Shown: in pieces, positions 1 to 45,900 of the stretch
Position numbering within the stretch: position 1 is the first letter of the stretch
Layout of the letters: each line of letters opens with the position of its first letter
From: an uncultured Flavobacteriales bacterium
GTDB lineage: Bacteria > Bacteroidota > Bacteroidia > Flavobacteriales_D > Crocinitomicaceae
Reading direction: 5' to 3'
Length of the DNA: 45,900 nt
Assembly: GCA_903945495.1 (NCBI GenBank)
Contig: CAJAVU010000112.1
Span: 1-45,900 of the forward strand
Translations under genes and position numbers: made by a program
Notes under the pieces: model-generated
Told to the model about the DNA's origin: nothing
The model's database searches: none
What the model saw: the letters and a program-made list of their open reading frames with translations, nothing else

Positions 1-120
1 ATAATTTAAAAGACATCGAATAGTCTTTCTGACTTCGCTTTATATAAAAGCTTTTTTCTCCTTTTTCCATAACGATAAAAAATTGTGTATCGCTATTTCA
101 GGACTAGACACCTTTCAATA

Positions 121-159
121 AAAAAAGCGCCATTCAATAAATTTGAATGGCGCTTTTTT
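121..159 (-). terminator. Rho-independent terminator of the FKBP gene pair
   Basis: An 11-bp perfect stem (127-137 with 143-153) with a 5-base loop is flanked by six A on the left and six T on the right. It lies 22 bases beyond the stop codon of the leftward FKBP gene. The A and T runs on both sides mean it could also stop a rightward transcript entering from the left edge. I see no gene in bases 1-120. Confidence 0.85.
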
Positions 160-180
160 ACTATTTAAAATTCTATCGAA

Positions 181-1155
181 TTAGAACCCTTGACCTTGAG
201 GCATTGCCGGTTGAGGTTTAACGAATACTCCATTTGGTGCGTAATCAATTAAATCGATAATAAATACTAACGTTTCGTAAGGCTGAATATCCATACGTTG
301 TGTTTGAGGATTGTACATTCCTTCCGCACCATATGCTAATTTCCATGGAACATATAATTTATATTTTCCACCTTTTTTCATCTTCGGCAAAGCGAATGTC
401 CAACCTGGGATAACTCCACCTTTCAATTGCAAAGCAACGCTTTCAGTAGAGCCAGTCATTTTCTTCATTTCGTATGAACTTTGCATGGTATCTCCCATCG
501 CGTTCATTAAAATGTATTCAATTTTCACGTCATCCGTTGGAGTTGGACTTCCGCCCTTTCCATCTTTCAGTACTTCAATCACAATGTTGTTATTGAACAC
601 TTGTGCACCAGGGTGTTGTTTCGCTTCGGCAATAATCTTTTCTCCACTTTCTTTGGTTAATTCACTAATGAATTTTTGAACGATTTCTTGTTTTTCTTTA
701 TCAGAAATCAAGGTGTCTTTTTTCAATAATCCGTGGCGGAAACCAATAACTGCCATTTTCATGTCGATGTGACTTTTACCATTCATTTTAACCAAGTCGC
801 GGTAAAACGTATATCCAGTCAAACGGCCTAAACATTCAGCCCCTTCTTTCGCATACGCTTCATTGAAGTCTTGGAAATTTGGACCGAATAACTTTTTCAA
901 TGATTCTTCACATCCATCAGGATTGGAATCACTCAAGTTTTCAGAGAATCCTTTTGCTACCAACTCCATGTCAAGTCGTGCGATATTTGGATCAGGCGTA
1001 CCAACAATCGTTTTAGCATTCATTGCACCTAAAACGTATGAAAGTCGATCTTTCTCCGTTTTTAAGTCAACAACTTCGCCATCTTCTTTGGCTGCATCAT
1101 CTCCACAGCTTACGAAAAGCAAGGGAATGAAAAATAAGAAAAGTAATTTTTTCAT
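181..1155 (-). CDS. FKBP-type peptidyl-prolyl isomerase, lipoprotein
   Basis: A 324-residue protein predicted to speed proline cis-trans isomerisation during folding of exported proteins. The N-terminus is a lipoprotein signal (MKKLLFLFFIPLLFVSC) with lipobox FVSC at about residue 17, so it should be anchored in the envelope. Residues about 35-175 match the helical dimerisation part of FKBP_N proteins. Residues about 205-310 are the FKBP fold, with GGVIPGWTFALPKMKKGGK and the YVPWKLAYG segment typical of the active site. The start ATG overlaps the upstream FKBP stop by one base (TAATG), so translation is probably coupled. The family is clear; the client proteins are unknown. Confidence 0.9.
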   Translation of the reverse strand: MKKLLFLFFIPLLFVSCGDDAAKEDGEVVDLKTEKDRLSYVLGAMNAKTIVGTPDPNIARLDMELVAKGFSENLSDSNPDGCEESLKKLFGPNFQDFNEAYAKEGAECLGRLTGYTFYRDLVKMNGKSHIDMKMAVIGFRHGLLKKDTLISDKEKQEIVQKFISELTKESGEKIIAEAKQHPGAQVFNNNIVIEVLKDGKGGSPTPTDDVKIEYILMNAMGDTMQSSYEMKKMTGSTESVALQLKGGVIPGWTFALPKMKKGGKYKLYVPWKLAYGAEGMYNPQTQRMDIQPYETLVFIIDLIDYAPNGVFVKPQPAMPQGQGF

Positions 1156-1754
1156 TAAGCAATTTCTAAAAGTTCAACGTCAAAAATCAATGCGCTGTAT
1201 GGTTTAATTGGTCCACCTGGATGTGGATGTGCTCCATACGCCAATTCTTGAGGAATGTATAAACGGAATTTAGCACCTGTATTCATTAATTGCAATGCTT
1301 CTGTCCATCCTGGAATTACTTGGTGAACACCAAATGTTGCTGGTTGACCGCGCATAACTGAACTATCAAACACAGTTCCATCGATTAATGTTCCATGGTA
1401 ATGTACCGTAACAGAATCTGTTGCTGCTGGTTTGTTTCCATTTCCTTCTGTCAAGATTTCATATTGTAAACCAGATGCAGTTGTATGGATTCCTGTTTTC
1501 AATTTGTTCTCATTCAAAAATGCTTCACCCGCTTCTTTGTTTTGTCCAAATTTCGCTTCACCTGCAGATTGTAAATAGTTTTGAATAATTGTATTCGCCA
1601 TTTCTGGAGTGTACAATGGTTCTTTACCTGCGAATGCATCAGCAATCGCTTCAGCTAAAACTTCTGGTGAAATACCGTCTAAATCTTGTTGCATCAAACT
1701 TCCTGCAATGCTCATTCCAACGCAGTAACTTACTGCTTTAATATCTTCTGTCAT
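1155..1754 (-). CDS. FKBP-type peptidyl-prolyl isomerase (FklB/Mip-like), no signal peptide
   Basis: A 199-residue protein with the two-part layout of FklB/FkpA: a helical N-terminal part (residues 1-85, with VSYCVGMSIAGSLMQQ) and a C-terminal FKBP domain (about 95-199). The FKBP domain carries VHYHGTLIDGTVFDSS, VIPGWTEALQLM and IPQELAYG, which line the isomerase pocket. No signal peptide is visible, so it is probably cytoplasmic, unlike its downstream partner. It is the first gene of a two-gene operon with a promoter-like sequence just upstream. The two genes look like paralogues sharing one message and serving different compartments, which is an inference. Confidence 0.9.
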   Translation of the reverse strand: MTEDIKAVSYCVGMSIAGSLMQQDLDGISPEVLAEAIADAFAGKEPLYTPEMANTIIQNYLQSAGEAKFGQNKEAGEAFLNENKLKTGIHTTASGLQYEILTEGNGNKPAATDSVTVHYHGTLIDGTVFDSSVMRGQPATFGVHQVIPGWTEALQLMNTGAKFRLYIPQELAYGAHPHPGGPIKPYSALIFDVELLEIA

Positions 1755-1771
1755 TCTTATTTATTTTGTTG

Positions 1772-1801
1772 CAAAAATAGGTAGAAAAGTCGAAAGGTTA
1801 A
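1772..1801 (-). promoter_or_regulatory. Putative promoter of the FKBP operon
   Basis: On the minus strand TATTTTTG (1779-1772) matches the Bacteroidota -7 consensus TAnnTTTG. A TTA triplet (1801-1799) sits 19 bases upstream where TTG is expected. The predicted RNA start is about 10-15 bases before the ATG at 1754. Confidence 0.45.
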
Positions 1802-1865
1802 CCGTCTAAAAAGGAAAAGTCGGACCGAATAAACGACCCGTCTTCACCAATTCAAACAATAGACC

Positions 1866-2027
1866 TTATTGTTTTGTAAAATCTAAGTTATACGTTACTC
1901 CAATTAGCAAAGTATGATTCCCTGTATACATTATCCACCCATGTGTTTGTGGGGAAATAATCTTTTGGAAAAAGGAAATTGAACTTATTAAAAGTACAAT
2001 TCCCAAACTCCAAAATCGATTCATCAT
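1866..2027 (-). pseudogene. Internally deleted DUF2490-like outer membrane protein remnant
   Basis: A 53-codon frame starts with ATGA overlapping the sulP stop (ATG at 2027; a second ATG at 2024) and ends at TAA 1866. It begins with a hydrophobic signal-like stretch, then THGWIMYTGNH, which resembles the N-terminus of DUF2490 beta-barrel proteins. It ends with NHTLLIGVTYNLDF, which resembles their last strand. Full-length family members are a few hundred residues, so the middle is missing. The halves meet at AATCAT (Asn-His), a motif I recall in both ends of the family. Family assignment is from memory of the motif; the short frame itself is directly visible. Confidence 0.55.
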
Positions 2028-4162
2028 TTTTTCAAATTGGCAGCAAATAATTTCAATAATGCTGCACTAAAATCAATTAGTTCATTGATTTCTTGAACAC
2101 TTAAAATGCGTTGCTCCTTGAAAATCAAAATGAATTGATCATTGACCTCAATTTTATATTCACGATGAACTTCAAGTAATTCAATCACTTCCTTAGAAAA
2201 GAGTTTACGAGTAGCCTCTTCATCATCACTCGTTAGTAAATAATGACTCGCAAATTCTGGGTGATTCTCAAAGCGAATATCTTTCGAAACAAACAATTCT
2301 TGTATGCTATCGAAGAAACTTAAATTACCCAAACGGAACAAAGGTTTATCTGTTTTAGGCATAACAAACGCTGTGAAATTAATAGCCCCTCCTTCTAGTT
2401 TTAAACGTTCAGTTGATTCAACATCCGCAATTTGAAAATTAGGCCCCATAATGATGTTTTGCGCTCGGTCAATTGTCATATTGGACAATAATTTGAAGTT
2501 CTTAAACTCATAACCAAAAATAGATCCTGGATTGTATTGGTAACCACGTTTTGTCGCAATACTCAACAGTTCTTTATCGCGTTTCGAAATTTTAATTTCA
2601 AACTTACCACCTCTTTTTCTACCAGCAGTTGGATACTCACTCACAGGCGTTAATTCATCCAAGGCAATTAATTCAAACGATTTATTTTGACGTTTCCAAT
2701 CTTCTTGAATCCCTTCTAAATGATGCATTACATTGTAATCTACAAAATTCACTTCAGAAAAGTCGAGTACTAAATTTCCACCTTCATAAAATGATGCTAT
2801 TTTCTTTTTTAAACCTAGGTAATTCGTAAACGACAATCCACCTTTGAGGTAAAGTGTTGTCCCTTCATCTTTGTACCACACTTTGAAGAGATTCGCAATT
2901 GGTTGACCTTTAGCCACTACAAATATCATGTTCACCAAAATACCAACTCCAATTCCGATTAATAAATCGGTTGCTAAAACAACAATACATGTAATGACGA
3001 ACACTACAAATTGCGAACGACTTACTTCCCACATGTGTTTGAATTCTTTTGGAGAAGCTAGACGGAAACCTGTAAAAATCAACATTCCAGCCAAGGCTGA
3101 AAGCGGAATCATTTCAATAATTGGTTTCAACAATAATATGAAAACTAGCAAAAAGAGACCGTGAAAGAAATTGGACCATTGCGATTTGGCACCATAGCCG
3201 ATATTCGCCGAACTTCGCACAATTTCTGAAATCATTGGCAAGCCACCGATTGCTCCTGCGACCATTGTTCCACCGCCCAAACCAATTAAATCTTGATTGA
3301 AATTTGATTTACGTTTTTTCGGGTCCAATTGATCAACTGCCAAAGCGCTCAAAATACTTTCAATCGCAGAAACCAAGGCAATCGTTACTACTGCGATCCA
3401 AAAAGCAGACGTTGCAATTTTCCCAAAATCTGGTGCTACTAAACTTTTAGACAGGTCATTCGGTAGATCTACAAATGTGTTACCATGAAGGTGAAAGAAT
3501 TCCGCAGTTGGAACAGCAACCATTAATACAATAAGCGGAGCAGGAATCTTACGGATAAACTTCGAGTTCATTTTGGAGTGTGTAAAAAGAATCACAAAAC
3601 TCAATGCTGAAATAACGCCTTCATGCCAATCCATATTTTTGAAGGCAGCTGGTATTTGCATGACAATTTCATAAAATTCTTTACCTGTGGCCTTTACACC
3701 TAAAGCAGGAAACAATTGTTTTACAATAATGATAATTCCAATGGCAGCTAACATTCCATGAACTGCAGCCGTTGGAAAGAAATCGCCAAGTTTTCCAACT
3801 TTTAACAAACCAAATGCTGCGATAATTGCTCCTGCAATAACAAAGGCCGCAAGTGCATACGGCAAACCTCCAGGATTCCCTTCCGTCCAAACGCCTCCAA
3901 GGCTTTCTATCGCACCAAGGTTCACTACTATTAATCCAGCAGCTGGTCCAGCAATTGTTAAATACGAACCATTGATGCGTGAAACCAAAACTCCACCAAC
4001 AATGGCTGCAAAAATTCCAGCAATTGGTGGGAAACCAGAAGCAATTGCAATACCCAAACAAAGTGGCAAAGCAATCAGGGAAACACTGAATCCTGAAAGT
4101 AAATCTTCTTTCCAGTGATTTTTCAGGTGACTAAGACCTGATTTTATCGATATTGTTCTCAT
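2024..4162 (-). CDS. SulP-family inorganic anion transporter with STAS domain
   Basis: A 712-residue protein when started at the ATG at 4162 (MRTISIKSG), which lies 10 bases after the dabB stop behind an A/G-rich leader. A start at 4237 would add 25 residues by running back into dabB. The N-terminal part (about 10-410) has the SulP core, including IALPLCLGIAIASGFPP and ITIAGPAAGLIV-like segments and some 10-12 hydrophobic helices. A STAS-like region follows (about 430-530, LKGGLSFTNY, LVLDFSEVNFVDY), then about 180 residues I do not recognise. SulP proteins carry sulfate or bicarbonate. The position directly after dabA-dabB suggests bicarbonate (BicA-like), which is an inference. Confidence 0.88.
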   Translation of the reverse strand: MRTISIKSGLSHLKNHWKEDLLSGFSVSLIALPLCLGIAIASGFPPIAGIFAAIVGGVLVSRINGSYLTIAGPAAGLIVVNLGAIESLGGVWTEGNPGGLPYALAAFVIAGAIIAAFGLLKVGKLGDFFPTAAVHGMLAAIGIIIIVKQLFPALGVKATGKEFYEIVMQIPAAFKNMDWHEGVISALSFVILFTHSKMNSKFIRKIPAPLIVLMVAVPTAEFFHLHGNTFVDLPNDLSKSLVAPDFGKIATSAFWIAVVTIALVSAIESILSALAVDQLDPKKRKSNFNQDLIGLGGGTMVAGAIGGLPMISEIVRSSANIGYGAKSQWSNFFHGLFLLVFILLLKPIIEMIPLSALAGMLIFTGFRLASPKEFKHMWEVSRSQFVVFVITCIVVLATDLLIGIGVGILVNMIFVVAKGQPIANLFKVWYKDEGTTLYLKGGLSFTNYLGLKKKIASFYEGGNLVLDFSEVNFVDYNVMHHLEGIQEDWKRQNKSFELIALDELTPVSEYPTAGRKRGGKFEIKISKRDKELLSIATKRGYQYNPGSIFGYEFKNFKLLSNMTIDRAQNIIMGPNFQIADVESTERLKLEGGAINFTAFVMPKTDKPLFRLGNLSFFDSIQELFVSKDIRFENHPEFASHYLLTSDDEEATRKLFSKEVIELLEVHREYKIEVNDQFILIFKEQRILSVQEINELIDFSAALLKLFAANLKK

Positions 4163-4172
4163 ATTTTCTTTT

Positions 4173-6041
4173 TTAAGAAGAGCGTTTAGCAACTTCGTGA
4201 TATGTTTTAACATGTGGTCCCAAGAAAATGCGTGCATAAATGCGAATTGCAGCTAAACCGTTGATAATTAAACTCATTGATATAAAAAAGGCCAATAAAA
4301 CTTGGTTCTCTTTGATGTGTGAAAAGATTAAATCTTCACCGATAAACGTTGGCGTAATTGGGAATCCTGCCACACCTAAACAGGCAAGCAAGAACATAAG
4401 TGCCATTTTAGGATGCTCATAGGCATGTCCATAAAATTTATCCAAACTGATCCATTCCTTTAAGTTTCTCATACGCTGAATCACTAAATAGCCAAGCAAT
4501 CCAGACAGTAGAACACCACTCAAATACCAAACATGGTGAGAAAAGGCGAAATCTTCATTGAACGAAATAGCCAAGGCAATTGCAAAGTGATTCGTAATAA
4601 TTAAACTCCAACTGAGTCGCACACTTGCGCGTTCTGTAAAAGCCTTGATTACCAGCAACAATCCAAAGAAAGCGAAAATAACAGGAAGGTATTCTTTCCA
4701 TCTTGGCGAAATAAATTCACGATTAATTGCTAAAAACAGACCTACAACGAAGATTGCACCAAAGAAGATATAAATGTTCTTAAAGGTTAAGAATCCCCAA
4801 GTTGATCCTAATTTTTTCAAAGGATTCCACATTCTGCGATACATCCATCCATCCAAATTCCATTCTTTCAAACTCAAGATGTATAAGGAATACTCAAAAC
4901 GTTTTGGCCAAGAATCTTCAATTGTTTTTGGTCGTGGAACATAATTGTAGAACTGTTCACGAATCTTGTAACTCACAACCGAAGGAGAAACCAACAATTG
5001 ATAGGTTCTTAAAAATGCATTTCCCGCAACATGAACCAAAGCAACTGATTCCAATCCAAGTGCAATTTCAATGAAGATTAAACCAATTTGAGAAATCGAC
5101 GAATAGGCAATTTGACTCTTCACAGATGATTGAACACGTGCTGTAAACGTCGCGATGATACTTGTTAGTAGCCCCAAAACAATCACAAAAATTCTAAACG
5201 AAATCTGATGTTCCCAAAACGTATAGGTGCGCATCAATAAAAATGCTCCCATATGAACAGAAAGTGATCCATAGAAAATTGCACTTGATGGTGTTGGTCC
5301 TTCCATTGCGCGTGGCAACCAAGAAGAGAATGGCAATTGAGCAGATTTGGCAGCTGCTGAAATAAAAATCAGGAATGCAATAGTAAACCCAATCATACTG
5401 TGTCCAGCCAAATGTTCGTGCACAAGATTGTAATTGTTCAATTTCTGAAACGAAATATTCTCATGCCAAAAATGATGACTCAACCACATTGCCAAGATCA
5501 ATCCAACGTCACCAATTCGGTAAATCGAAAATACTTTAACCGCATTTTTAACGGGTAAGTAACGATCTCGATAAAAAGCAATCAACAAGAACGATGATAT
5601 CCCCAAAAACTCCCAACCGATAAATAAAGTCTCTAAATTTCCAGAGAAAATAACAATGTTATATCCTAGATAAAAGAACATAATTACGTTGAAAAAACGC
5701 TTATATCCTTCTTCTCTGTGCAAGTAATAGCGACTATAAACTGTAATGATAAACGTCAGCAAAGCGCCAATCAACAAATACGTCATTGTTACATGGTCGA
5801 AATAGAAATCGATGTAGAAATCGTAACCATTTGCTTTGAAAAAAGAAAACTCTTTTAAGTTGAGTACTTCGTGTTGATTAAACAACCAGTAAACGATGAA
5901 TCCAATCGCAGTGAACAATTGCGCTCCAACGGAAGTAAATGCTACCCACGATAACATGTATTCGTTGCGCTTCGGAACTATCAGACTTAATACAAAGCCT
6001 AAAACAGGAAGCAGAATAAAAATATTAATAAACCATCCCAT
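4173..6041 (-). CDS. dabB: DabB: NADH dehydrogenase subunit L-like membrane subunit of the DAB inorganic carbon pump
   Basis: A 622-residue polytopic membrane protein of the proton-translocating antiporter family (Proton_antipo_M, NuoL/MrpA-like). The diagnostic segment LPFSSWLPRAMEGPTPSSA lies around residues 235-255, and VKSQIAYSSISQIGLIFIE with the transmembrane lysine follows. It is not part of a complex I operon; it sits 4 bases downstream of dabA. In characterised DAB systems this subunit couples the cation gradient to the carbonic-anhydrase-like DabA. It is shorter at the C-terminus than NuoH-linked antiporters, as expected for DabB. Identification rests on family features plus the adjacent dabA. 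Confidence 0.9.
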   Translation of the reverse strand: MGWFINIFILLPVLGFVLSLIVPKRNEYMLSWVAFTSVGAQLFTAIGFIVYWLFNQHEVLNLKEFSFFKANGYDFYIDFYFDHVTMTYLLIGALLTFIITVYSRYYLHREEGYKRFFNVIMFFYLGYNIVIFSGNLETLFIGWEFLGISSFLLIAFYRDRYLPVKNAVKVFSIYRIGDVGLILAMWLSHHFWHENISFQKLNNYNLVHEHLAGHSMIGFTIAFLIFISAAAKSAQLPFSSWLPRAMEGPTPSSAIFYGSLSVHMGAFLLMRTYTFWEHQISFRIFVIVLGLLTSIIATFTARVQSSVKSQIAYSSISQIGLIFIEIALGLESVALVHVAGNAFLRTYQLLVSPSVVSYKIREQFYNYVPRPKTIEDSWPKRFEYSLYILSLKEWNLDGWMYRRMWNPLKKLGSTWGFLTFKNIYIFFGAIFVVGLFLAINREFISPRWKEYLPVIFAFFGLLLVIKAFTERASVRLSWSLIITNHFAIALAISFNEDFAFSHHVWYLSGVLLSGLLGYLVIQRMRNLKEWISLDKFYGHAYEHPKMALMFLLACLGVAGFPITPTFIGEDLIFSHIKENQVLLAFFISMSLIINGLAAIRIYARIFLGPHVKTYHEVAKRSS

Positions 6042-6045
6042 ATCC

Positions 6046-8541
6046 TTAGTCTTGAATTAAATAAACCGGTAAATTCTCATGCGATGATTCAATTTCGGCA
6101 AGTAAGTTTGATGTTACTTTTACCTCCTTATTGATTGGTGTATACAGCTCAAATGACTCGTTCGAATAAACATAAATGTCCTTCGTTTCAGGATTCACAA
6201 CTGCTAACTTCACCCATTCGTTTTTGAACCATTCAAATGTTCCTGGATTTCGTTGAATTGTTTCTAAAACAACTGCTGGAAAATGTTCAACAATGACCAT
6301 CAATTGCAAAGGATCATGCACTTCAATCATTTGACTTGGTAATCCCGTTCTTAAATCACCATCAATTCCATTTGCAACGCCAATTAATCCCATAACATTG
6401 TGAGGCAATTTGGTTCCTGCTCCTAAGTTTTGATTATCAACACGCGAGAAATAATACTCCAAATTGATTCCACCACAAACGGGAGCAACAGCATTCAAAA
6501 TTGTCAACAGATAGTTTCCTTCTGAATCCGTTTTATAATCGTAAGAATTCATGAACGATCGACGATCCAAAAATAAATTCTTTGAAAAATCTCTTCTTCC
6601 TACCACTGCCAACGTGTTTGTAGCATGGTTCAATTCTGGACGTGGCTCAAATAAAGAAACTGTTCTTAATTTAACCTGTTCATGAATTTTTGCACTTGAT
6701 TTTTTGGTGTTGATTGACATGAAACGACGCGAACGTTCTTTTGCATTTGCAGTCAAGGCGCGATCAAACTTCAACTTGATTTCATTGTGTTTTGCGAAAT
6801 TTGCATCTGACAAAACTTTCAAATCATAGTACATAATTTCATCTCTCGACGTATCTCTTAATGCTCCAATAAATTGCGTTTCAGTAGGAATAATTATACC
6901 ACGTTTCGCCAATTGTTCTCTAACTTTCAGATGATTCGCAATGAATGAAATTACGCGTGCATTTACAGAGCCAGGACGCCCTGAGCAAGCACCGCAATCA
7001 TATCCAGCATAATGTGTATTGTTCACGCTACTTGAACCATGTCCAACGATGTAAACCAAATCCGAAAAATTATCCACAAGACCTGTACTTCGAAGTAATC
7101 CTTCTAAACGATCTGTCATTTCATCAATTGTGAAACCAATTTGTAAACCATCTTCCGTTTTTTCTCCATTGAAGTTCTCTATCGTTAAAATAGAGTGTTT
7201 GTCCATGTGTTTAAACGAAGTGACAGATGCTGCATTTTGCGATGGTCTAAATACTGTAAAGAACAAGCGCAAGGCCGACCAAAATCCTAAAGTATGCGTC
7301 AACAACCAACCAGCCAATAAACCATGTGAATGTTTTCCAAAATGGAAATCCGATTTTTGACGTTGTGTGTTTTCAACTTCCTTGATTAAGTAATTTGGTG
7401 TTACTGGAGCAGGACAAACTTTCGTTCTAAAATCACTATGCTCCGGTTGAAAATAAAACTCCACATTAAAGAAACCTGCTGTTCCGAAAGTGCGACAATC
7501 TTTGTCTTCCATTTCAAGATGGCGACGAATCGAACATTCACGATCATCGATACAAAAGAATCCTTGAAACGACGGTTTTTCAACTGCTTCCTTTTTAAGT
7601 TGATGTTTTTGAAGTCCAAGCAAAACAGTGTCGTAATACGACCATTCGTAAGCCTGTTGCCACAAACGTTTCACCTCCGTACTTTCTTTGACGATGACAT
7701 CCGAAAACAAGGGTTCTGGGAACGTTTCCAACTTCAATCCAAGTGGTGACCAAATGGTTCCAAATTGATCGTCCAAGGCATCAATTTCAAGTAACAGCTC
7801 AAAAACGATCAAATCTTCAAGTGTTATTTTTTTCTGATCGATTAAGGATGTTGGATTGTCTTCAATTACGGCGATAATCCCAGACCAGCCAGGATGCGCA
7901 AATTGCTGATCAAAAATGTAGTGTTCATATAAATTAGGATCACCAACAACAATTTTCAACAAGCTTTCAAGCGAATAATTTCCGCTGATTAAGAATGATT
8001 TTACACGTTCTGTTCGGAAGAAGCTTACCAAACTATTGCGCTCTAGTTCTTTAATTGAATCCAAGAAACCATTGGCGTTTGATGGAAAATTCCAAATTGA
8101 AATTCCTTGATCCAAGTAACTACCAATGATTCTGAATAAAATTGGATGTACTAAGGAATCTAAATCTATTTTATAGAATGATTTCCAATTAGCTCTTAGC
8201 GAACCAATGCGGCCAATTGGTTGATCTGTATATTTTTTATTGATTAAACGATCGCGCCAAGTTAAACTTTCTTCTGCGGTTTTTGAAATCAACACGCGAT
8301 CCAAAATGGCGTCGTTTATTTTACCTTCTTTGTGCAACTGACGATACTCATCAATTGTCAAAAACACCTTGTAGCCAAAAATCTCGTGTGCTTTGTTCAA
8401 TCCATCAAAGAAACTCTCTTTCTGAAATGCATGAAGCGTATTGTGGTGTACGAAATCTTTTAACGGTGCTTGAGCAGGTAAAAAATGCTTTAATTCTTCT
8501 AGGGATTCATGTAAATTGAATCCACTATGTGTTTTTTTCAT
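6046..8541 (-). CDS. dabA: DabA: DUF2309 carbonic-anhydrase-like subunit of the DAB inorganic carbon pump
   Basis: An 831-residue DUF2309 protein, thought to hydrate CO2 to bicarbonate in one direction on the cytoplasmic face, driven by DabB. The expected catalytic set is present: Cys330 and Asp332 in FFCIDDRE, His501 in VGHGSSS, and Cys516 in DCGACSGRPG. Their spacing (2, 171 and 15 residues) closely matches the Cys351/Asp353/His524/Cys539 set I recall for Halothiobacillus DabA. It is the first gene of dabA-dabB-sulP. In heterotrophs such systems are thought to supply bicarbonate for carboxylases at air-level CO2. No RuBisCO or carboxysome gene is in the window. Confidence 0.93.
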   Translation of the reverse strand: MKKTHSGFNLHESLEELKHFLPAQAPLKDFVHHNTLHAFQKESFFDGLNKAHEIFGYKVFLTIDEYRQLHKEGKINDAILDRVLISKTAEESLTWRDRLINKKYTDQPIGRIGSLRANWKSFYKIDLDSLVHPILFRIIGSYLDQGISIWNFPSNANGFLDSIKELERNSLVSFFRTERVKSFLISGNYSLESLLKIVVGDPNLYEHYIFDQQFAHPGWSGIIAVIEDNPTSLIDQKKITLEDLIVFELLLEIDALDDQFGTIWSPLGLKLETFPEPLFSDVIVKESTEVKRLWQQAYEWSYYDTVLLGLQKHQLKKEAVEKPSFQGFFCIDDRECSIRRHLEMEDKDCRTFGTAGFFNVEFYFQPEHSDFRTKVCPAPVTPNYLIKEVENTQRQKSDFHFGKHSHGLLAGWLLTHTLGFWSALRLFFTVFRPSQNAASVTSFKHMDKHSILTIENFNGEKTEDGLQIGFTIDEMTDRLEGLLRSTGLVDNFSDLVYIVGHGSSSVNNTHYAGYDCGACSGRPGSVNARVISFIANHLKVREQLAKRGIIIPTETQFIGALRDTSRDEIMYYDLKVLSDANFAKHNEIKLKFDRALTANAKERSRRFMSINTKKSSAKIHEQVKLRTVSLFEPRPELNHATNTLAVVGRRDFSKNLFLDRRSFMNSYDYKTDSEGNYLLTILNAVAPVCGGINLEYYFSRVDNQNLGAGTKLPHNVMGLIGVANGIDGDLRTGLPSQMIEVHDPLQLMVIVEHFPAVVLETIQRNPGTFEWFKNEWVKLAVVNPETKDIYVYSNESFELYTPINKEVKVTSNLLAEIESSHENLPVYLIQD

Positions 8542-8610
8542 AGTGTAACTGATGAATGTAAATCAAACTAATTCACTATAAAATCGATGATAAACTTCGA
8601 TTTTAACAAG

Positions 8611-8628
8611 TCAACATGTTACATGTGA
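8611..8628. promoter_or_regulatory. Imperfect dyad upstream of dabA, possible operator
   Basis: TCAACATGTTACATGTGA contains ACATGT twice, separated by one T. The flanking TCA and GA make an imperfect palindrome, and it contains a TGTGA half-site like that of Crp/Fnr regulators. It lies 70-87 bases before the dabA ATG, in the only spacer upstream of the operon. A weaker -7-like box (TTAGTTTG, 8571-8564) is nearer the start. Short palindromes arise easily in AT-rich DNA, so this is tentative. Confidence 0.25.
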
Positions 8629-8659
8629 CAGACTGTTTCTGGCGAAACGACTTGTTAAA

Positions 8660-9040
8660 TCAAATGATGATGTGCCTTACCAATAACCAACGTGGAACCT
8701 TTACAATTGCGACATTGAGAGGTTTGTAGTCAATGCGTAAAACACTTGTTTTAAGCTGTGTGGAAAAATGAAATGAGTAAGATTCTGGAACGTCTAAAAC
8801 GATTTCCAAATCTTCTTCTACATCGTCGTTTTCAAAAGTATCTTCTTCAATTAGGAAATCATAATGAACGTTCGATTGATCATCCGTATGGATTTCTTTT
8901 TGCTTTTGAATCGTTGTTTTACCAACTTTATTTTGAAATGATAACGAAGAAGTGGAAGTAGAACTGAATGAAAATACAACGTTACTTGTAACGAGCAGAA
9001 TCGTAATGAAACAAAAGAGTTTACCGATTAAGTTTTTCAT
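8660..9040 (-). CDS. Small exported hypothetical protein
   Basis: A 126-residue protein I do not recognise. The first 25 residues are a signal peptide-like stretch (MKNLIGKLFCFITILLVTSNVVFSF). It is followed by a Ser/Thr-rich piece, an acidic stretch around 65-82 (EEDTFENDDVEEDLEIVLD) and a basic, hydrophobic tail ending in VPRWLLVRHIII. An A-rich leader with AAAGAA precedes the ATG. It reads in the same direction as dabA but is separated from it by 118 bases, so operon membership is doubtful. Confidence 0.65.
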   Translation of the reverse strand: MKNLIGKLFCFITILLVTSNVVFSFSSTSTSSLSFQNKVGKTTIQKQKEIHTDDQSNVHYDFLIEEDTFENDDVEEDLEIVLDVPESYSFHFSTQLKTSVLRIDYKPLNVAIVKVPRWLLVRHIII

Positions 9041-9118
9041 TTATTCTTTAAATCTGTACAAAGTTGGACATTTTAAACCAAGTAGGAAAAAAAAGCGTGT
9101 TATTTTTTTGCTAAAATC

Positions 9119-10096
9119 TCACTCAATTACCAATACTTTCCCCGTTTCTATTACACCATCACTTGTTTGATAAACAAAATGATACATTCCCTTTGCAAAA
9201 CGTTCCAGTAAAAATGTGTTTTGAAGGTTAGAATAATTTTCTTTTGCAACCAACCTACCAGCTCCATCATATAGCTCAAGTATGCCTGTAGTATTCTGAT
9301 GTAACCATAATTCCAAACTTGCTGGGTTACCAAAAGTAGAAGGATTTGAAAAAACATACACTAATGGTTCATCTTCAAATTGATCTGGGCAGCAACTCGG
9401 GCATTCAATAAGTGAAAAATTGTCTAAATAACGGTAATCTATTTCACCAGAAGTAGTTGAATCGTATGCAACAATATTTATAACTTCTGATTCACTGTGA
9501 AAATTTCCAATTGCAAAAGCTTTTTCATTTCCTATGGCTTTGAAGCATGCAGAAATTTTCACCCAATTGAGTGTATCTTCCATGGGGATTTGTTCAGACC
9601 AAATCTTATAACCATAAGGAGTATAGTTATTAACATCAACAACAGTGTCATATGTTAGTAATAAGTCAAGTGCATTACTTTTTAAAACACCTTTTTCTGC
9701 CTTACTTACCCAAAATTCAAATAAATAAACTTTATCTTTTTTTAAACTATGAAAGAATTTACCTGCGGCATAATCACTTTTACAATAATAACAGTCATTT
9801 AAATTATAGATCCAATCCATTACTACAATACCAAGATAAAAATCCCCATCAATATTGGACTGATTACCGAAAGAATTTTGAGGAACATAATTATTACTTG
9901 AATTTGATGTTTGCGATGTGAAATAATCAGTCGTCCATATATATGGTTTCCACCAATCAACGCAAAAATCGTAACCGGCAAGATTATTAGGTAAACCAGA
10001 AAAAATTTCAACTGATAAATTTTTTATCAAATTTTCCTGTGCTTTTGAGTAAAAAGCACAGGAAAAAAACAATAAATATGAAAACAATTTAATCAT
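9119..10096 (-). CDS. T9SS cargo protein, third copy of the small-cargo family (C)
   Basis: A 325-residue exported protein. Signal peptide MIKLFSYLLFFSCAFYSKAQ; then a beta-rich domain with LNWVKISACF and the cysteine pair CPSCC near residue 235. A C-terminal T9SS type A sorting domain (about 250-325) carries LELYDGAGRLVAKENY, FAKGMYHF and GKVLVIE, so it should cross the outer membrane by type IX secretion and be surface-attached or released. The middle and end align with the genes at 10491 and 11925; the N-terminal 150 residues are much more diverged. Its ATG overlaps the stop of the upstream gene fragment as ATGA. The binding target is unknown. Confidence 0.85.
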   Translation of the reverse strand: MIKLFSYLLFFSCAFYSKAQENLIKNLSVEIFSGLPNNLAGYDFCVDWWKPYIWTTDYFTSQTSNSSNNYVPQNSFGNQSNIDGDFYLGIVVMDWIYNLNDCYYCKSDYAAGKFFHSLKKDKVYLFEFWVSKAEKGVLKSNALDLLLTYDTVVDVNNYTPYGYKIWSEQIPMEDTLNWVKISACFKAIGNEKAFAIGNFHSESEVINIVAYDSTTSGEIDYRYLDNFSLIECPSCCPDQFEDEPLVYVFSNPSTFGNPASLELWLHQNTTGILELYDGAGRLVAKENYSNLQNTFLLERFAKGMYHFVYQTSDGVIETGKVLVIE

Positions 10097-10482
10097 TCTA
10101 TAATTAAGCGTTTAACATTTACAACTCCATCAACCAATGAAATTTTAATCATATAAATCCCCGAAAGTAAAGGTAGTTCAAAATCATATTCCAAAGCCAA
10201 ATTAATTTGAACTTTCGAAATTAGAACTCCATTGATAGTGTAAACTTCTATTGAATTCATTTCAATATCTGATATAATCTTGAATTGCCCTTTATTTGGA
10301 TTTGGGTATATAACTGCGTCATGTTTTATGGGTTTTTCAGTTTCTAATAATGTCATAGATTTACCATTCGATTCAAAACACTCACCATTCCAATCCATTA
10401 ATGCTCTAGCTTGATAGATTGCTGAACCATTGATCAAAGCATCTAAACAAGCTATATCAAAAAGAACTAAAGAATCAGTTGA
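10093..10482 (-). pseudogene. Duplicated 3' fragment of the 1438-residue T9SS gene (copy C)
   Basis: This stretch matches, in frame, the last ~130 codons of the large gene (from STDSLVLFDIACLD to the stop) and lacks all upstream parts. It keeps the T9SS sorting motif (YPNPNKGQFKI) and is uninterrupted by stops or frameshifts, though its protein sequence has drifted far from the parent. There is no ATG near the start; the only candidate is a TTG at 10437 without a clear ribosome site. It is best read as a by-product of tandem duplication. A translated short protein cannot be excluded because the frame has stayed open. Confidence 0.7.
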
Positions 10483-10490
10483 TTGATTGA

Positions 10491-11564
10491 TTAATCAACT
10501 ACAAGTACTTTTCCCACATCGTTGACTCCATTGCTGGTTGTTAGTGCATAATGGTAAACACCATTCGCTAGGACGGGAAGTGTATACGTTGTGAGCAATT
10601 GCGAAAATTCTTCTTTGGCAACTAAACGACCCACACTATCATACAATGTTAATGTTCCAGTTGTGTTTGGATTTAATAAAACTGAAAATATGGTTGGATT
10701 TTGTGTACTACCTGGATTTGACGACACAGTTACATGATCTTCGTATGGAAATTGGCCAAGGCAACAGGTATCGCATTCGTAAATAGCAAAGTTGTCGAAG
10801 TAATAACTAGATATATGTATATGAGAATAACTAGCTCCTGTAAATTCTAAAATAATGTCATTTGTATCTCTAAATGCACCAATGGCAAAAAAAAATTCAT
10901 TACCAGTTGGTACAAAACATGCTGATAATTTTATCCAATTTAAAGTGTCATTTAATATGCTGTTTTTCTTGTTCATATTAATGATTTCACTTTTATTTAT
11001 ATACGGAATTACCGAATTATAAACAACTTGATTAGATTCAAGCAAAATAAAGTCAAAAGCATTTGTTGCAATTCTTCCATCACCACCTCCAAAGCCATCA
11101 GAATAACCTATATTTGAAAAATTCACATAAAACTCAACAATATGTGGAACTTTTTTTAATGGTTGTATGAGTGTTCCAATAAAAGATTCTCTTGACTGAA
11201 TATATTCTTGACCGTTCCATATCTGAAAGTTTTGAGGATTATATGAGTTCAAAATGCTTGTGTGAAAATAACCAGAACCAGATAAAGGTAATTGATAACC
11301 GATGTCACTAGGTATACCAACCTTTGGATGAGAAGAACAATCGTTCAAATAATCTGGCGTGCCAAACGAGTCAAATTTCCACCAACCAATTGCCCTTTCT
11401 ATTTGTTTAGTGTTATCCGGACACGTATCATAAATATCACAATTCGGATTTACAACTAAATTCACTTGACTAGATGAAATTGTTGGGACGAAATAAAACG
11501 CCCCAACAATTAACAAGGTAAATAACTTAGTGAATACTAATTTTATGCGTTTCAAATTGATCAT
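10491..11564 (-). CDS. T9SS cargo protein, second copy of the small-cargo family (B)
   Basis: A 357-residue exported protein. Signal peptide about residues 1-33 (LIVGAFYFVPTISSSQ); then VNLVVNPNCDIYDTCP, a jelly-roll-like beta domain with GFGGGDGRIATNAFD, the pair CDTCC near 267, and a T9SS type A sorting domain (about 285-357, LTLYDSVGRLVAKEEF to GKVLVVD). It is the close relative of the gene at 11925. The last ~300 bases are about 95% identical between the two, while the 5' halves differ strongly. The start codon lies inside the end of the upstream gene fragment (38-base overlap). It is probably a surface carbohydrate- or ligand-binding protein; the role is unknown. Confidence 0.87.
   Translation of the reverse strand: MINLKRIKLVFTKLFTLLIVGAFYFVPTISSSQVNLVVNPNCDIYDTCPDNTKQIERAIGWWKFDSFGTPDYLNDCSSHPKVGIPSDIGYQLPLSGSGYFHTSILNSYNPQNFQIWNGQEYIQSRESFIGTLIQPLKKVPHIVEFYVNFSNIGYSDGFGGGDGRIATNAFDFILLESNQVVYNSVIPYINKSEIINMNKKNSILNDTLNWIKLSACFVPTGNEFFFAIGAFRDTNDIILEFTGASYSHIHISSYYFDNFAIYECDTCCLGQFPYEDHVTVSSNPGSTQNPTIFSVLLNPNTTGTLTLYDSVGRLVAKEEFSQLLTTYTLPVLANGVYHYALTTSNGVNDVGKVLVVD
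11478..11511 (-). repeat. 13-bp hairpin inside the signal-peptide codons of cargo gene B
   Basis: Arms 11478-11490 and 11499-11511 pair over 13 bp with one G-U pair in the minus-strand RNA; the 8-base loop is TTTTATTT. The hairpin encodes IVGAFYFVPTI of the signal peptide. The same structure occurs in cargo gene A at 12918-12951. Confidence 0.75.
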
Positions 11565-11916
11565 TTTCGAATGACACTTTTAAAATATAAATACCAGTTT
11601 TTAAATTCGAAACTATGTCTATCAACATTGATTCAACTGGATATTCGACTAATTTAAGACCTTTTAAATCATAAATTGTAACCAACTGCATTATTTCTGT
11701 ACTTTCAATCTTGAATGCACCATTTGATGGATTCGGATAAACAGTAGAACTATTTCTTTTTACTGTATTTTCATCAATTATAATTTGTGATGATTTGTTG
11801 CTGTTTTGTACACAAAACCCATCCCAATCAAGAATTGATCGAGCTTGATAGACTGCTGAACCATTGATCATCGGATCTAAACAAGCTATATCAAGAAGAA
11901 CTAAAGAATCAGTTGA
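11527..11916 (-). pseudogene. Duplicated 3' fragment of the 1438-residue T9SS gene (copy B)
   Basis: This stretch is an in-frame match to the last ~130 codons of the large gene, starting at STDSLVLLDIACLDP and ending 38 bases inside cargo gene B. An ATG at 11871 (MINGSAVYQARS) could start a 114-residue product, but no ribosome site precedes it. The T9SS sorting motif YPNPSNGAFKIES and the last strands are intact and there is no stop or frameshift. It begins 9 bases after the stop codon of cargo gene A, across a GATT-GATT-GATT junction that is identical at 10483-10490. It is interpreted as a tandem duplication remnant. Confidence 0.72.
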
Positions 11917-11924
11917 TTGATTGA

Positions 11925-13004
11925 TTAATCAACTACAAGTACTTTTCCCACATCTTTTACCCCATTGCTGGTTGTTAGTGCATAATGGTAAACACCATTC
12001 GCTAGAACGGGAAGTGTATACGTTGTGAGCAATTGCGAAAATTCTTCTTTGGCAACTAAACGACCCGCACTATCATACAATGTTAATGTTCCAGTTGTGT
12101 TTGGATTTAACAAAATTGAAAAGGTGGTTGGATTTTGTACGCTACCTGGATTTGACGACACAGTTACATGATCTTCGTAGGGAAATTGGCCAAGGCAACA
12201 GGTATCACATTCATAAATAGCAAAGTTGTCGAAGTAATAGCTGGAAACATACCAATTAGAATAACTTCCACCTGAAAATTCTAATAACACATCATTCGTA
12301 TCTCTAAATGCACCAATAGCAAAATGTTTTTCATCACCAGATGCTAAAAAACAGGTTGAGATTTTTATCCAATTTAAAGTATCTTTTATTATATTATTTG
12401 AATTGTTAACATTTATAATTTTATTTTCATCAATATAAGGAATCACTGAATTAAAAACTGTTTCATTCTCTTTCAATAATATCAAATCAAATGCATTAGT
12501 CGCTATTCTGCCGTCACCTCCACCAAATCCATCATCATAACCAGATTTAGAAAAGCTAACATAAAATTCTATATAATATATTTTATTTTGAAGTGCTTTA
12601 GTAAGTGTGCCTTTAATAGATTCACGTGATTCTATGTTGCCAAATTCTGCAGACCAAAAAGTAAAATTTTGAGGTTTATGTGAATTTATTATACCTAAAT
12701 GAAAATATGAATCTCCTGACAATGGTTCTTGAAAACCAAAATAGTGGGGTATGAATGTTGAAGGGTAACCCAAAGCACATTTACTAAAAAAATCGGGAGT
12801 CGAAATATTGCCAAATTTTGACCATCCTTGACAATAGTTAATTTGATCCCACTGTGTTGGACAGGTATCATATACATCGCAATTGGGGTTTAAAACCAAA
12901 TTCTCTTGACCTAATACAATTGTTGGGACGAAAAAAAACGCCCCAACAATTATATATGATTTCATATTATTGAACAATAATCCTATGCAATTCAGTTTGT
13001 CCAT
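11925..13004 (-). CDS. T9SS cargo protein, first copy of the small-cargo family (A)
   Basis: A 359-residue exported protein when started at 13004. An ATG at 12965, one base after the stop of the large gene (TAATATG), gives a more typical signal peptide (MKSYIIVGAFFFVPTIVLGQ). The longer start aligns residue for residue with gene B, so both are possible. Then come ENLVLNPNCDVYDTCP, a beta domain with GFGGGDGRIATNAFD, CDTCC, and a T9SS type A domain ending GKVLVVD. It follows or overlaps the large beta-helix gene directly, so the two are probably translated from one message. The function beyond secretion is unknown. Confidence 0.87.
   Translation of the reverse strand: MDKLNCIGLLFNNMKSYIIVGAFFFVPTIVLGQENLVLNPNCDVYDTCPTQWDQINYCQGWSKFGNISTPDFFSKCALGYPSTFIPHYFGFQEPLSGDSYFHLGIINSHKPQNFTFWSAEFGNIESRESIKGTLTKALQNKIYYIEFYVSFSKSGYDDGFGGGDGRIATNAFDLILLKENETVFNSVIPYIDENKIINVNNSNNIIKDTLNWIKISTCFLASGDEKHFAIGAFRDTNDVLLEFSGGSYSNWYVSSYYFDNFAIYECDTCCLGQFPYEDHVTVSSNPGSVQNPTTFSILLNPNTTGTLTLYDSAGRLVAKEEFSQLLTTYTLPVLANGVYHYALTTSNGVKDVGKVLVVD
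12918..12951 (-). repeat. 13-bp hairpin inside the signal-peptide codons of cargo gene A
   Basis: Arms 12918-12930 and 12939-12951 form a 13-bp stem with one G-U pair in the minus-strand RNA; the loop is eight U. It codes for IVGAFFFVPTI. The arms are identical in cargo gene B (11478-11511), while the sequence around them has diverged. Confidence 0.75.
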
Positions 13005-16000
13005 TGTTAAATTCTACTTTTACAATATATATTCCAGATTTTATGTTAAGTGTCATTTCAAACGCTCTATTTTCAACTGAATATTCCTCTAATTTAACAC
13101 CTTTTAAATCGTAAATAATAATAAATTGCATCATTTCTGAAGATTCTATACTAAAAGCACCATTTGAAGGATTTGGAAAAACAGTTGAATTATTTTGTTT
13201 TATATAATTTTCATCACTAAATACTTGTGCTGATTTGTTTATATTCTGAGAACAAAACCCATCCCAATCAAGAATTGCTCTAGCTTGATAGACTGCTGAA
13301 CCATTGGTCAAAGGATCTAAACAAGCGATATCATAAAGGACTAAAGAATCTGTCGTTGAAATAGATGAATTGAACATTTGGCTATTGTTCCATATAGATT
13401 CAACTTGCTTAATCAATTGCATACGAATATCATTTGAATTGAACTGTAATAATTTAATTGAAACTGAGTCAAATTCATCCAACATCATTTTTTCTTGTAT
13501 TTCCAAAGATGCTGCAATTTCAGTTGTATCCATGTTAAGTATATAATTTTGATATAAATAGTCATCAGGATTATTTAAATTCATCAAACTAGGATTGTTT
13601 TTCAATCTACTAAATGCAGCATGATTAAGGTAGTGTTTCATGTCAAAGTCTAAACTATCATATAGAGTTCCATTTGAAATAATTGAAGATAATTCACGAG
13701 TTCTCAATTGAGATTGACTTAACAATATTATAGGTTGTGGACTTAGGGCCTGACCGCATGTATTATTCATACTTGAAGGAGCATACTGTAAATCCAACCA
13801 GAAATTTGGATTTTGAGTGATTGGTATAGTTGGAAATGAATTATATGGTATTCCACTGGAATGATTATATTTAAGTGGTATCAAATCATGGTTAATTGTT
13901 GTTCCATCAGTATTGTTACCGCTAAAACTTCCGGTCCAAACATTGTGCGCGCTAATGCCGGGGTTAGGACCCGCAGGTGCGGCTCCTTGATCGGAAATAT
14001 CTGCCGCTTGCATCCAAAAGCCATTTCTATTAAAATTCATGGCATTGCATTCCACACGAGACCCAAGACTTGAGCCAAGCGCATAAAACCCAACGGCTGT
14101 TTTGTTCATCGTGTTTTTCCAAACATAGGAAGATGGAGATACTTCTAAGCGAATTGCTTGTAAATTATCGTTTGCAACGCCGTTACCAGTTCCCAAATTA
14201 CGGTCAACAGTATTAGACCAAACATCTGCTTTTTGAGAATTTTGAACAACAATTCCACGTATTGGAGCATAGTTAGTTGTTGCATTGTTTATTTGAGCAT
14301 TGGTCATATTGATATTAATCTGATTGTTCTTTATTTGACCAGCGGAAGTATTGATCATCCAAATACCATATAAACAATTGTTAATTGTATTCAATGAAAC
14401 TAATGTTGTTTGAATACTTGCGGGGTTTACACTTGCAACATAGATTCCTGCTGCAAAACGTGTAATATTCATTAATCCAACGTTATTTGTATTTATTTGG
14501 TTGAAATCAATTGTTGCTGTTCCCAACGCGTAATTTTTAACATAAATACCCCATGCATTTGAAATTGTGGAATTAATTTCATTATGAGAAATCAAGATGG
14601 TCTTTGCACGATTGTTTTCAGCACTAATACCTCTTATTTGACATCCTTTCATGTAATTGTATTTGGCAGTTAGATTCATATTGGAATTTGAAATTATACC
14701 CGTTTCACAATTTAAGAAATTGTTACGCACCATAGTTGTAGCCCCGACCTCTAAAGTATAACTTGAAAAAATATTTCCTAATGCTGTAATACCAGCATAG
14801 TCTTGGCCTGAGGCTGTTCCAATTGTACGTCTAATATTGAAAAAGGTATTTCTATAAGCATGTACAGTTGAAAATGAAGAATAAATACCTTTTTTATGAT
14901 TGTGAAAAAGATTTCCAGTAGTTGTGGAAACTTGTGGACCAACAACAATGTCTTTTATTTTTCCAATATAAACACCATAAACAGGTTGTGCTTCAGTATT
15001 GTACGGAGCCATTAAATTTTGGTTTATAACGTCCCCAAAATAATTAGATTCTGCAATACTCGTTGTTGGTAATGTTGCATAATTCTCAACCCAAATGCTT
15101 GCGTAATTATCTATTAATTTAGAAGATAATACTTTGTAATAGCCACCATTTTCTGAATGAACAGCTTTGACTGCTGAAATTAGATTGGAATTACGTGAGT
15201 AAAATGTAGATGTAGGATCTGGAATATGAACACCTCCCCACATTGAATCACATTTTGCTGCGACAGTACTATTGAAAAGATTAAGTGTTTTACCTGGGTT
15301 GATTAGAATTCTCTTTCCTGGTGCAACTCGAATAAAATCACAATTTAGAATTGTCATATCAACATCAATAATAAAGTCGTTGTTGAAGAAAACCCAATTA
15401 GACGTTGTCATGTTTCCTGTTCCAAATAATCCTGGATTACTTACCATGAAAGCGCTCAAATAAGTTGGATTTGCATAACTTGTTGAAATTTGATTTGCTA
15501 ACGGTTGAGGAGCAGGGAGATTAATAGATATTGGAATAATTGGTCCATTGTAGTATCCCGCTGGTAATTGATTAATGATTGATTGCATTTGAGCATTGCT
15601 CACATAAGTTCTTTCGAAGAATTCATTCCCATCTGCATCTGGTGCACAACACACTTGTAATACCATGGTATCGCTGTAATGGCACCCATTTGAATCAGCA
15701 GCTGTAACAATAATAGTAACATTGCTTGCTGTTGTAGACCATGAATTTGGGAAAATTGTTGTTGTACCTTGACCTGTAAATGTAGCTGTTGCAGGAGAAG
15801 TTGACCACACGATGTTTTGTAAACCTGTTGGACCAGTAATTGAAATTCCGGCTGCTGTTAAATCACACAAATGTGAAGGTGCATTTGTTGTGATTGGCGA
15901 CGGAACTGCAGGGGAAATCGTTTGACTTTCTGTGAAAACTATACCATATTGAATAGGCGCAGCTTGGATTTGTTGCCACCCATTGAATGTCCATGTTACT

Positions 16001-17283
16001 GGTGTGGTAATGTTTGAATAATCCACTGTCCAAGTAGCAAAACCGTTAACTGGTGTTATTGGTATTAAATTTCCAAGACCATCTGAAAACTCAAGAGTTG
16101 TGAATACATCACATGTTTGGAAAGTAAAACTTGCATGATTACACGCATCAATTGTCATACTTACATCTGTTGTATCTATAATGATAATTGTGTCAGAGTA
16201 AGATGCTGGTTGACATAATCCATCTACTGTATAGTTAATGATGTGCTGACCTCCTGGTAGTATCGTTGACCAAAAAGCTGGATCAGGAATTGGCTGCGAA
16301 ACATTATCAAGAGTGACATTAGTCAAGACGGTACCCGGGAAAGTTGTTAGTGTATATGCACCGCCCAAACAAATTGTACTTGCTTGATTTGGTGCTGCTG
16401 GTGGGGTTTGGTCGTAGACGTTTAAGTCAAGATACCATTGGCAATCTCCATCCCATGCAAATTGTCCTGAGCTACCATTATTGGTCCAATAATTATTATA
16501 GGGTGTGTTACCCGTATAATTTGGACCATTATAACCATTACTTGCAAAAACCGTTGTTACACCAGTTGCATTAAAAGTTATACAAGCTTCTGTGTGATCT
16601 AAATTGTAGGTAATTGAGTTAAGTTGATTACCAAATGCATATAAAAAGTCAAAACTACCAATAATTGAAGGAGTAATTTGAGCTGGTGCGATAAGCTGAG
16701 TAATACATATTGTGTCAGTCAAACAAAAATTCAACTCACAGTGAAAATGTTGTTCCCAGACACTATCCCCATCTTGTACTTCAAGCGGCATCAGATCAGT
16801 CCAATAACAAGTTTGGGTGTTACCATTTTGATCTGTAAATGTAAAAATTCCGTTTTCTACTGATTTTTCTATCAAGCATGCATCAAAATAAGCATCGTAA
16901 TTAGAAAGTAAATTAAACTTAAGAAAGTAGGTCTGTCCTATTGTAAGTGGAGTATCAAAAACGGTTGAATCACCGATTGAAAACGTAGAATCTGATTCCA
17001 ATGATTGCAAGTTGTTACACGTGCCACTTAATAGATTAACCGAAGAAATTACAGGAGCAACTCCGTTTAATGATGTGTTGAGTTGTACCTTTGTAGAGGT
17101 CGCTGTAAATTGAATCCAGTATTCTGATTGCCCTGCAGAAACATGGTGATTTTTTATATTACATAACTCGGAGACATTGTGAAGCTTTGCTTTGCCGCAT
17201 TCTATTGCTTCGGTTTGGGAAAAGGCTTGAAAATTGACTGCAATAAGCAACAGCCATAGCCAGTTGTAAAAGTTAGACTTCAT
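12967..17283 (-). CDS. Large T9SS-secreted beta-helix surface protein
   Basis: A 1438-residue exported protein. Signal peptide MKSNFYNWLWLLLIAVNFQAFSQ. Residues about 25-150 form a beta-sandwich-like domain with several cysteines. Residues about 150-560 are Thr/Asn-rich Ig/PKD-like segments that end in VCCAPDADGNEFFERTYVSN. Residues about 680-1130 are a right-handed parallel beta-helix: short Asn-rich turns such as VRNNFLNCETGI, YMKGCQIRGI and GIWMINTSAGQIKNNQI recur about every 20-25 residues. A linker follows, then a T9SS type A sorting domain (about 1365-1438, VFPNPSNGAFSIES). Beta-helix folds of this kind often bind or cut polysaccharide, but I see no catalytic signature. The 3' ~390 bases are the source of the two downstream fragments. 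Confidence 0.9.
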   Translation of the reverse strand: MKSNFYNWLWLLLIAVNFQAFSQTEAIECGKAKLHNVSELCNIKNHHVSAGQSEYWIQFTATSTKVQLNTSLNGVAPVISSVNLLSGTCNNLQSLESDSTFSIGDSTVFDTPLTIGQTYFLKFNLLSNYDAYFDACLIEKSVENGIFTFTDQNGNTQTCYWTDLMPLEVQDGDSVWEQHFHCELNFCLTDTICITQLIAPAQITPSIIGSFDFLYAFGNQLNSITYNLDHTEACITFNATGVTTVFASNGYNGPNYTGNTPYNNYWTNNGSSGQFAWDGDCQWYLDLNVYDQTPPAAPNQASTICLGGAYTLTTFPGTVLTNVTLDNVSQPIPDPAFWSTILPGGQHIINYTVDGLCQPASYSDTIIIIDTTDVSMTIDACNHASFTFQTCDVFTTLEFSDGLGNLIPITPVNGFATWTVDYSNITTPVTWTFNGWQQIQAAPIQYGIVFTESQTISPAVPSPITTNAPSHLCDLTAAGISITGPTGLQNIVWSTSPATATFTGQGTTTIFPNSWSTTASNVTIIVTAADSNGCHYSDTMVLQVCCAPDADGNEFFERTYVSNAQMQSIINQLPAGYYNGPIIPISINLPAPQPLANQISTSYANPTYLSAFMVSNPGLFGTGNMTTSNWVFFNNDFIIDVDMTILNCDFIRVAPGKRILINPGKTLNLFNSTVAAKCDSMWGGVHIPDPTSTFYSRNSNLISAVKAVHSENGGYYKVLSSKLIDNYASIWVENYATLPTTSIAESNYFGDVINQNLMAPYNTEAQPVYGVYIGKIKDIVVGPQVSTTTGNLFHNHKKGIYSSFSTVHAYRNTFFNIRRTIGTASGQDYAGITALGNIFSSYTLEVGATTMVRNNFLNCETGIISNSNMNLTAKYNYMKGCQIRGISAENNRAKTILISHNEINSTISNAWGIYVKNYALGTATIDFNQINTNNVGLMNITRFAAGIYVASVNPASIQTTLVSLNTINNCLYGIWMINTSAGQIKNNQININMTNAQINNATTNYAPIRGIVVQNSQKADVWSNTVDRNLGTGNGVANDNLQAIRLEVSPSSYVWKNTMNKTAVGFYALGSSLGSRVECNAMNFNRNGFWMQAADISDQGAAPAGPNPGISAHNVWTGSFSGNNTDGTTINHDLIPLKYNHSSGIPYNSFPTIPITQNPNFWLDLQYAPSSMNNTCGQALSPQPIILLSQSQLRTRELSSIISNGTLYDSLDFDMKHYLNHAAFSRLKNNPSLMNLNNPDDYLYQNYILNMDTTEIAASLEIQEKMMLDEFDSVSIKLLQFNSNDIRMQLIKQVESIWNNSQMFNSSISTTDSLVLYDIACLDPLTNGSAVYQARAILDWDGFCSQNINKSAQVFSDENYIKQNNSTVFPNPSNGAFSIESSEMMQFIIIYDLKGVKLEEYSVENRAFEMTLNIKSGIYIVKVEFNNGQTELHRIIVQ

Positions 17284-17389
17284 AATCGTAAAAAATTGGT
17301 TTTGTAGGGCAAATTAAATCAAAATATCATACAATTCAAAAAAAACAATTTCGACAAAGTAATCTATTATCATTCTAAATAAATCAAAA

Positions 17390-18553
17390 TCAATTAATTA
17401 TCAACGCTTTTTGAATATCTTCCCAGATATCGTCAATCTGTTCTAAACCAATCGATAAACGAACTAAACCATCCGTTATTCCTACTTCCAAGCGCTGTTC
17501 TGAAGTTAATTTTGAATGCGTTGTTGATGCTGGATGCGTTGCAATGCTTCGTGTATCACCCAAATTAGCTGTCAATGAAAACAGATTCAATTGATCTAAG
17601 AATTTTCTTCCTGCTTCCAAACCACCTTTCAATTCAAAACTGACGATTCCTCCACCCTTTTTCATCTGTTTAATTGCAATTTCATATTGTGGATGCGATT
17701 TCAAAAATGGATATTTTACCCATTCGATGGAATCATGTCCTTCCAAACGCGTAGCAATCTCCAATGCATTCTTGCAATGACGTTCCATTCTCACGTCCAA
17801 AGTTTCCAAGGATTTTGACAATGTCCAAGCATTGAACGGACTTAAAGCCGGACCTGTGTGACGCGCAAATGCTTTTACTTTCTCAATAATTTCAAAAGAT
17901 GAAAGAATTAATCCACCCAATGTTCTTCCTTGTCCGTCGATGTATTTCGTTGCCGAATGAATTGTAACATCTGCTCCAAAATCTATCGGTCGCTGCAACA
18001 AGGGCGTTGCAAAACAATTATCAACTGCAAATAAAATAGAATGACGTTTTGTTATCGCTGCAATTTTCTCCAAATCAATAATATCCAATCCTGGATTGCT
18101 TGGTGTTTCTAAAAACAAAATCTTTGTTGCTGGCGTGATTGCATTTTCAAATCCTTCGTAATCGTCAAAATCAACATAGGTTGTCGTGATTCCCCATTTT
18201 GGTAAAATCTCTGTGAACAAGCGATACGTTGATCCAAAGACCGAACGAGCAGAAACAATGTGATCACCACTTTGCAACAAGGCGCCAAAGAATGTGAACA
18301 CTGCTGCCATTCCAGAAGCCGTTGCCCAACCCGTTTCAGCGTTTTCCAACACCGCCATTTTATCAATCAATTCTTGCACATTCGGATTCGCATAACGGGA
18401 ATAAATTTCCCCTTCTTTTTCATCTGCGAATTGCGCACGCATGTCTTCCGCATCGTCAAATACGTAACTGCTCGTTAAATACAATGGAACAGAATGTTCG
18501 TGATGCTTTGTTCGTTCGTTTTGAAGGCGAATGGCCAATGTTTCTTTTTCCAT
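17390..18553 (-). CDS. metZ: O-succinylhomoserine sulfhydrylase / cystathionine gamma-synthase-like PLP enzyme
   Basis: A 387-residue PLP enzyme of the Cys/Met metabolism family, which swaps the acyl group of activated homoserine for a sulfur nucleophile. The PLP lysine is Lys203 in HSATKYIDGQGR. SRYANPNVQ, GMAAVF and AVDNCFATPLLQRP are other family motifs, and the C-terminal THPASTTHSKL is typical. It is the last gene of the SAM-riboswitch operon, 3 bases after osmC. Because metX next door makes O-acetylhomoserine by family assignment, the true acyl donor is uncertain. A cystathionine gamma-synthase or gamma-lyase activity is possible. Confidence 0.82.
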   Translation of the reverse strand: MEKETLAIRLQNERTKHHEHSVPLYLTSSYVFDDAEDMRAQFADEKEGEIYSRYANPNVQELIDKMAVLENAETGWATASGMAAVFTFFGALLQSGDHIVSARSVFGSTYRLFTEILPKWGITTTYVDFDDYEGFENAITPATKILFLETPSNPGLDIIDLEKIAAITKRHSILFAVDNCFATPLLQRPIDFGADVTIHSATKYIDGQGRTLGGLILSSFEIIEKVKAFARHTGPALSPFNAWTLSKSLETLDVRMERHCKNALEIATRLEGHDSIEWVKYPFLKSHPQYEIAIKQMKKGGGIVSFELKGGLEAGRKFLDQLNLFSLTANLGDTRSIATHPASTTHSKLTSEQRLEVGITDGLVRLSIGLEQIDDIWEDIQKALIIN

Positions 18554-18556
18554 GAT

Positions 18557-18967
18557 TCAATTATGTTCGCTTGTGAAAATGAGTTCTATTTGATTGTTTA
18601 AACTTGCCGCAACTGAGCAATATTTCTCGAGTGACAAGGCAATTGCTTTGTTTGCTTTGATCAAATCAACTGACGCATCAAAGCGAAATGTCAATTCGAT
18701 TTTCTCGAACGGTGAAGGCTCTCCTTCTTTACGCACAGCATTTATTTCAACTGAATAATCTAGTAATTCAATACGTTGCTTTTGTAAAATTAACAATGTG
18801 TCAATCGAAGCACACGAAGCCAAGGAGCCAGCTAATAATTCCATCGGACGAAAGCCCAAGCCTTTACCACCAATCGCAGGATTTGCATCGATGATTACTT
18901 TATTATTTGCCTGATTACTCAATTCAAGTACAAAAGGTGTTTCGATTCGTTTCAAATTCAATTTCAT
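18557..18967 (-). CDS. OsmC family protein
   Basis: A 136-residue OsmC-fold protein with the two conserved cysteines: one in SLASCASIDTLLIL (about residue 52) and one in EKYCSVAASL (about residue 117). These are the redox pair that reduces organic peroxides or handles low-molecular persulfides in this family. It has no signal peptide, so it is cytoplasmic. The ATG overlaps the stop of the upstream YeeE gene (ATGA). Placed between sulfur transporters and a sulfhydrylase, it may handle a reactive sulfur intermediate rather than peroxide; this is an inference from context. Confidence 0.88.
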   Translation of the reverse strand: MKLNLKRIETPFVLELSNQANNKVIIDANPAIGGKGLGFRPMELLAGSLASCASIDTLLILQKQRIELLDYSVEINAVRKEGEPSPFEKIELTFRFDASVDLIKANKAIALSLEKYCSVAASLNNQIELIFTSEHN

Positions 18968-19383
18968 GCTTTTGGTAATTTACGTTCAACCAATGCAAAT
19001 AAGACAGTTCCAACAAATGCTCCTGCCAATAATATAATTCCAATTTTCCAATGCAAACCTACTAAAATGTAAACTGGTGCAGAACAAGCTCCTGAAATCG
19101 ACCAACCTAAACCAAAAATTAAACCGCCAAACAAGTTCGCTTTCCATTCCAATTTTTTCGGTTTGACTTCGATTTCATTTCCATAAATTGATTTCTGTTT
19201 GTTACGTTTCAAGATGTACAAAAACACAGCCGAAGTAGCGATTGCTGAAAACAATAACCCAAACATATGGAAGGATTGAAAATGAAACATTTCTTGAATT
19301 CGGTACCAAGAAAATGCTTGTGAAGCTAAGAGGATACTTCCAAAAAAGAATCCCAATACGAATGTTATGATAAATTTCAACAT
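18964..19383 (-). CDS. YeeE/YedE family sulfur transporter, second half (DUF6691-like)
   Basis: A 139-residue membrane protein from the ATG at 19383 (MLKFIITFVLGFFFG), one base after the preceding stop; a start at 19419 would overlap that gene. About four hydrophobic helices are visible. The conserved motif GWSISGACSAPVYILVG carries the cysteine that in TsuA-type proteins passes thiosulfate through the membrane. With the preceding gene it makes up one complete YeeE/YedE unit, here split into two polypeptides. Thiosulfate is the best guess for the substrate; sulfide or selenium species are alternatives. Confidence 0.85.
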   Translation of the reverse strand: MLKFIITFVLGFFFGSILLASQAFSWYRIQEMFHFQSFHMFGLLFSAIATSAVFLYILKRNKQKSIYGNEIEVKPKKLEWKANLFGGLIFGLGWSISGACSAPVYILVGLHWKIGIILLAGAFVGTVLFALVERKLPKA

Positions 19384-19384
19384 C

Positions 19385-19876
19385 TTAAAAAATGAGTGGG
19401 TTAATGAAAAACGAACCAATCAATCCGCCAATAAAAAACGAAACGGTTGCTAAAATGGAACTTGTAGCAAATTGAGAAACGCCCATGATACAATGTCCTG
19501 CTGAACATCCATTCGCATAACGCGCACCAAATCCAACTAAAATTCCTCCTAAGAAAAATTGCAAGCCGTTTTTCACATCGTAAATGTTCATCGCTAACTT
19601 TTCATAGTCAAGCACAGGTTGAACAACAACCGCATCAAATGCACCAAACACGTGATAAGCCGCGAAACCAGATAAAATTAATCCTAAAGCAAATTGAATT
19701 TGCCAGCGATCTCCATCCTTATGATACGAGAAGTAAGGAATTTTTGGCAACAATACTCCACCAATAAATCGATAACTGGATGAAACACCGAATTGTTTTT
19801 CTCTTAAAATTAAGAGAGCTGGAACAAGTAATCCAATAAGAGGTCCTGCAATGAACCAAGGTAACGGAGCATTCAT
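19385..19876 (-). CDS. YeeE/YedE family sulfur transporter, first half
   Basis: A 163-residue membrane protein with about four to five helices. It has the hallmark motif YANGCSAGHCIMGVSQ near residues 121-136, whose cysteines belong to the relay described for the thiosulfate channel TsuA. It starts 3 bases after the hom stop, and its own stop is 1 base before the partner gene. Co-transcription with metY, metX and hom suggests it brings in reduced sulfur for direct sulfhydrylation of O-acetylhomoserine. Confidence 0.86.
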   Translation of the reverse strand: MNAPLPWFIAGPLIGLLVPALLILREKQFGVSSSYRFIGGVLLPKIPYFSYHKDGDRWQIQFALGLILSGFAAYHVFGAFDAVVVQPVLDYEKLAMNIYDVKNGLQFFLGGILVGFGARYANGCSAGHCIMGVSQFATSSILATVSFFIGGLIGSFFINPLIF

Positions 19877-19879
19877 AAC

Positions 19880-21154
19880 TTATAGTTCAAATTCTGTTAA
19901 ATACTGAATGCGTTCCGATTTCACCGCCGGAGGCAGAAGCGAAGCTAATTTCTCTGGTTGATTTGCCGCTACAAATGCGTCAGGAAGAACGATGAAAGAC
20001 AAGTCTGATAGTTGATTCAAATCTAATTCTTTCACATCATCAAAACGTACCCAACCAGTTTGGTAATTGTAGGTTTCGCTTTGATACACCTCATCAACAC
20101 GGTAAAAAGGAATTGTATTGATTGCTTCGATGAATTGAGAACCAACGTACGCTTTCAAGTAGAAATCATCTTGAAAATTCACATTCTCATTCCCAACTGA
20201 CTTGCGGTATTCGTATTGGTAATCGAATTGAAGTGCCGAAATATCTGAAAGCACAGCACTCGCCGTTGGATAACTTCCAGCTCCTTTTCCAATGAACAAT
20301 TGTTTATCCGAGAACAAAGCTTCAACTACAACAGCATTAAATTCATTATCTACTTGATATGCGAAATGATCATTTTTCACAAAATGCGGAGCTACAAAAC
20401 CGACGATATCATTTCCTAACTTTTCTGCACGTGAGAACAATTTAATACGGTAACCTTTTTCTCCAGCATACTTAACATCTTGCATTTTGATGTTACGAAT
20501 TCCATAATTGAACACTTCTTTCGGCTCAACTACCAATCCAAACGCATGTTTGATCAACAAAACCAACTTGTATTTCGAATCGAAACCATCGACGTCAAGA
20601 GTTGGGTCGATTTCAGCGAATCCTAATTCTTGTGCTTTCGCCAATGCTTCTTCATAGGCAACGCCGTGATTCGATTGAGTTAAAATATAATTCGTTGTTC
20701 CGTTGACAATACCTTGAACCGATGACAATGAATCGTTGTTGTAATACTCTTCCAAATTACGAATGATTGGAATAGAACCTCCAACGGCTGCTTCATACAA
20801 GAATGAAACATTGTTTTCTTTTGCCGTTGCAATCAATTCTTCCAAATGTTCAGCAATTAATTTTTTATTAGCAGAAACAACGTGTTTTCCGCTTTTCAAT
20901 GCTTCTAATACGATTGCATAAGCCGCTTCGCTATCATTAATTAATTCTACAACAACATTGATAGTATTATCTTTTAGAATTGCATCCTTGTCATACAAAA
21001 ATGCTTCTGCTGGTAAACCTCTTTTTTTCGTCGGATCTTTTACAACAATTTTTGTGATGCGCGCTTCCAATAATTTACTCTTGTTTAACACTTCATACAA
21101 TCCAGTTCCAACTACCCCGAAACCAAATAAACCGATATTTAATCTACTTCTCAT
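19880..21154 (-). CDS. hom: Homoserine dehydrogenase
   Basis: A 424-residue enzyme reducing aspartate semialdehyde to homoserine, the branch point to threonine and methionine. NAD(P)-binding GLFGFGVVGTGLYEVL is at residues 8-23. SANKKLIAEH, LYEAAVGGSIPIIRNLE and GIVNGTTNYILT are the catalytic-domain motifs. There is no aspartokinase domain, so it is the monofunctional form. The C-terminal ~100 residues do not show a clear ACT domain by eye. The ATG overlaps the metX stop (ATGA). Placement in the SAM-controlled operon dedicates this copy to methionine synthesis. Confidence 0.93.
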   Translation of the reverse strand: MRSRLNIGLFGFGVVGTGLYEVLNKSKLLEARITKIVVKDPTKKRGLPAEAFLYDKDAILKDNTINVVVELINDSEAAYAIVLEALKSGKHVVSANKKLIAEHLEELIATAKENNVSFLYEAAVGGSIPIIRNLEEYYNNDSLSSVQGIVNGTTNYILTQSNHGVAYEEALAKAQELGFAEIDPTLDVDGFDSKYKLVLLIKHAFGLVVEPKEVFNYGIRNIKMQDVKYAGEKGYRIKLFSRAEKLGNDIVGFVAPHFVKNDHFAYQVDNEFNAVVVEALFSDKQLFIGKGAGSYPTASAVLSDISALQFDYQYEYRKSVGNENVNFQDDFYLKAYVGSQFIEAINTIPFYRVDEVYQSETYNYQTGWVRFDDVKELDLNQLSDLSFIVLPDAFVAANQPEKLASLLPPAVKSERIQYLTEFEL

Positions 21155-22215
21155 GCTACTACTTTTTTTGTTGTTGTTTTAAAAATTGTTGGACGATTCT
21201 CTTTAAAGTCATTGTATAGAAAGTCCGAAATAAGGCTTGTTAATTGTGTGTTTTCTACTAAGAATCCGTCATGACCGAATTCAGAATCAATTTTTCCGAA
21301 GAAGGCATTTGGAATCCATTCGCTCAAGTACGCTTGTTCTGTAATTGGGAACAATAAATCTGATTCAATTCCAATCACCAAGGTTCTCGCTTTGATTTGT
21401 TGAAGAGCAATTTCCACTGAAGGACGTTTTCTTCCAACGTTGTGTGCATCCATTGCTTTGGATAAGATCAAGTAAGAATACGCGTTGAAACGTTTTGCCA
21501 ATTTCTCTCCTTGGTAATGTTGATACGATGCTGCCAAGAAATTATCAGTTGTGTGATTTCCTGGATTTGTTTGTGTTTTCGCATAACCATCGTACGAACG
21601 GTAACTCAACATTGCAATTGCGCGTGCTGAAATCAATCCGTTTCTTCCTCCATCAACATTTCCATTTCCAAAGGTTTGATCTGCGAAAAGTGCCAAGCGT
21701 TGCGTTTCATTGAAGGCAATCCCAAAAGCAGAATGACGCGCATTTGTTGCAATCAAAATCAAGTTTTCAATTCGATTGTTTTGTTCAATTGCCCATTCCA
21801 AGGCTTGTTGTCCTCCCAAGGAAGCACCAACCAACAAATTGATTTTTTCGATTCCTAAATGTTCACGCAATAAATCATGCGCTCTTGCCATGTCACGTGT
21901 TGTTACAAATGGGAAATGATCCAAAACAGGTTCATCGTTTTTGAAAGTGTTCAATGGTCCACTGGTTCCATAATGTGAACCCAAAATATTTGCACAAACA
22001 ATAAAATGTTCTGATGGATTGAATAAATCATTTTCACCAAAAACGCCATTCCACCAATCAAAAACATCGCTGTTAGCCGTTAATGCGTGTGTTACCCAAA
22101 CGACATTGTTTTTAGAAGGATCAAAGGTTCCAAATGTGTGATAAGCAATTTGTAAATTTTCGATTATTTCACCGCTTTCTAAGCGAAATTCTTGATTGGT
22201 GTTATAAAGCTTCAT
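21151..22215 (-). CDS. metX: Homoserine O-acetyltransferase
   Basis: A 354-residue alpha/beta hydrolase that activates homoserine with an acyl group from acyl-CoA. The nucleophile is Ser132 in LLVGASLGGQQALEWA; the other triad members are expected in GIESDLLFP (Asp) and SEFGHDGFLVE (His). NNVVWVTHALTANSDVFDWW and SHYGTSGPLN are family motifs. Acetyl versus succinyl specificity cannot be read reliably here; pairing with metY argues for acetyl. It follows metY by 41 bases, which hold an 8-base word repeat, and overlaps hom by ATGA. Confidence 0.92.
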   Translation of the reverse strand: MKLYNTNQEFRLESGEIIENLQIAYHTFGTFDPSKNNVVWVTHALTANSDVFDWWNGVFGENDLFNPSEHFIVCANILGSHYGTSGPLNTFKNDEPVLDHFPFVTTRDMARAHDLLREHLGIEKINLLVGASLGGQQALEWAIEQNNRIENLILIATNARHSAFGIAFNETQRLALFADQTFGNGNVDGGRNGLISARAIAMLSYRSYDGYAKTQTNPGNHTTDNFLAASYQHYQGEKLAKRFNAYSYLILSKAMDAHNVGRKRPSVEIALQQIKARTLVIGIESDLLFPITEQAYLSEWIPNAFFGKIDSEFGHDGFLVENTQLTSLISDFLYNDFKENRPTIFKTTTKKVVA

Positions 22216-22256
22216 TTTTGACTATTTAACTATTCAACTATTTTTTTGACTTAGAA
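22216..22256 (-). repeat. AATAGTT-type word repeat between metY and metX
   Basis: On the coding strand the 41-base spacer contains three near-identical 8-base words: AATAGTTG, AATAGTTA, AATAGTCA. Each carries a TAG triplet. It is one of several gene-specific word repeats in the window that follow a stop codon. Confidence 0.7.
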
Positions 22257-23582
<1,326 letters not shown>

Positions 23583-23637
23583 TTAAATTTTTAGTAAATT
23601 TTTAATGATTAGAATTGTTGATTTATTTACAAATCAA

Positions 23638-23707
23638 GGCAGAAAAATATCAGGGCCCAAGATAAATCCTGCCGCCGATAATTGCCATAAGAAGGTCGAA
23701 AATTATC
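23638..23707 (-). promoter_or_regulatory. Possible attenuator structures between leader peptide and metY
   Basis: On the minus-strand RNA a 7-bp stem (23707-23701 with 23683-23677) starts within the leader stop codon. Next, the segment around 23673-23668 can pair with CCTG at 23654-23651, followed by a short U-rich run, or with CTGCC at 23642-23638. The two pairings exclude each other. The stems are short and drawn by hand, so this is only a candidate for a ribosome-position switch. Confidence 0.3.
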
Positions 23708-23822
23708 AGCTATTGCAGCAGCAACAGCACATTAGATTTTTTTCGATATTAAAAATTGATTTCACTGCTTTCAGAGTTGAAAGACTTTTTACTTGGCTTG
23801 AAGAATGTAATTCCTTTTTCAT
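23706..23822 (-). CDS. Putative leader peptide ending in five cysteines
   Basis: A 38-codon frame starts with ATG at 23822, only 8 bases after the riboswitch P1 helix, with an A-rich stretch (ATAAAAG) as a possible ribosome site. It ends MCCCCCNS-stop; the cysteine codons are TGC TGT TGC TGC TGC. No homology to an enzyme is visible. Position between a SAM riboswitch and metY and the cysteine run suggest a sensor peptide on which ribosomes stall when Cys-tRNA is short, as in classical amino acid attenuators. The stop codon lies at the foot of a 7-bp stem. The alternative is chance coding by a GCA-rich stretch. Confidence 0.55.
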   Translation of the reverse strand: MKKELHSSSQVKSLSTLKAVKSIFNIEKNLMCCCCCNS

Positions 23823-23830
23823 AATCTTTT

Positions 23831-23954
23831 ATTTATATTCTTCCGAACATTCGGAATCAGGAATTGGCACCGGTTTTCCAACCCCGTACGTACGGGACTT
23901 AAAGTTGGTTGCCAGAGGATCACAGAGCCTGTCTCTCACCTCTTCTTTATAAAT
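23831..23954 (-). promoter_or_regulatory. SAM-I (S-box) riboswitch
   Basis: All parts of the SAM-I aptamer are readable on the minus strand. P1 is formed by ATTTATA (23954-23948) with TATAAAT (23837-23831). The P2 region starts GAGGTGAGAGACAGGCTC and ends CCTCTGGCAACC. P3 is CCAAC..GTTGG around an inner palindrome. The J3/4 segment is CCGGTGCCAATTCCTG, and P4 is a perfect 7-bp hairpin (23841-23856). It precedes metY and the six following genes. SAM binding should stabilise P1, whose 3' strand lies 8 bases from the ATG of the Cys-run leader frame. That geometry would suit translational control of the leader. Confidence 0.93.
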
Positions 23955-23985
23955 CTTAGATTCACCGTTTGTGAAAATGATGCTG

Positions 23986-24017
23986 CAAATGTTTTAAATT
24001 TGTTTTCGTTTTACCAA
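23986..24017 (-). promoter_or_regulatory. Putative promoter of the riboswitch operon
   Basis: On the minus strand AACATTTG (23993-23986) is one mismatch from TAnnTTTG and has TTG (24017-24015) 21 bases upstream. RNA would start near 23980, about 25 bases before the aptamer. On the plus strand TAAATTTG (23995-24002) is an exact -7 box for the divergent gene at 24066, so the two promoters would abut. Confidence 0.4.
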
Positions 24018-24065
24018 ACATTTTTTGATTTATTTTTTTTCGCACCTCATTTAAAGCTACATATT

Positions 24066-24470
24066 ATGTCCAAATTCAACTTCAGTAAACTACTCATTCC
24101 TATTGCTTTAACTGCGATAATTGGTTATTTTTCATACACCTATTTTTTGAAGGATATTATTCTAAATAATTCCACGCAAACGATTCAATTGAAGGATTTT
24201 GGTCTTTCAAAAGCGTGTAATTTGAAAAAACATGAAGGACAATCAAGTATTTCTTCGCTTGAAATTGAACTTTCTGGAACAAGTAAAGACAATTTATATT
24301 TGGTTTTTGGTCCAACAAAAGATCAATTACTTGAACAAATTCAATTAAAAAAAGGAACAATTGACTTTCAAAAATCGACGGAATGGAAAACAGATAATTG
24401 TTATTTTTTAATCATCAATGAAAAAGGTGAAAGCGTTGATTTGAAATTGGATTATCGATTTATACACTGA
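24066..24470 (+). CDS. Small membrane-anchored hypothetical protein
   Basis: A 134-residue protein I do not recognise. The ATG at 24066 (MSKFNFSKLLIPIALTAIIGYFSYTYFL) gives one N-terminal membrane segment at residues 9-28; longer starts back to 24000 would run into the promoter region. The remainder (about 30-134) is a small mixed domain with LYLVFGPTKDQLLEQIQLKKG and one cysteine pair (ACNLKK, DNCYFL). It probably faces the periplasm. A perfect -7 box lies about 65 bases upstream, and the AI-2E permease gene follows after 31 bases. Confidence 0.7.
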   Translation: MSKFNFSKLLIPIALTAIIGYFSYTYFLKDIILNNSTQTIQLKDFGLSKACNLKKHEGQSSISSLEIELSGTSKDNLYLVFGPTKDQLLEQIQLKKGTIDFQKSTEWKTDNCYFLIINEKGESVDLKLDYRFIH

Positions 24471-24501
24471 TAGTAAGTCAGTTATTTTATATCTTTAGAC
24501 C

Positions 24502-25530
24502 ATGAAACTAACAAATATTGCCAACGGATTAATCCTTGTTTTTGGATGTGTTATTCTTCTCATTTTTGGTAAGAGTTTGTTGTTTCCATTTCTCTTTGCC
24601 TTGTTGATTTATTTTTTAATTCGTGCCATTCGCCGTTTAATCGATCGTTTGCCATTCATTAAAAATCACATCCCATCGTGGGTTAAAAATGCTTTGTCCT
24701 CGTTTATTATTTTCGCTTTATTAGGTTTTACTGGGCAAATGTTGGTCTCGAATAGTCAGGCGCTGATTAATTCTTTTAGCATCTACCAAGGAAATATCGA
24801 TTCAATTGTCGCGCAAATCAATCAACTGACAGGAATCAATGTTAGTCAAACAATTACCGACAAATTAAGCGACGTAGAAATCGCAAAAATGGTCAATCCA
24901 ATTTTGAATTCAGTCACAGGCATCATGGGAAATATCATGATGGTCTTGTTCTATTTGATTTTCTTGTTTATCGAAGAATCGAATTTCAAAATGAAGATGC
25001 ATTTGATTTTCTCAAATCCAGAGAAATACACAGAAATTAAAGTGCTTTTAGGAAATATCGAACATTCAATTACGCATTACATTGGTTTAAAAACCTTGAT
25101 TAGTTTCATTTCAGCGACGATTTGTTTCATTACTTTGTTTGCTTTCGGTGTCAATTCACCCTTGTTCTGGGCTTCGCTAATTTTTATCATGAATTTCATT
25201 CCTGTAATCGGAGCTTTGTTGGCAGTTATTCTACCTTCATTATTCGCGATGATTCAATTTGGAGAAATGCCGTATGCTCTACTTATTTTCTTTGTTTTGG
25301 GAACAATTCAAACATTGATTTTAAACTTATTGGAACCAAAATTAATGGGAGATTCATTGAATATTAGTCCGCTAGTTGCCTTGCTTTCTTTGGCTTTCTG
25401 GGGAGCAATTTGGGGAATCACAGGAATGATTGTTAGTGTTCCGATTACAGTTATTATCATTATCCTTTTGGCACATTTCGAACGCACACGTCCAATTGCC
25501 ATTTTGTTATCGCATCAAGGGAAAGTGTAA
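24502..25530 (+). CDS. AI-2E family transporter (permease)
   Basis: A 342-residue protein with about eight membrane helices and the layout of the AI-2E/YdiK/TqsA family. A pair of N-terminal helices (residues 8-45) and a loop region (about 75-130) are followed by a C-terminal bundle containing FIPVIGALLAVILPSLFAM and LEPKLMGDSLNISPLVALLSLAFWG, the diagnostic stretch. The substrate is unknown; members export signals or act as Na+/H+ antiporters. TATCTTTA lies 5 bases before the ATG, so the RNA may begin at or near the start codon. Its stop abuts directly, with no spacer, the stop of the convergent gene at 25531. Confidence 0.88.
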   Translation: MKLTNIANGLILVFGCVILLIFGKSLLFPFLFALLIYFLIRAIRRLIDRLPFIKNHIPSWVKNALSSFIIFALLGFTGQMLVSNSQALINSFSIYQGNIDSIVAQINQLTGINVSQTITDKLSDVEIAKMVNPILNSVTGIMGNIMMVLFYLIFLFIEESNFKMKMHLIFSNPEKYTEIKVLLGNIEHSITHYIGLKTLISFISATICFITLFAFGVNSPLFWASLIFIMNFIPVIGALLAVILPSLFAMIQFGEMPYALLIFFVLGTIQTLILNLLEPKLMGDSLNISPLVALLSLAFWGAIWGITGMIVSVPITVIIIILLAHFERTRPIAILLSHQGKV

Positions 25531-26493
25531 TTAGTTTTCAATCGTCACTTCCAATAATTCAGAAGCACTTCCATCGCTGTCTGTAACAGCCACGATCTTC
25601 GTTTTTTCCTTGTTTGATTCAATTACTGTCAATGATTCGACTTTAATTAACAAGGTTTTATCTTTTTCCAACAGTGTGCATTCTGGCGTGTAATGATGTT
25701 GTAATTCATCTGGGACAATTATTCCAATGTAACTGCCATAAACAGCACCATCGTCAACCCAATTGGATGTATTTTCAACTGAAGCGGAGAATAGAATTCG
25801 TTTGTTTTCTAAATCTGTTGTTGCGCCAGAAAATCCAGCCTTCACACCATTTAAACTTGGTAAATCAATTGTGCTGGCTTTTAATTTTACGGATTCTTCA
25901 TGACCAGAAATAAAGTCAATAAAGTGTTTCGTTTTCATGGAAATCAACTTGTTTTTCCCGCGATTGAACAAGTACAATTTATCCTCTAAAATGGCTGCTG
26001 CTTCGATATTAAAATCCTCTTCATCTAATTTCGCTTCTTCTTGAATCAATTCATAAAACTCAGTTAAATCAAAGGTTTCAAGCACGTCTCCTTGATGTGA
26101 AATCAACAATCCATCGTTACGTTGCGGCGATTTAGATCCAGAACCAAACAGGAAAATACATTTTTCACCTTCCCAATCAATCAAGGTCATTGCCTCGAAA
26201 TCTTTCTTTTCATCCTTGGAAATTGTAGATTCCAAGTGTTCCGTTTTCAAACCATTTGAAATCGTATATTTACTCTGAATGTGATATTCCTTGTTCATCT
26301 GAAAAATGAACGGAGAATTATCACCAATTACCCATAAATATTTACCATCATTTTCAATCCCTGATGCGGAAGGAATATCGAGAAGCGGGATTTGTTTATC
26401 AATCGTAATTGTCATTGTTGATTTTGATTTACAGGCAACAGCAACTAGTAAAAAAACTAGTAGCGCAAAACAAGAAGAGGTGCAACGTTTCAT
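25531..26493 (-). CDS. Lipoprotein of unknown function, propeller-like repeats
   Basis: A 320-residue protein from the ATG at 26493. The N-terminus MKRCTSSCFALLVFLLVAVAC has a lipobox (AVAC), so it is an envelope lipoprotein; an ATG at 26595 would put an unlikely extra hydrophobic stretch ahead. The rest alternates strands and turns: PSASGIENDGKYLWVIGDNSP, DFEAMTLIDWEGEKCIFLFGSGS, NIEAAAILEDKLYLFNRGKNKLI, FSGATTDLENKRILFSASVEN. This pattern suggests a beta-propeller like phytase-like or SdiA-regulated proteins. I cannot name the family with certainty. Confidence 0.75.
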   Translation of the reverse strand: MKRCTSSCFALLVFLLVAVACKSKSTMTITIDKQIPLLDIPSASGIENDGKYLWVIGDNSPFIFQMNKEYHIQSKYTISNGLKTEHLESTISKDEKKDFEAMTLIDWEGEKCIFLFGSGSKSPQRNDGLLISHQGDVLETFDLTEFYELIQEEAKLDEEDFNIEAAAILEDKLYLFNRGKNKLISMKTKHFIDFISGHEESVKLKASTIDLPSLNGVKAGFSGATTDLENKRILFSASVENTSNWVDDGAVYGSYIGIIVPDELQHHYTPECTLLEKDKTLLIKVESLTVIESNKEKTKIVAVTDSDGSASELLEVTIEN

Positions 26494-26557
26494 AAATTTT
26501 TCGAGTCTGAAGATACATAAAATAAAAAAGATTGTACCTTTCATAAAAAATACTACT

Positions 26558-27016
26558 ATGAAGAACGTTTTGATTATCGCATTTACACTTTTCACAAGCT
26601 TCTCATTTAGCCAATTAGTGCCGAAAGCAGAATTAGAACAATTCTGGAATTCGAATATTCTTTCGATGGTGCGTATTGATAAGGAAGCAATCGTTGCTCA
26701 AACAAATTTACCTTTAGAAGGTGCTTGGGGCTACATGATAGATGATTTAAGCGAACCAGAATCGTGGACACAAGAGCTTTACTCAAACAACTTAGAGAAA
26801 ATCTATACTGACGAAATTCGTATTGCGATGCGCAGTAAAACAATCAATGATTTGGCGCATTTCACTACCGATGAAGGCGAAACAGCTTTGTTGTTATCGA
26901 TCATGATTGAAACCTACGACAAAGAATCTGACATGACGTTTGAATCATCGTATATGTTCTTCTTCAAGAAAATTGACGGCAATTGGAAACTGTTTAAGAT
27001 TGATATAGCTGGATGA
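26558..27016 (+). CDS. Small secreted hypothetical protein
   Basis: A 152-residue protein from the ATG at 26558, giving the signal peptide MKNVLIIAFTLFTSFSFSQ. An upstream in-frame extension to 26306 lies over the divergent lipoprotein gene and is not credible. The mature part is mixed helix/strand, with a final strand MFFFKKIDGNWKLFKIDIAG like the end of NTF2-fold or DUF4864-like proteins. TACCTTTC, close to a -7 box, lies 18 bases upstream. The gene ends just before a long block of word repeats. Confidence 0.75.
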   Translation: MKNVLIIAFTLFTSFSFSQLVPKAELEQFWNSNILSMVRIDKEAIVAQTNLPLEGAWGYMIDDLSEPESWTQELYSNNLEKIYTDEIRIAMRSKTINDLAHFTTDEGETALLLSIMIETYDKESDMTFESSYMFFFKKIDGNWKLFKIDIAG

Positions 27017-27241
27017 GGCGGAGCCGCGAATCGAGAATCGAGAGTCGAGCGGAACATAGAACATGGAGCATGGACGAAAGACCGCTACGCTGAAAGACAA
27101 ATGACCGCTGCGCTCAAGGACAAAAGACCGCTTCGCTGAAGGACCTAACATCTTAAAGTCATAACGTCCTTTATCTTTTGTCTTCTAGTCCTTTGTCCTC
27201 TAGTCCTTTGTCCTTTGTCTTTTGTCCTTTAGTCCTTTGTC
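27017..27241. repeat. Composite intergenic word-repeat element (copy 1)
   Basis: The spacer between two convergent stop codons is almost entirely repeated words. From left to right these are AATCGAG units, GAACATAGAACATGG-type words, and three versions of GACCGCT-CGCT-AAGGAC. A 36-base core follows (27125-27160), then about ten CCTTTGTC/CTTTAGTC words running into the lhgO stop. The 36-base core recurs in opposite orientation at 37804-37839 with one mismatch. No credible gene or terminator is visible. Confidence 0.85.
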
Positions 27242-28450
27242 TTAAAATCCAAAATGCTTTTCCGCTTCATCAGCGATATATCCACCAATTGCAAGTGATG
27301 CTGTTGCCGCAGGTGAAGGTGCGTTTAATACGTGGATTGATTTTCCGTGGTATTCGATTCTGAAATCGTCACGTGTGTCACCATCTTGTGCTAACAACAA
27401 TGCTCTTACTCCTGCTCTACCTGGTTTGATGTCTTCCATCGTTAACGAAGGAACCATTCGTTGTAAGGTTTTCAAGAACAAACGTTTTGAGAAAGCACGA
27501 CGATATTCGTTGATACCAAATGACATGTTTTTGAAGAACAATTTCCATGTTCCTCCATATGTTAATGCGTCCCATGTATCTCTCCAAGAGAAATCTGTTT
27601 TTCCGTAACCTTCACGTTTAAATGTGAAAACCGCATTTGGTCCACATTCTATTTCACCATCAGTCATGCGTGTAAAGTGTACACCCAAGAAAGGAAAATC
27701 AGGATTTGGTACAGGATAAATTAAATTCTTTATTTTATGTTTAGCTTCTTCCGTTAATTCATAATAATCACCACGGAAACCAACAACTTTTTCTTTCAGT
27801 TTGACACCATCTTTTTTCGCTAAACGGTCAGCTTGTAATCCAGCACAGAACACCAAATATTCAGCCTTAAACTCATCATTATTTGTAATGATAGTCGATG
27901 TTTTTTCACCTTTTTTAATTTCCAAAACTTCTTGGCCTAACACCAATTTACTTTCAGAATTCATTGCCAAAGCTAATTCAACCATTTTTTCAGTCGCACC
28001 GCGGAAATCAATGATTCCAGTACAAGGAACCCAAATTCCTCCGATTGACTCAACAAACGGTTCGTGTTCTTTCACTTCTTCAGCCGAAATCATTTTAATT
28101 CCCTCAATTTGATTTTCTAAACCAATTTGGAAGATTTTTTCCATGTGCGGTAATTCAGCAGGATCAGTTGCAACAACCACTTTACCACAAATGTCGTGTT
28201 TGATTCCGTGTTCTTTTGCAAATGCCACTAATTCGTGACGCCCTTGAATACAATTGCGCGCTTTTAATGAACCTGGCTTGTAATACAATCCTGAGTGAAT
28301 CACTCCTGAATTATGACCTGTTTGATGATCTGCCAATAAATTCATCTTTTCAATTAAGATGATCTTTTTCGTTGGATATTTTTTTTGAAGCTTATACAAA
28401 GTTGCTGCTCCAACAATTCCTCCACCAATTACTGCGATATCATAGGTCAT
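27242..28450 (-). CDS. lhgO: L-2-hydroxyglutarate oxidase
   Basis: A 402-residue FAD-dependent oxidase of the DAO family converting L-2-hydroxyglutarate to 2-oxoglutarate. The ATG at 28450 (MTYDIAVIGGGIVGAATLYKL) places the FAD dinucleotide motif at residues 7-12; an ATG at 28462 is an alternative. Family landmarks are HNSGVIHSGLYYKPGSLKARNC, FVESIGGIWVPCTGIIDF and the C-terminal LNAPSPAATASLAIGGYIAD. In other bacteria it feeds electrons to the quinone pool and repairs a side product of central metabolism. A -7 box TAACTTTG (28484-28477) lies upstream. Confidence 0.92.
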   Translation of the reverse strand: MTYDIAVIGGGIVGAATLYKLQKKYPTKKIILIEKMNLLADHQTGHNSGVIHSGLYYKPGSLKARNCIQGRHELVAFAKEHGIKHDICGKVVVATDPAELPHMEKIFQIGLENQIEGIKMISAEEVKEHEPFVESIGGIWVPCTGIIDFRGATEKMVELALAMNSESKLVLGQEVLEIKKGEKTSTIITNNDEFKAEYLVFCAGLQADRLAKKDGVKLKEKVVGFRGDYYELTEEAKHKIKNLIYPVPNPDFPFLGVHFTRMTDGEIECGPNAVFTFKREGYGKTDFSWRDTWDALTYGGTWKLFFKNMSFGINEYRRAFSKRLFLKTLQRMVPSLTMEDIKPGRAGVRALLLAQDGDTRDDFRIEYHGKSIHVLNAPSPAATASLAIGGYIADEAEKHFGF

Positions 28451-28476
28451 ACGACTGTACATTAAAAATTACGCTT

Positions 28477-28484
28477 CAAAGTTA
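28477..28484 (-). promoter_or_regulatory. Putative -7 box of lhgO
   Basis: TAACTTTG on the minus strand is an exact TAnnTTTG match, 14 bases before the upstream ATG at 28462 and 26 before the preferred one. I see no TTG at the ideal distance, so only the -7 element is supported. Confidence 0.35.
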
Positions 28485-28595
28485 ACTAAACTTCGTGGAA
28501 CGCAGAAAAGAAAACTAAAAAACTCGATTCAGATAAATGTTCTGTAAATACGGGGAATTATTTTAATTTCGTTCACTGAAAACTACAATGTTCCA

Positions 28596-29726
28596 ATGTC
28601 GAAAACATCATCATCAGAAATAGCGCGTCCTTTTTTTGACAATTTAAACGGATTGCGTTTTGTTGGTGCATTGGCAGTTTTATTGTTTCATTGCTTTTCA
28701 TTGGAGCGCGAAATCTGGGGCGATTTTTTTCAAGGATATTGGTTCCAAAAAGTATATTTAGTTGTTGGGAAAGGACATTTAGGCATCATTTTATTTTTTG
28801 TTTTAAGTGGCTTCCTTATCACCTATTTATTGCTGTATGAAAATGCAAAAACTGGCAGAATCAATTTGTTCAACTACTTAATGCGAAGATTCCTGCGTGT
28901 ATGGCCAATGTACTTTTTGGTTGTATTGTTTGGCTTTTTCTTGTTTCCTATTTTGCCCTATGGAATCGAAACAATCCACGAGTTTTGGCGCTTTGCACTA
29001 TTCTTCTCAAACATAGATGAAATATTGTTGGGAAAAAATGATCCTTTAAACTTTTTGAGTGCCACGTGGACAGTCAGTGTTGAAGAACAGTTTTATTTAA
29101 CATGGGGAATTCTGATTGGTATCATATCCTTTAGAAAACATTCTACTTATTTATTGTTTTTCACGGCTATTATTGTTGGTTCACTTGTTTTTCGTGCTTT
29201 TCATTTAGGTGATCACAGAGTACTTTATTTCCACACGTTCTCCGTTATGTCTGATCTTGCTTTTGGAGGAATCATAGGATTATTAGCCTTCACAGGCAAA
29301 GTGAAATCCTTCTTTGAGAATTTAACACGAGTGCAACTTATTCTATTCTATTTGTTTGCTGCAATCATTTTCTTGATTGAAGGACATATTTTCCGTGGCT
29401 TTCTATTTACATTTGAACGCTTTGTTCCGGGAGCCATTTTCGCCTTTATTATCTTGGAACAAGTGTACTCAAAAAACTCATTCTATAAAATTGATAAAGT
29501 CCCGTATTTCTTTACTTCAGGTGAATTGACGTATGGTTTTTACATGTTTCATTGCTTCTTTATTTACTATTGGAGCATTTTCTTTAAAAATCACGGTTAT
29601 ACCGAACATGTGTGGCAATTTGTGAGCTACGTTCTATTGGTATTTACTTGCACCTACGCTTTGGCATGGATTAGTTTGCATTACTTTGAACGTCCTATTT
29701 TGGGGTTGAAGAAGTATTTTAGGTAA
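28596..29726 (+). CDS. Acyltransferase family 3 (OafA/YrhL-like) membrane protein
   Basis: A 376-residue integral membrane protein with about ten helices, of the family that moves acetyl or other acyl groups onto cell-surface sugars. FFDNLNGLRFVGALAVLLFHCFS (residues 13-35) holds the conserved Arg and His. GILLFFVLSGFLITYLL-like and TWTVSVEEQFYLTWG (about 152-166) are the other diagnostic segments. It lacks the C-terminal SGNH domain of the two-domain type. It is unlinked to a polysaccharide cluster here, so the acceptor is unknown. Confidence 0.9.
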   Translation: MSKTSSSEIARPFFDNLNGLRFVGALAVLLFHCFSLEREIWGDFFQGYWFQKVYLVVGKGHLGIILFFVLSGFLITYLLLYENAKTGRINLFNYLMRRFLRVWPMYFLVVLFGFFLFPILPYGIETIHEFWRFALFFSNIDEILLGKNDPLNFLSATWTVSVEEQFYLTWGILIGIISFRKHSTYLLFFTAIIVGSLVFRAFHLGDHRVLYFHTFSVMSDLAFGGIIGLLAFTGKVKSFFENLTRVQLILFYLFAAIIFLIEGHIFRGFLFTFERFVPGAIFAFIILEQVYSKNSFYKIDKVPYFFTSGELTYGFYMFHCFFIYYWSIFFKNHGYTEHVWQFVSYVLLVFTCTYALAWISLHYFERPILGLKKYFR

Positions 29727-29882
29727 ACGATTAATCGCTTTTAATTAACCTTTGATTCACTGCGCTCATATCTCTTTTTTTGCCACACCGCGAAACAGCC
29801 ACGAAGTGAGATACAAAGATGATTTTTAATTTTTCCATTTAGTGAATTTTAAATTTTCTTGATTTAAACTATAAAAGATAAA

Positions 29883-30405
29883 CACAGATGAAATTTCGAA
29901 TAATTCTAAAGAATTATTCGCTTTGTTTCTATCCGATTGGTTCCAAAGTTGATGATTAAACCTAATTTATTTTGAGAAACTTTTAGGTAATTTATTGTTT
30001 GAGCCACAAATTCATCAATGATTCCAGAAGTAGCTTTAACCTCGAGTATTATACCATCATGAACAACAAAATCAGCATAGAAGTGGTGAGGTAGTGTTTC
30101 ACCTTTGTAATTAACTGAATATTTCACTTCACGTTGATAAGGAATTTTTGATTTTTTAAATTCGATTTCCAATGCATCTTTATAAACGATTTCTAAAAAT
30201 CCCTTTCCTAAATTATTATGTACCTCAAAGCATTTGCCAATGATTTGAAAAGTAAGTTCTTTTTGGTTTTTTTCCATAGTGTAAATGATTGGTTTACTGA
30301 AAATAGCAATAAAAATCAAAAATGGCAACTTGAAAAGTATCAATTCTTGGCAAAAAGAAATATTATTGGTGATCAAAATGAACCTTCATCATCTGTGCAT
30401 CTGTG
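29883..30405. repeat. Inverted CACAGATG words flanking the GxxExxY gene
   Basis: CACAGATG stands at 29883-29890 and its reverse complement CATCTGTG occurs twice in a row at 30390-30405, bracketing the GxxExxY gene. Further left (29775-29820) is a CCAC-GAA-rich stretch unlike the surrounding sequence. The bracketed segment could be a dispersed unit carrying the gene. Confidence 0.45.
29906..30277 (-). CDS. GxxExxY protein
   Basis: A 123-residue protein from the ATG at 30277 (MEKNQKELTFQIIGKCFEVHNNLGKGFLEIVYKDALEIEF). It has the motif GFLEIVY that names the family and a C-terminal HHFYADFVVHDGIILEVKA core resembling PD-(D/E)xK nucleases (Asp, Glu, Lys). Starts further upstream would add an unlikely hydrophobic extension. 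The molecular role of the family is not established as far as I know. Members are scattered as single genes in spacers across unrelated bacteria; here too it sits alone between repeated words. Confidence 0.9.
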   Translation of the reverse strand: MEKNQKELTFQIIGKCFEVHNNLGKGFLEIVYKDALEIEFKKSKIPYQREVKYSVNYKGETLPHHFYADFVVHDGIILEVKATSGIIDEFVAQTINYLKVSQNKLGLIINFGTNRIETKRIIL

Positions 30406-30440
30406 GCTAAACTTAACAAGAATATAGATTTGATTCAAAC

Positions 30441-30468
30441 AAAAAAAGGCCGACTTGCGCCGACCTTT
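30441..30468 (-). terminator. Rho-independent terminator of the PNGase F-like T9SS gene
   Basis: On the minus strand a 10-bp stem (30468-30459 with 30454-30445, two G-U pairs) closes a GCAA tetraloop of the GNRA type and runs into a U tract (seven A at 30441-30447 on the plus strand). Because of the G-U pairs the plus-strand version would have mismatches, so it acts on the leftward transcript. Confidence 0.85.
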
Positions 30469-30485
30469 CTTTCAGAAATAAGGAA

Positions 30486-33400
30486 TTATTTTTTGATTAA
30501 CTCCTTCGTATAAACTTGATCTCTTGTGATAATTTTCACAATGTAGTTTCCTGATGGAACATGGCTCAAATCAACTTGTGCTTCAGCGAATGTTCCCGAT
30601 GCATTCATAGCCTCTGAATGAACAGGTCTTCCCATCATGTCAAAAATCATTAAGCTGGCTTCATTTCCAACATAACCACTCAGTTCAATCATGGCGATTC
30701 CATTCGTTGGATTTGGGAAGATAGCAATTTCATGCGCCAAGTCTTCCTCTTTCACACCTAAACCAAAACCTACAGAAAAACTAAAACGATGATAATTTCC
30801 CCAATCCGTTGGGAAAATCGTAATGTAATTACCTCCCACTTTTCTAATTCTTAAAGAACCTGCAGATTCTCCTTCAACTTGACTTGAATACCAGAATCCA
30901 ATTCCATCACTGTCCGTGTCTTCCATAATAACACTGTAACAACCTGGCGCTAAATCAAACGTATCCTTGTAAGAAGTATTATTTGTCAAGGTGTTTCTTT
31001 CAAAAATGATATTTCCAGAAGCATCTTCTAAACGGTATTTGTTTTCTGACGCTTTATTGTTTGCCGTACACCAAATAAAGAACGGACCATCAACCATTGC
31101 TGGTGCTTCAAACTTCGTTTTTAAGTGATTGTTTTGAGCGTATTCATCCAAATCTGGATAACCTTCAATCGCATACAACTGTACATTAAATGTTTGTTCA
31201 CCTGAATAATCTCTCCACCATGCTAAATCCGTAACTGGAATTTCAACTGTTTCTTTTTCCAAGAATGCTAAATTTCCTGTCCACTCATATTCTAACCAAT
31301 CTCCATATGAAATCCAACAACGAATAATACATTTTGTCAATGGTTGTTCACCAGTATTTTGAATTACTACTTTCGGATTCGAACACGTAGGATTCCATTT
31401 ACGGTAATATTCCCAATTGTTTGGATTCAAGATATCAATCACCGCTGCATCGTGTTGGAAGTTTGGAGCAGAATAGGAAATTAAATCCATTGCAACAATA
31501 TAATTCCCACTTGCTTGACCTGGATCATTTACAGGAACTTGATTAATCACATAATCAATTTTTGCTGTGTCACCTGTAATGAATGGTGTGATTTCAAATT
31601 CATTTTCACGCACTTGATCTCCCGGACACCAACCTTCGCGTGCATACGGCCATGTTCCACCTTGTGAAATATTTGGATTGTCTCCACATTGCGTTGTTTG
31701 CCAGATGTTCCAGTTAAAACGAGAAACGCCGTCAATTTTAATTTGGTGATCGTTCGGCACCCATTCACAACAAGCTCCATTTCCTACTTGCCCATGTCCA
31801 GATAAACGTGTTTTAATTTTAAACATTTCTGAACTATCCGCCAATGGAATTGATACCTCTTGCAAATCTGTATCATTTGCCATATTCGAGAATTGGTAAG
31901 ATCTAAAGTCCGACCAAATTGGTTCACGTTTATGCACATCTCTTGGAGGAATTCCTTCAATAAATGCAAATTTCAAATCAACTAATTCTTGTGTATTGTG
32001 CGCTGCTAAATCAACTGTATCTTTTAAGTATTGCTGATAATCTGTCACGTCATAAATCCAATAGAATCCGTTTGGACCTAAATCGAATTGAATTCCATAC
32101 GGTGTAATGTAACGTGCAATTTCAACATCGTGCACCAACTCGAAAGGAGGATTATAATGAATGATTTGCTCGTTTGTTAAAGTTGTAGATCCAGTATATG
32201 GCGTTTGAGAAACAACTCCTCCATTTACATCATACACAATTTCATTTCCTGATTCAAGCACAACCTCAGCGTTAACAATTTCAAAGTGATATCCAACAGT
32301 TTGTTCTTCAAAAACAACCGTTGGTTCTTTCACAACTTTTTCAAGTTCTTCTGTTGCTATAACTGCTCCAGCCACTGTTCCTTGTCCCAATGAGATTTGT
32401 GGACGAGCTGTAGCTTGTTGAACACCCGCGTTTGGATAATCATTCGAAACAAACATTCCTTTTTCAGACGGCATCAACAAATAATCGTTTTGCGATAAAT
32501 CAGTTGCATATTCATGGTTATCAAAATCGTAATACACCAATAAATCAGCCCAATTAGGATGTGTTGCATCTGGTTTCTGATTCATGTATGTTTGAATTGT
32601 TGCTTGTGGTAAAGCTGCGTCATAGATTTGGAAATCATCAATGCGACCTTTCCACATATATCCTTGATCCCAATTCGAACCAAGTACCATTCGGTGGATG
32701 TATCCAACCTCCATGTTTTTACCTGTACCTGAATGCCACAAAACGCCATTTTTATAAATAAGCATTTCACCTGTACTTTGTTTTTTCACAAATGCCCAGT
32801 GATTCCATGTATTATCCATTTCTGTTGCAGTCATTAACTTACTGATACGATCATATCCATTTCCTTCACCTGCATCGAAATACATTGTGTTATCGCTCCA
32901 CGGCATGTGAATGTTTACAATGCGATTGTTGTTGATGTCATACGCTTCTAAAATCGAAGTATTTGTTCCAGCAGAACCATTTCCTTTCGACCAAAATGAA
33001 ATTGTCATCTCATTTCCCATCGTAAAATCAGATAGTTCTAACATGGCGTGATTCGTACCATCAAATTCAATTAAACCATTCATTGAATTATAAAATACCG
33101 CAGATTGATTCGAAAGTGTTTCACCTTCAAATGCTAATGAATTCAATGCATCTTGCGTATTTTCAAAATAGAATTCTATGATAATATTGTCTGTTCCATT
33201 CCATGCAAATGGTTGGTAGAACAGTAAATCATTTTGTCCAACAGTTAACTCTGCTTGACTTCCATTTACCCAATGTGCTGCGTCATACACTTCTGTAAAA
33301 CCAGTTTTGTGAAATGCAGTCAAGGTCGCATCCGTCGTTGCTTTTAAGGAAATTGTTGGATATTTTAATTCACCGTTAACATTCAAGGTGTTTAAGTACA

Positions 33401-33953
33401 AACTCAATGATTGGATATCGCCCGGAGTAATTCCAGCAGCTGCTAATTCAGCAGAAGTCAAGATCATTTGGAAACGCCCCCCGTTATTTGTTAAATCAAA
33501 GGGAAACGGTGTAACGGTATTTGCAGTATTCACATCATATCCAGTTACCGAAGCGCCCGAACGATTGTGTTCAACACGCACATATGAATCAGTTTGCGAG
33601 TAAGGCAAAGCATTGTATTGAATTGTTGCGGGCGACGTTAAATTCGCAGTATAACGATTGCCATTTACTTGAACAGAATCGAAAACGCCCGTATGATCAA
33701 AAACGCGTGTATACGTTAAGTAATCCCACTCTCCGCAATTGTATTGATCCCACGTCGTTAATGGACTACATTTCAATTTGTAATACATCAACACTTTCTC
33801 GAAGCGTTTATTATTTAATTCTTGAGGAAATGGGAAATCTGCACGACGCGTGGTGATTGAATCAAACGTAAAGGTTTGCACCCACGTTGTGTCTTGTGCT
33901 ACTAGGTTTCCAAGCGGAATCAGCGCACAAACTAACAGTAATCGTTTTAACAT
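30486..33953 (-). CDS. PNGase F-related protein with LamG domain and T9SS sorting signal
   Basis: An 1155-residue exported protein. Signal peptide MLKRLLLVCALIPLGNLVAQ. The N-terminal region (about 25-280) opens with the PNGase F-like TWVQTFTFDS and YYKLKCSPLTTWDQYNCGEWDY. A LamG/concanavalin-like domain is inserted at about 295-470 (FWSKGN, WNHWAFVKK, GRIDDFQIYDAAL). A second PNGase F-like block (about 560-850) contains SGHGQVGNGACCEW and GGTWPYAREGWCPGDQ. The tail is a T9SS type A sorting domain (about 1080-1155, IAIFPNPTNGIAMIELSG). PNGase F removes N-glycans from proteins; whether the catalytic acids are kept cannot be settled by eye. It should be surface-attached or secreted. Confidence 0.85.
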   Translation of the reverse strand: MLKRLLLVCALIPLGNLVAQDTTWVQTFTFDSITTRRADFPFPQELNNKRFEKVLMYYKLKCSPLTTWDQYNCGEWDYLTYTRVFDHTGVFDSVQVNGNRYTANLTSPATIQYNALPYSQTDSYVRVEHNRSGASVTGYDVNTANTVTPFPFDLTNNGGRFQMILTSAELAAAGITPGDIQSLSLYLNTLNVNGELKYPTISLKATTDATLTAFHKTGFTEVYDAAHWVNGSQAELTVGQNDLLFYQPFAWNGTDNIIIEFYFENTQDALNSLAFEGETLSNQSAVFYNSMNGLIEFDGTNHAMLELSDFTMGNEMTISFWSKGNGSAGTNTSILEAYDINNNRIVNIHMPWSDNTMYFDAGEGNGYDRISKLMTATEMDNTWNHWAFVKKQSTGEMLIYKNGVLWHSGTGKNMEVGYIHRMVLGSNWDQGYMWKGRIDDFQIYDAALPQATIQTYMNQKPDATHPNWADLLVYYDFDNHEYATDLSQNDYLLMPSEKGMFVSNDYPNAGVQQATARPQISLGQGTVAGAVIATEELEKVVKEPTVVFEEQTVGYHFEIVNAEVVLESGNEIVYDVNGGVVSQTPYTGSTTLTNEQIIHYNPPFELVHDVEIARYITPYGIQFDLGPNGFYWIYDVTDYQQYLKDTVDLAAHNTQELVDLKFAFIEGIPPRDVHKREPIWSDFRSYQFSNMANDTDLQEVSIPLADSSEMFKIKTRLSGHGQVGNGACCEWVPNDHQIKIDGVSRFNWNIWQTTQCGDNPNISQGGTWPYAREGWCPGDQVRENEFEITPFITGDTAKIDYVINQVPVNDPGQASGNYIVAMDLISYSAPNFQHDAAVIDILNPNNWEYYRKWNPTCSNPKVVIQNTGEQPLTKCIIRCWISYGDWLEYEWTGNLAFLEKETVEIPVTDLAWWRDYSGEQTFNVQLYAIEGYPDLDEYAQNNHLKTKFEAPAMVDGPFFIWCTANNKASENKYRLEDASGNIIFERNTLTNNTSYKDTFDLAPGCYSVIMEDTDSDGIGFWYSSQVEGESAGSLRIRKVGGNYITIFPTDWGNYHRFSFSVGFGLGVKEEDLAHEIAIFPNPTNGIAMIELSGYVGNEASLMIFDMMGRPVHSEAMNASGTFAEAQVDLSHVPSGNYIVKIITRDQVYTKELIKK

Positions 33954-33970
33954 AGTGTAATTGTTTGCTC

Positions 33971-34000
33971 CAAATATACGGAAAGCATTCTTTTTTAGAA
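33971..34000 (-). promoter_or_regulatory. Putative promoter of the PNGase F-like gene
   Basis: TATATTTG on the minus strand (33978-33971) is an exact TAnnTTTG box 17 bases before the ATG. TTC stands in place of TTG 19 bases upstream (34000-33998). Confidence 0.45.
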
Positions 34001-34041
34001 AAACGATTTAGCAAAGAAAAAAGTGAAGTATTGGAAAGCTA

Positions 34042-34076
34042 ACTAGTGACTAGTGACTAGTGATTAGTGACTAGTC
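34042..34076. repeat. ACTAGTG tandem words at the stop codon of the TerB-like gene
   Basis: Five 7-base units (three ACTAGTG, one ATTAGTG, one ACTAGTC) lie head to tail. The last unit contains the TAG stop codon (34073-34071) of the leftward TerB-like gene, so the array begins in the coding sequence and extends into the spacer. Confidence 0.9.
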
Positions 34077-34457
34077 AGCTTTGAGGAGAAGTTCAATTCT
34101 GGAGAGTAAAACCAATTCTGCTTTGTTCATTTGATTGAAAGCTGCAGCGGTTTTAATGCAGATTGTAACAATAAAATTATTCATTCCGGGCGTAAAGCGT
34201 TCTCTATTTTCATCGTAGACTTTTTTAAACAAGCGAAATGCTTCTTCGGAATCGACCTTTTTTTCGTCAAGTACAACCATCATTTTATCAATAAAATCCA
34301 AGGCGCGAACTCCGAATGGATCTTCATGGTCAGCCAAAATCTTCCAGTTTTCATTGATGATATCGTGAACTACTTGTTTTTCCTCATGCGTCACATGTTT
34401 GTCGGCACTCGCAACTGCATATACAATAAATCCGATGGCTTTCGCTACTTGTTCCAT
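34071..34457 (-). CDS. TerB-like helical protein
   Basis: A 128-residue all-helical protein. The N-terminal part AIGFIVYAVASADKHVTHEEKQVVHDII resembles the first helices of TerB/tellurite resistance fold proteins, where acidic residues near Asp19 and Glu25 bind metal. There is no signal peptide, so it is cytoplasmic. It is a single gene not linked to other ter genes. Its role is probably not tellurite resistance in isolation; the family name is structural only. Confidence 0.7.
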   Translation of the reverse strand: MEQVAKAIGFIVYAVASADKHVTHEEKQVVHDIINENWKILADHEDPFGVRALDFIDKMMVVLDEKKVDSEEAFRLFKKVYDENRERFTPGMNNFIVTICIKTAAAFNQMNKAELVLLSRIELLLKAD

Positions 34458-34615
34458 TTGCGCTTGTTTGGAGTAAAGAAACGAAAAAATGTTTAAATGA
34501 ACGGAAATTTAAACATTTGATGATTCGAAAATTTAATTGGATTCAAAGTACTCCTGAAAGCCAATAAAATCATGTGCAGTAAACGAATTCATTTACTCAT
34601 TAATTTATTAACTTT

Positions 34616-34663
34616 TTAATTCCTTAATTCCTTAATTCCTTAATTCCTTAATTCCTTAATTCT
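34616..34663. repeat. TTAATTCC tandem words at the stop codon of the M14 peptidase gene
   Basis: Five perfect 8-base TTAATTCC units plus one TTAATTCT unit. The sixth (34656-34663) contains the TAA stop and the final codons of the leftward M14 peptidase gene, so the repeat looks copied outward from the gene end. Confidence 0.92.
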
Positions 34664-36389
34664 TTAACCCAATCGGCAACAAATAATAACTCTCTTCAAA
34701 CAATTCACTGTTTTTGTAAATGAAATACAACTGATCCCATTGTGATTCACGGAACGATTTATCTGCAGTTTTCATCAATTCCAATTCTTCTTTTATCCAG
34801 GGTTTTTCCTTGAGAATTTCCACCGCCTTTTCTTCAAATACATACGGCGAGAAATACTCTTTTTGCTGTAAATAACTATCGAAGAAGTTCCAACGGAAGT
34901 AACTATCCTCGGCACGCGAAATTAAAATGGATAATAAAAAGTTGCGTTGGTATTGATCTGTTGAAATCAGTACATCTCCTTTTTTGAAATGTTGCTCTAT
35001 TAATTCAGCGTTTGATTTCACTTCATTGTGATAAAAATGTCCTTCGTATGGTTTACCATAACTTTTGAATTCCGACAAGCGTTCTTGCGCAATCTGAATA
35101 ACTGTGTCTTTGTCAAAACGCGTGAACTGAACCTGGTTTGCTTTCAATCGTTCAATCACCTCATCACATTGACTTCCAACAATAAAATGCGAAGGAATCA
35201 CAACTGAATCTTTTGCCTGATAGGTTTGAAAATAGGGAATAAACTTTTCGTACGGACGATCTTCGTGGTATTTCAAACGCGGTAAACCTGTCACAGGACT
35301 CGGTGGATTCGTAAACTCAAATCCTTTAAATAGAATAGAATCTTTCTTATCTGTCAATTGATACGCAAACTCAAATTGCTTGTCTTGTTGCCAATAAGTG
35401 CGAGCTTCTTTTCGCGCTAATTCAATTTCGGTTGAATGCGTTCCAGTGTAAACAATTAAATCAGCAATAAAATCATGGGTTGCCTGCACACGCTGCGGAA
35501 ATGGTTTCAACATGTGTGTTTCAACCGTAAAACTAACTGCATCAAACAAGGCAGCATAACCCATTGCATAACGCGGTAAATCATTGAAAGCATGCATTCC
35601 TTCTTCGGGCGTTTCTTTTAACAATTCAACATACGGAAACAAATCCCATTTCTTTTTCTTTAAGGTAGTTGTCAACGAGGGAATCACTTTTTCATAGGTC
35701 AACGAGCGTAAACTTGGCGCCAAACGTTCTTTCATTGAAGAAATGTAGGTCAAGGTATATTGATAATCTGCTCCGTTTGAAACATGCGTATCTACAAATA
35801 CATCAGGATCCAATGCGTGATAAATCGTTGCAAACGTGAAAGCGTTTTTCGAATCCATTTTAATAAAGTCACGGTTCAAATCCAAGTTCTGCGCGTTCCC
35901 TCTAAAACCATATTCTTCAGGACCATTTTGGTTTGCACGACTATTCGAAGAACGATTCATCATTCCACCAACGTTATAAGCAGGAATAAACGCAATCACT
36001 GGTAAACCATCCGTTTTCTTTCCATTCCTAATCCAATTATCCAACCAAATTAAACAAGCATTCACACCATCTGGTTCTCCTGCATGAATGGCATTGTTCA
36101 CCAAAAGTGTTGTTGAAGTGCGTGCTTTCGCAAAGGTTTTCAATGAATCTTGTGCACCATTCACAATACACACATAAATTGGAAGTCCATAATCTGATTC
36201 TCCCATGGCATACAACTCGATTTCTTTGTGTTGCGCATCCAATTTCTGGTAATAGGAAATTAGCTCAGGATAAGTGGGTGAAGTGTTTTGGGTCCACTGC
36301 GCATGAAGGACTGGAGTATAGAGCATGGAACATAGAACATAGATGAGTCCTTGTAGAAAAATCCGTTTTGTTGAAATTGAGAATACCAT
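34656..36389 (-). CDS. M14 family zinc carboxypeptidase, exported
   Basis: A 577-residue exported peptidase from the ATG at 36389, giving the signal peptide-like MVFSISTKRIFLQGLIYVLCSMLYTPVLHAQ; upstream in-frame ATGs reach 36470. The M14 zinc set is complete: His102 and Glu105 in NNAIHAGEPDG, His202 in VFVDTHVSNGADYQYT, the arginine in NLDLNRDF, and the catalytic Glu in SFTVETHM. The C-terminal half (about 330-577) is an added region I do not recognise. No T9SS tail is visible. The signal peptide codons coincide with a dispersed word repeat (36305-36350). It is divergent from trmD with very little space between. Confidence 0.88.
   Translation of the reverse strand: MVFSISTKRIFLQGLIYVLCSMLYTPVLHAQWTQNTSPTYPELISYYQKLDAQHKEIELYAMGESDYGLPIYVCIVNGAQDSLKTFAKARTSTTLLVNNAIHAGEPDGVNACLIWLDNWIRNGKKTDGLPVIAFIPAYNVGGMMNRSSNSRANQNGPEEYGFRGNAQNLDLNRDFIKMDSKNAFTFATIYHALDPDVFVDTHVSNGADYQYTLTYISSMKERLAPSLRSLTYEKVIPSLTTTLKKKKWDLFPYVELLKETPEEGMHAFNDLPRYAMGYAALFDAVSFTVETHMLKPFPQRVQATHDFIADLIVYTGTHSTEIELARKEARTYWQQDKQFEFAYQLTDKKDSILFKGFEFTNPPSPVTGLPRLKYHEDRPYEKFIPYFQTYQAKDSVVIPSHFIVGSQCDEVIERLKANQVQFTRFDKDTVIQIAQERLSEFKSYGKPYEGHFYHNEVKSNAELIEQHFKKGDVLISTDQYQRNFLLSILISRAEDSYFRWNFFDSYLQQKEYFSPYVFEEKAVEILKEKPWIKEELELMKTADKSFRESQWDQLYFIYKNSELFEESYYLLPIGLKN
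36305..36350 (-). repeat. Dispersed ATGTTC/ATGCTC words inside the M14 signal-peptide codons
   Basis: On the coding strand this stretch reads as CTATGTTC, CTATGTTCC, ATGCTC and CTATACTCC words. These match the words at 27045-27075 and 37838-37890. Here they are translated as LIYVLCSMLYTP, the hydrophobic core of the signal peptide. Confidence 0.65.
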
Positions 36390-36480
36390 GCGACTAAAAT
36401 AATGAAAAGCAAACATGCAGAATAGAACGCTGCGTTTTTTCTTTTGCTGATGGTCGATAAACCCAAACAACTAAAATGTT

Positions 36481-36488
36481 TACCTTTG
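36481..36488 (+). promoter_or_regulatory. -7 box of trmD, implying a nearly leaderless message
   Basis: TACCTTTG is an exact TAnnTTTG match ending only 4 bases before the trmD ATG. RNA synthesis would start at or within a base or two of the start codon. No good TTG is visible upstream. Confidence 0.45.
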
Positions 36489-36492
36489 CGCC

Positions 36493-37167
36493 ATGCGAAT
36501 AGATATTCTTACCGTACTTCCACAATTGTTGGAAAGTCCATTTTCAGCATCGATTATGCAACGTGCGCAAGACAAAGGTCATGTTGAAATTCACGTGCAC
36601 AACATTCGTGATTACTCGACCAACAAGCATAAAAACGTTGACGATTACCAATATGGTGGTGGCGCTGGAATGGTTATGTCGATTGAGCCAATAGCAGCTC
36701 TTATTGAAAAATTAAAAGCTGAACGCAACTACAATGAAATCATTTACATGACGCCGGATGGTGAATTGTTTGAACAAGGAATGTGCAACCAATTGTCATT
36801 AGGACAAAACTTGATGATTTTATGTGGTCATTACAAAGGTGTTGATGAACGTATTCGTGAACATTACATTACCAAAGAAATATCAATTGGATCGTATGTG
36901 CTATCTGGCGGTGAATTGGCTGCGGCTGTTGTTGTTGACGCTGTTGTTCGTTTGATTCCAGGTGTATTAAACGATGAAACCTCTGCATTAACGGATAGTT
37001 TTCAAGATAATTTACTTTCTCCCCCTGTTTATACGCGTCCACCAGAATTCAAAGGAATGAAAGTTCCCGACGTTTTATTATCAGGTGATTTCGCTAAAAT
37101 CGAACGTTGGCGAGAAGATCAAGCGTTGAAAAGAACAAAAGAAAGAAGACCAGACCTTTTGGATTGA
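36493..37167 (+). CDS. trmD: tRNA (guanine-N1)-methyltransferase
   Basis: A 224-residue SPOUT methyltransferase that makes m1G37 in tRNAs reading CNN codons and so prevents frameshifting. Family landmarks are [25 protein letters not shown] at the N-terminus, [11 protein letters not shown], the knot segment [16 protein letters not shown] with the catalytic-type Asp, and [16 protein letters not shown]. The length is usual for the family. It is not next to rimM or rplS as in many bacteria. It is followed by tsaC after 29 bases that consist of GATTGAA-type words beginning at its own stop codon. Confidence 0.95.
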
Positions 37168-37196
37168 TGATTGAAAATTGAAGATTAAAGATTGAA
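37162..37196 (+). repeat. GATTGAA words from the trmD stop codon to tsaC
   Basis: The last codon and stop of trmD (GATTGA) are followed by GATTGAAA, ATTGAA, GATTAAA and GATTGAA. The array fills the whole spacer up to the ATG of tsaC. Confidence 0.8.
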
Positions 37197-37751
37197 ATGA
37201 ATTTAGAGCTGACGATAGAACAACTGAAAAACGGCGCGACGATTTTGTATCCAAGTGATACGATTTGGGGATTGGGCTGCGACGCTACGAATGAAGAAGC
37301 GTGTCAACGTATTTTGGCATTGAAAAACCGACCTGAAGATAAAAGTTTCATCGTTTTAGTAGACAGTATAGGCATGTTAGAGAAATATGTTCCAGACTTT
37401 CATCAAGTTTGTTACGATTTGATTGATTACGCAGAAAAGCCCTTAACGATCATTTATCCATCTGCAAAAGGTTTGGCTCCAAGTGTTCTCGCAAAAGATG
37501 GAACAATTGGCATTCGTATTACAAAAGACCCAACTTGCTTGAAATTGATTCGTTCAATGCACAAACCATTGGTGAGTACTTCCGCGAATTTATCAGGACA
37601 AGCAAATCCTAAATCATTCAAAGAAATCGATGATTCAATCAAATCGGGCGTTGATGCTGTTTTAGAATTGCGCTTAGAAGAACAAATGACAAGTCCTTCA
37701 CAAATCATCAAAATTTCGTTAGATGGTTCTGTGGTTGTGATTAGAAGTTGA
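37197..37751 (+). CDS. tsaC: L-threonylcarbamoyladenylate synthase (Sua5/YciO/YrdC family)
   Basis: A 184-residue protein of the short TsaC type, without the Sua5 C-terminal domain. It makes threonylcarbamoyl-AMP for t6A37 in ANN-decoding tRNAs. Key segments are GATILYPSDTIWGLGCDAT (residues 13-31), ILALKNRPEDKSFIVLV with the KxR nucleotide site, and PLVSTSANLSGQANP. It lies between trmD and the CCA nucleotidyltransferase, giving a small tRNA maturation cluster. Its stop codon is followed at once by GACAAAGGACT-type words. Confidence 0.93.
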   Translation: MNLELTIEQLKNGATILYPSDTIWGLGCDATNEEACQRILALKNRPEDKSFIVLVDSIGMLEKYVPDFHQVCYDLIDYAEKPLTIIYPSAKGLAPSVLAKDGTIGIRITKDPTCLKLIRSMHKPLVSTSANLSGQANPKSFKEIDDSIKSGVDAVLELRLEEQMTSPSQIIKISLDGSVVVIRS

Positions 37752-37890
37752 GACATAGGACTTTAAGACAAAAGACATAGGACTAGAAGACAAAGGACTG
37801 TCGGACTTTAAGATGTCAGGTCCTTCAGCGAAGCGGTCTATGTTCAATGCTCTTTGTTCCTTGCTCTTTGCTCTTTGTTCTTTGTTCCTT
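37752..37890. repeat. Composite intergenic word-repeat element (copy 2, inverted relative to copy 1)
   Basis: After the tsaC stop come GACATAGGACT/GACAAAAGACA words, then a 36-base core (37804-37839) that is the reverse complement, with one mismatch, of 27125-27160. ATGTTC/ATGCTC/TTTGCTC/TTTGTTC words follow. In both copies the order relative to the upstream gene's stop is the same. The right end runs into the promoter of the CCA nucleotidyltransferase gene. Confidence 0.87.
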
Positions 37891-37897
37891 ATATTTG
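37868..37897 (+). promoter_or_regulatory. Promoter of the CCA nucleotidyltransferase gene
   Basis: TTG (37868-37870), exactly 19 bases, then TATATTTG (37890-37897) match the full Bacteroidota promoter consensus. The -7 box ends 5 bases before the ATG at 37903, so the message may be leaderless. The TTG lies in a tract of TTTGTTC/TTTGCTC words and could be fortuitous. Confidence 0.5.
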
Positions 37898-37902
37898 TGC
37901 CA

Positions 37903-39339
37903 ATGTCAAAAAATTACGCAGCATTTCTTAAACACCCTGTTTTCAAAGTAGCATCACAAATTGTTACAGAGCAAAATCTCGAAGCCTATGTAATCGGTGG
38001 ATTCGTGCGCGATTTAATTCTCGAGCGTCCGTCCAAAGACATCGATATTGTAGTTGTTGGTTCTGGATTGGATTTAGCAAAATTATGTGCTGATAAATTG
38101 CGTGTAAAAAAAGTATCTTTCTTTCACAACTTCGGCACAGCCCAGTTCAAATACAAGGATTTAGATGTTGAATTTGTTGGGGCACGAAAAGAATCGTATC
38201 GCTCAGATTCACGCAAACCTTTGGTTGAAAATGGAACTTTAGCAGATGACCAAAATCGTCGTGATTTCACAATCAATGCAATGGCTTTGTCGCTTCACGC
38301 TTCAAATTTTGGCGATTTAATTGACCCATTCAACGGAATGTCCGATTTGGAAAAAGGAATCATTCGAACACCTTTAGATCCAGATACAACTTACAGCGAT
38401 GATCCGTTGCGCATGATGCGAGCAATTCGTTTTGCTACCCAATTGGATTTTAAAATAGAATCAAAAAGTTTACAGGCAATTCTTGATAATTCGGAACGTT
38501 TAGACATCATTTCAGTTGAACGAACGATGGACGAATGCAATAAGATTATTCTGAGTGCTCAACCATCTCGCGGATTCAAACTCTTACATTCTACGAAATT
38601 ATTACAACGTTTCTTCCCTGAAATGACCGATTTGTGTGGTATTGAAACCATCAATGGAAAAACGCACAAGGACAACTTCTATCATACCTTGGAAGTGTTG
38701 GATAACATTTCTGAAAACACCGATAATTTGTGGTTGCGTTGGGCTGCGATTCTGCACGATATTGCAAAACCACCAACAAAACGCTTTGATCACGAAACTG
38801 GTTGGACCTTCCATGGTCACGAAGATTTAGGTGCACGCATGACGCCTCGTATTTTCAAGCGTTTGAAGTTACCATTGGATCATAAAATGAAATACGTGCA
38901 GAAATTAGTGCGTTTGCATTTACGTCCAATCGCTTTGGTAAAAGGTTCCGTTACCGATTCTGCAATTCGTCGTCTGCTAAATGAAGCGGGAGATGACATT
39001 GATGATTTAATGACTTTGTGTAACGCTGATATTACGTCTAAAAATGAATTCAAGGTTAAAAAATATCGCAAGAATTTCGAATTGGTAATGGAGAAACTCA
39101 AAGCTGTTGAAGAGAAAGACCGCATTCGCAATTTCCAACCACCTGTTTCAGGAGAAATGATCATGCAAACATTCAATTTAGGGCCTTGTGCTGAAATTGG
39201 AACAATCAAATCGCGCATCAAAGAAGCAATTTTAGAAGGAGAGATTCCAAACGAACCAGAAGAAGCGATTAAACTTATGTTGAAAATCGCAGATGAATTA
39301 GGTTTGACACTTGTGAATCATCCCACTTTCGCGAAATAA
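37903..39339 (+). CDS. CCA tRNA nucleotidyltransferase / poly(A) polymerase family with HD domain
   Basis: A 478-residue enzyme adding or repairing CCA at tRNA 3' ends. The ATG at 37903 (MSKNYAAFLKHPVFKV) is chosen because the promoter lies just before it; a start at 37813 would translate repeat sequence. Motifs are AYVIGGFVRDLIL and KDIDIVVVG (nucleotidyltransferase metal site), RRDFTINAMAL, and DDPLRMMRAIRFATQL (nucleotide-binding helix). Then comes an HD phosphohydrolase domain from about residue 255, with HTLEVLDNI, ILHDIAKP and HGHEDLG. The HD part gives phosphatase or phosphodiesterase activity in some bacterial members. Confidence 0.93.
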   Translation: MSKNYAAFLKHPVFKVASQIVTEQNLEAYVIGGFVRDLILERPSKDIDIVVVGSGLDLAKLCADKLRVKKVSFFHNFGTAQFKYKDLDVEFVGARKESYRSDSRKPLVENGTLADDQNRRDFTINAMALSLHASNFGDLIDPFNGMSDLEKGIIRTPLDPDTTYSDDPLRMMRAIRFATQLDFKIESKSLQAILDNSERLDIISVERTMDECNKIILSAQPSRGFKLLHSTKLLQRFFPEMTDLCGIETINGKTHKDNFYHTLEVLDNISENTDNLWLRWAAILHDIAKPPTKRFDHETGWTFHGHEDLGARMTPRIFKRLKLPLDHKMKYVQKLVRLHLRPIALVKGSVTDSAIRRLLNEAGDDIDDLMTLCNADITSKNEFKVKKYRKNFELVMEKLKAVEEKDRIRNFQPPVSGEMIMQTFNLGPCAEIGTIKSRIKEAILEGEIPNEPEEAIKLMLKIADELGLTLVNHPTFAK

Positions 39340-39379
39340 TTTTAATTTTACAAAAAAGTAAAACCCAACACGTTTAACA

Positions 39380-39931
39380 ATGGCAGGTTTAAAATTCAGA
39401 GTACTTCTTGATTCAGAAAATAATAGTGAAATTTTCAGGGATATACTGATTAAAGACACTGATAATTTCGAATCATTCTATAAAGCAATTGTATCCTCTT
39501 TTCGTTTTGAAGGTGATCAAATGGCAAGTTTTTATGTTTCAAATGATAGCTGGGACAAAGGTCACGAAATCAGTTTGGAAGACTTAACGTATGGTGACGA
39601 TTCTGTTGATTCACCAGCGGCAGTTATGAAAGACGCTATTATCAAGGATTTCTTAGAGGAGCCAGATCAAAAATTCATTTTAGTATACGATTTCATGCGT
39701 ATGTGGATTTTCTTGATCGAATTAATCGGATACGATAAAGAAGGTCCTGAAGTTCCAGAAGTATTGTTAGCTGTTGGAATGGCGCCACCAGAAGATTCAC
39801 GTGCTGGTGATAATGAAGATTTATTTGCAGGAGAAATTGGAGATGAGGAGGAAGACGAATTTGGATTTAATGAATTCGACGACGACATGGACGAAGAGGA
39901 CTTTTCAAACTTTGACGAATACAACTATTAA
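39380..39931 (+). CDS. pRiA4b ORF-3-like protein with acidic tail
   Basis: A 183-residue cytoplasmic protein resembling the plasmid pRiA4b ORF-3 family (also named as an IS1096 passenger protein). The pattern KFRVLLDSENNSEIFRDILIKDTDNFESFYKAIVSSFRF is followed by MASFYVSNDSWDKGHEI and YDFMRMWIFLIELIGY. The last ~45 residues are strongly acidic (GDEEEDEFGFNEFDDDMDEEDF). Despite the name there is no transposase nearby and nothing mobile in the context. The stop codon is immediately followed by the ATG of the methyltransferase gene, so the two are probably translated together. Confidence 0.78.
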   Translation: MAGLKFRVLLDSENNSEIFRDILIKDTDNFESFYKAIVSSFRFEGDQMASFYVSNDSWDKGHEISLEDLTYGDDSVDSPAAVMKDAIIKDFLEEPDQKFILVYDFMRMWIFLIELIGYDKEGPEVPEVLLAVGMAPPEDSRAGDNEDLFAGEIGDEEEDEFGFNEFDDDMDEEDFSNFDEYNY

Positions 39932-40645
39932 ATGGAAATTAAAAAAGGAGGAGATCCAGTTGGTACTGCGATTTTAGATTACGCATCAACAAAAAAACCG
40001 AACGATATTATCGTAGGTTCGGATATCTGTGAGGATGATATTATTCCAATTGAGGTATTGTTCCGCAAAATGGACGAAATGCCAGAATTGGAGCAAATTG
40101 CACTTGAAGCGGCAAAAGGCAAAATCTTAGATGTTGGAGCTGGAGCAGGTGTTCATTCACTTGAACTGCAAGATCGTGGATTCGAAGTCTTTCCAATTGA
40201 AGTTTCAGACGGAGCAGTTCGCTACATGAAACAAGTTGGATTGAATGCTCGAAAAATCAATTTCTTTGATTTGAAAGATGAACAATACGATACCATTTTG
40301 ATGATGATGAATGGAATTGGAATTGCTGGAACTTTAGCCAATTTGGAAAAAACTTTAATTCAGGCAAAATCTTTGCTTGCTGAAGGCGGAAAAATTTTAT
40401 GTGACTCATCAGATATCAAGTATTTATACGAAGATGAAGATGGTGCGCTTTGGGTGGATTTGAATTCTGAATATTACGGAAATTTCCGTTTTCAAATGAA
40501 ATACAAGAAAGACAAAGGTCCTTGGTTTGATTGGTTGTATGTTGATTTTGACAACCTTTTCAAAGCAGCGAAAAATGTTGGTTTGAAAGCAAAACGCTTG
40601 TACGAGAACGAAGACCATTATTTAGCGGAAATCACTTTGGTTTAG
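39932..40645 (+). CDS. Class I SAM-dependent methyltransferase
   Basis: A 237-residue methyltransferase with motif I KILDVGAGAGVHSLEL at about residues 64-80 and motif II-like VFPIEVSD. The post-motif region DTILMMMNGIGIAGTLANLEKTLIQAKSLLAEGGKIL is typical of small-molecule or protein methyltransferases. The substrate is not predictable. The ATG follows the upstream TAA without spacing, which suggests a functional pair with the pRiA4b ORF-3-like protein. It ends in GTTTAGA word repeats that start in its own stop codon. Confidence 0.88.
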   Translation: MEIKKGGDPVGTAILDYASTKKPNDIIVGSDICEDDIIPIEVLFRKMDEMPELEQIALEAAKGKILDVGAGAGVHSLELQDRGFEVFPIEVSDGAVRYMKQVGLNARKINFFDLKDEQYDTILMMMNGIGIAGTLANLEKTLIQAKSLLAEGGKILCDSSDIKYLYEDEDGALWVDLNSEYYGNFRFQMKYKKDKGPWFDWLYVDFDNLFKAAKNVGLKAKRLYENEDHYLAEITLV

Positions 40646-40672
40646 AGTTTAGAGTTAGAGTTTAGAGTTAGA
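40640..40672 (+). repeat. GTTTAGA words at the methyltransferase stop codon
   Basis: Five units (GTTTAGA, GTTTAGA, GTTAGA, GTTTAGA, GTTAGA) start at 40640. The first contains the last base of the coding codons and the TAG stop (40643-40645), so the array grows out of the gene end. Confidence 0.88.
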
Positions 40673-40683
40673 AGCTTGTGTAC

Positions 40684-41568
40684 ATGAAAAAAACGATTCT
40701 TTTCTTATTGGTTCAGCTAACACTTTGTTGGCAAATCGTTTTTTCGCAGACGACAGAATTTCCTATGAAGGAAAGTTCGTTACTATGGAAAATTGAAGGA
40801 CCAGGCATTCCCAAAGGTTCTTATCTTTTTGGAACGATGCACATGATTGAGAAAGAATATTTCATCTTTACTGACAAACTAGAGAAAATCGTTAAGAAAA
40901 CGGAGCAATTGGTGATGGAACTTCCGGGTTTACCAAACCAAAAAGAAGCAATGAAATATGTGCTTTTGGAAGAAGGAACATTTTTCGATTATTTCACACC
41001 GGTGCAAACTGATTCGATTCTAATTTGGGCAAAGAAAGAATTCAAAATGGATGAAGCAGCTTTTAGAGCTACGATGTCTAAAATGAAACCGTTTGTTGTA
41101 GTTCAAATGGCTACTCAAATTCATTTCATGGGAAAAACAGAGTCCTACGAAATGACATTAGAAGAAATTGCTAAGACCAATAAACTGAGCATAGCAGGAT
41201 TGGAAACAATCGAACAACAAATGGCTTTTTTCGATGATTTGACGAAGGAACAACAAGCCGAAATGGTGATGGAAGGAATTCGCGACTCTGTGAAATCAAT
41301 TGAGACGATGAAAGAAATGGAAGTATTATACCAAGGTCAAAATGTTGATTCATTGTATTTAATGATTCAAGATGAAGGCGGCGTTATCTCTGCTGAATCT
41401 GCTGATTTCTTGGACAATCGTAATGCTGCTTGGGTGCCACAAATCAAAGAAATGATTGCAAATAAACGTTGCTTTATTGCCGTTGGCGCTGGACATCTTG
41501 GCGGACCGAATGGCGTAATTCGTTTGTTGGAAAAGGAAGGATATACCTTAACGCCCGTTGAACTTTAA
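40684..41568 (+). CDS. TraB/GumN family protein, exported
   Basis: A 294-residue protein from the ATG at 40684 (MKKTILFLLVQLTLCWQIVFSQ, a signal peptide); a GTG at 40678 is less likely. It carries the two histidine motifs of the family: GSYLFGTMHMIEKEYF (residues about 45-60) and CFIAVGAGHLGGPNG near the C-terminus. The conserved glutamate lies in IAGLETIEQQMAFF. The fold resembles Tiki-type metalloproteases, so a periplasmic protease role is possible; the substrate is unknown. It is followed after 14 bases by an FKBP lipoprotein gene, likely co-transcribed. Confidence 0.88.
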   Translation: MKKTILFLLVQLTLCWQIVFSQTTEFPMKESSLLWKIEGPGIPKGSYLFGTMHMIEKEYFIFTDKLEKIVKKTEQLVMELPGLPNQKEAMKYVLLEEGTFFDYFTPVQTDSILIWAKKEFKMDEAAFRATMSKMKPFVVVQMATQIHFMGKTESYEMTLEEIAKTNKLSIAGLETIEQQMAFFDDLTKEQQAEMVMEGIRDSVKSIETMKEMEVLYQGQNVDSLYLMIQDEGGVISAESADFLDNRNAAWVPQIKEMIANKRCFIAVGAGHLGGPNGVIRLLEKEGYTLTPVEL

Positions 41569-41582
41569 CAAAACGAAATAAT

Positions 41583-42029
41583 ATGAAATATATAAGTCTT
41601 TTCTTCTTGTTGACATTACTTGTTGGATGTAAAACTTACAACGAAGACGACAAAAAAAGTTTCGACGAACAAATCAAAAGTTATTTAGCGAAAAAGAACG
41701 TTAAATGTAAGCGAACTTCATCTGGCTTGTATTATAAAATTTTGGAACCAGGTAATGGTGATTTTATCAAATTTACAGACGTTGTTTCGTTCAAGTACAA
41801 GGGTTATTTCATGAATGGAACCGTGTTCGATGAACAAGCTCAAAAACCGGTTGAATTTGAAGTAGGACAATTGATTGGAGCTTGGAAAGAAATCATGTTG
41901 TTATTGAAGCCTGGAGGAAAAGCATTTTTGGTTGCTCCGCCATCATTAGGCTACGGTGATCGTGATTTGGAGGACATTCCACCCCACTCTATTCTTGTCT
42001 TTGAAATGGAGGTTGTGAGCGTTAAGTGA
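41583..42029 (+). CDS. FKBP-type peptidyl-prolyl isomerase, short lipoprotein form
   Basis: A 148-residue protein with lipoprotein signal MKYISLFFLLTLLVGC (lipobox LVGC) and a single FKBP domain (about 45-148). Motifs are SGLYYKILEPGNGD, VSFKYKGYFMNGTVFDE, LIGAWKEIMLLLKPGGKA and PPSLGYGDRDL. The conserved pocket tryptophan is present (GAW). Unlike the pair at the left of the window it has no N-terminal dimerisation part. It is the third FKBP gene in 42 kb. It probably acts in the periplasm on exported proteins, perhaps alongside the TraB-like protein before it. Confidence 0.9.
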   Translation: MKYISLFFLLTLLVGCKTYNEDDKKSFDEQIKSYLAKKNVKCKRTSSGLYYKILEPGNGDFIKFTDVVSFKYKGYFMNGTVFDEQAQKPVEFEVGQLIGAWKEIMLLLKPGGKAFLVAPPSLGYGDRDLEDIPPHSILVFEMEVVSVK

Positions 42030-42110
42030 TTATTCAAAAACGTATTTGATGATTCAAGGATTTGATGATTTGAATATTGATTTTTGATTAATTAAATTCC
42101 ATTCAGAAAA
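42030..42110 (+). repeat. TTTGATGATTCAA words after the FKBP stop codon
   Basis: Starting with the stop codon region (GTGATTATTCAA), the spacer repeats TTTGATGATTCAA, TTTGATGATTTGAA and shorter ATTGATTTTTGATT pieces. It is another stop-proximal word array, more degraded than the others. Confidence 0.6.
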
Positions 42111-42145
42111 AAATCAAAAAAATCCAAGAATAATTGGTCGAATCG

Positions 42146-42176
42146 TTGATAAAACGGATTCAAACTTTTACTTTTG
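42146..42176 (+). promoter_or_regulatory. sucD promoter
   Basis: TTG (42146-42148), 20 bases, TACTTTTG (42169-42176) match the Bacteroidota consensus. RNA should start near 42183, leaving a leader of about 30 bases with an A-rich ribosome site before the ATG at 42214. Confidence 0.65.
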
Positions 42177-42213
42177 GGTTCAGTTTTATAATAGATACTA
42201 AAAACCCGCAAAA

Positions 42214-43092
42214 ATGAGCGTACTTGTAAATAAAGACTCAAAAGTGATTGTACAAGGATTCACTGGTAGTGAAGGATCCTTCCATGCATCTCAAATGATT
42301 GAATACGGAACCAATGTTGTTGGTGGTGTAACTCCAGGAAAAGGAGGAACTTCTCACTTGGATCGTCCAGTTTTCAATACAGTTGCTGACGCAGTTACTA
42401 AAACAGGTGCAGATGTATCTATTATTTTCGTTCCACCATCATTTGCTGCTGATGCAATTATGGAAGCTGCGAACGCTGGAATTAAAGTAATCGTTTGTAT
42501 TACTGAAGGTATTCCAGTAAATGACATGGTGAAAGCGAAAGAATATATCAAAGGATATGATTGCCGTTTAATCGGACCAAACTGTCCAGGTGTAATTACT
42601 GCTGGAGAAGCGAAAGTTGGTATCATGCCTGGATTCGTTTTCAAAAAAGGAAAAATCGGTATTGTTTCTAAATCAGGAACATTAACATACGAAGCAGCTG
42701 ATCAAGTTGCGAAAGCAGGATTAGGAATCACAACAGCTATCGGAATCGGTGGAGATCCAATTATTGGAACAACTACAAAAGAAGCGGTTGAATTGTTGAT
42801 GAACGATCCAGAAACAGAAGGAATCATCATGATTGGTGAAATCGGTGGTAACTTAGAAGCAATTGCTGCACGTTGGATTAAAGACAACGCTAAGAAACCA
42901 GTTGTAGGATTCATCGCTGGTGAAACTGCTCCGAAAGGAAGAACAATGGGTCACGCTGGTGCAATCGTTGGAGGTGACGAGGATACTGCTGAAGCTAAAA
43001 AACGTATCATGAGAGAATGTGGAATTCACGTAGTTGATTCTCCAGCTCACATCGGTGCTAAAATGGCTGAAGTATTAGGCGTAATGGCATAA
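42214..43092 (+). CDS. sucD: Succinate-CoA ligase (ADP-forming) subunit alpha
   Basis: A 292-residue TCA-cycle enzyme subunit interconverting succinyl-CoA and succinate with nucleotide phosphorylation. The phosphorylated histidine is His247 in [12 protein letters not shown]. The CoA-binding N-terminal domain has [13 protein letters not shown] and [17 protein letters not shown] and [12 protein letters not shown] are further family motifs. The length is standard. The beta subunit gene sucC is not adjacent, so the two are transcribed separately. The gene has its own promoter and a strong terminator, forming a single-gene unit. Confidence 0.96.
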
Positions 43093-43113
43093 GAGATAAA
43101 ACGTTTATCGTTG

Positions 43114-43145
43114 AAAAGGTGTTAGTTTTCTAGCACCTTTTTTTT
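43114..43145 (+). terminator. sucD terminator
   Basis: A 12-bp stem (43114-43125 with 43130-43141, one G-U pair) with a TTTT loop is followed by a run of eight T. It lies 21 bases after the sucD stop. Confidence 0.9.
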
Positions 43146-43202
43146 GTGGGATAAAAATTCATACGATTGGAGTGATGGACTGGTTATGTTGAAAGTAACA
43201 AA

Positions 43203-43270
43203 GTAGCAATGTTGTAATGTTGTAATGTTGTAATGTTGTAATGTTGTAATGTTGTAATGTTGTAATGTTG
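43203..43270. repeat. GTTGTAAT tandem array
   Basis: Seven perfect 8-base GTTGTAAT units (43211-43266) are flanked by the degenerate units GTAGCAAT and GTTG. The array lies between the sucD terminator and the gene at 43388; the remaining ~200 bases of that spacer show no gene. TACCTTTA (43356-43363) is a near-match to a -7 box for the next gene. Confidence 0.92.
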
Positions 43271-43387
43271 CTAATTAACAACTTTGCAAGTTAACAATCT
43301 TACTTATAACTCCCAATTTTACTGATCTACAGATGTATTTCTAAATTCTAATTCGTACCTTTAATCAACGAGAAACACCAAATAATC

Positions 43388-43909
43388 ATGGTAAAAGATT
43401 TATTAGAAGAACATTATAAACAGCATGGTTTTCCCAAATTAGCTTCACGTTTTATTCGGGAGCCACACTTGATTCCTGAATTAGTTGAAATTGCAATTAG
43501 TGATTTAAAACATCCGTTTCCTGAATGTGCTTCTTGGCTCTTAACCCACATCGTTAAAACTAACCCGGAATTACTCGAAGAATTTCAACCGCGATTTATT
43601 GATTGCTTATTAAAGAGTAAAAACCAAAGTGTCTTACGAAATCTTTGCAATACCTGCTCGCATCTTCCGCTAATCGATTATAAAGAATCCGAATTTCTCG
43701 ATCAATTAATTGAATTCATCAAAGACGATTCGAATAAAGTTGCCCTCTTTGTTTATGGGATGTACAAGCTAATTCAATTCACGCAAAAATACCCGGAAAT
43801 AAAAACAGAGATTGAGGGAATAATCGAACTGAAACAAACAATAAACATTCAACCTGCAGTTCGTATTGGCATTCGAAACTATTTAAAAGCAACGAAATCG
43901 ATTGCGTAA
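43388..43909 (+). CDS. Helical hypothetical protein, HEAT-like
   Basis: A 173-residue cytoplasmic protein without signal peptide or membrane segment. It is almost entirely amphipathic helices: FPKLASRFIREPHLIPELVEIAIS, HPFPECASWLLTHIVKTNPELL, NQSVLRNLCNTCSHLPL and KVALFVYGMYKLIQFTQKYPEIK. The helix-turn-helix rhythm resembles HEAT or armadillo-type repeats and suggests a protein-binding adaptor. I do not recognise a named family. The patatin-like gene follows after 56 bases in the same direction. Confidence 0.75.
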   Translation: MVKDLLEEHYKQHGFPKLASRFIREPHLIPELVEIAISDLKHPFPECASWLLTHIVKTNPELLEEFQPRFIDCLLKSKNQSVLRNLCNTCSHLPLIDYKESEFLDQLIEFIKDDSNKVALFVYGMYKLIQFTQKYPEIKTEIEGIIELKQTINIQPAVRIGIRNYLKATKSIA

Positions 43910-43965
43910 AAAACAGTACATTTACACAGTCTTAACATTGAATCAAAACCACTACACATCTACAA

Positions 43966-44808
43966 ATGTCAAAAAAAGCTTTAATCATTCAAGGAGGCGG
44001 TTTCCGAACGGGATTCAGCGCTGGAGTATTGGATGCTTTCATCGAAAAAGAATACAATCCTTTTGATATATATGCAGGTGTTTCTGGGGGTGCAATTGCT
44101 GCTTCCTATTTTCTTCAACAAGAAAAACGCAAATGCTTGGAAGCTATGTTTTGCTTAACAGACAACTCGCGTTTTATCAATTATCGAAATTTAGTGCGAT
44201 CGAAGCCTGTGATGGATGTTGATTTCTTTCGTGAAATTTCTAGTGATTTAGTTCCTTTAGACATCTCAAAAGTTATTGCAAACAGCAAGGACAAAAAGAT
44301 TGGAATTGTAATGACCAATGCGAACAATGGAAATCCCCATTATCACGAACCAACTCAAGAAACTTGGATTGATGCCCTAATTGCTTCTAGCTCGATGCCA
44401 CTTGTGACGAAAGGTGCACATCGTATTGGCGATGATGATTTCATGGATGGCGCTTGGAGTGATTCGCTGCCTGTGAAATGGGCCGTTGAACAAGGTGCAA
44501 CTGATATTTTGATTATCCGAACGACCGCTGAGAAAGAAAAAATGCAACAATCGTGGTTAGATTATTTTGGTGAATTGTACAATTGGCGTCAAAAAGATAT
44601 CAAGCGCATCTTTCAAACCAATCATATTAAATTCAATCAATCATTGGAGTTTATTCTGAATCCTCCTGCCGGTATTAGAATTCAACAAATTGCACCCGAT
44701 AAAAAACTGCATGCCCAACAACATTCTAATTCGTCCGAATTGATCACAAAAGATCATGCGTTTGGATATGAGAAGGGATTGGCTATTTTAGAAGGAATGA
44801 AGATATAA
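43966..44808 (+). CDS. Patatin-like phospholipase family protein
   Basis: A 280-residue serine lipase/acyl hydrolase of the RssA/YjjU-like patatin group. The oxyanion motif is IQGGGFRTGFSAG (residues 8-20), the nucleophile is Ser40 in YAGVSGGAIAASY, and the dyad aspartate is Asp161 in FMDGAWSDSLP. There is no signal peptide, so it acts inside the cell, probably on membrane phospholipids or lysophospholipids. The length suits the compact bacterial form. Confidence 0.92.
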   Translation: MSKKALIIQGGGFRTGFSAGVLDAFIEKEYNPFDIYAGVSGGAIAASYFLQQEKRKCLEAMFCLTDNSRFINYRNLVRSKPVMDVDFFREISSDLVPLDISKVIANSKDKKIGIVMTNANNGNPHYHEPTQETWIDALIASSSMPLVTKGAHRIGDDDFMDGAWSDSLPVKWAVEQGATDILIIRTTAEKEKMQQSWLDYFGELYNWRQKDIKRIFQTNHIKFNQSLEFILNPPAGIRIQQIAPDKKLHAQQHSNSSELITKDHAFGYEKGLAILEGMKI

Positions 44809-44851
44809 GAACTGTTGTAAAATTTAACTATTTAAATTTTACATCCCGAAC

Positions 44852-45709
44852 TCATGGCAAATCGATTGAATATTTAAAATCTCTTGTTTGACCAATCTCC
44901 AACCAGTGTAATCCTGCTTTCGTCTTAAAATCTCCCGTATGACTTAGTTCATCAGCCCAGCCCCACCAAGGTTCAATACAGAAAAAAGGTGCGTCTTTCT
45001 TCGTCCAAAAACCAAGAGCATCGATTTGATCAAAATGCATTCGAACCAATTCACCATCCGTTTTATGTACCAATGCAACCCAATTAAAAGGTGGTTTCTT
45101 AATCACAAGTGCATCATTTTCAAAAAGTGCATTGTTCAATTCAAGTTCACCATTACAATCCATAGCCGAACATTGACCTGAATAATAAGCTCCCTCCAAT
45201 TCATGTCGTTCTAATAAAAACGGATTCGAAAAGACCAATTTATAAGCGTCCAATGCATCTTTCAACTGAAATCCTGGATGACCACCTATTGAAAAACCTA
45301 TCTTTTTATCATCCACATTTTTCACAACATACTGCACGTTTACCCCATTTTCAGTTAGTGTATAGCGAATCGTTAAATCAAATTTAAACGGATATTTTTC
45401 TAACGATTCTTCATTCCAAATCAAGTTTAAATCAACAGATTCTGAGGATTGATAGCTTACCGAAAAGTTTTGATCACGTGCAAATCCGTGTTGACTCAGC
45501 TGATATGTTTGACCATCGAACGTGTAAGAATCACTCAATAAACGACCAACGATTGGAAACAAATTTGGCGCTGTTCGATTCCAAAACGCATCGTCTTTTT
45601 TCCATAATACAGATGATTTATCTATTTTATTTACTGAAATTAACTCGGCTCCTTTCAATGAAATGGTAGCGATAATTCCATTTTTGGTCAATTCAACAAC
45701 TTGGTTCAT
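44852..45709 (-). CDS. Aldose 1-epimerase family protein (YeaD/LacX-like)
   Basis: A 285-residue galactose-mutarotase-fold protein. FPIVGRLLSDSYTFDGQTYQLSQHGFARDQNF carries the first catalytic-type His. KKIGFSIGGHPGFQL and FFCIEPWWGWADE carry the second His and the conserved Glu. It lacks a signal peptide. The subgroup includes mutarotases and glucose-6-phosphate 1-epimerases, so the exact sugar is uncertain. It is convergent with the patatin-like gene; the 43-base spacer has no clear terminator. Confidence 0.88.
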   Translation of the reverse strand: MNQVVELTKNGIIATISLKGAELISVNKIDKSSVLWKKDDAFWNRTAPNLFPIVGRLLSDSYTFDGQTYQLSQHGFARDQNFSVSYQSSESVDLNLIWNEESLEKYPFKFDLTIRYTLTENGVNVQYVVKNVDDKKIGFSIGGHPGFQLKDALDAYKLVFSNPFLLERHELEGAYYSGQCSAMDCNGELELNNALFENDALVIKKPPFNWVALVHKTDGELVRMHFDQIDALGFWTKKDAPFFCIEPWWGWADELSHTGDFKTKAGLHWLEIGQTRDFKYSIDLP

Positions 45710-45843
45710 GCATTTTTTTTTACCATTCGAATTTCACTAAAATAATTGAATCATCCTAGGAACTCCTTTTAAACAAAGAAGATTTTCAATATTCGGTCTA
45801 CAATATATTCTTCAATCAAATGTTAAAAAATGAAAAATATAGT

Positions 45844-45860
45844 ACTATGTATTGCATAGT
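45844..45860. promoter_or_regulatory. Perfect palindrome, probable operator
   Basis: ACTATG-TATTG-CATAGT is a perfect 6-bp inverted repeat with a 5-base centre. The putative -33 TTG (45852-45854) of the promoter leaving the window lies in its centre, so a bound protein would block RNA polymerase. The regulator is unknown; PadR-type repressors use sites of similar style, which is only an analogy. Confidence 0.5.
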
Positions 45861-45883
45861 TCATTCTTTTACATATATCTTTG
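45852..45883 (+). promoter_or_regulatory. Promoter reading out of the right end
   Basis: TTG (45852-45854), 21 bases, TATCTTTG (45876-45883, exact TAnnTTTG) point to the right. The AAAATAAAG just before the window end may be the ribosome site of a gene starting outside. Confidence 0.55.
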
Positions 45884-45900
45884 CATTAAAATAAAGATCG

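Follow-up and report, generated by a model that had tools for sequence, protein, structure and literature searches.

A SAM-I riboswitch aptamer, followed within a few nucleotides by a short open reading frame (ORF) that ends in a run of Cys codons, precedes metY in an uncultured Crocinitomicaceae bacterium. This combination of aptamer, Cys-run leader and metY, reported in a first-pass annotation of the DNA, is confirmed and widespread, with a Cys-run ORF in 133/171 aptamer-bearing Bacteroidota metY leaders once near-duplicates are removed. MetY production is probably subject to two sulfur signals that the cell reads one after the other. The reading that we favour, and consider moderately likely, is that control of the metY-metX-hom-sulfur transport operon lies in a leader RNA with two stages, first a SAM-dependent gate at aptamer helix P1 and then ribosome stalling at the Cys run. 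If true, this would be a natural and widespread RNA logic element that takes two inputs and in which the output of a riboswitch is a regulatory peptide and not an enzyme. It would also tie SAM status to cysteine status within a single leader, across a phylum with little-studied post-transcriptional control.

The metY locus and its leader

The window (the whole 45,900-nt stretch of DNA that was analysed) contains the following leader elements and downstream genes.

23830-23955, minus strand: SAM-I (S-box) riboswitch aptamer, SAM binding predicted (Rfam RF00162, 67.9 bits)
23830-23837, minus strand: 3' strand of aptamer helix P1, UAUAAAUA, 8-15 nt 5' of the leader ATG (sequence and cmscan alignment)
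23706-23822, minus strand: leader peptide ORF, 38 codons, tail CCCCCNS-stop (sequence; counterparts in the 133/171 leaders above)
23715-23729, minus strand: five consecutive Cys codons, proposed Cys-tRNA-sensing site (sequence; frame-specific conservation of TGY runs)
22257-23579, minus strand: metY, O-acetylhomoserine/O-acetylserine sulfhydrylase (TIGR01326, 668.9 bits, cut-off 495.1)
21151-22215, minus strand: metX-like homoserine O-acetyltransferase (TIGR01392, E 3.2e-96, under the curated cut-off)
19880-21154, minus strand: homoserine dehydrogenase, hom (NF004976, 340.4 bits, cut-off 205)
19385-19876, minus strand: sulfur-transport half protein, TsuA/YeeE-like (PF04143; NF052577 under cut-off)
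18964-19419, minus strand: second sulfur-transport half protein (PF04143; NF052577 under cut-off)
18557-18967, minus strand: OsmC-like protein (PF02566)
17390-18553, minus strand: second Cys/Met-metabolism PLP enzyme, O-succinylhomoserine sulfhydrylase-like (PF01053; NF006003, 519.5 bits, cut-off 522)

The aptamer is the sole Rfam match at gathering score within the window (gathering score 44.4, E 7.5e-14; Rfam covariance-model scan), and its boundaries differ by one nucleotide at each end from the complete SAM-I aptamer that the first-pass annotation had placed at 23954-23831. The predicted leader peptide is MKKELHSSSQVKSLSTLKAVKSIFNIEKNLMCCCCCNS (ORF 23822-23706, minus strand); the 38-codon frame closing with five Cys, Asn, Ser and a stop was thus read correctly, and its ATG lies eight bases past the aptamer by the earlier aptamer end and 7 nt past it by the Rfam end. 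Gene order 3' of the leader is metY, metX-like, hom, the two sulfur-transport halves, the OsmC-like gene and the PLP enzyme; metY, metX-like, hom and sulfur transport are methionine and sulfur genes of the kind expected behind an amino-acid leader peptide. An extra gene lies between leader and metY in some other genomes, OsmC-like by eye in L062, L064 and L105 and peroxiredoxin-like by eye in the Hymenobacter loci L078 and L096. One other SAM-I aptamer occurs in the window's genome, before metH and without a Cys leader.

Runs of Cys-type triplets are common in this genome, with 87 occurrences of (TGY)4. Five other ATG-started ORFs of <90 aa that contain CCCC were found in the 64 loci or regions covering the remaining (TGY)4 matches, and all five overlap open frames of at least 265 codons; among ATG-started ORFs complete within those regions, there is no credible second poly-Cys leader. 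A chance origin of the window leader is excluded because it is conserved across relatives.

Conservation of the leader across Bacteroidota

Three sets of metY loci were compared. Set 1 combines 80 named loci, the best of a longer list of metY homologues, with 19 matches from a search of 200 genomes in the window's family; four of these 19 were repeats of named loci and were dropped, and the window's copy is counted once, which leaves 95 loci. Set 2 holds every one of the 78 other metY matches that 396 genomes of the class gave at E <= 1e-170, and sets 1 and 2 minus five near-duplicates make up 168 loci. Set 3 is an uneven sample of 60 loci chosen from 138 and 19 matches, 58 of them from one other family and 2 from the window's family; 11 of the 60 are near-duplicates of other loci and are excluded from the count of 171 leaders. 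Aptamers were called with Rfam in set 1 and with our own covariance model, R1, in sets 2 and 3. R1 has a poor RNAalifold structure (11 pairs) and was used solely for aptamer detection, for which it agrees with Rfam on presence or absence in 40/40 set-2 loci given to both. The aptamer is present in 122/168 loci of sets 1 and 2 and in 60/60 of set 3. A Cys-run ORF was defined as an ATG ORF with at least 3 Cys in six codons within 300 nt behind the aptamer. The deduplicated recount used an identical 300-nt region for observed and shuffled sequences, and dropping near-duplicates (from 182 leaders and 146 post-stop regions) changed no main count materially.

By this definition, 98/122 non-redundant aptamer-bearing leaders of sets 1 and 2 have a Cys-run ORF, compared with a shuffle mean of 1.9 (maximum 6, 200 rounds) and a single case on the reverse strand. 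For all three sets, the 133/171 leaders compare with an average of 2.79 after shuffling (at most 7 in any of 100 rounds) and with 2 when the reverse strand is searched. Occurrences of (TGY)3 in the 171 leaders, with overlapping runs counted apart, number 230 in the frame of the ATG behind P1, 1 in another frame and 3 past the stop, and both Cys codons are in use (TGT 476, TGC 357). Met often intersperses the Cys runs, as in the tails CCCMCCCCMCC, CMCCCC and MCCCCC. Judged by the frame of these repeats, the leader appears to be read as codons. Its median length is 40 codons in sets 1 and 2. N-termini diverge, with none common to different clades by eye, while the terminal Cys run is kept; constraint on the peptide body is moderate at most, with a nonsynonymous/synonymous ratio of 0.51 compared to 0.73 and 0.70 in shifted frames, from pairwise and hence non-independent counts among 11 equal-length Pedobacter-type leaders. 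The first-pass annotation had offered loss of the frame or of the Cys codons in relatives as grounds for abandoning its idea; across Bacteroidota the frame, the ATG-to-P1 spacing and the Cys run are retained and the rest of the peptide varies.

The start codon of the leader is held close to the aptamer. In 165/171 metY leaders an ATG lies between -2 and +16 nt relative to the end of the aptamer, compared to 187/512 downstream control windows, and the leader ATG has a median offset of 8 nt (IQR 7-9), with 112/133 at 6-10 nt. If this spacing belonged to the aptamer family in general, it should be shared by the aptamers before metH; that expectation is ruled out, since the metH ATG lies 35-68 nt behind its aptamer, with a median of 44 nt (29 of 31 loci; contig ends lie near the other two). 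None of the 31 further aptamers in the window's family has a Cys-run ORF before its gene, and 24 more family aptamers before metH (L347, before a PLP enzyme, left out) have no Cys/Met leader. A single short CC ORF near the family aptamers, at L023, is located within metH. At L006, L007, L009 and L010 a short T-rich stretch lies between the metH aptamer and metH, unlike the situation behind metY aptamers. The ATG spacing and the metH contrast place the P1 3' strand at the ribosome-binding region of the leader, and a spacing of 7-9 nt leaves no room for a separate expression platform, which supports gating of leader translation by P1. The simplest reading is that SAM would control translation of the leader and not metY directly. 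In part, then, the dual SAM/cysteine sensor first suggested for this locus is supported: P1 gating fits geometry and conservation, and the alternative stems described below are real in the window and clade-specific elsewhere.

Not every aptamer is followed by a Cys run. By threshold, 38/171 aptamer-bearing loci have none, including Algoriphagus-type loci and 10/11 loci of genus code g64; the 24 such loci among the 122 of sets 1 and 2 include 9 from Algoriphagus and 3 each from family codes f17 and f67, and six of the 24 (L055, L082, L112, L175, L179 and L211) have sub-threshold tails that contain Cys/Met. The nine Algoriphagus loci (L042, L054, L061, L067, L072, L073, L092, L094 and L109) keep the ATG, lack the Cys run and have a shorter leader-to-metY distance. 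The g64 loci (L289-L299) retain the aptamer and, in most cases, the leader ORF; 10/11 have lost the Cys run and 8/11 have an RMR tail.

Conversely, leaders rich in Met/Cys occur in 22/46 aptamer-less loci, where shuffles give a mean of 0.04, and 9 of these 22 carry a tandem pair of such leaders (within 450 nt 5' of metY in L172, L180, L192, L199, L206, L216, L130, L131 and L040). Marinilabiliaceae-type loci (L049, L051, L052, L068, L088 and L098) are aptamer-less and have Met-rich tails, e.g., MMMCMMMTR and MMMGRMSMA. The Met share is 0.52 in 31 leaders without an aptamer and 0.22 in 88 leaders with one (Mann-Whitney p 3e-10, uncorrected for relatedness), which is suggestive of a swap between leader Met codons and the aptamer. 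A MetY tree of 123 rows requires no fewer than 11 changes in aptamer state; the proposed swap reaches no significance on MetY trees and has at most 2 supported independent pairs (L130 and L131, being remote, left out of the second tree). It is a lead only, because the trees give no signal and Cys-dominated tails also occur without an aptamer (L065, L083 and L224, family code f36). Tentatively, and with a little less than an even chance in our estimation, metY operons may hold an interchangeable sulfur-amino-acid sensor, in which an aptamer that gates a Cys leader is exchanged for leader Met codons or a second leader. If so, a ligand-binding RNA and a codon run would substitute for each other in one regulatory slot, with charged tRNA reading both branches in aptamer-less loci and the aptamer reading the methionine branch elsewhere. 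Met/Cys leaders in aptamer-less loci are a natural experiment in how riboswitch and codon run can stand in for each other.

That the two modules can exist apart (24/122 aptamer loci without a Cys run and 22/46 aptamer-less loci with a Cys/Met leader) is what would be seen if they were two independent controls, with the aptamer acting alone through structure or transcript stability and the Cys leader acting separately, in the absence of P1 gating. We consider this unlikely, given the near-constant position of the ATG 7-9 nt behind P1 and the lack of a separate expression platform; even among the 24 loci without a Cys run, 22 still have the ATG there.

RNA downstream of the Cys run and the proposed switch

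In the window, the region between the Cys codons and metY has these predicted elements.

23701-23710, minus strand: 5' arm of the stop-codon stem, holding TGA at 23708-23706; candidate antiterminator arm (fold; counterparts in relatives)
23674-23683, minus strand: 3' arm of the stop-codon stem, whose TATCGG part doubles as the 5' arm of the candidate terminator (fold)
23669-23675, minus strand: segment that pairs with the Cys codons or partly with CTGCC at 23642-23638 (complementarity by inspection; fold)
23643-23680, minus strand: candidate intrinsic terminator, a hairpin at 23680-23648 of -10.3 kcal/mol followed by T5 at 23647-23643 (fold)

The stop-codon stem joins GCTGATAATT (23710-23701) to AATTATCGGC (23683-23674) by 10 bp, including one G-U pair, and counterpart pairing is found in the relatives L114, L115, L034, L036, L118 and L121. 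It had been described as a 7-bp stem with the stop at its foot; the stem is real, with the stop inside its longer 5' arm. CTGCTGC within the Cys codons (23721-23715) can pair with GCGGCAG (23675-23669). The 11-nt segments CTGATAATTTT (23709-23699) and CTGATATTTTT (23653-23643) are identical except for a single base, as alternative partners would be expected to be, and CTGATATTTTT is the 3' arm of the candidate terminator. Mutually exclusive stems before metY, as also proposed earlier, are therefore real in the window by inspection and folds, and the post-Cys region is more stable than shuffled sequences (z -3.1; 2/200 shuffles equally stable). The predicted layout is that of a candidate terminator/antiterminator pair. 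By inspection, L114 and L115, the nearest relatives, have no U run at the corresponding position, so the window terminator may be a local feature or chance.

Post-stop RNA in other loci is likewise more stable than shuffles (mean z -1.44, 122 leaders), with folds that differ between clades. An intrinsic terminator is not favoured as a general OFF step, with at most a slight excess of terminator-like signals over shuffles: 12/122 against 8.1 at <= -3 kcal/mol (8 rounds), 7 against 4.1 at -5 and 5 against 2.75 at -7 kcal/mol. Nor is pairing between Cys codons and a downstream segment favoured as a universal feature, since the Cys/stop segment shows weak pairing to the RNA downstream of it across all loci (mean z -0.60 compared to -0.26 in the control; 146 leaders, near-duplicates included). 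Such pairing is clade-specific: it is strong in many Crocinitomicaceae- and Cyclobacteriaceae-type loci, where the partner changes sequence along with the Cys/stop segment (e.g., L036, L118, L114, L115 and L056), and weaker in L035, L033 and L123. Pedobacter-type leaders (CTTCY...GGAAGG...TACG) have a covarying hairpin between GGAAGG and TACG. Its first pair is U-A in 14 and C-G in 9 of 23 distinct sequences, and later pairs alternate between C-G/U-A and G-C/A-U; in the 20 sequences with room for five pairs, 99/100 cells pair, compared to 84.6 with swapped 3' halves (maximum 92, 1000 rounds). This hairpin could be a structured RNA motif in its own right (L048, L101, L108, L175, L184, L186, L200, L202 and most of L240-L257). 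The region around the metY start is largely free of pairing (mean 0.62 compared to 0.41 further upstream, 146 leaders), and masking of the metY start is not favoured for a region so comparatively open, which points to control of transcription or RNA fate. The pyrimidine share is modestly higher past the stop than in the ORF body (0.64 compared to 0.54).

We propose the following two-stage switch. When SAM is bound, P1 would be stabilised and loading of the 30S subunit on the leader ORF blocked. When SAM is low, the leader would be translated, and a ribosome short of Cys-tRNA would stall at the terminal Cys run; in many species the stall perhaps also senses Met-tRNA. A stalled ribosome would let an antiterminator-type stem form or would shield the RNA from Rho, so that transcription reaches metY, and the operon would be OFF when the leader is completed (Cys sufficient) or untranslated (high SAM), which amounts to AND logic. 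In the window, the antiterminator arm would be covered by a ribosome that has reached the stop (OFF) and left free by one stalled early in the run of Cys codons (ON). Under a purely classical scheme the antiterminator would also form on an untranslated leader, and the OFF state at high SAM would then depend on Rho or on a different pairing; a Rho-based OFF step would fit.

The sign of the second response is fixed by nothing computed. MetY uses sulfide, and a Cys-run stall could instead turn metY OFF and spare sulfide for cysteine synthesis. This inverted logic seems slightly less likely again than independent controls. The Cys leader of cysS is proposed, in the available text of that report, to induce upon stalling (PMC8632094), and an early stall in the window's Cys run would free the candidate antiterminator arm. 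Sulfur-transport genes in the operon and the OAH/OAS sulfhydrylase family of MetY also agree with induction when sulfur is scarce.

Cys/Met-rich tails can bind Cu(I), and the window's operon includes an OsmC-like gene; the nascent peptide might thus sense metal or thiol stress directly and not tRNA charging, in the manner of CruR, which is described in the accessible text as a copper-sensing uORF (PMC9426467). This is improbable, considering that the genes downstream are Met/sulfur genes and that run length, spacing and Cys/Met mixture vary freely among leaders, with no fixed motif such as CXXC kept in the tails by inspection. Selection of the UGY repeat purely as an RNA pairing partner, rather than as codons, can be set aside as very improbable: in two clades such repeats find pairing partners in GCAACA/GCGGCAG-type segments further downstream, but 230/231 pre-stop (TGY)3 occurrences (overlaps counted apart) are in phase, as Cys codons, with the ATG that follows P1, and Met codons interrupt the runs in frame.

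Comparison with known systems

Poly-Cys leaders and SAM-I riboswitches are each known separately. A search of CC-licensed PMC full text, which covers few subscription papers and no preprints and was available in part, returned no report that places a SAM riboswitch and a Cys leader one behind the other. Canestrari et al. in 2020 reportedly tested a mycobacterial poly-Cys leader, with leaderless ORFs in that case. Poly-Cys leader ORFs have been predicted before mycobacterial cys operons, for which a Rho-based step was once proposed (PMC1262725, available text). They share with the present leaders a short ORF, a Cys run near its stop, a position 5' of sulfur genes and the lack of a conserved intrinsic terminator; they belong to Actinobacteria, and the available text mentions no riboswitch. 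The leaders described here, unlike the mycobacterial ones, occur in Bacteroidota before metY, have a SAM-I aptamer 8 nt upstream and often have Met codons mixed in. The Salmonella/E. coli mgtA leader combines an ion-sensing RNA with the MgtL leader peptide; it differs in responding to Mg2+ and proline and in its architecture.

In Rhodobacterales, uORFC-8-2 is a Cys attenuator before cysS for which ribosome-mediated attenuation at tandem Cys codons has been proposed (PMC8632094, in its accessible part), and for both systems this attenuation is a proposal; uORFC-8-2 differs in that it usually has two Cys codons, has an intrinsic terminator and lies 5' of cysS, with no riboswitch mentioned in that part. 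CruR of Bordetella is a copper-responsive uORF linked to Rho-dependent termination, in which, according to the sections at hand, a stall near the uORF end decides Rho termination in a long intergenic region, a parallel to the present case; it differs in that metal is sensed by a DUF2946 protein, with neither a riboswitch nor a Cys run in those sections (PMC9426467). Leader-peptide attenuation has also been predicted for amino-acid operons of Flavobacterium psychrophilum (PMC9723704, available text). Barrick and Breaker described SAM-I riboswitches whose RBS lies in the P1 3' strand (PMC2258182, as far as its available text goes), which have in common with the metY leaders the aptamer family and a translation start beside P1; unlike in those riboswitches, the ORF gated here would be a regulatory leader peptide and not a metabolic gene.
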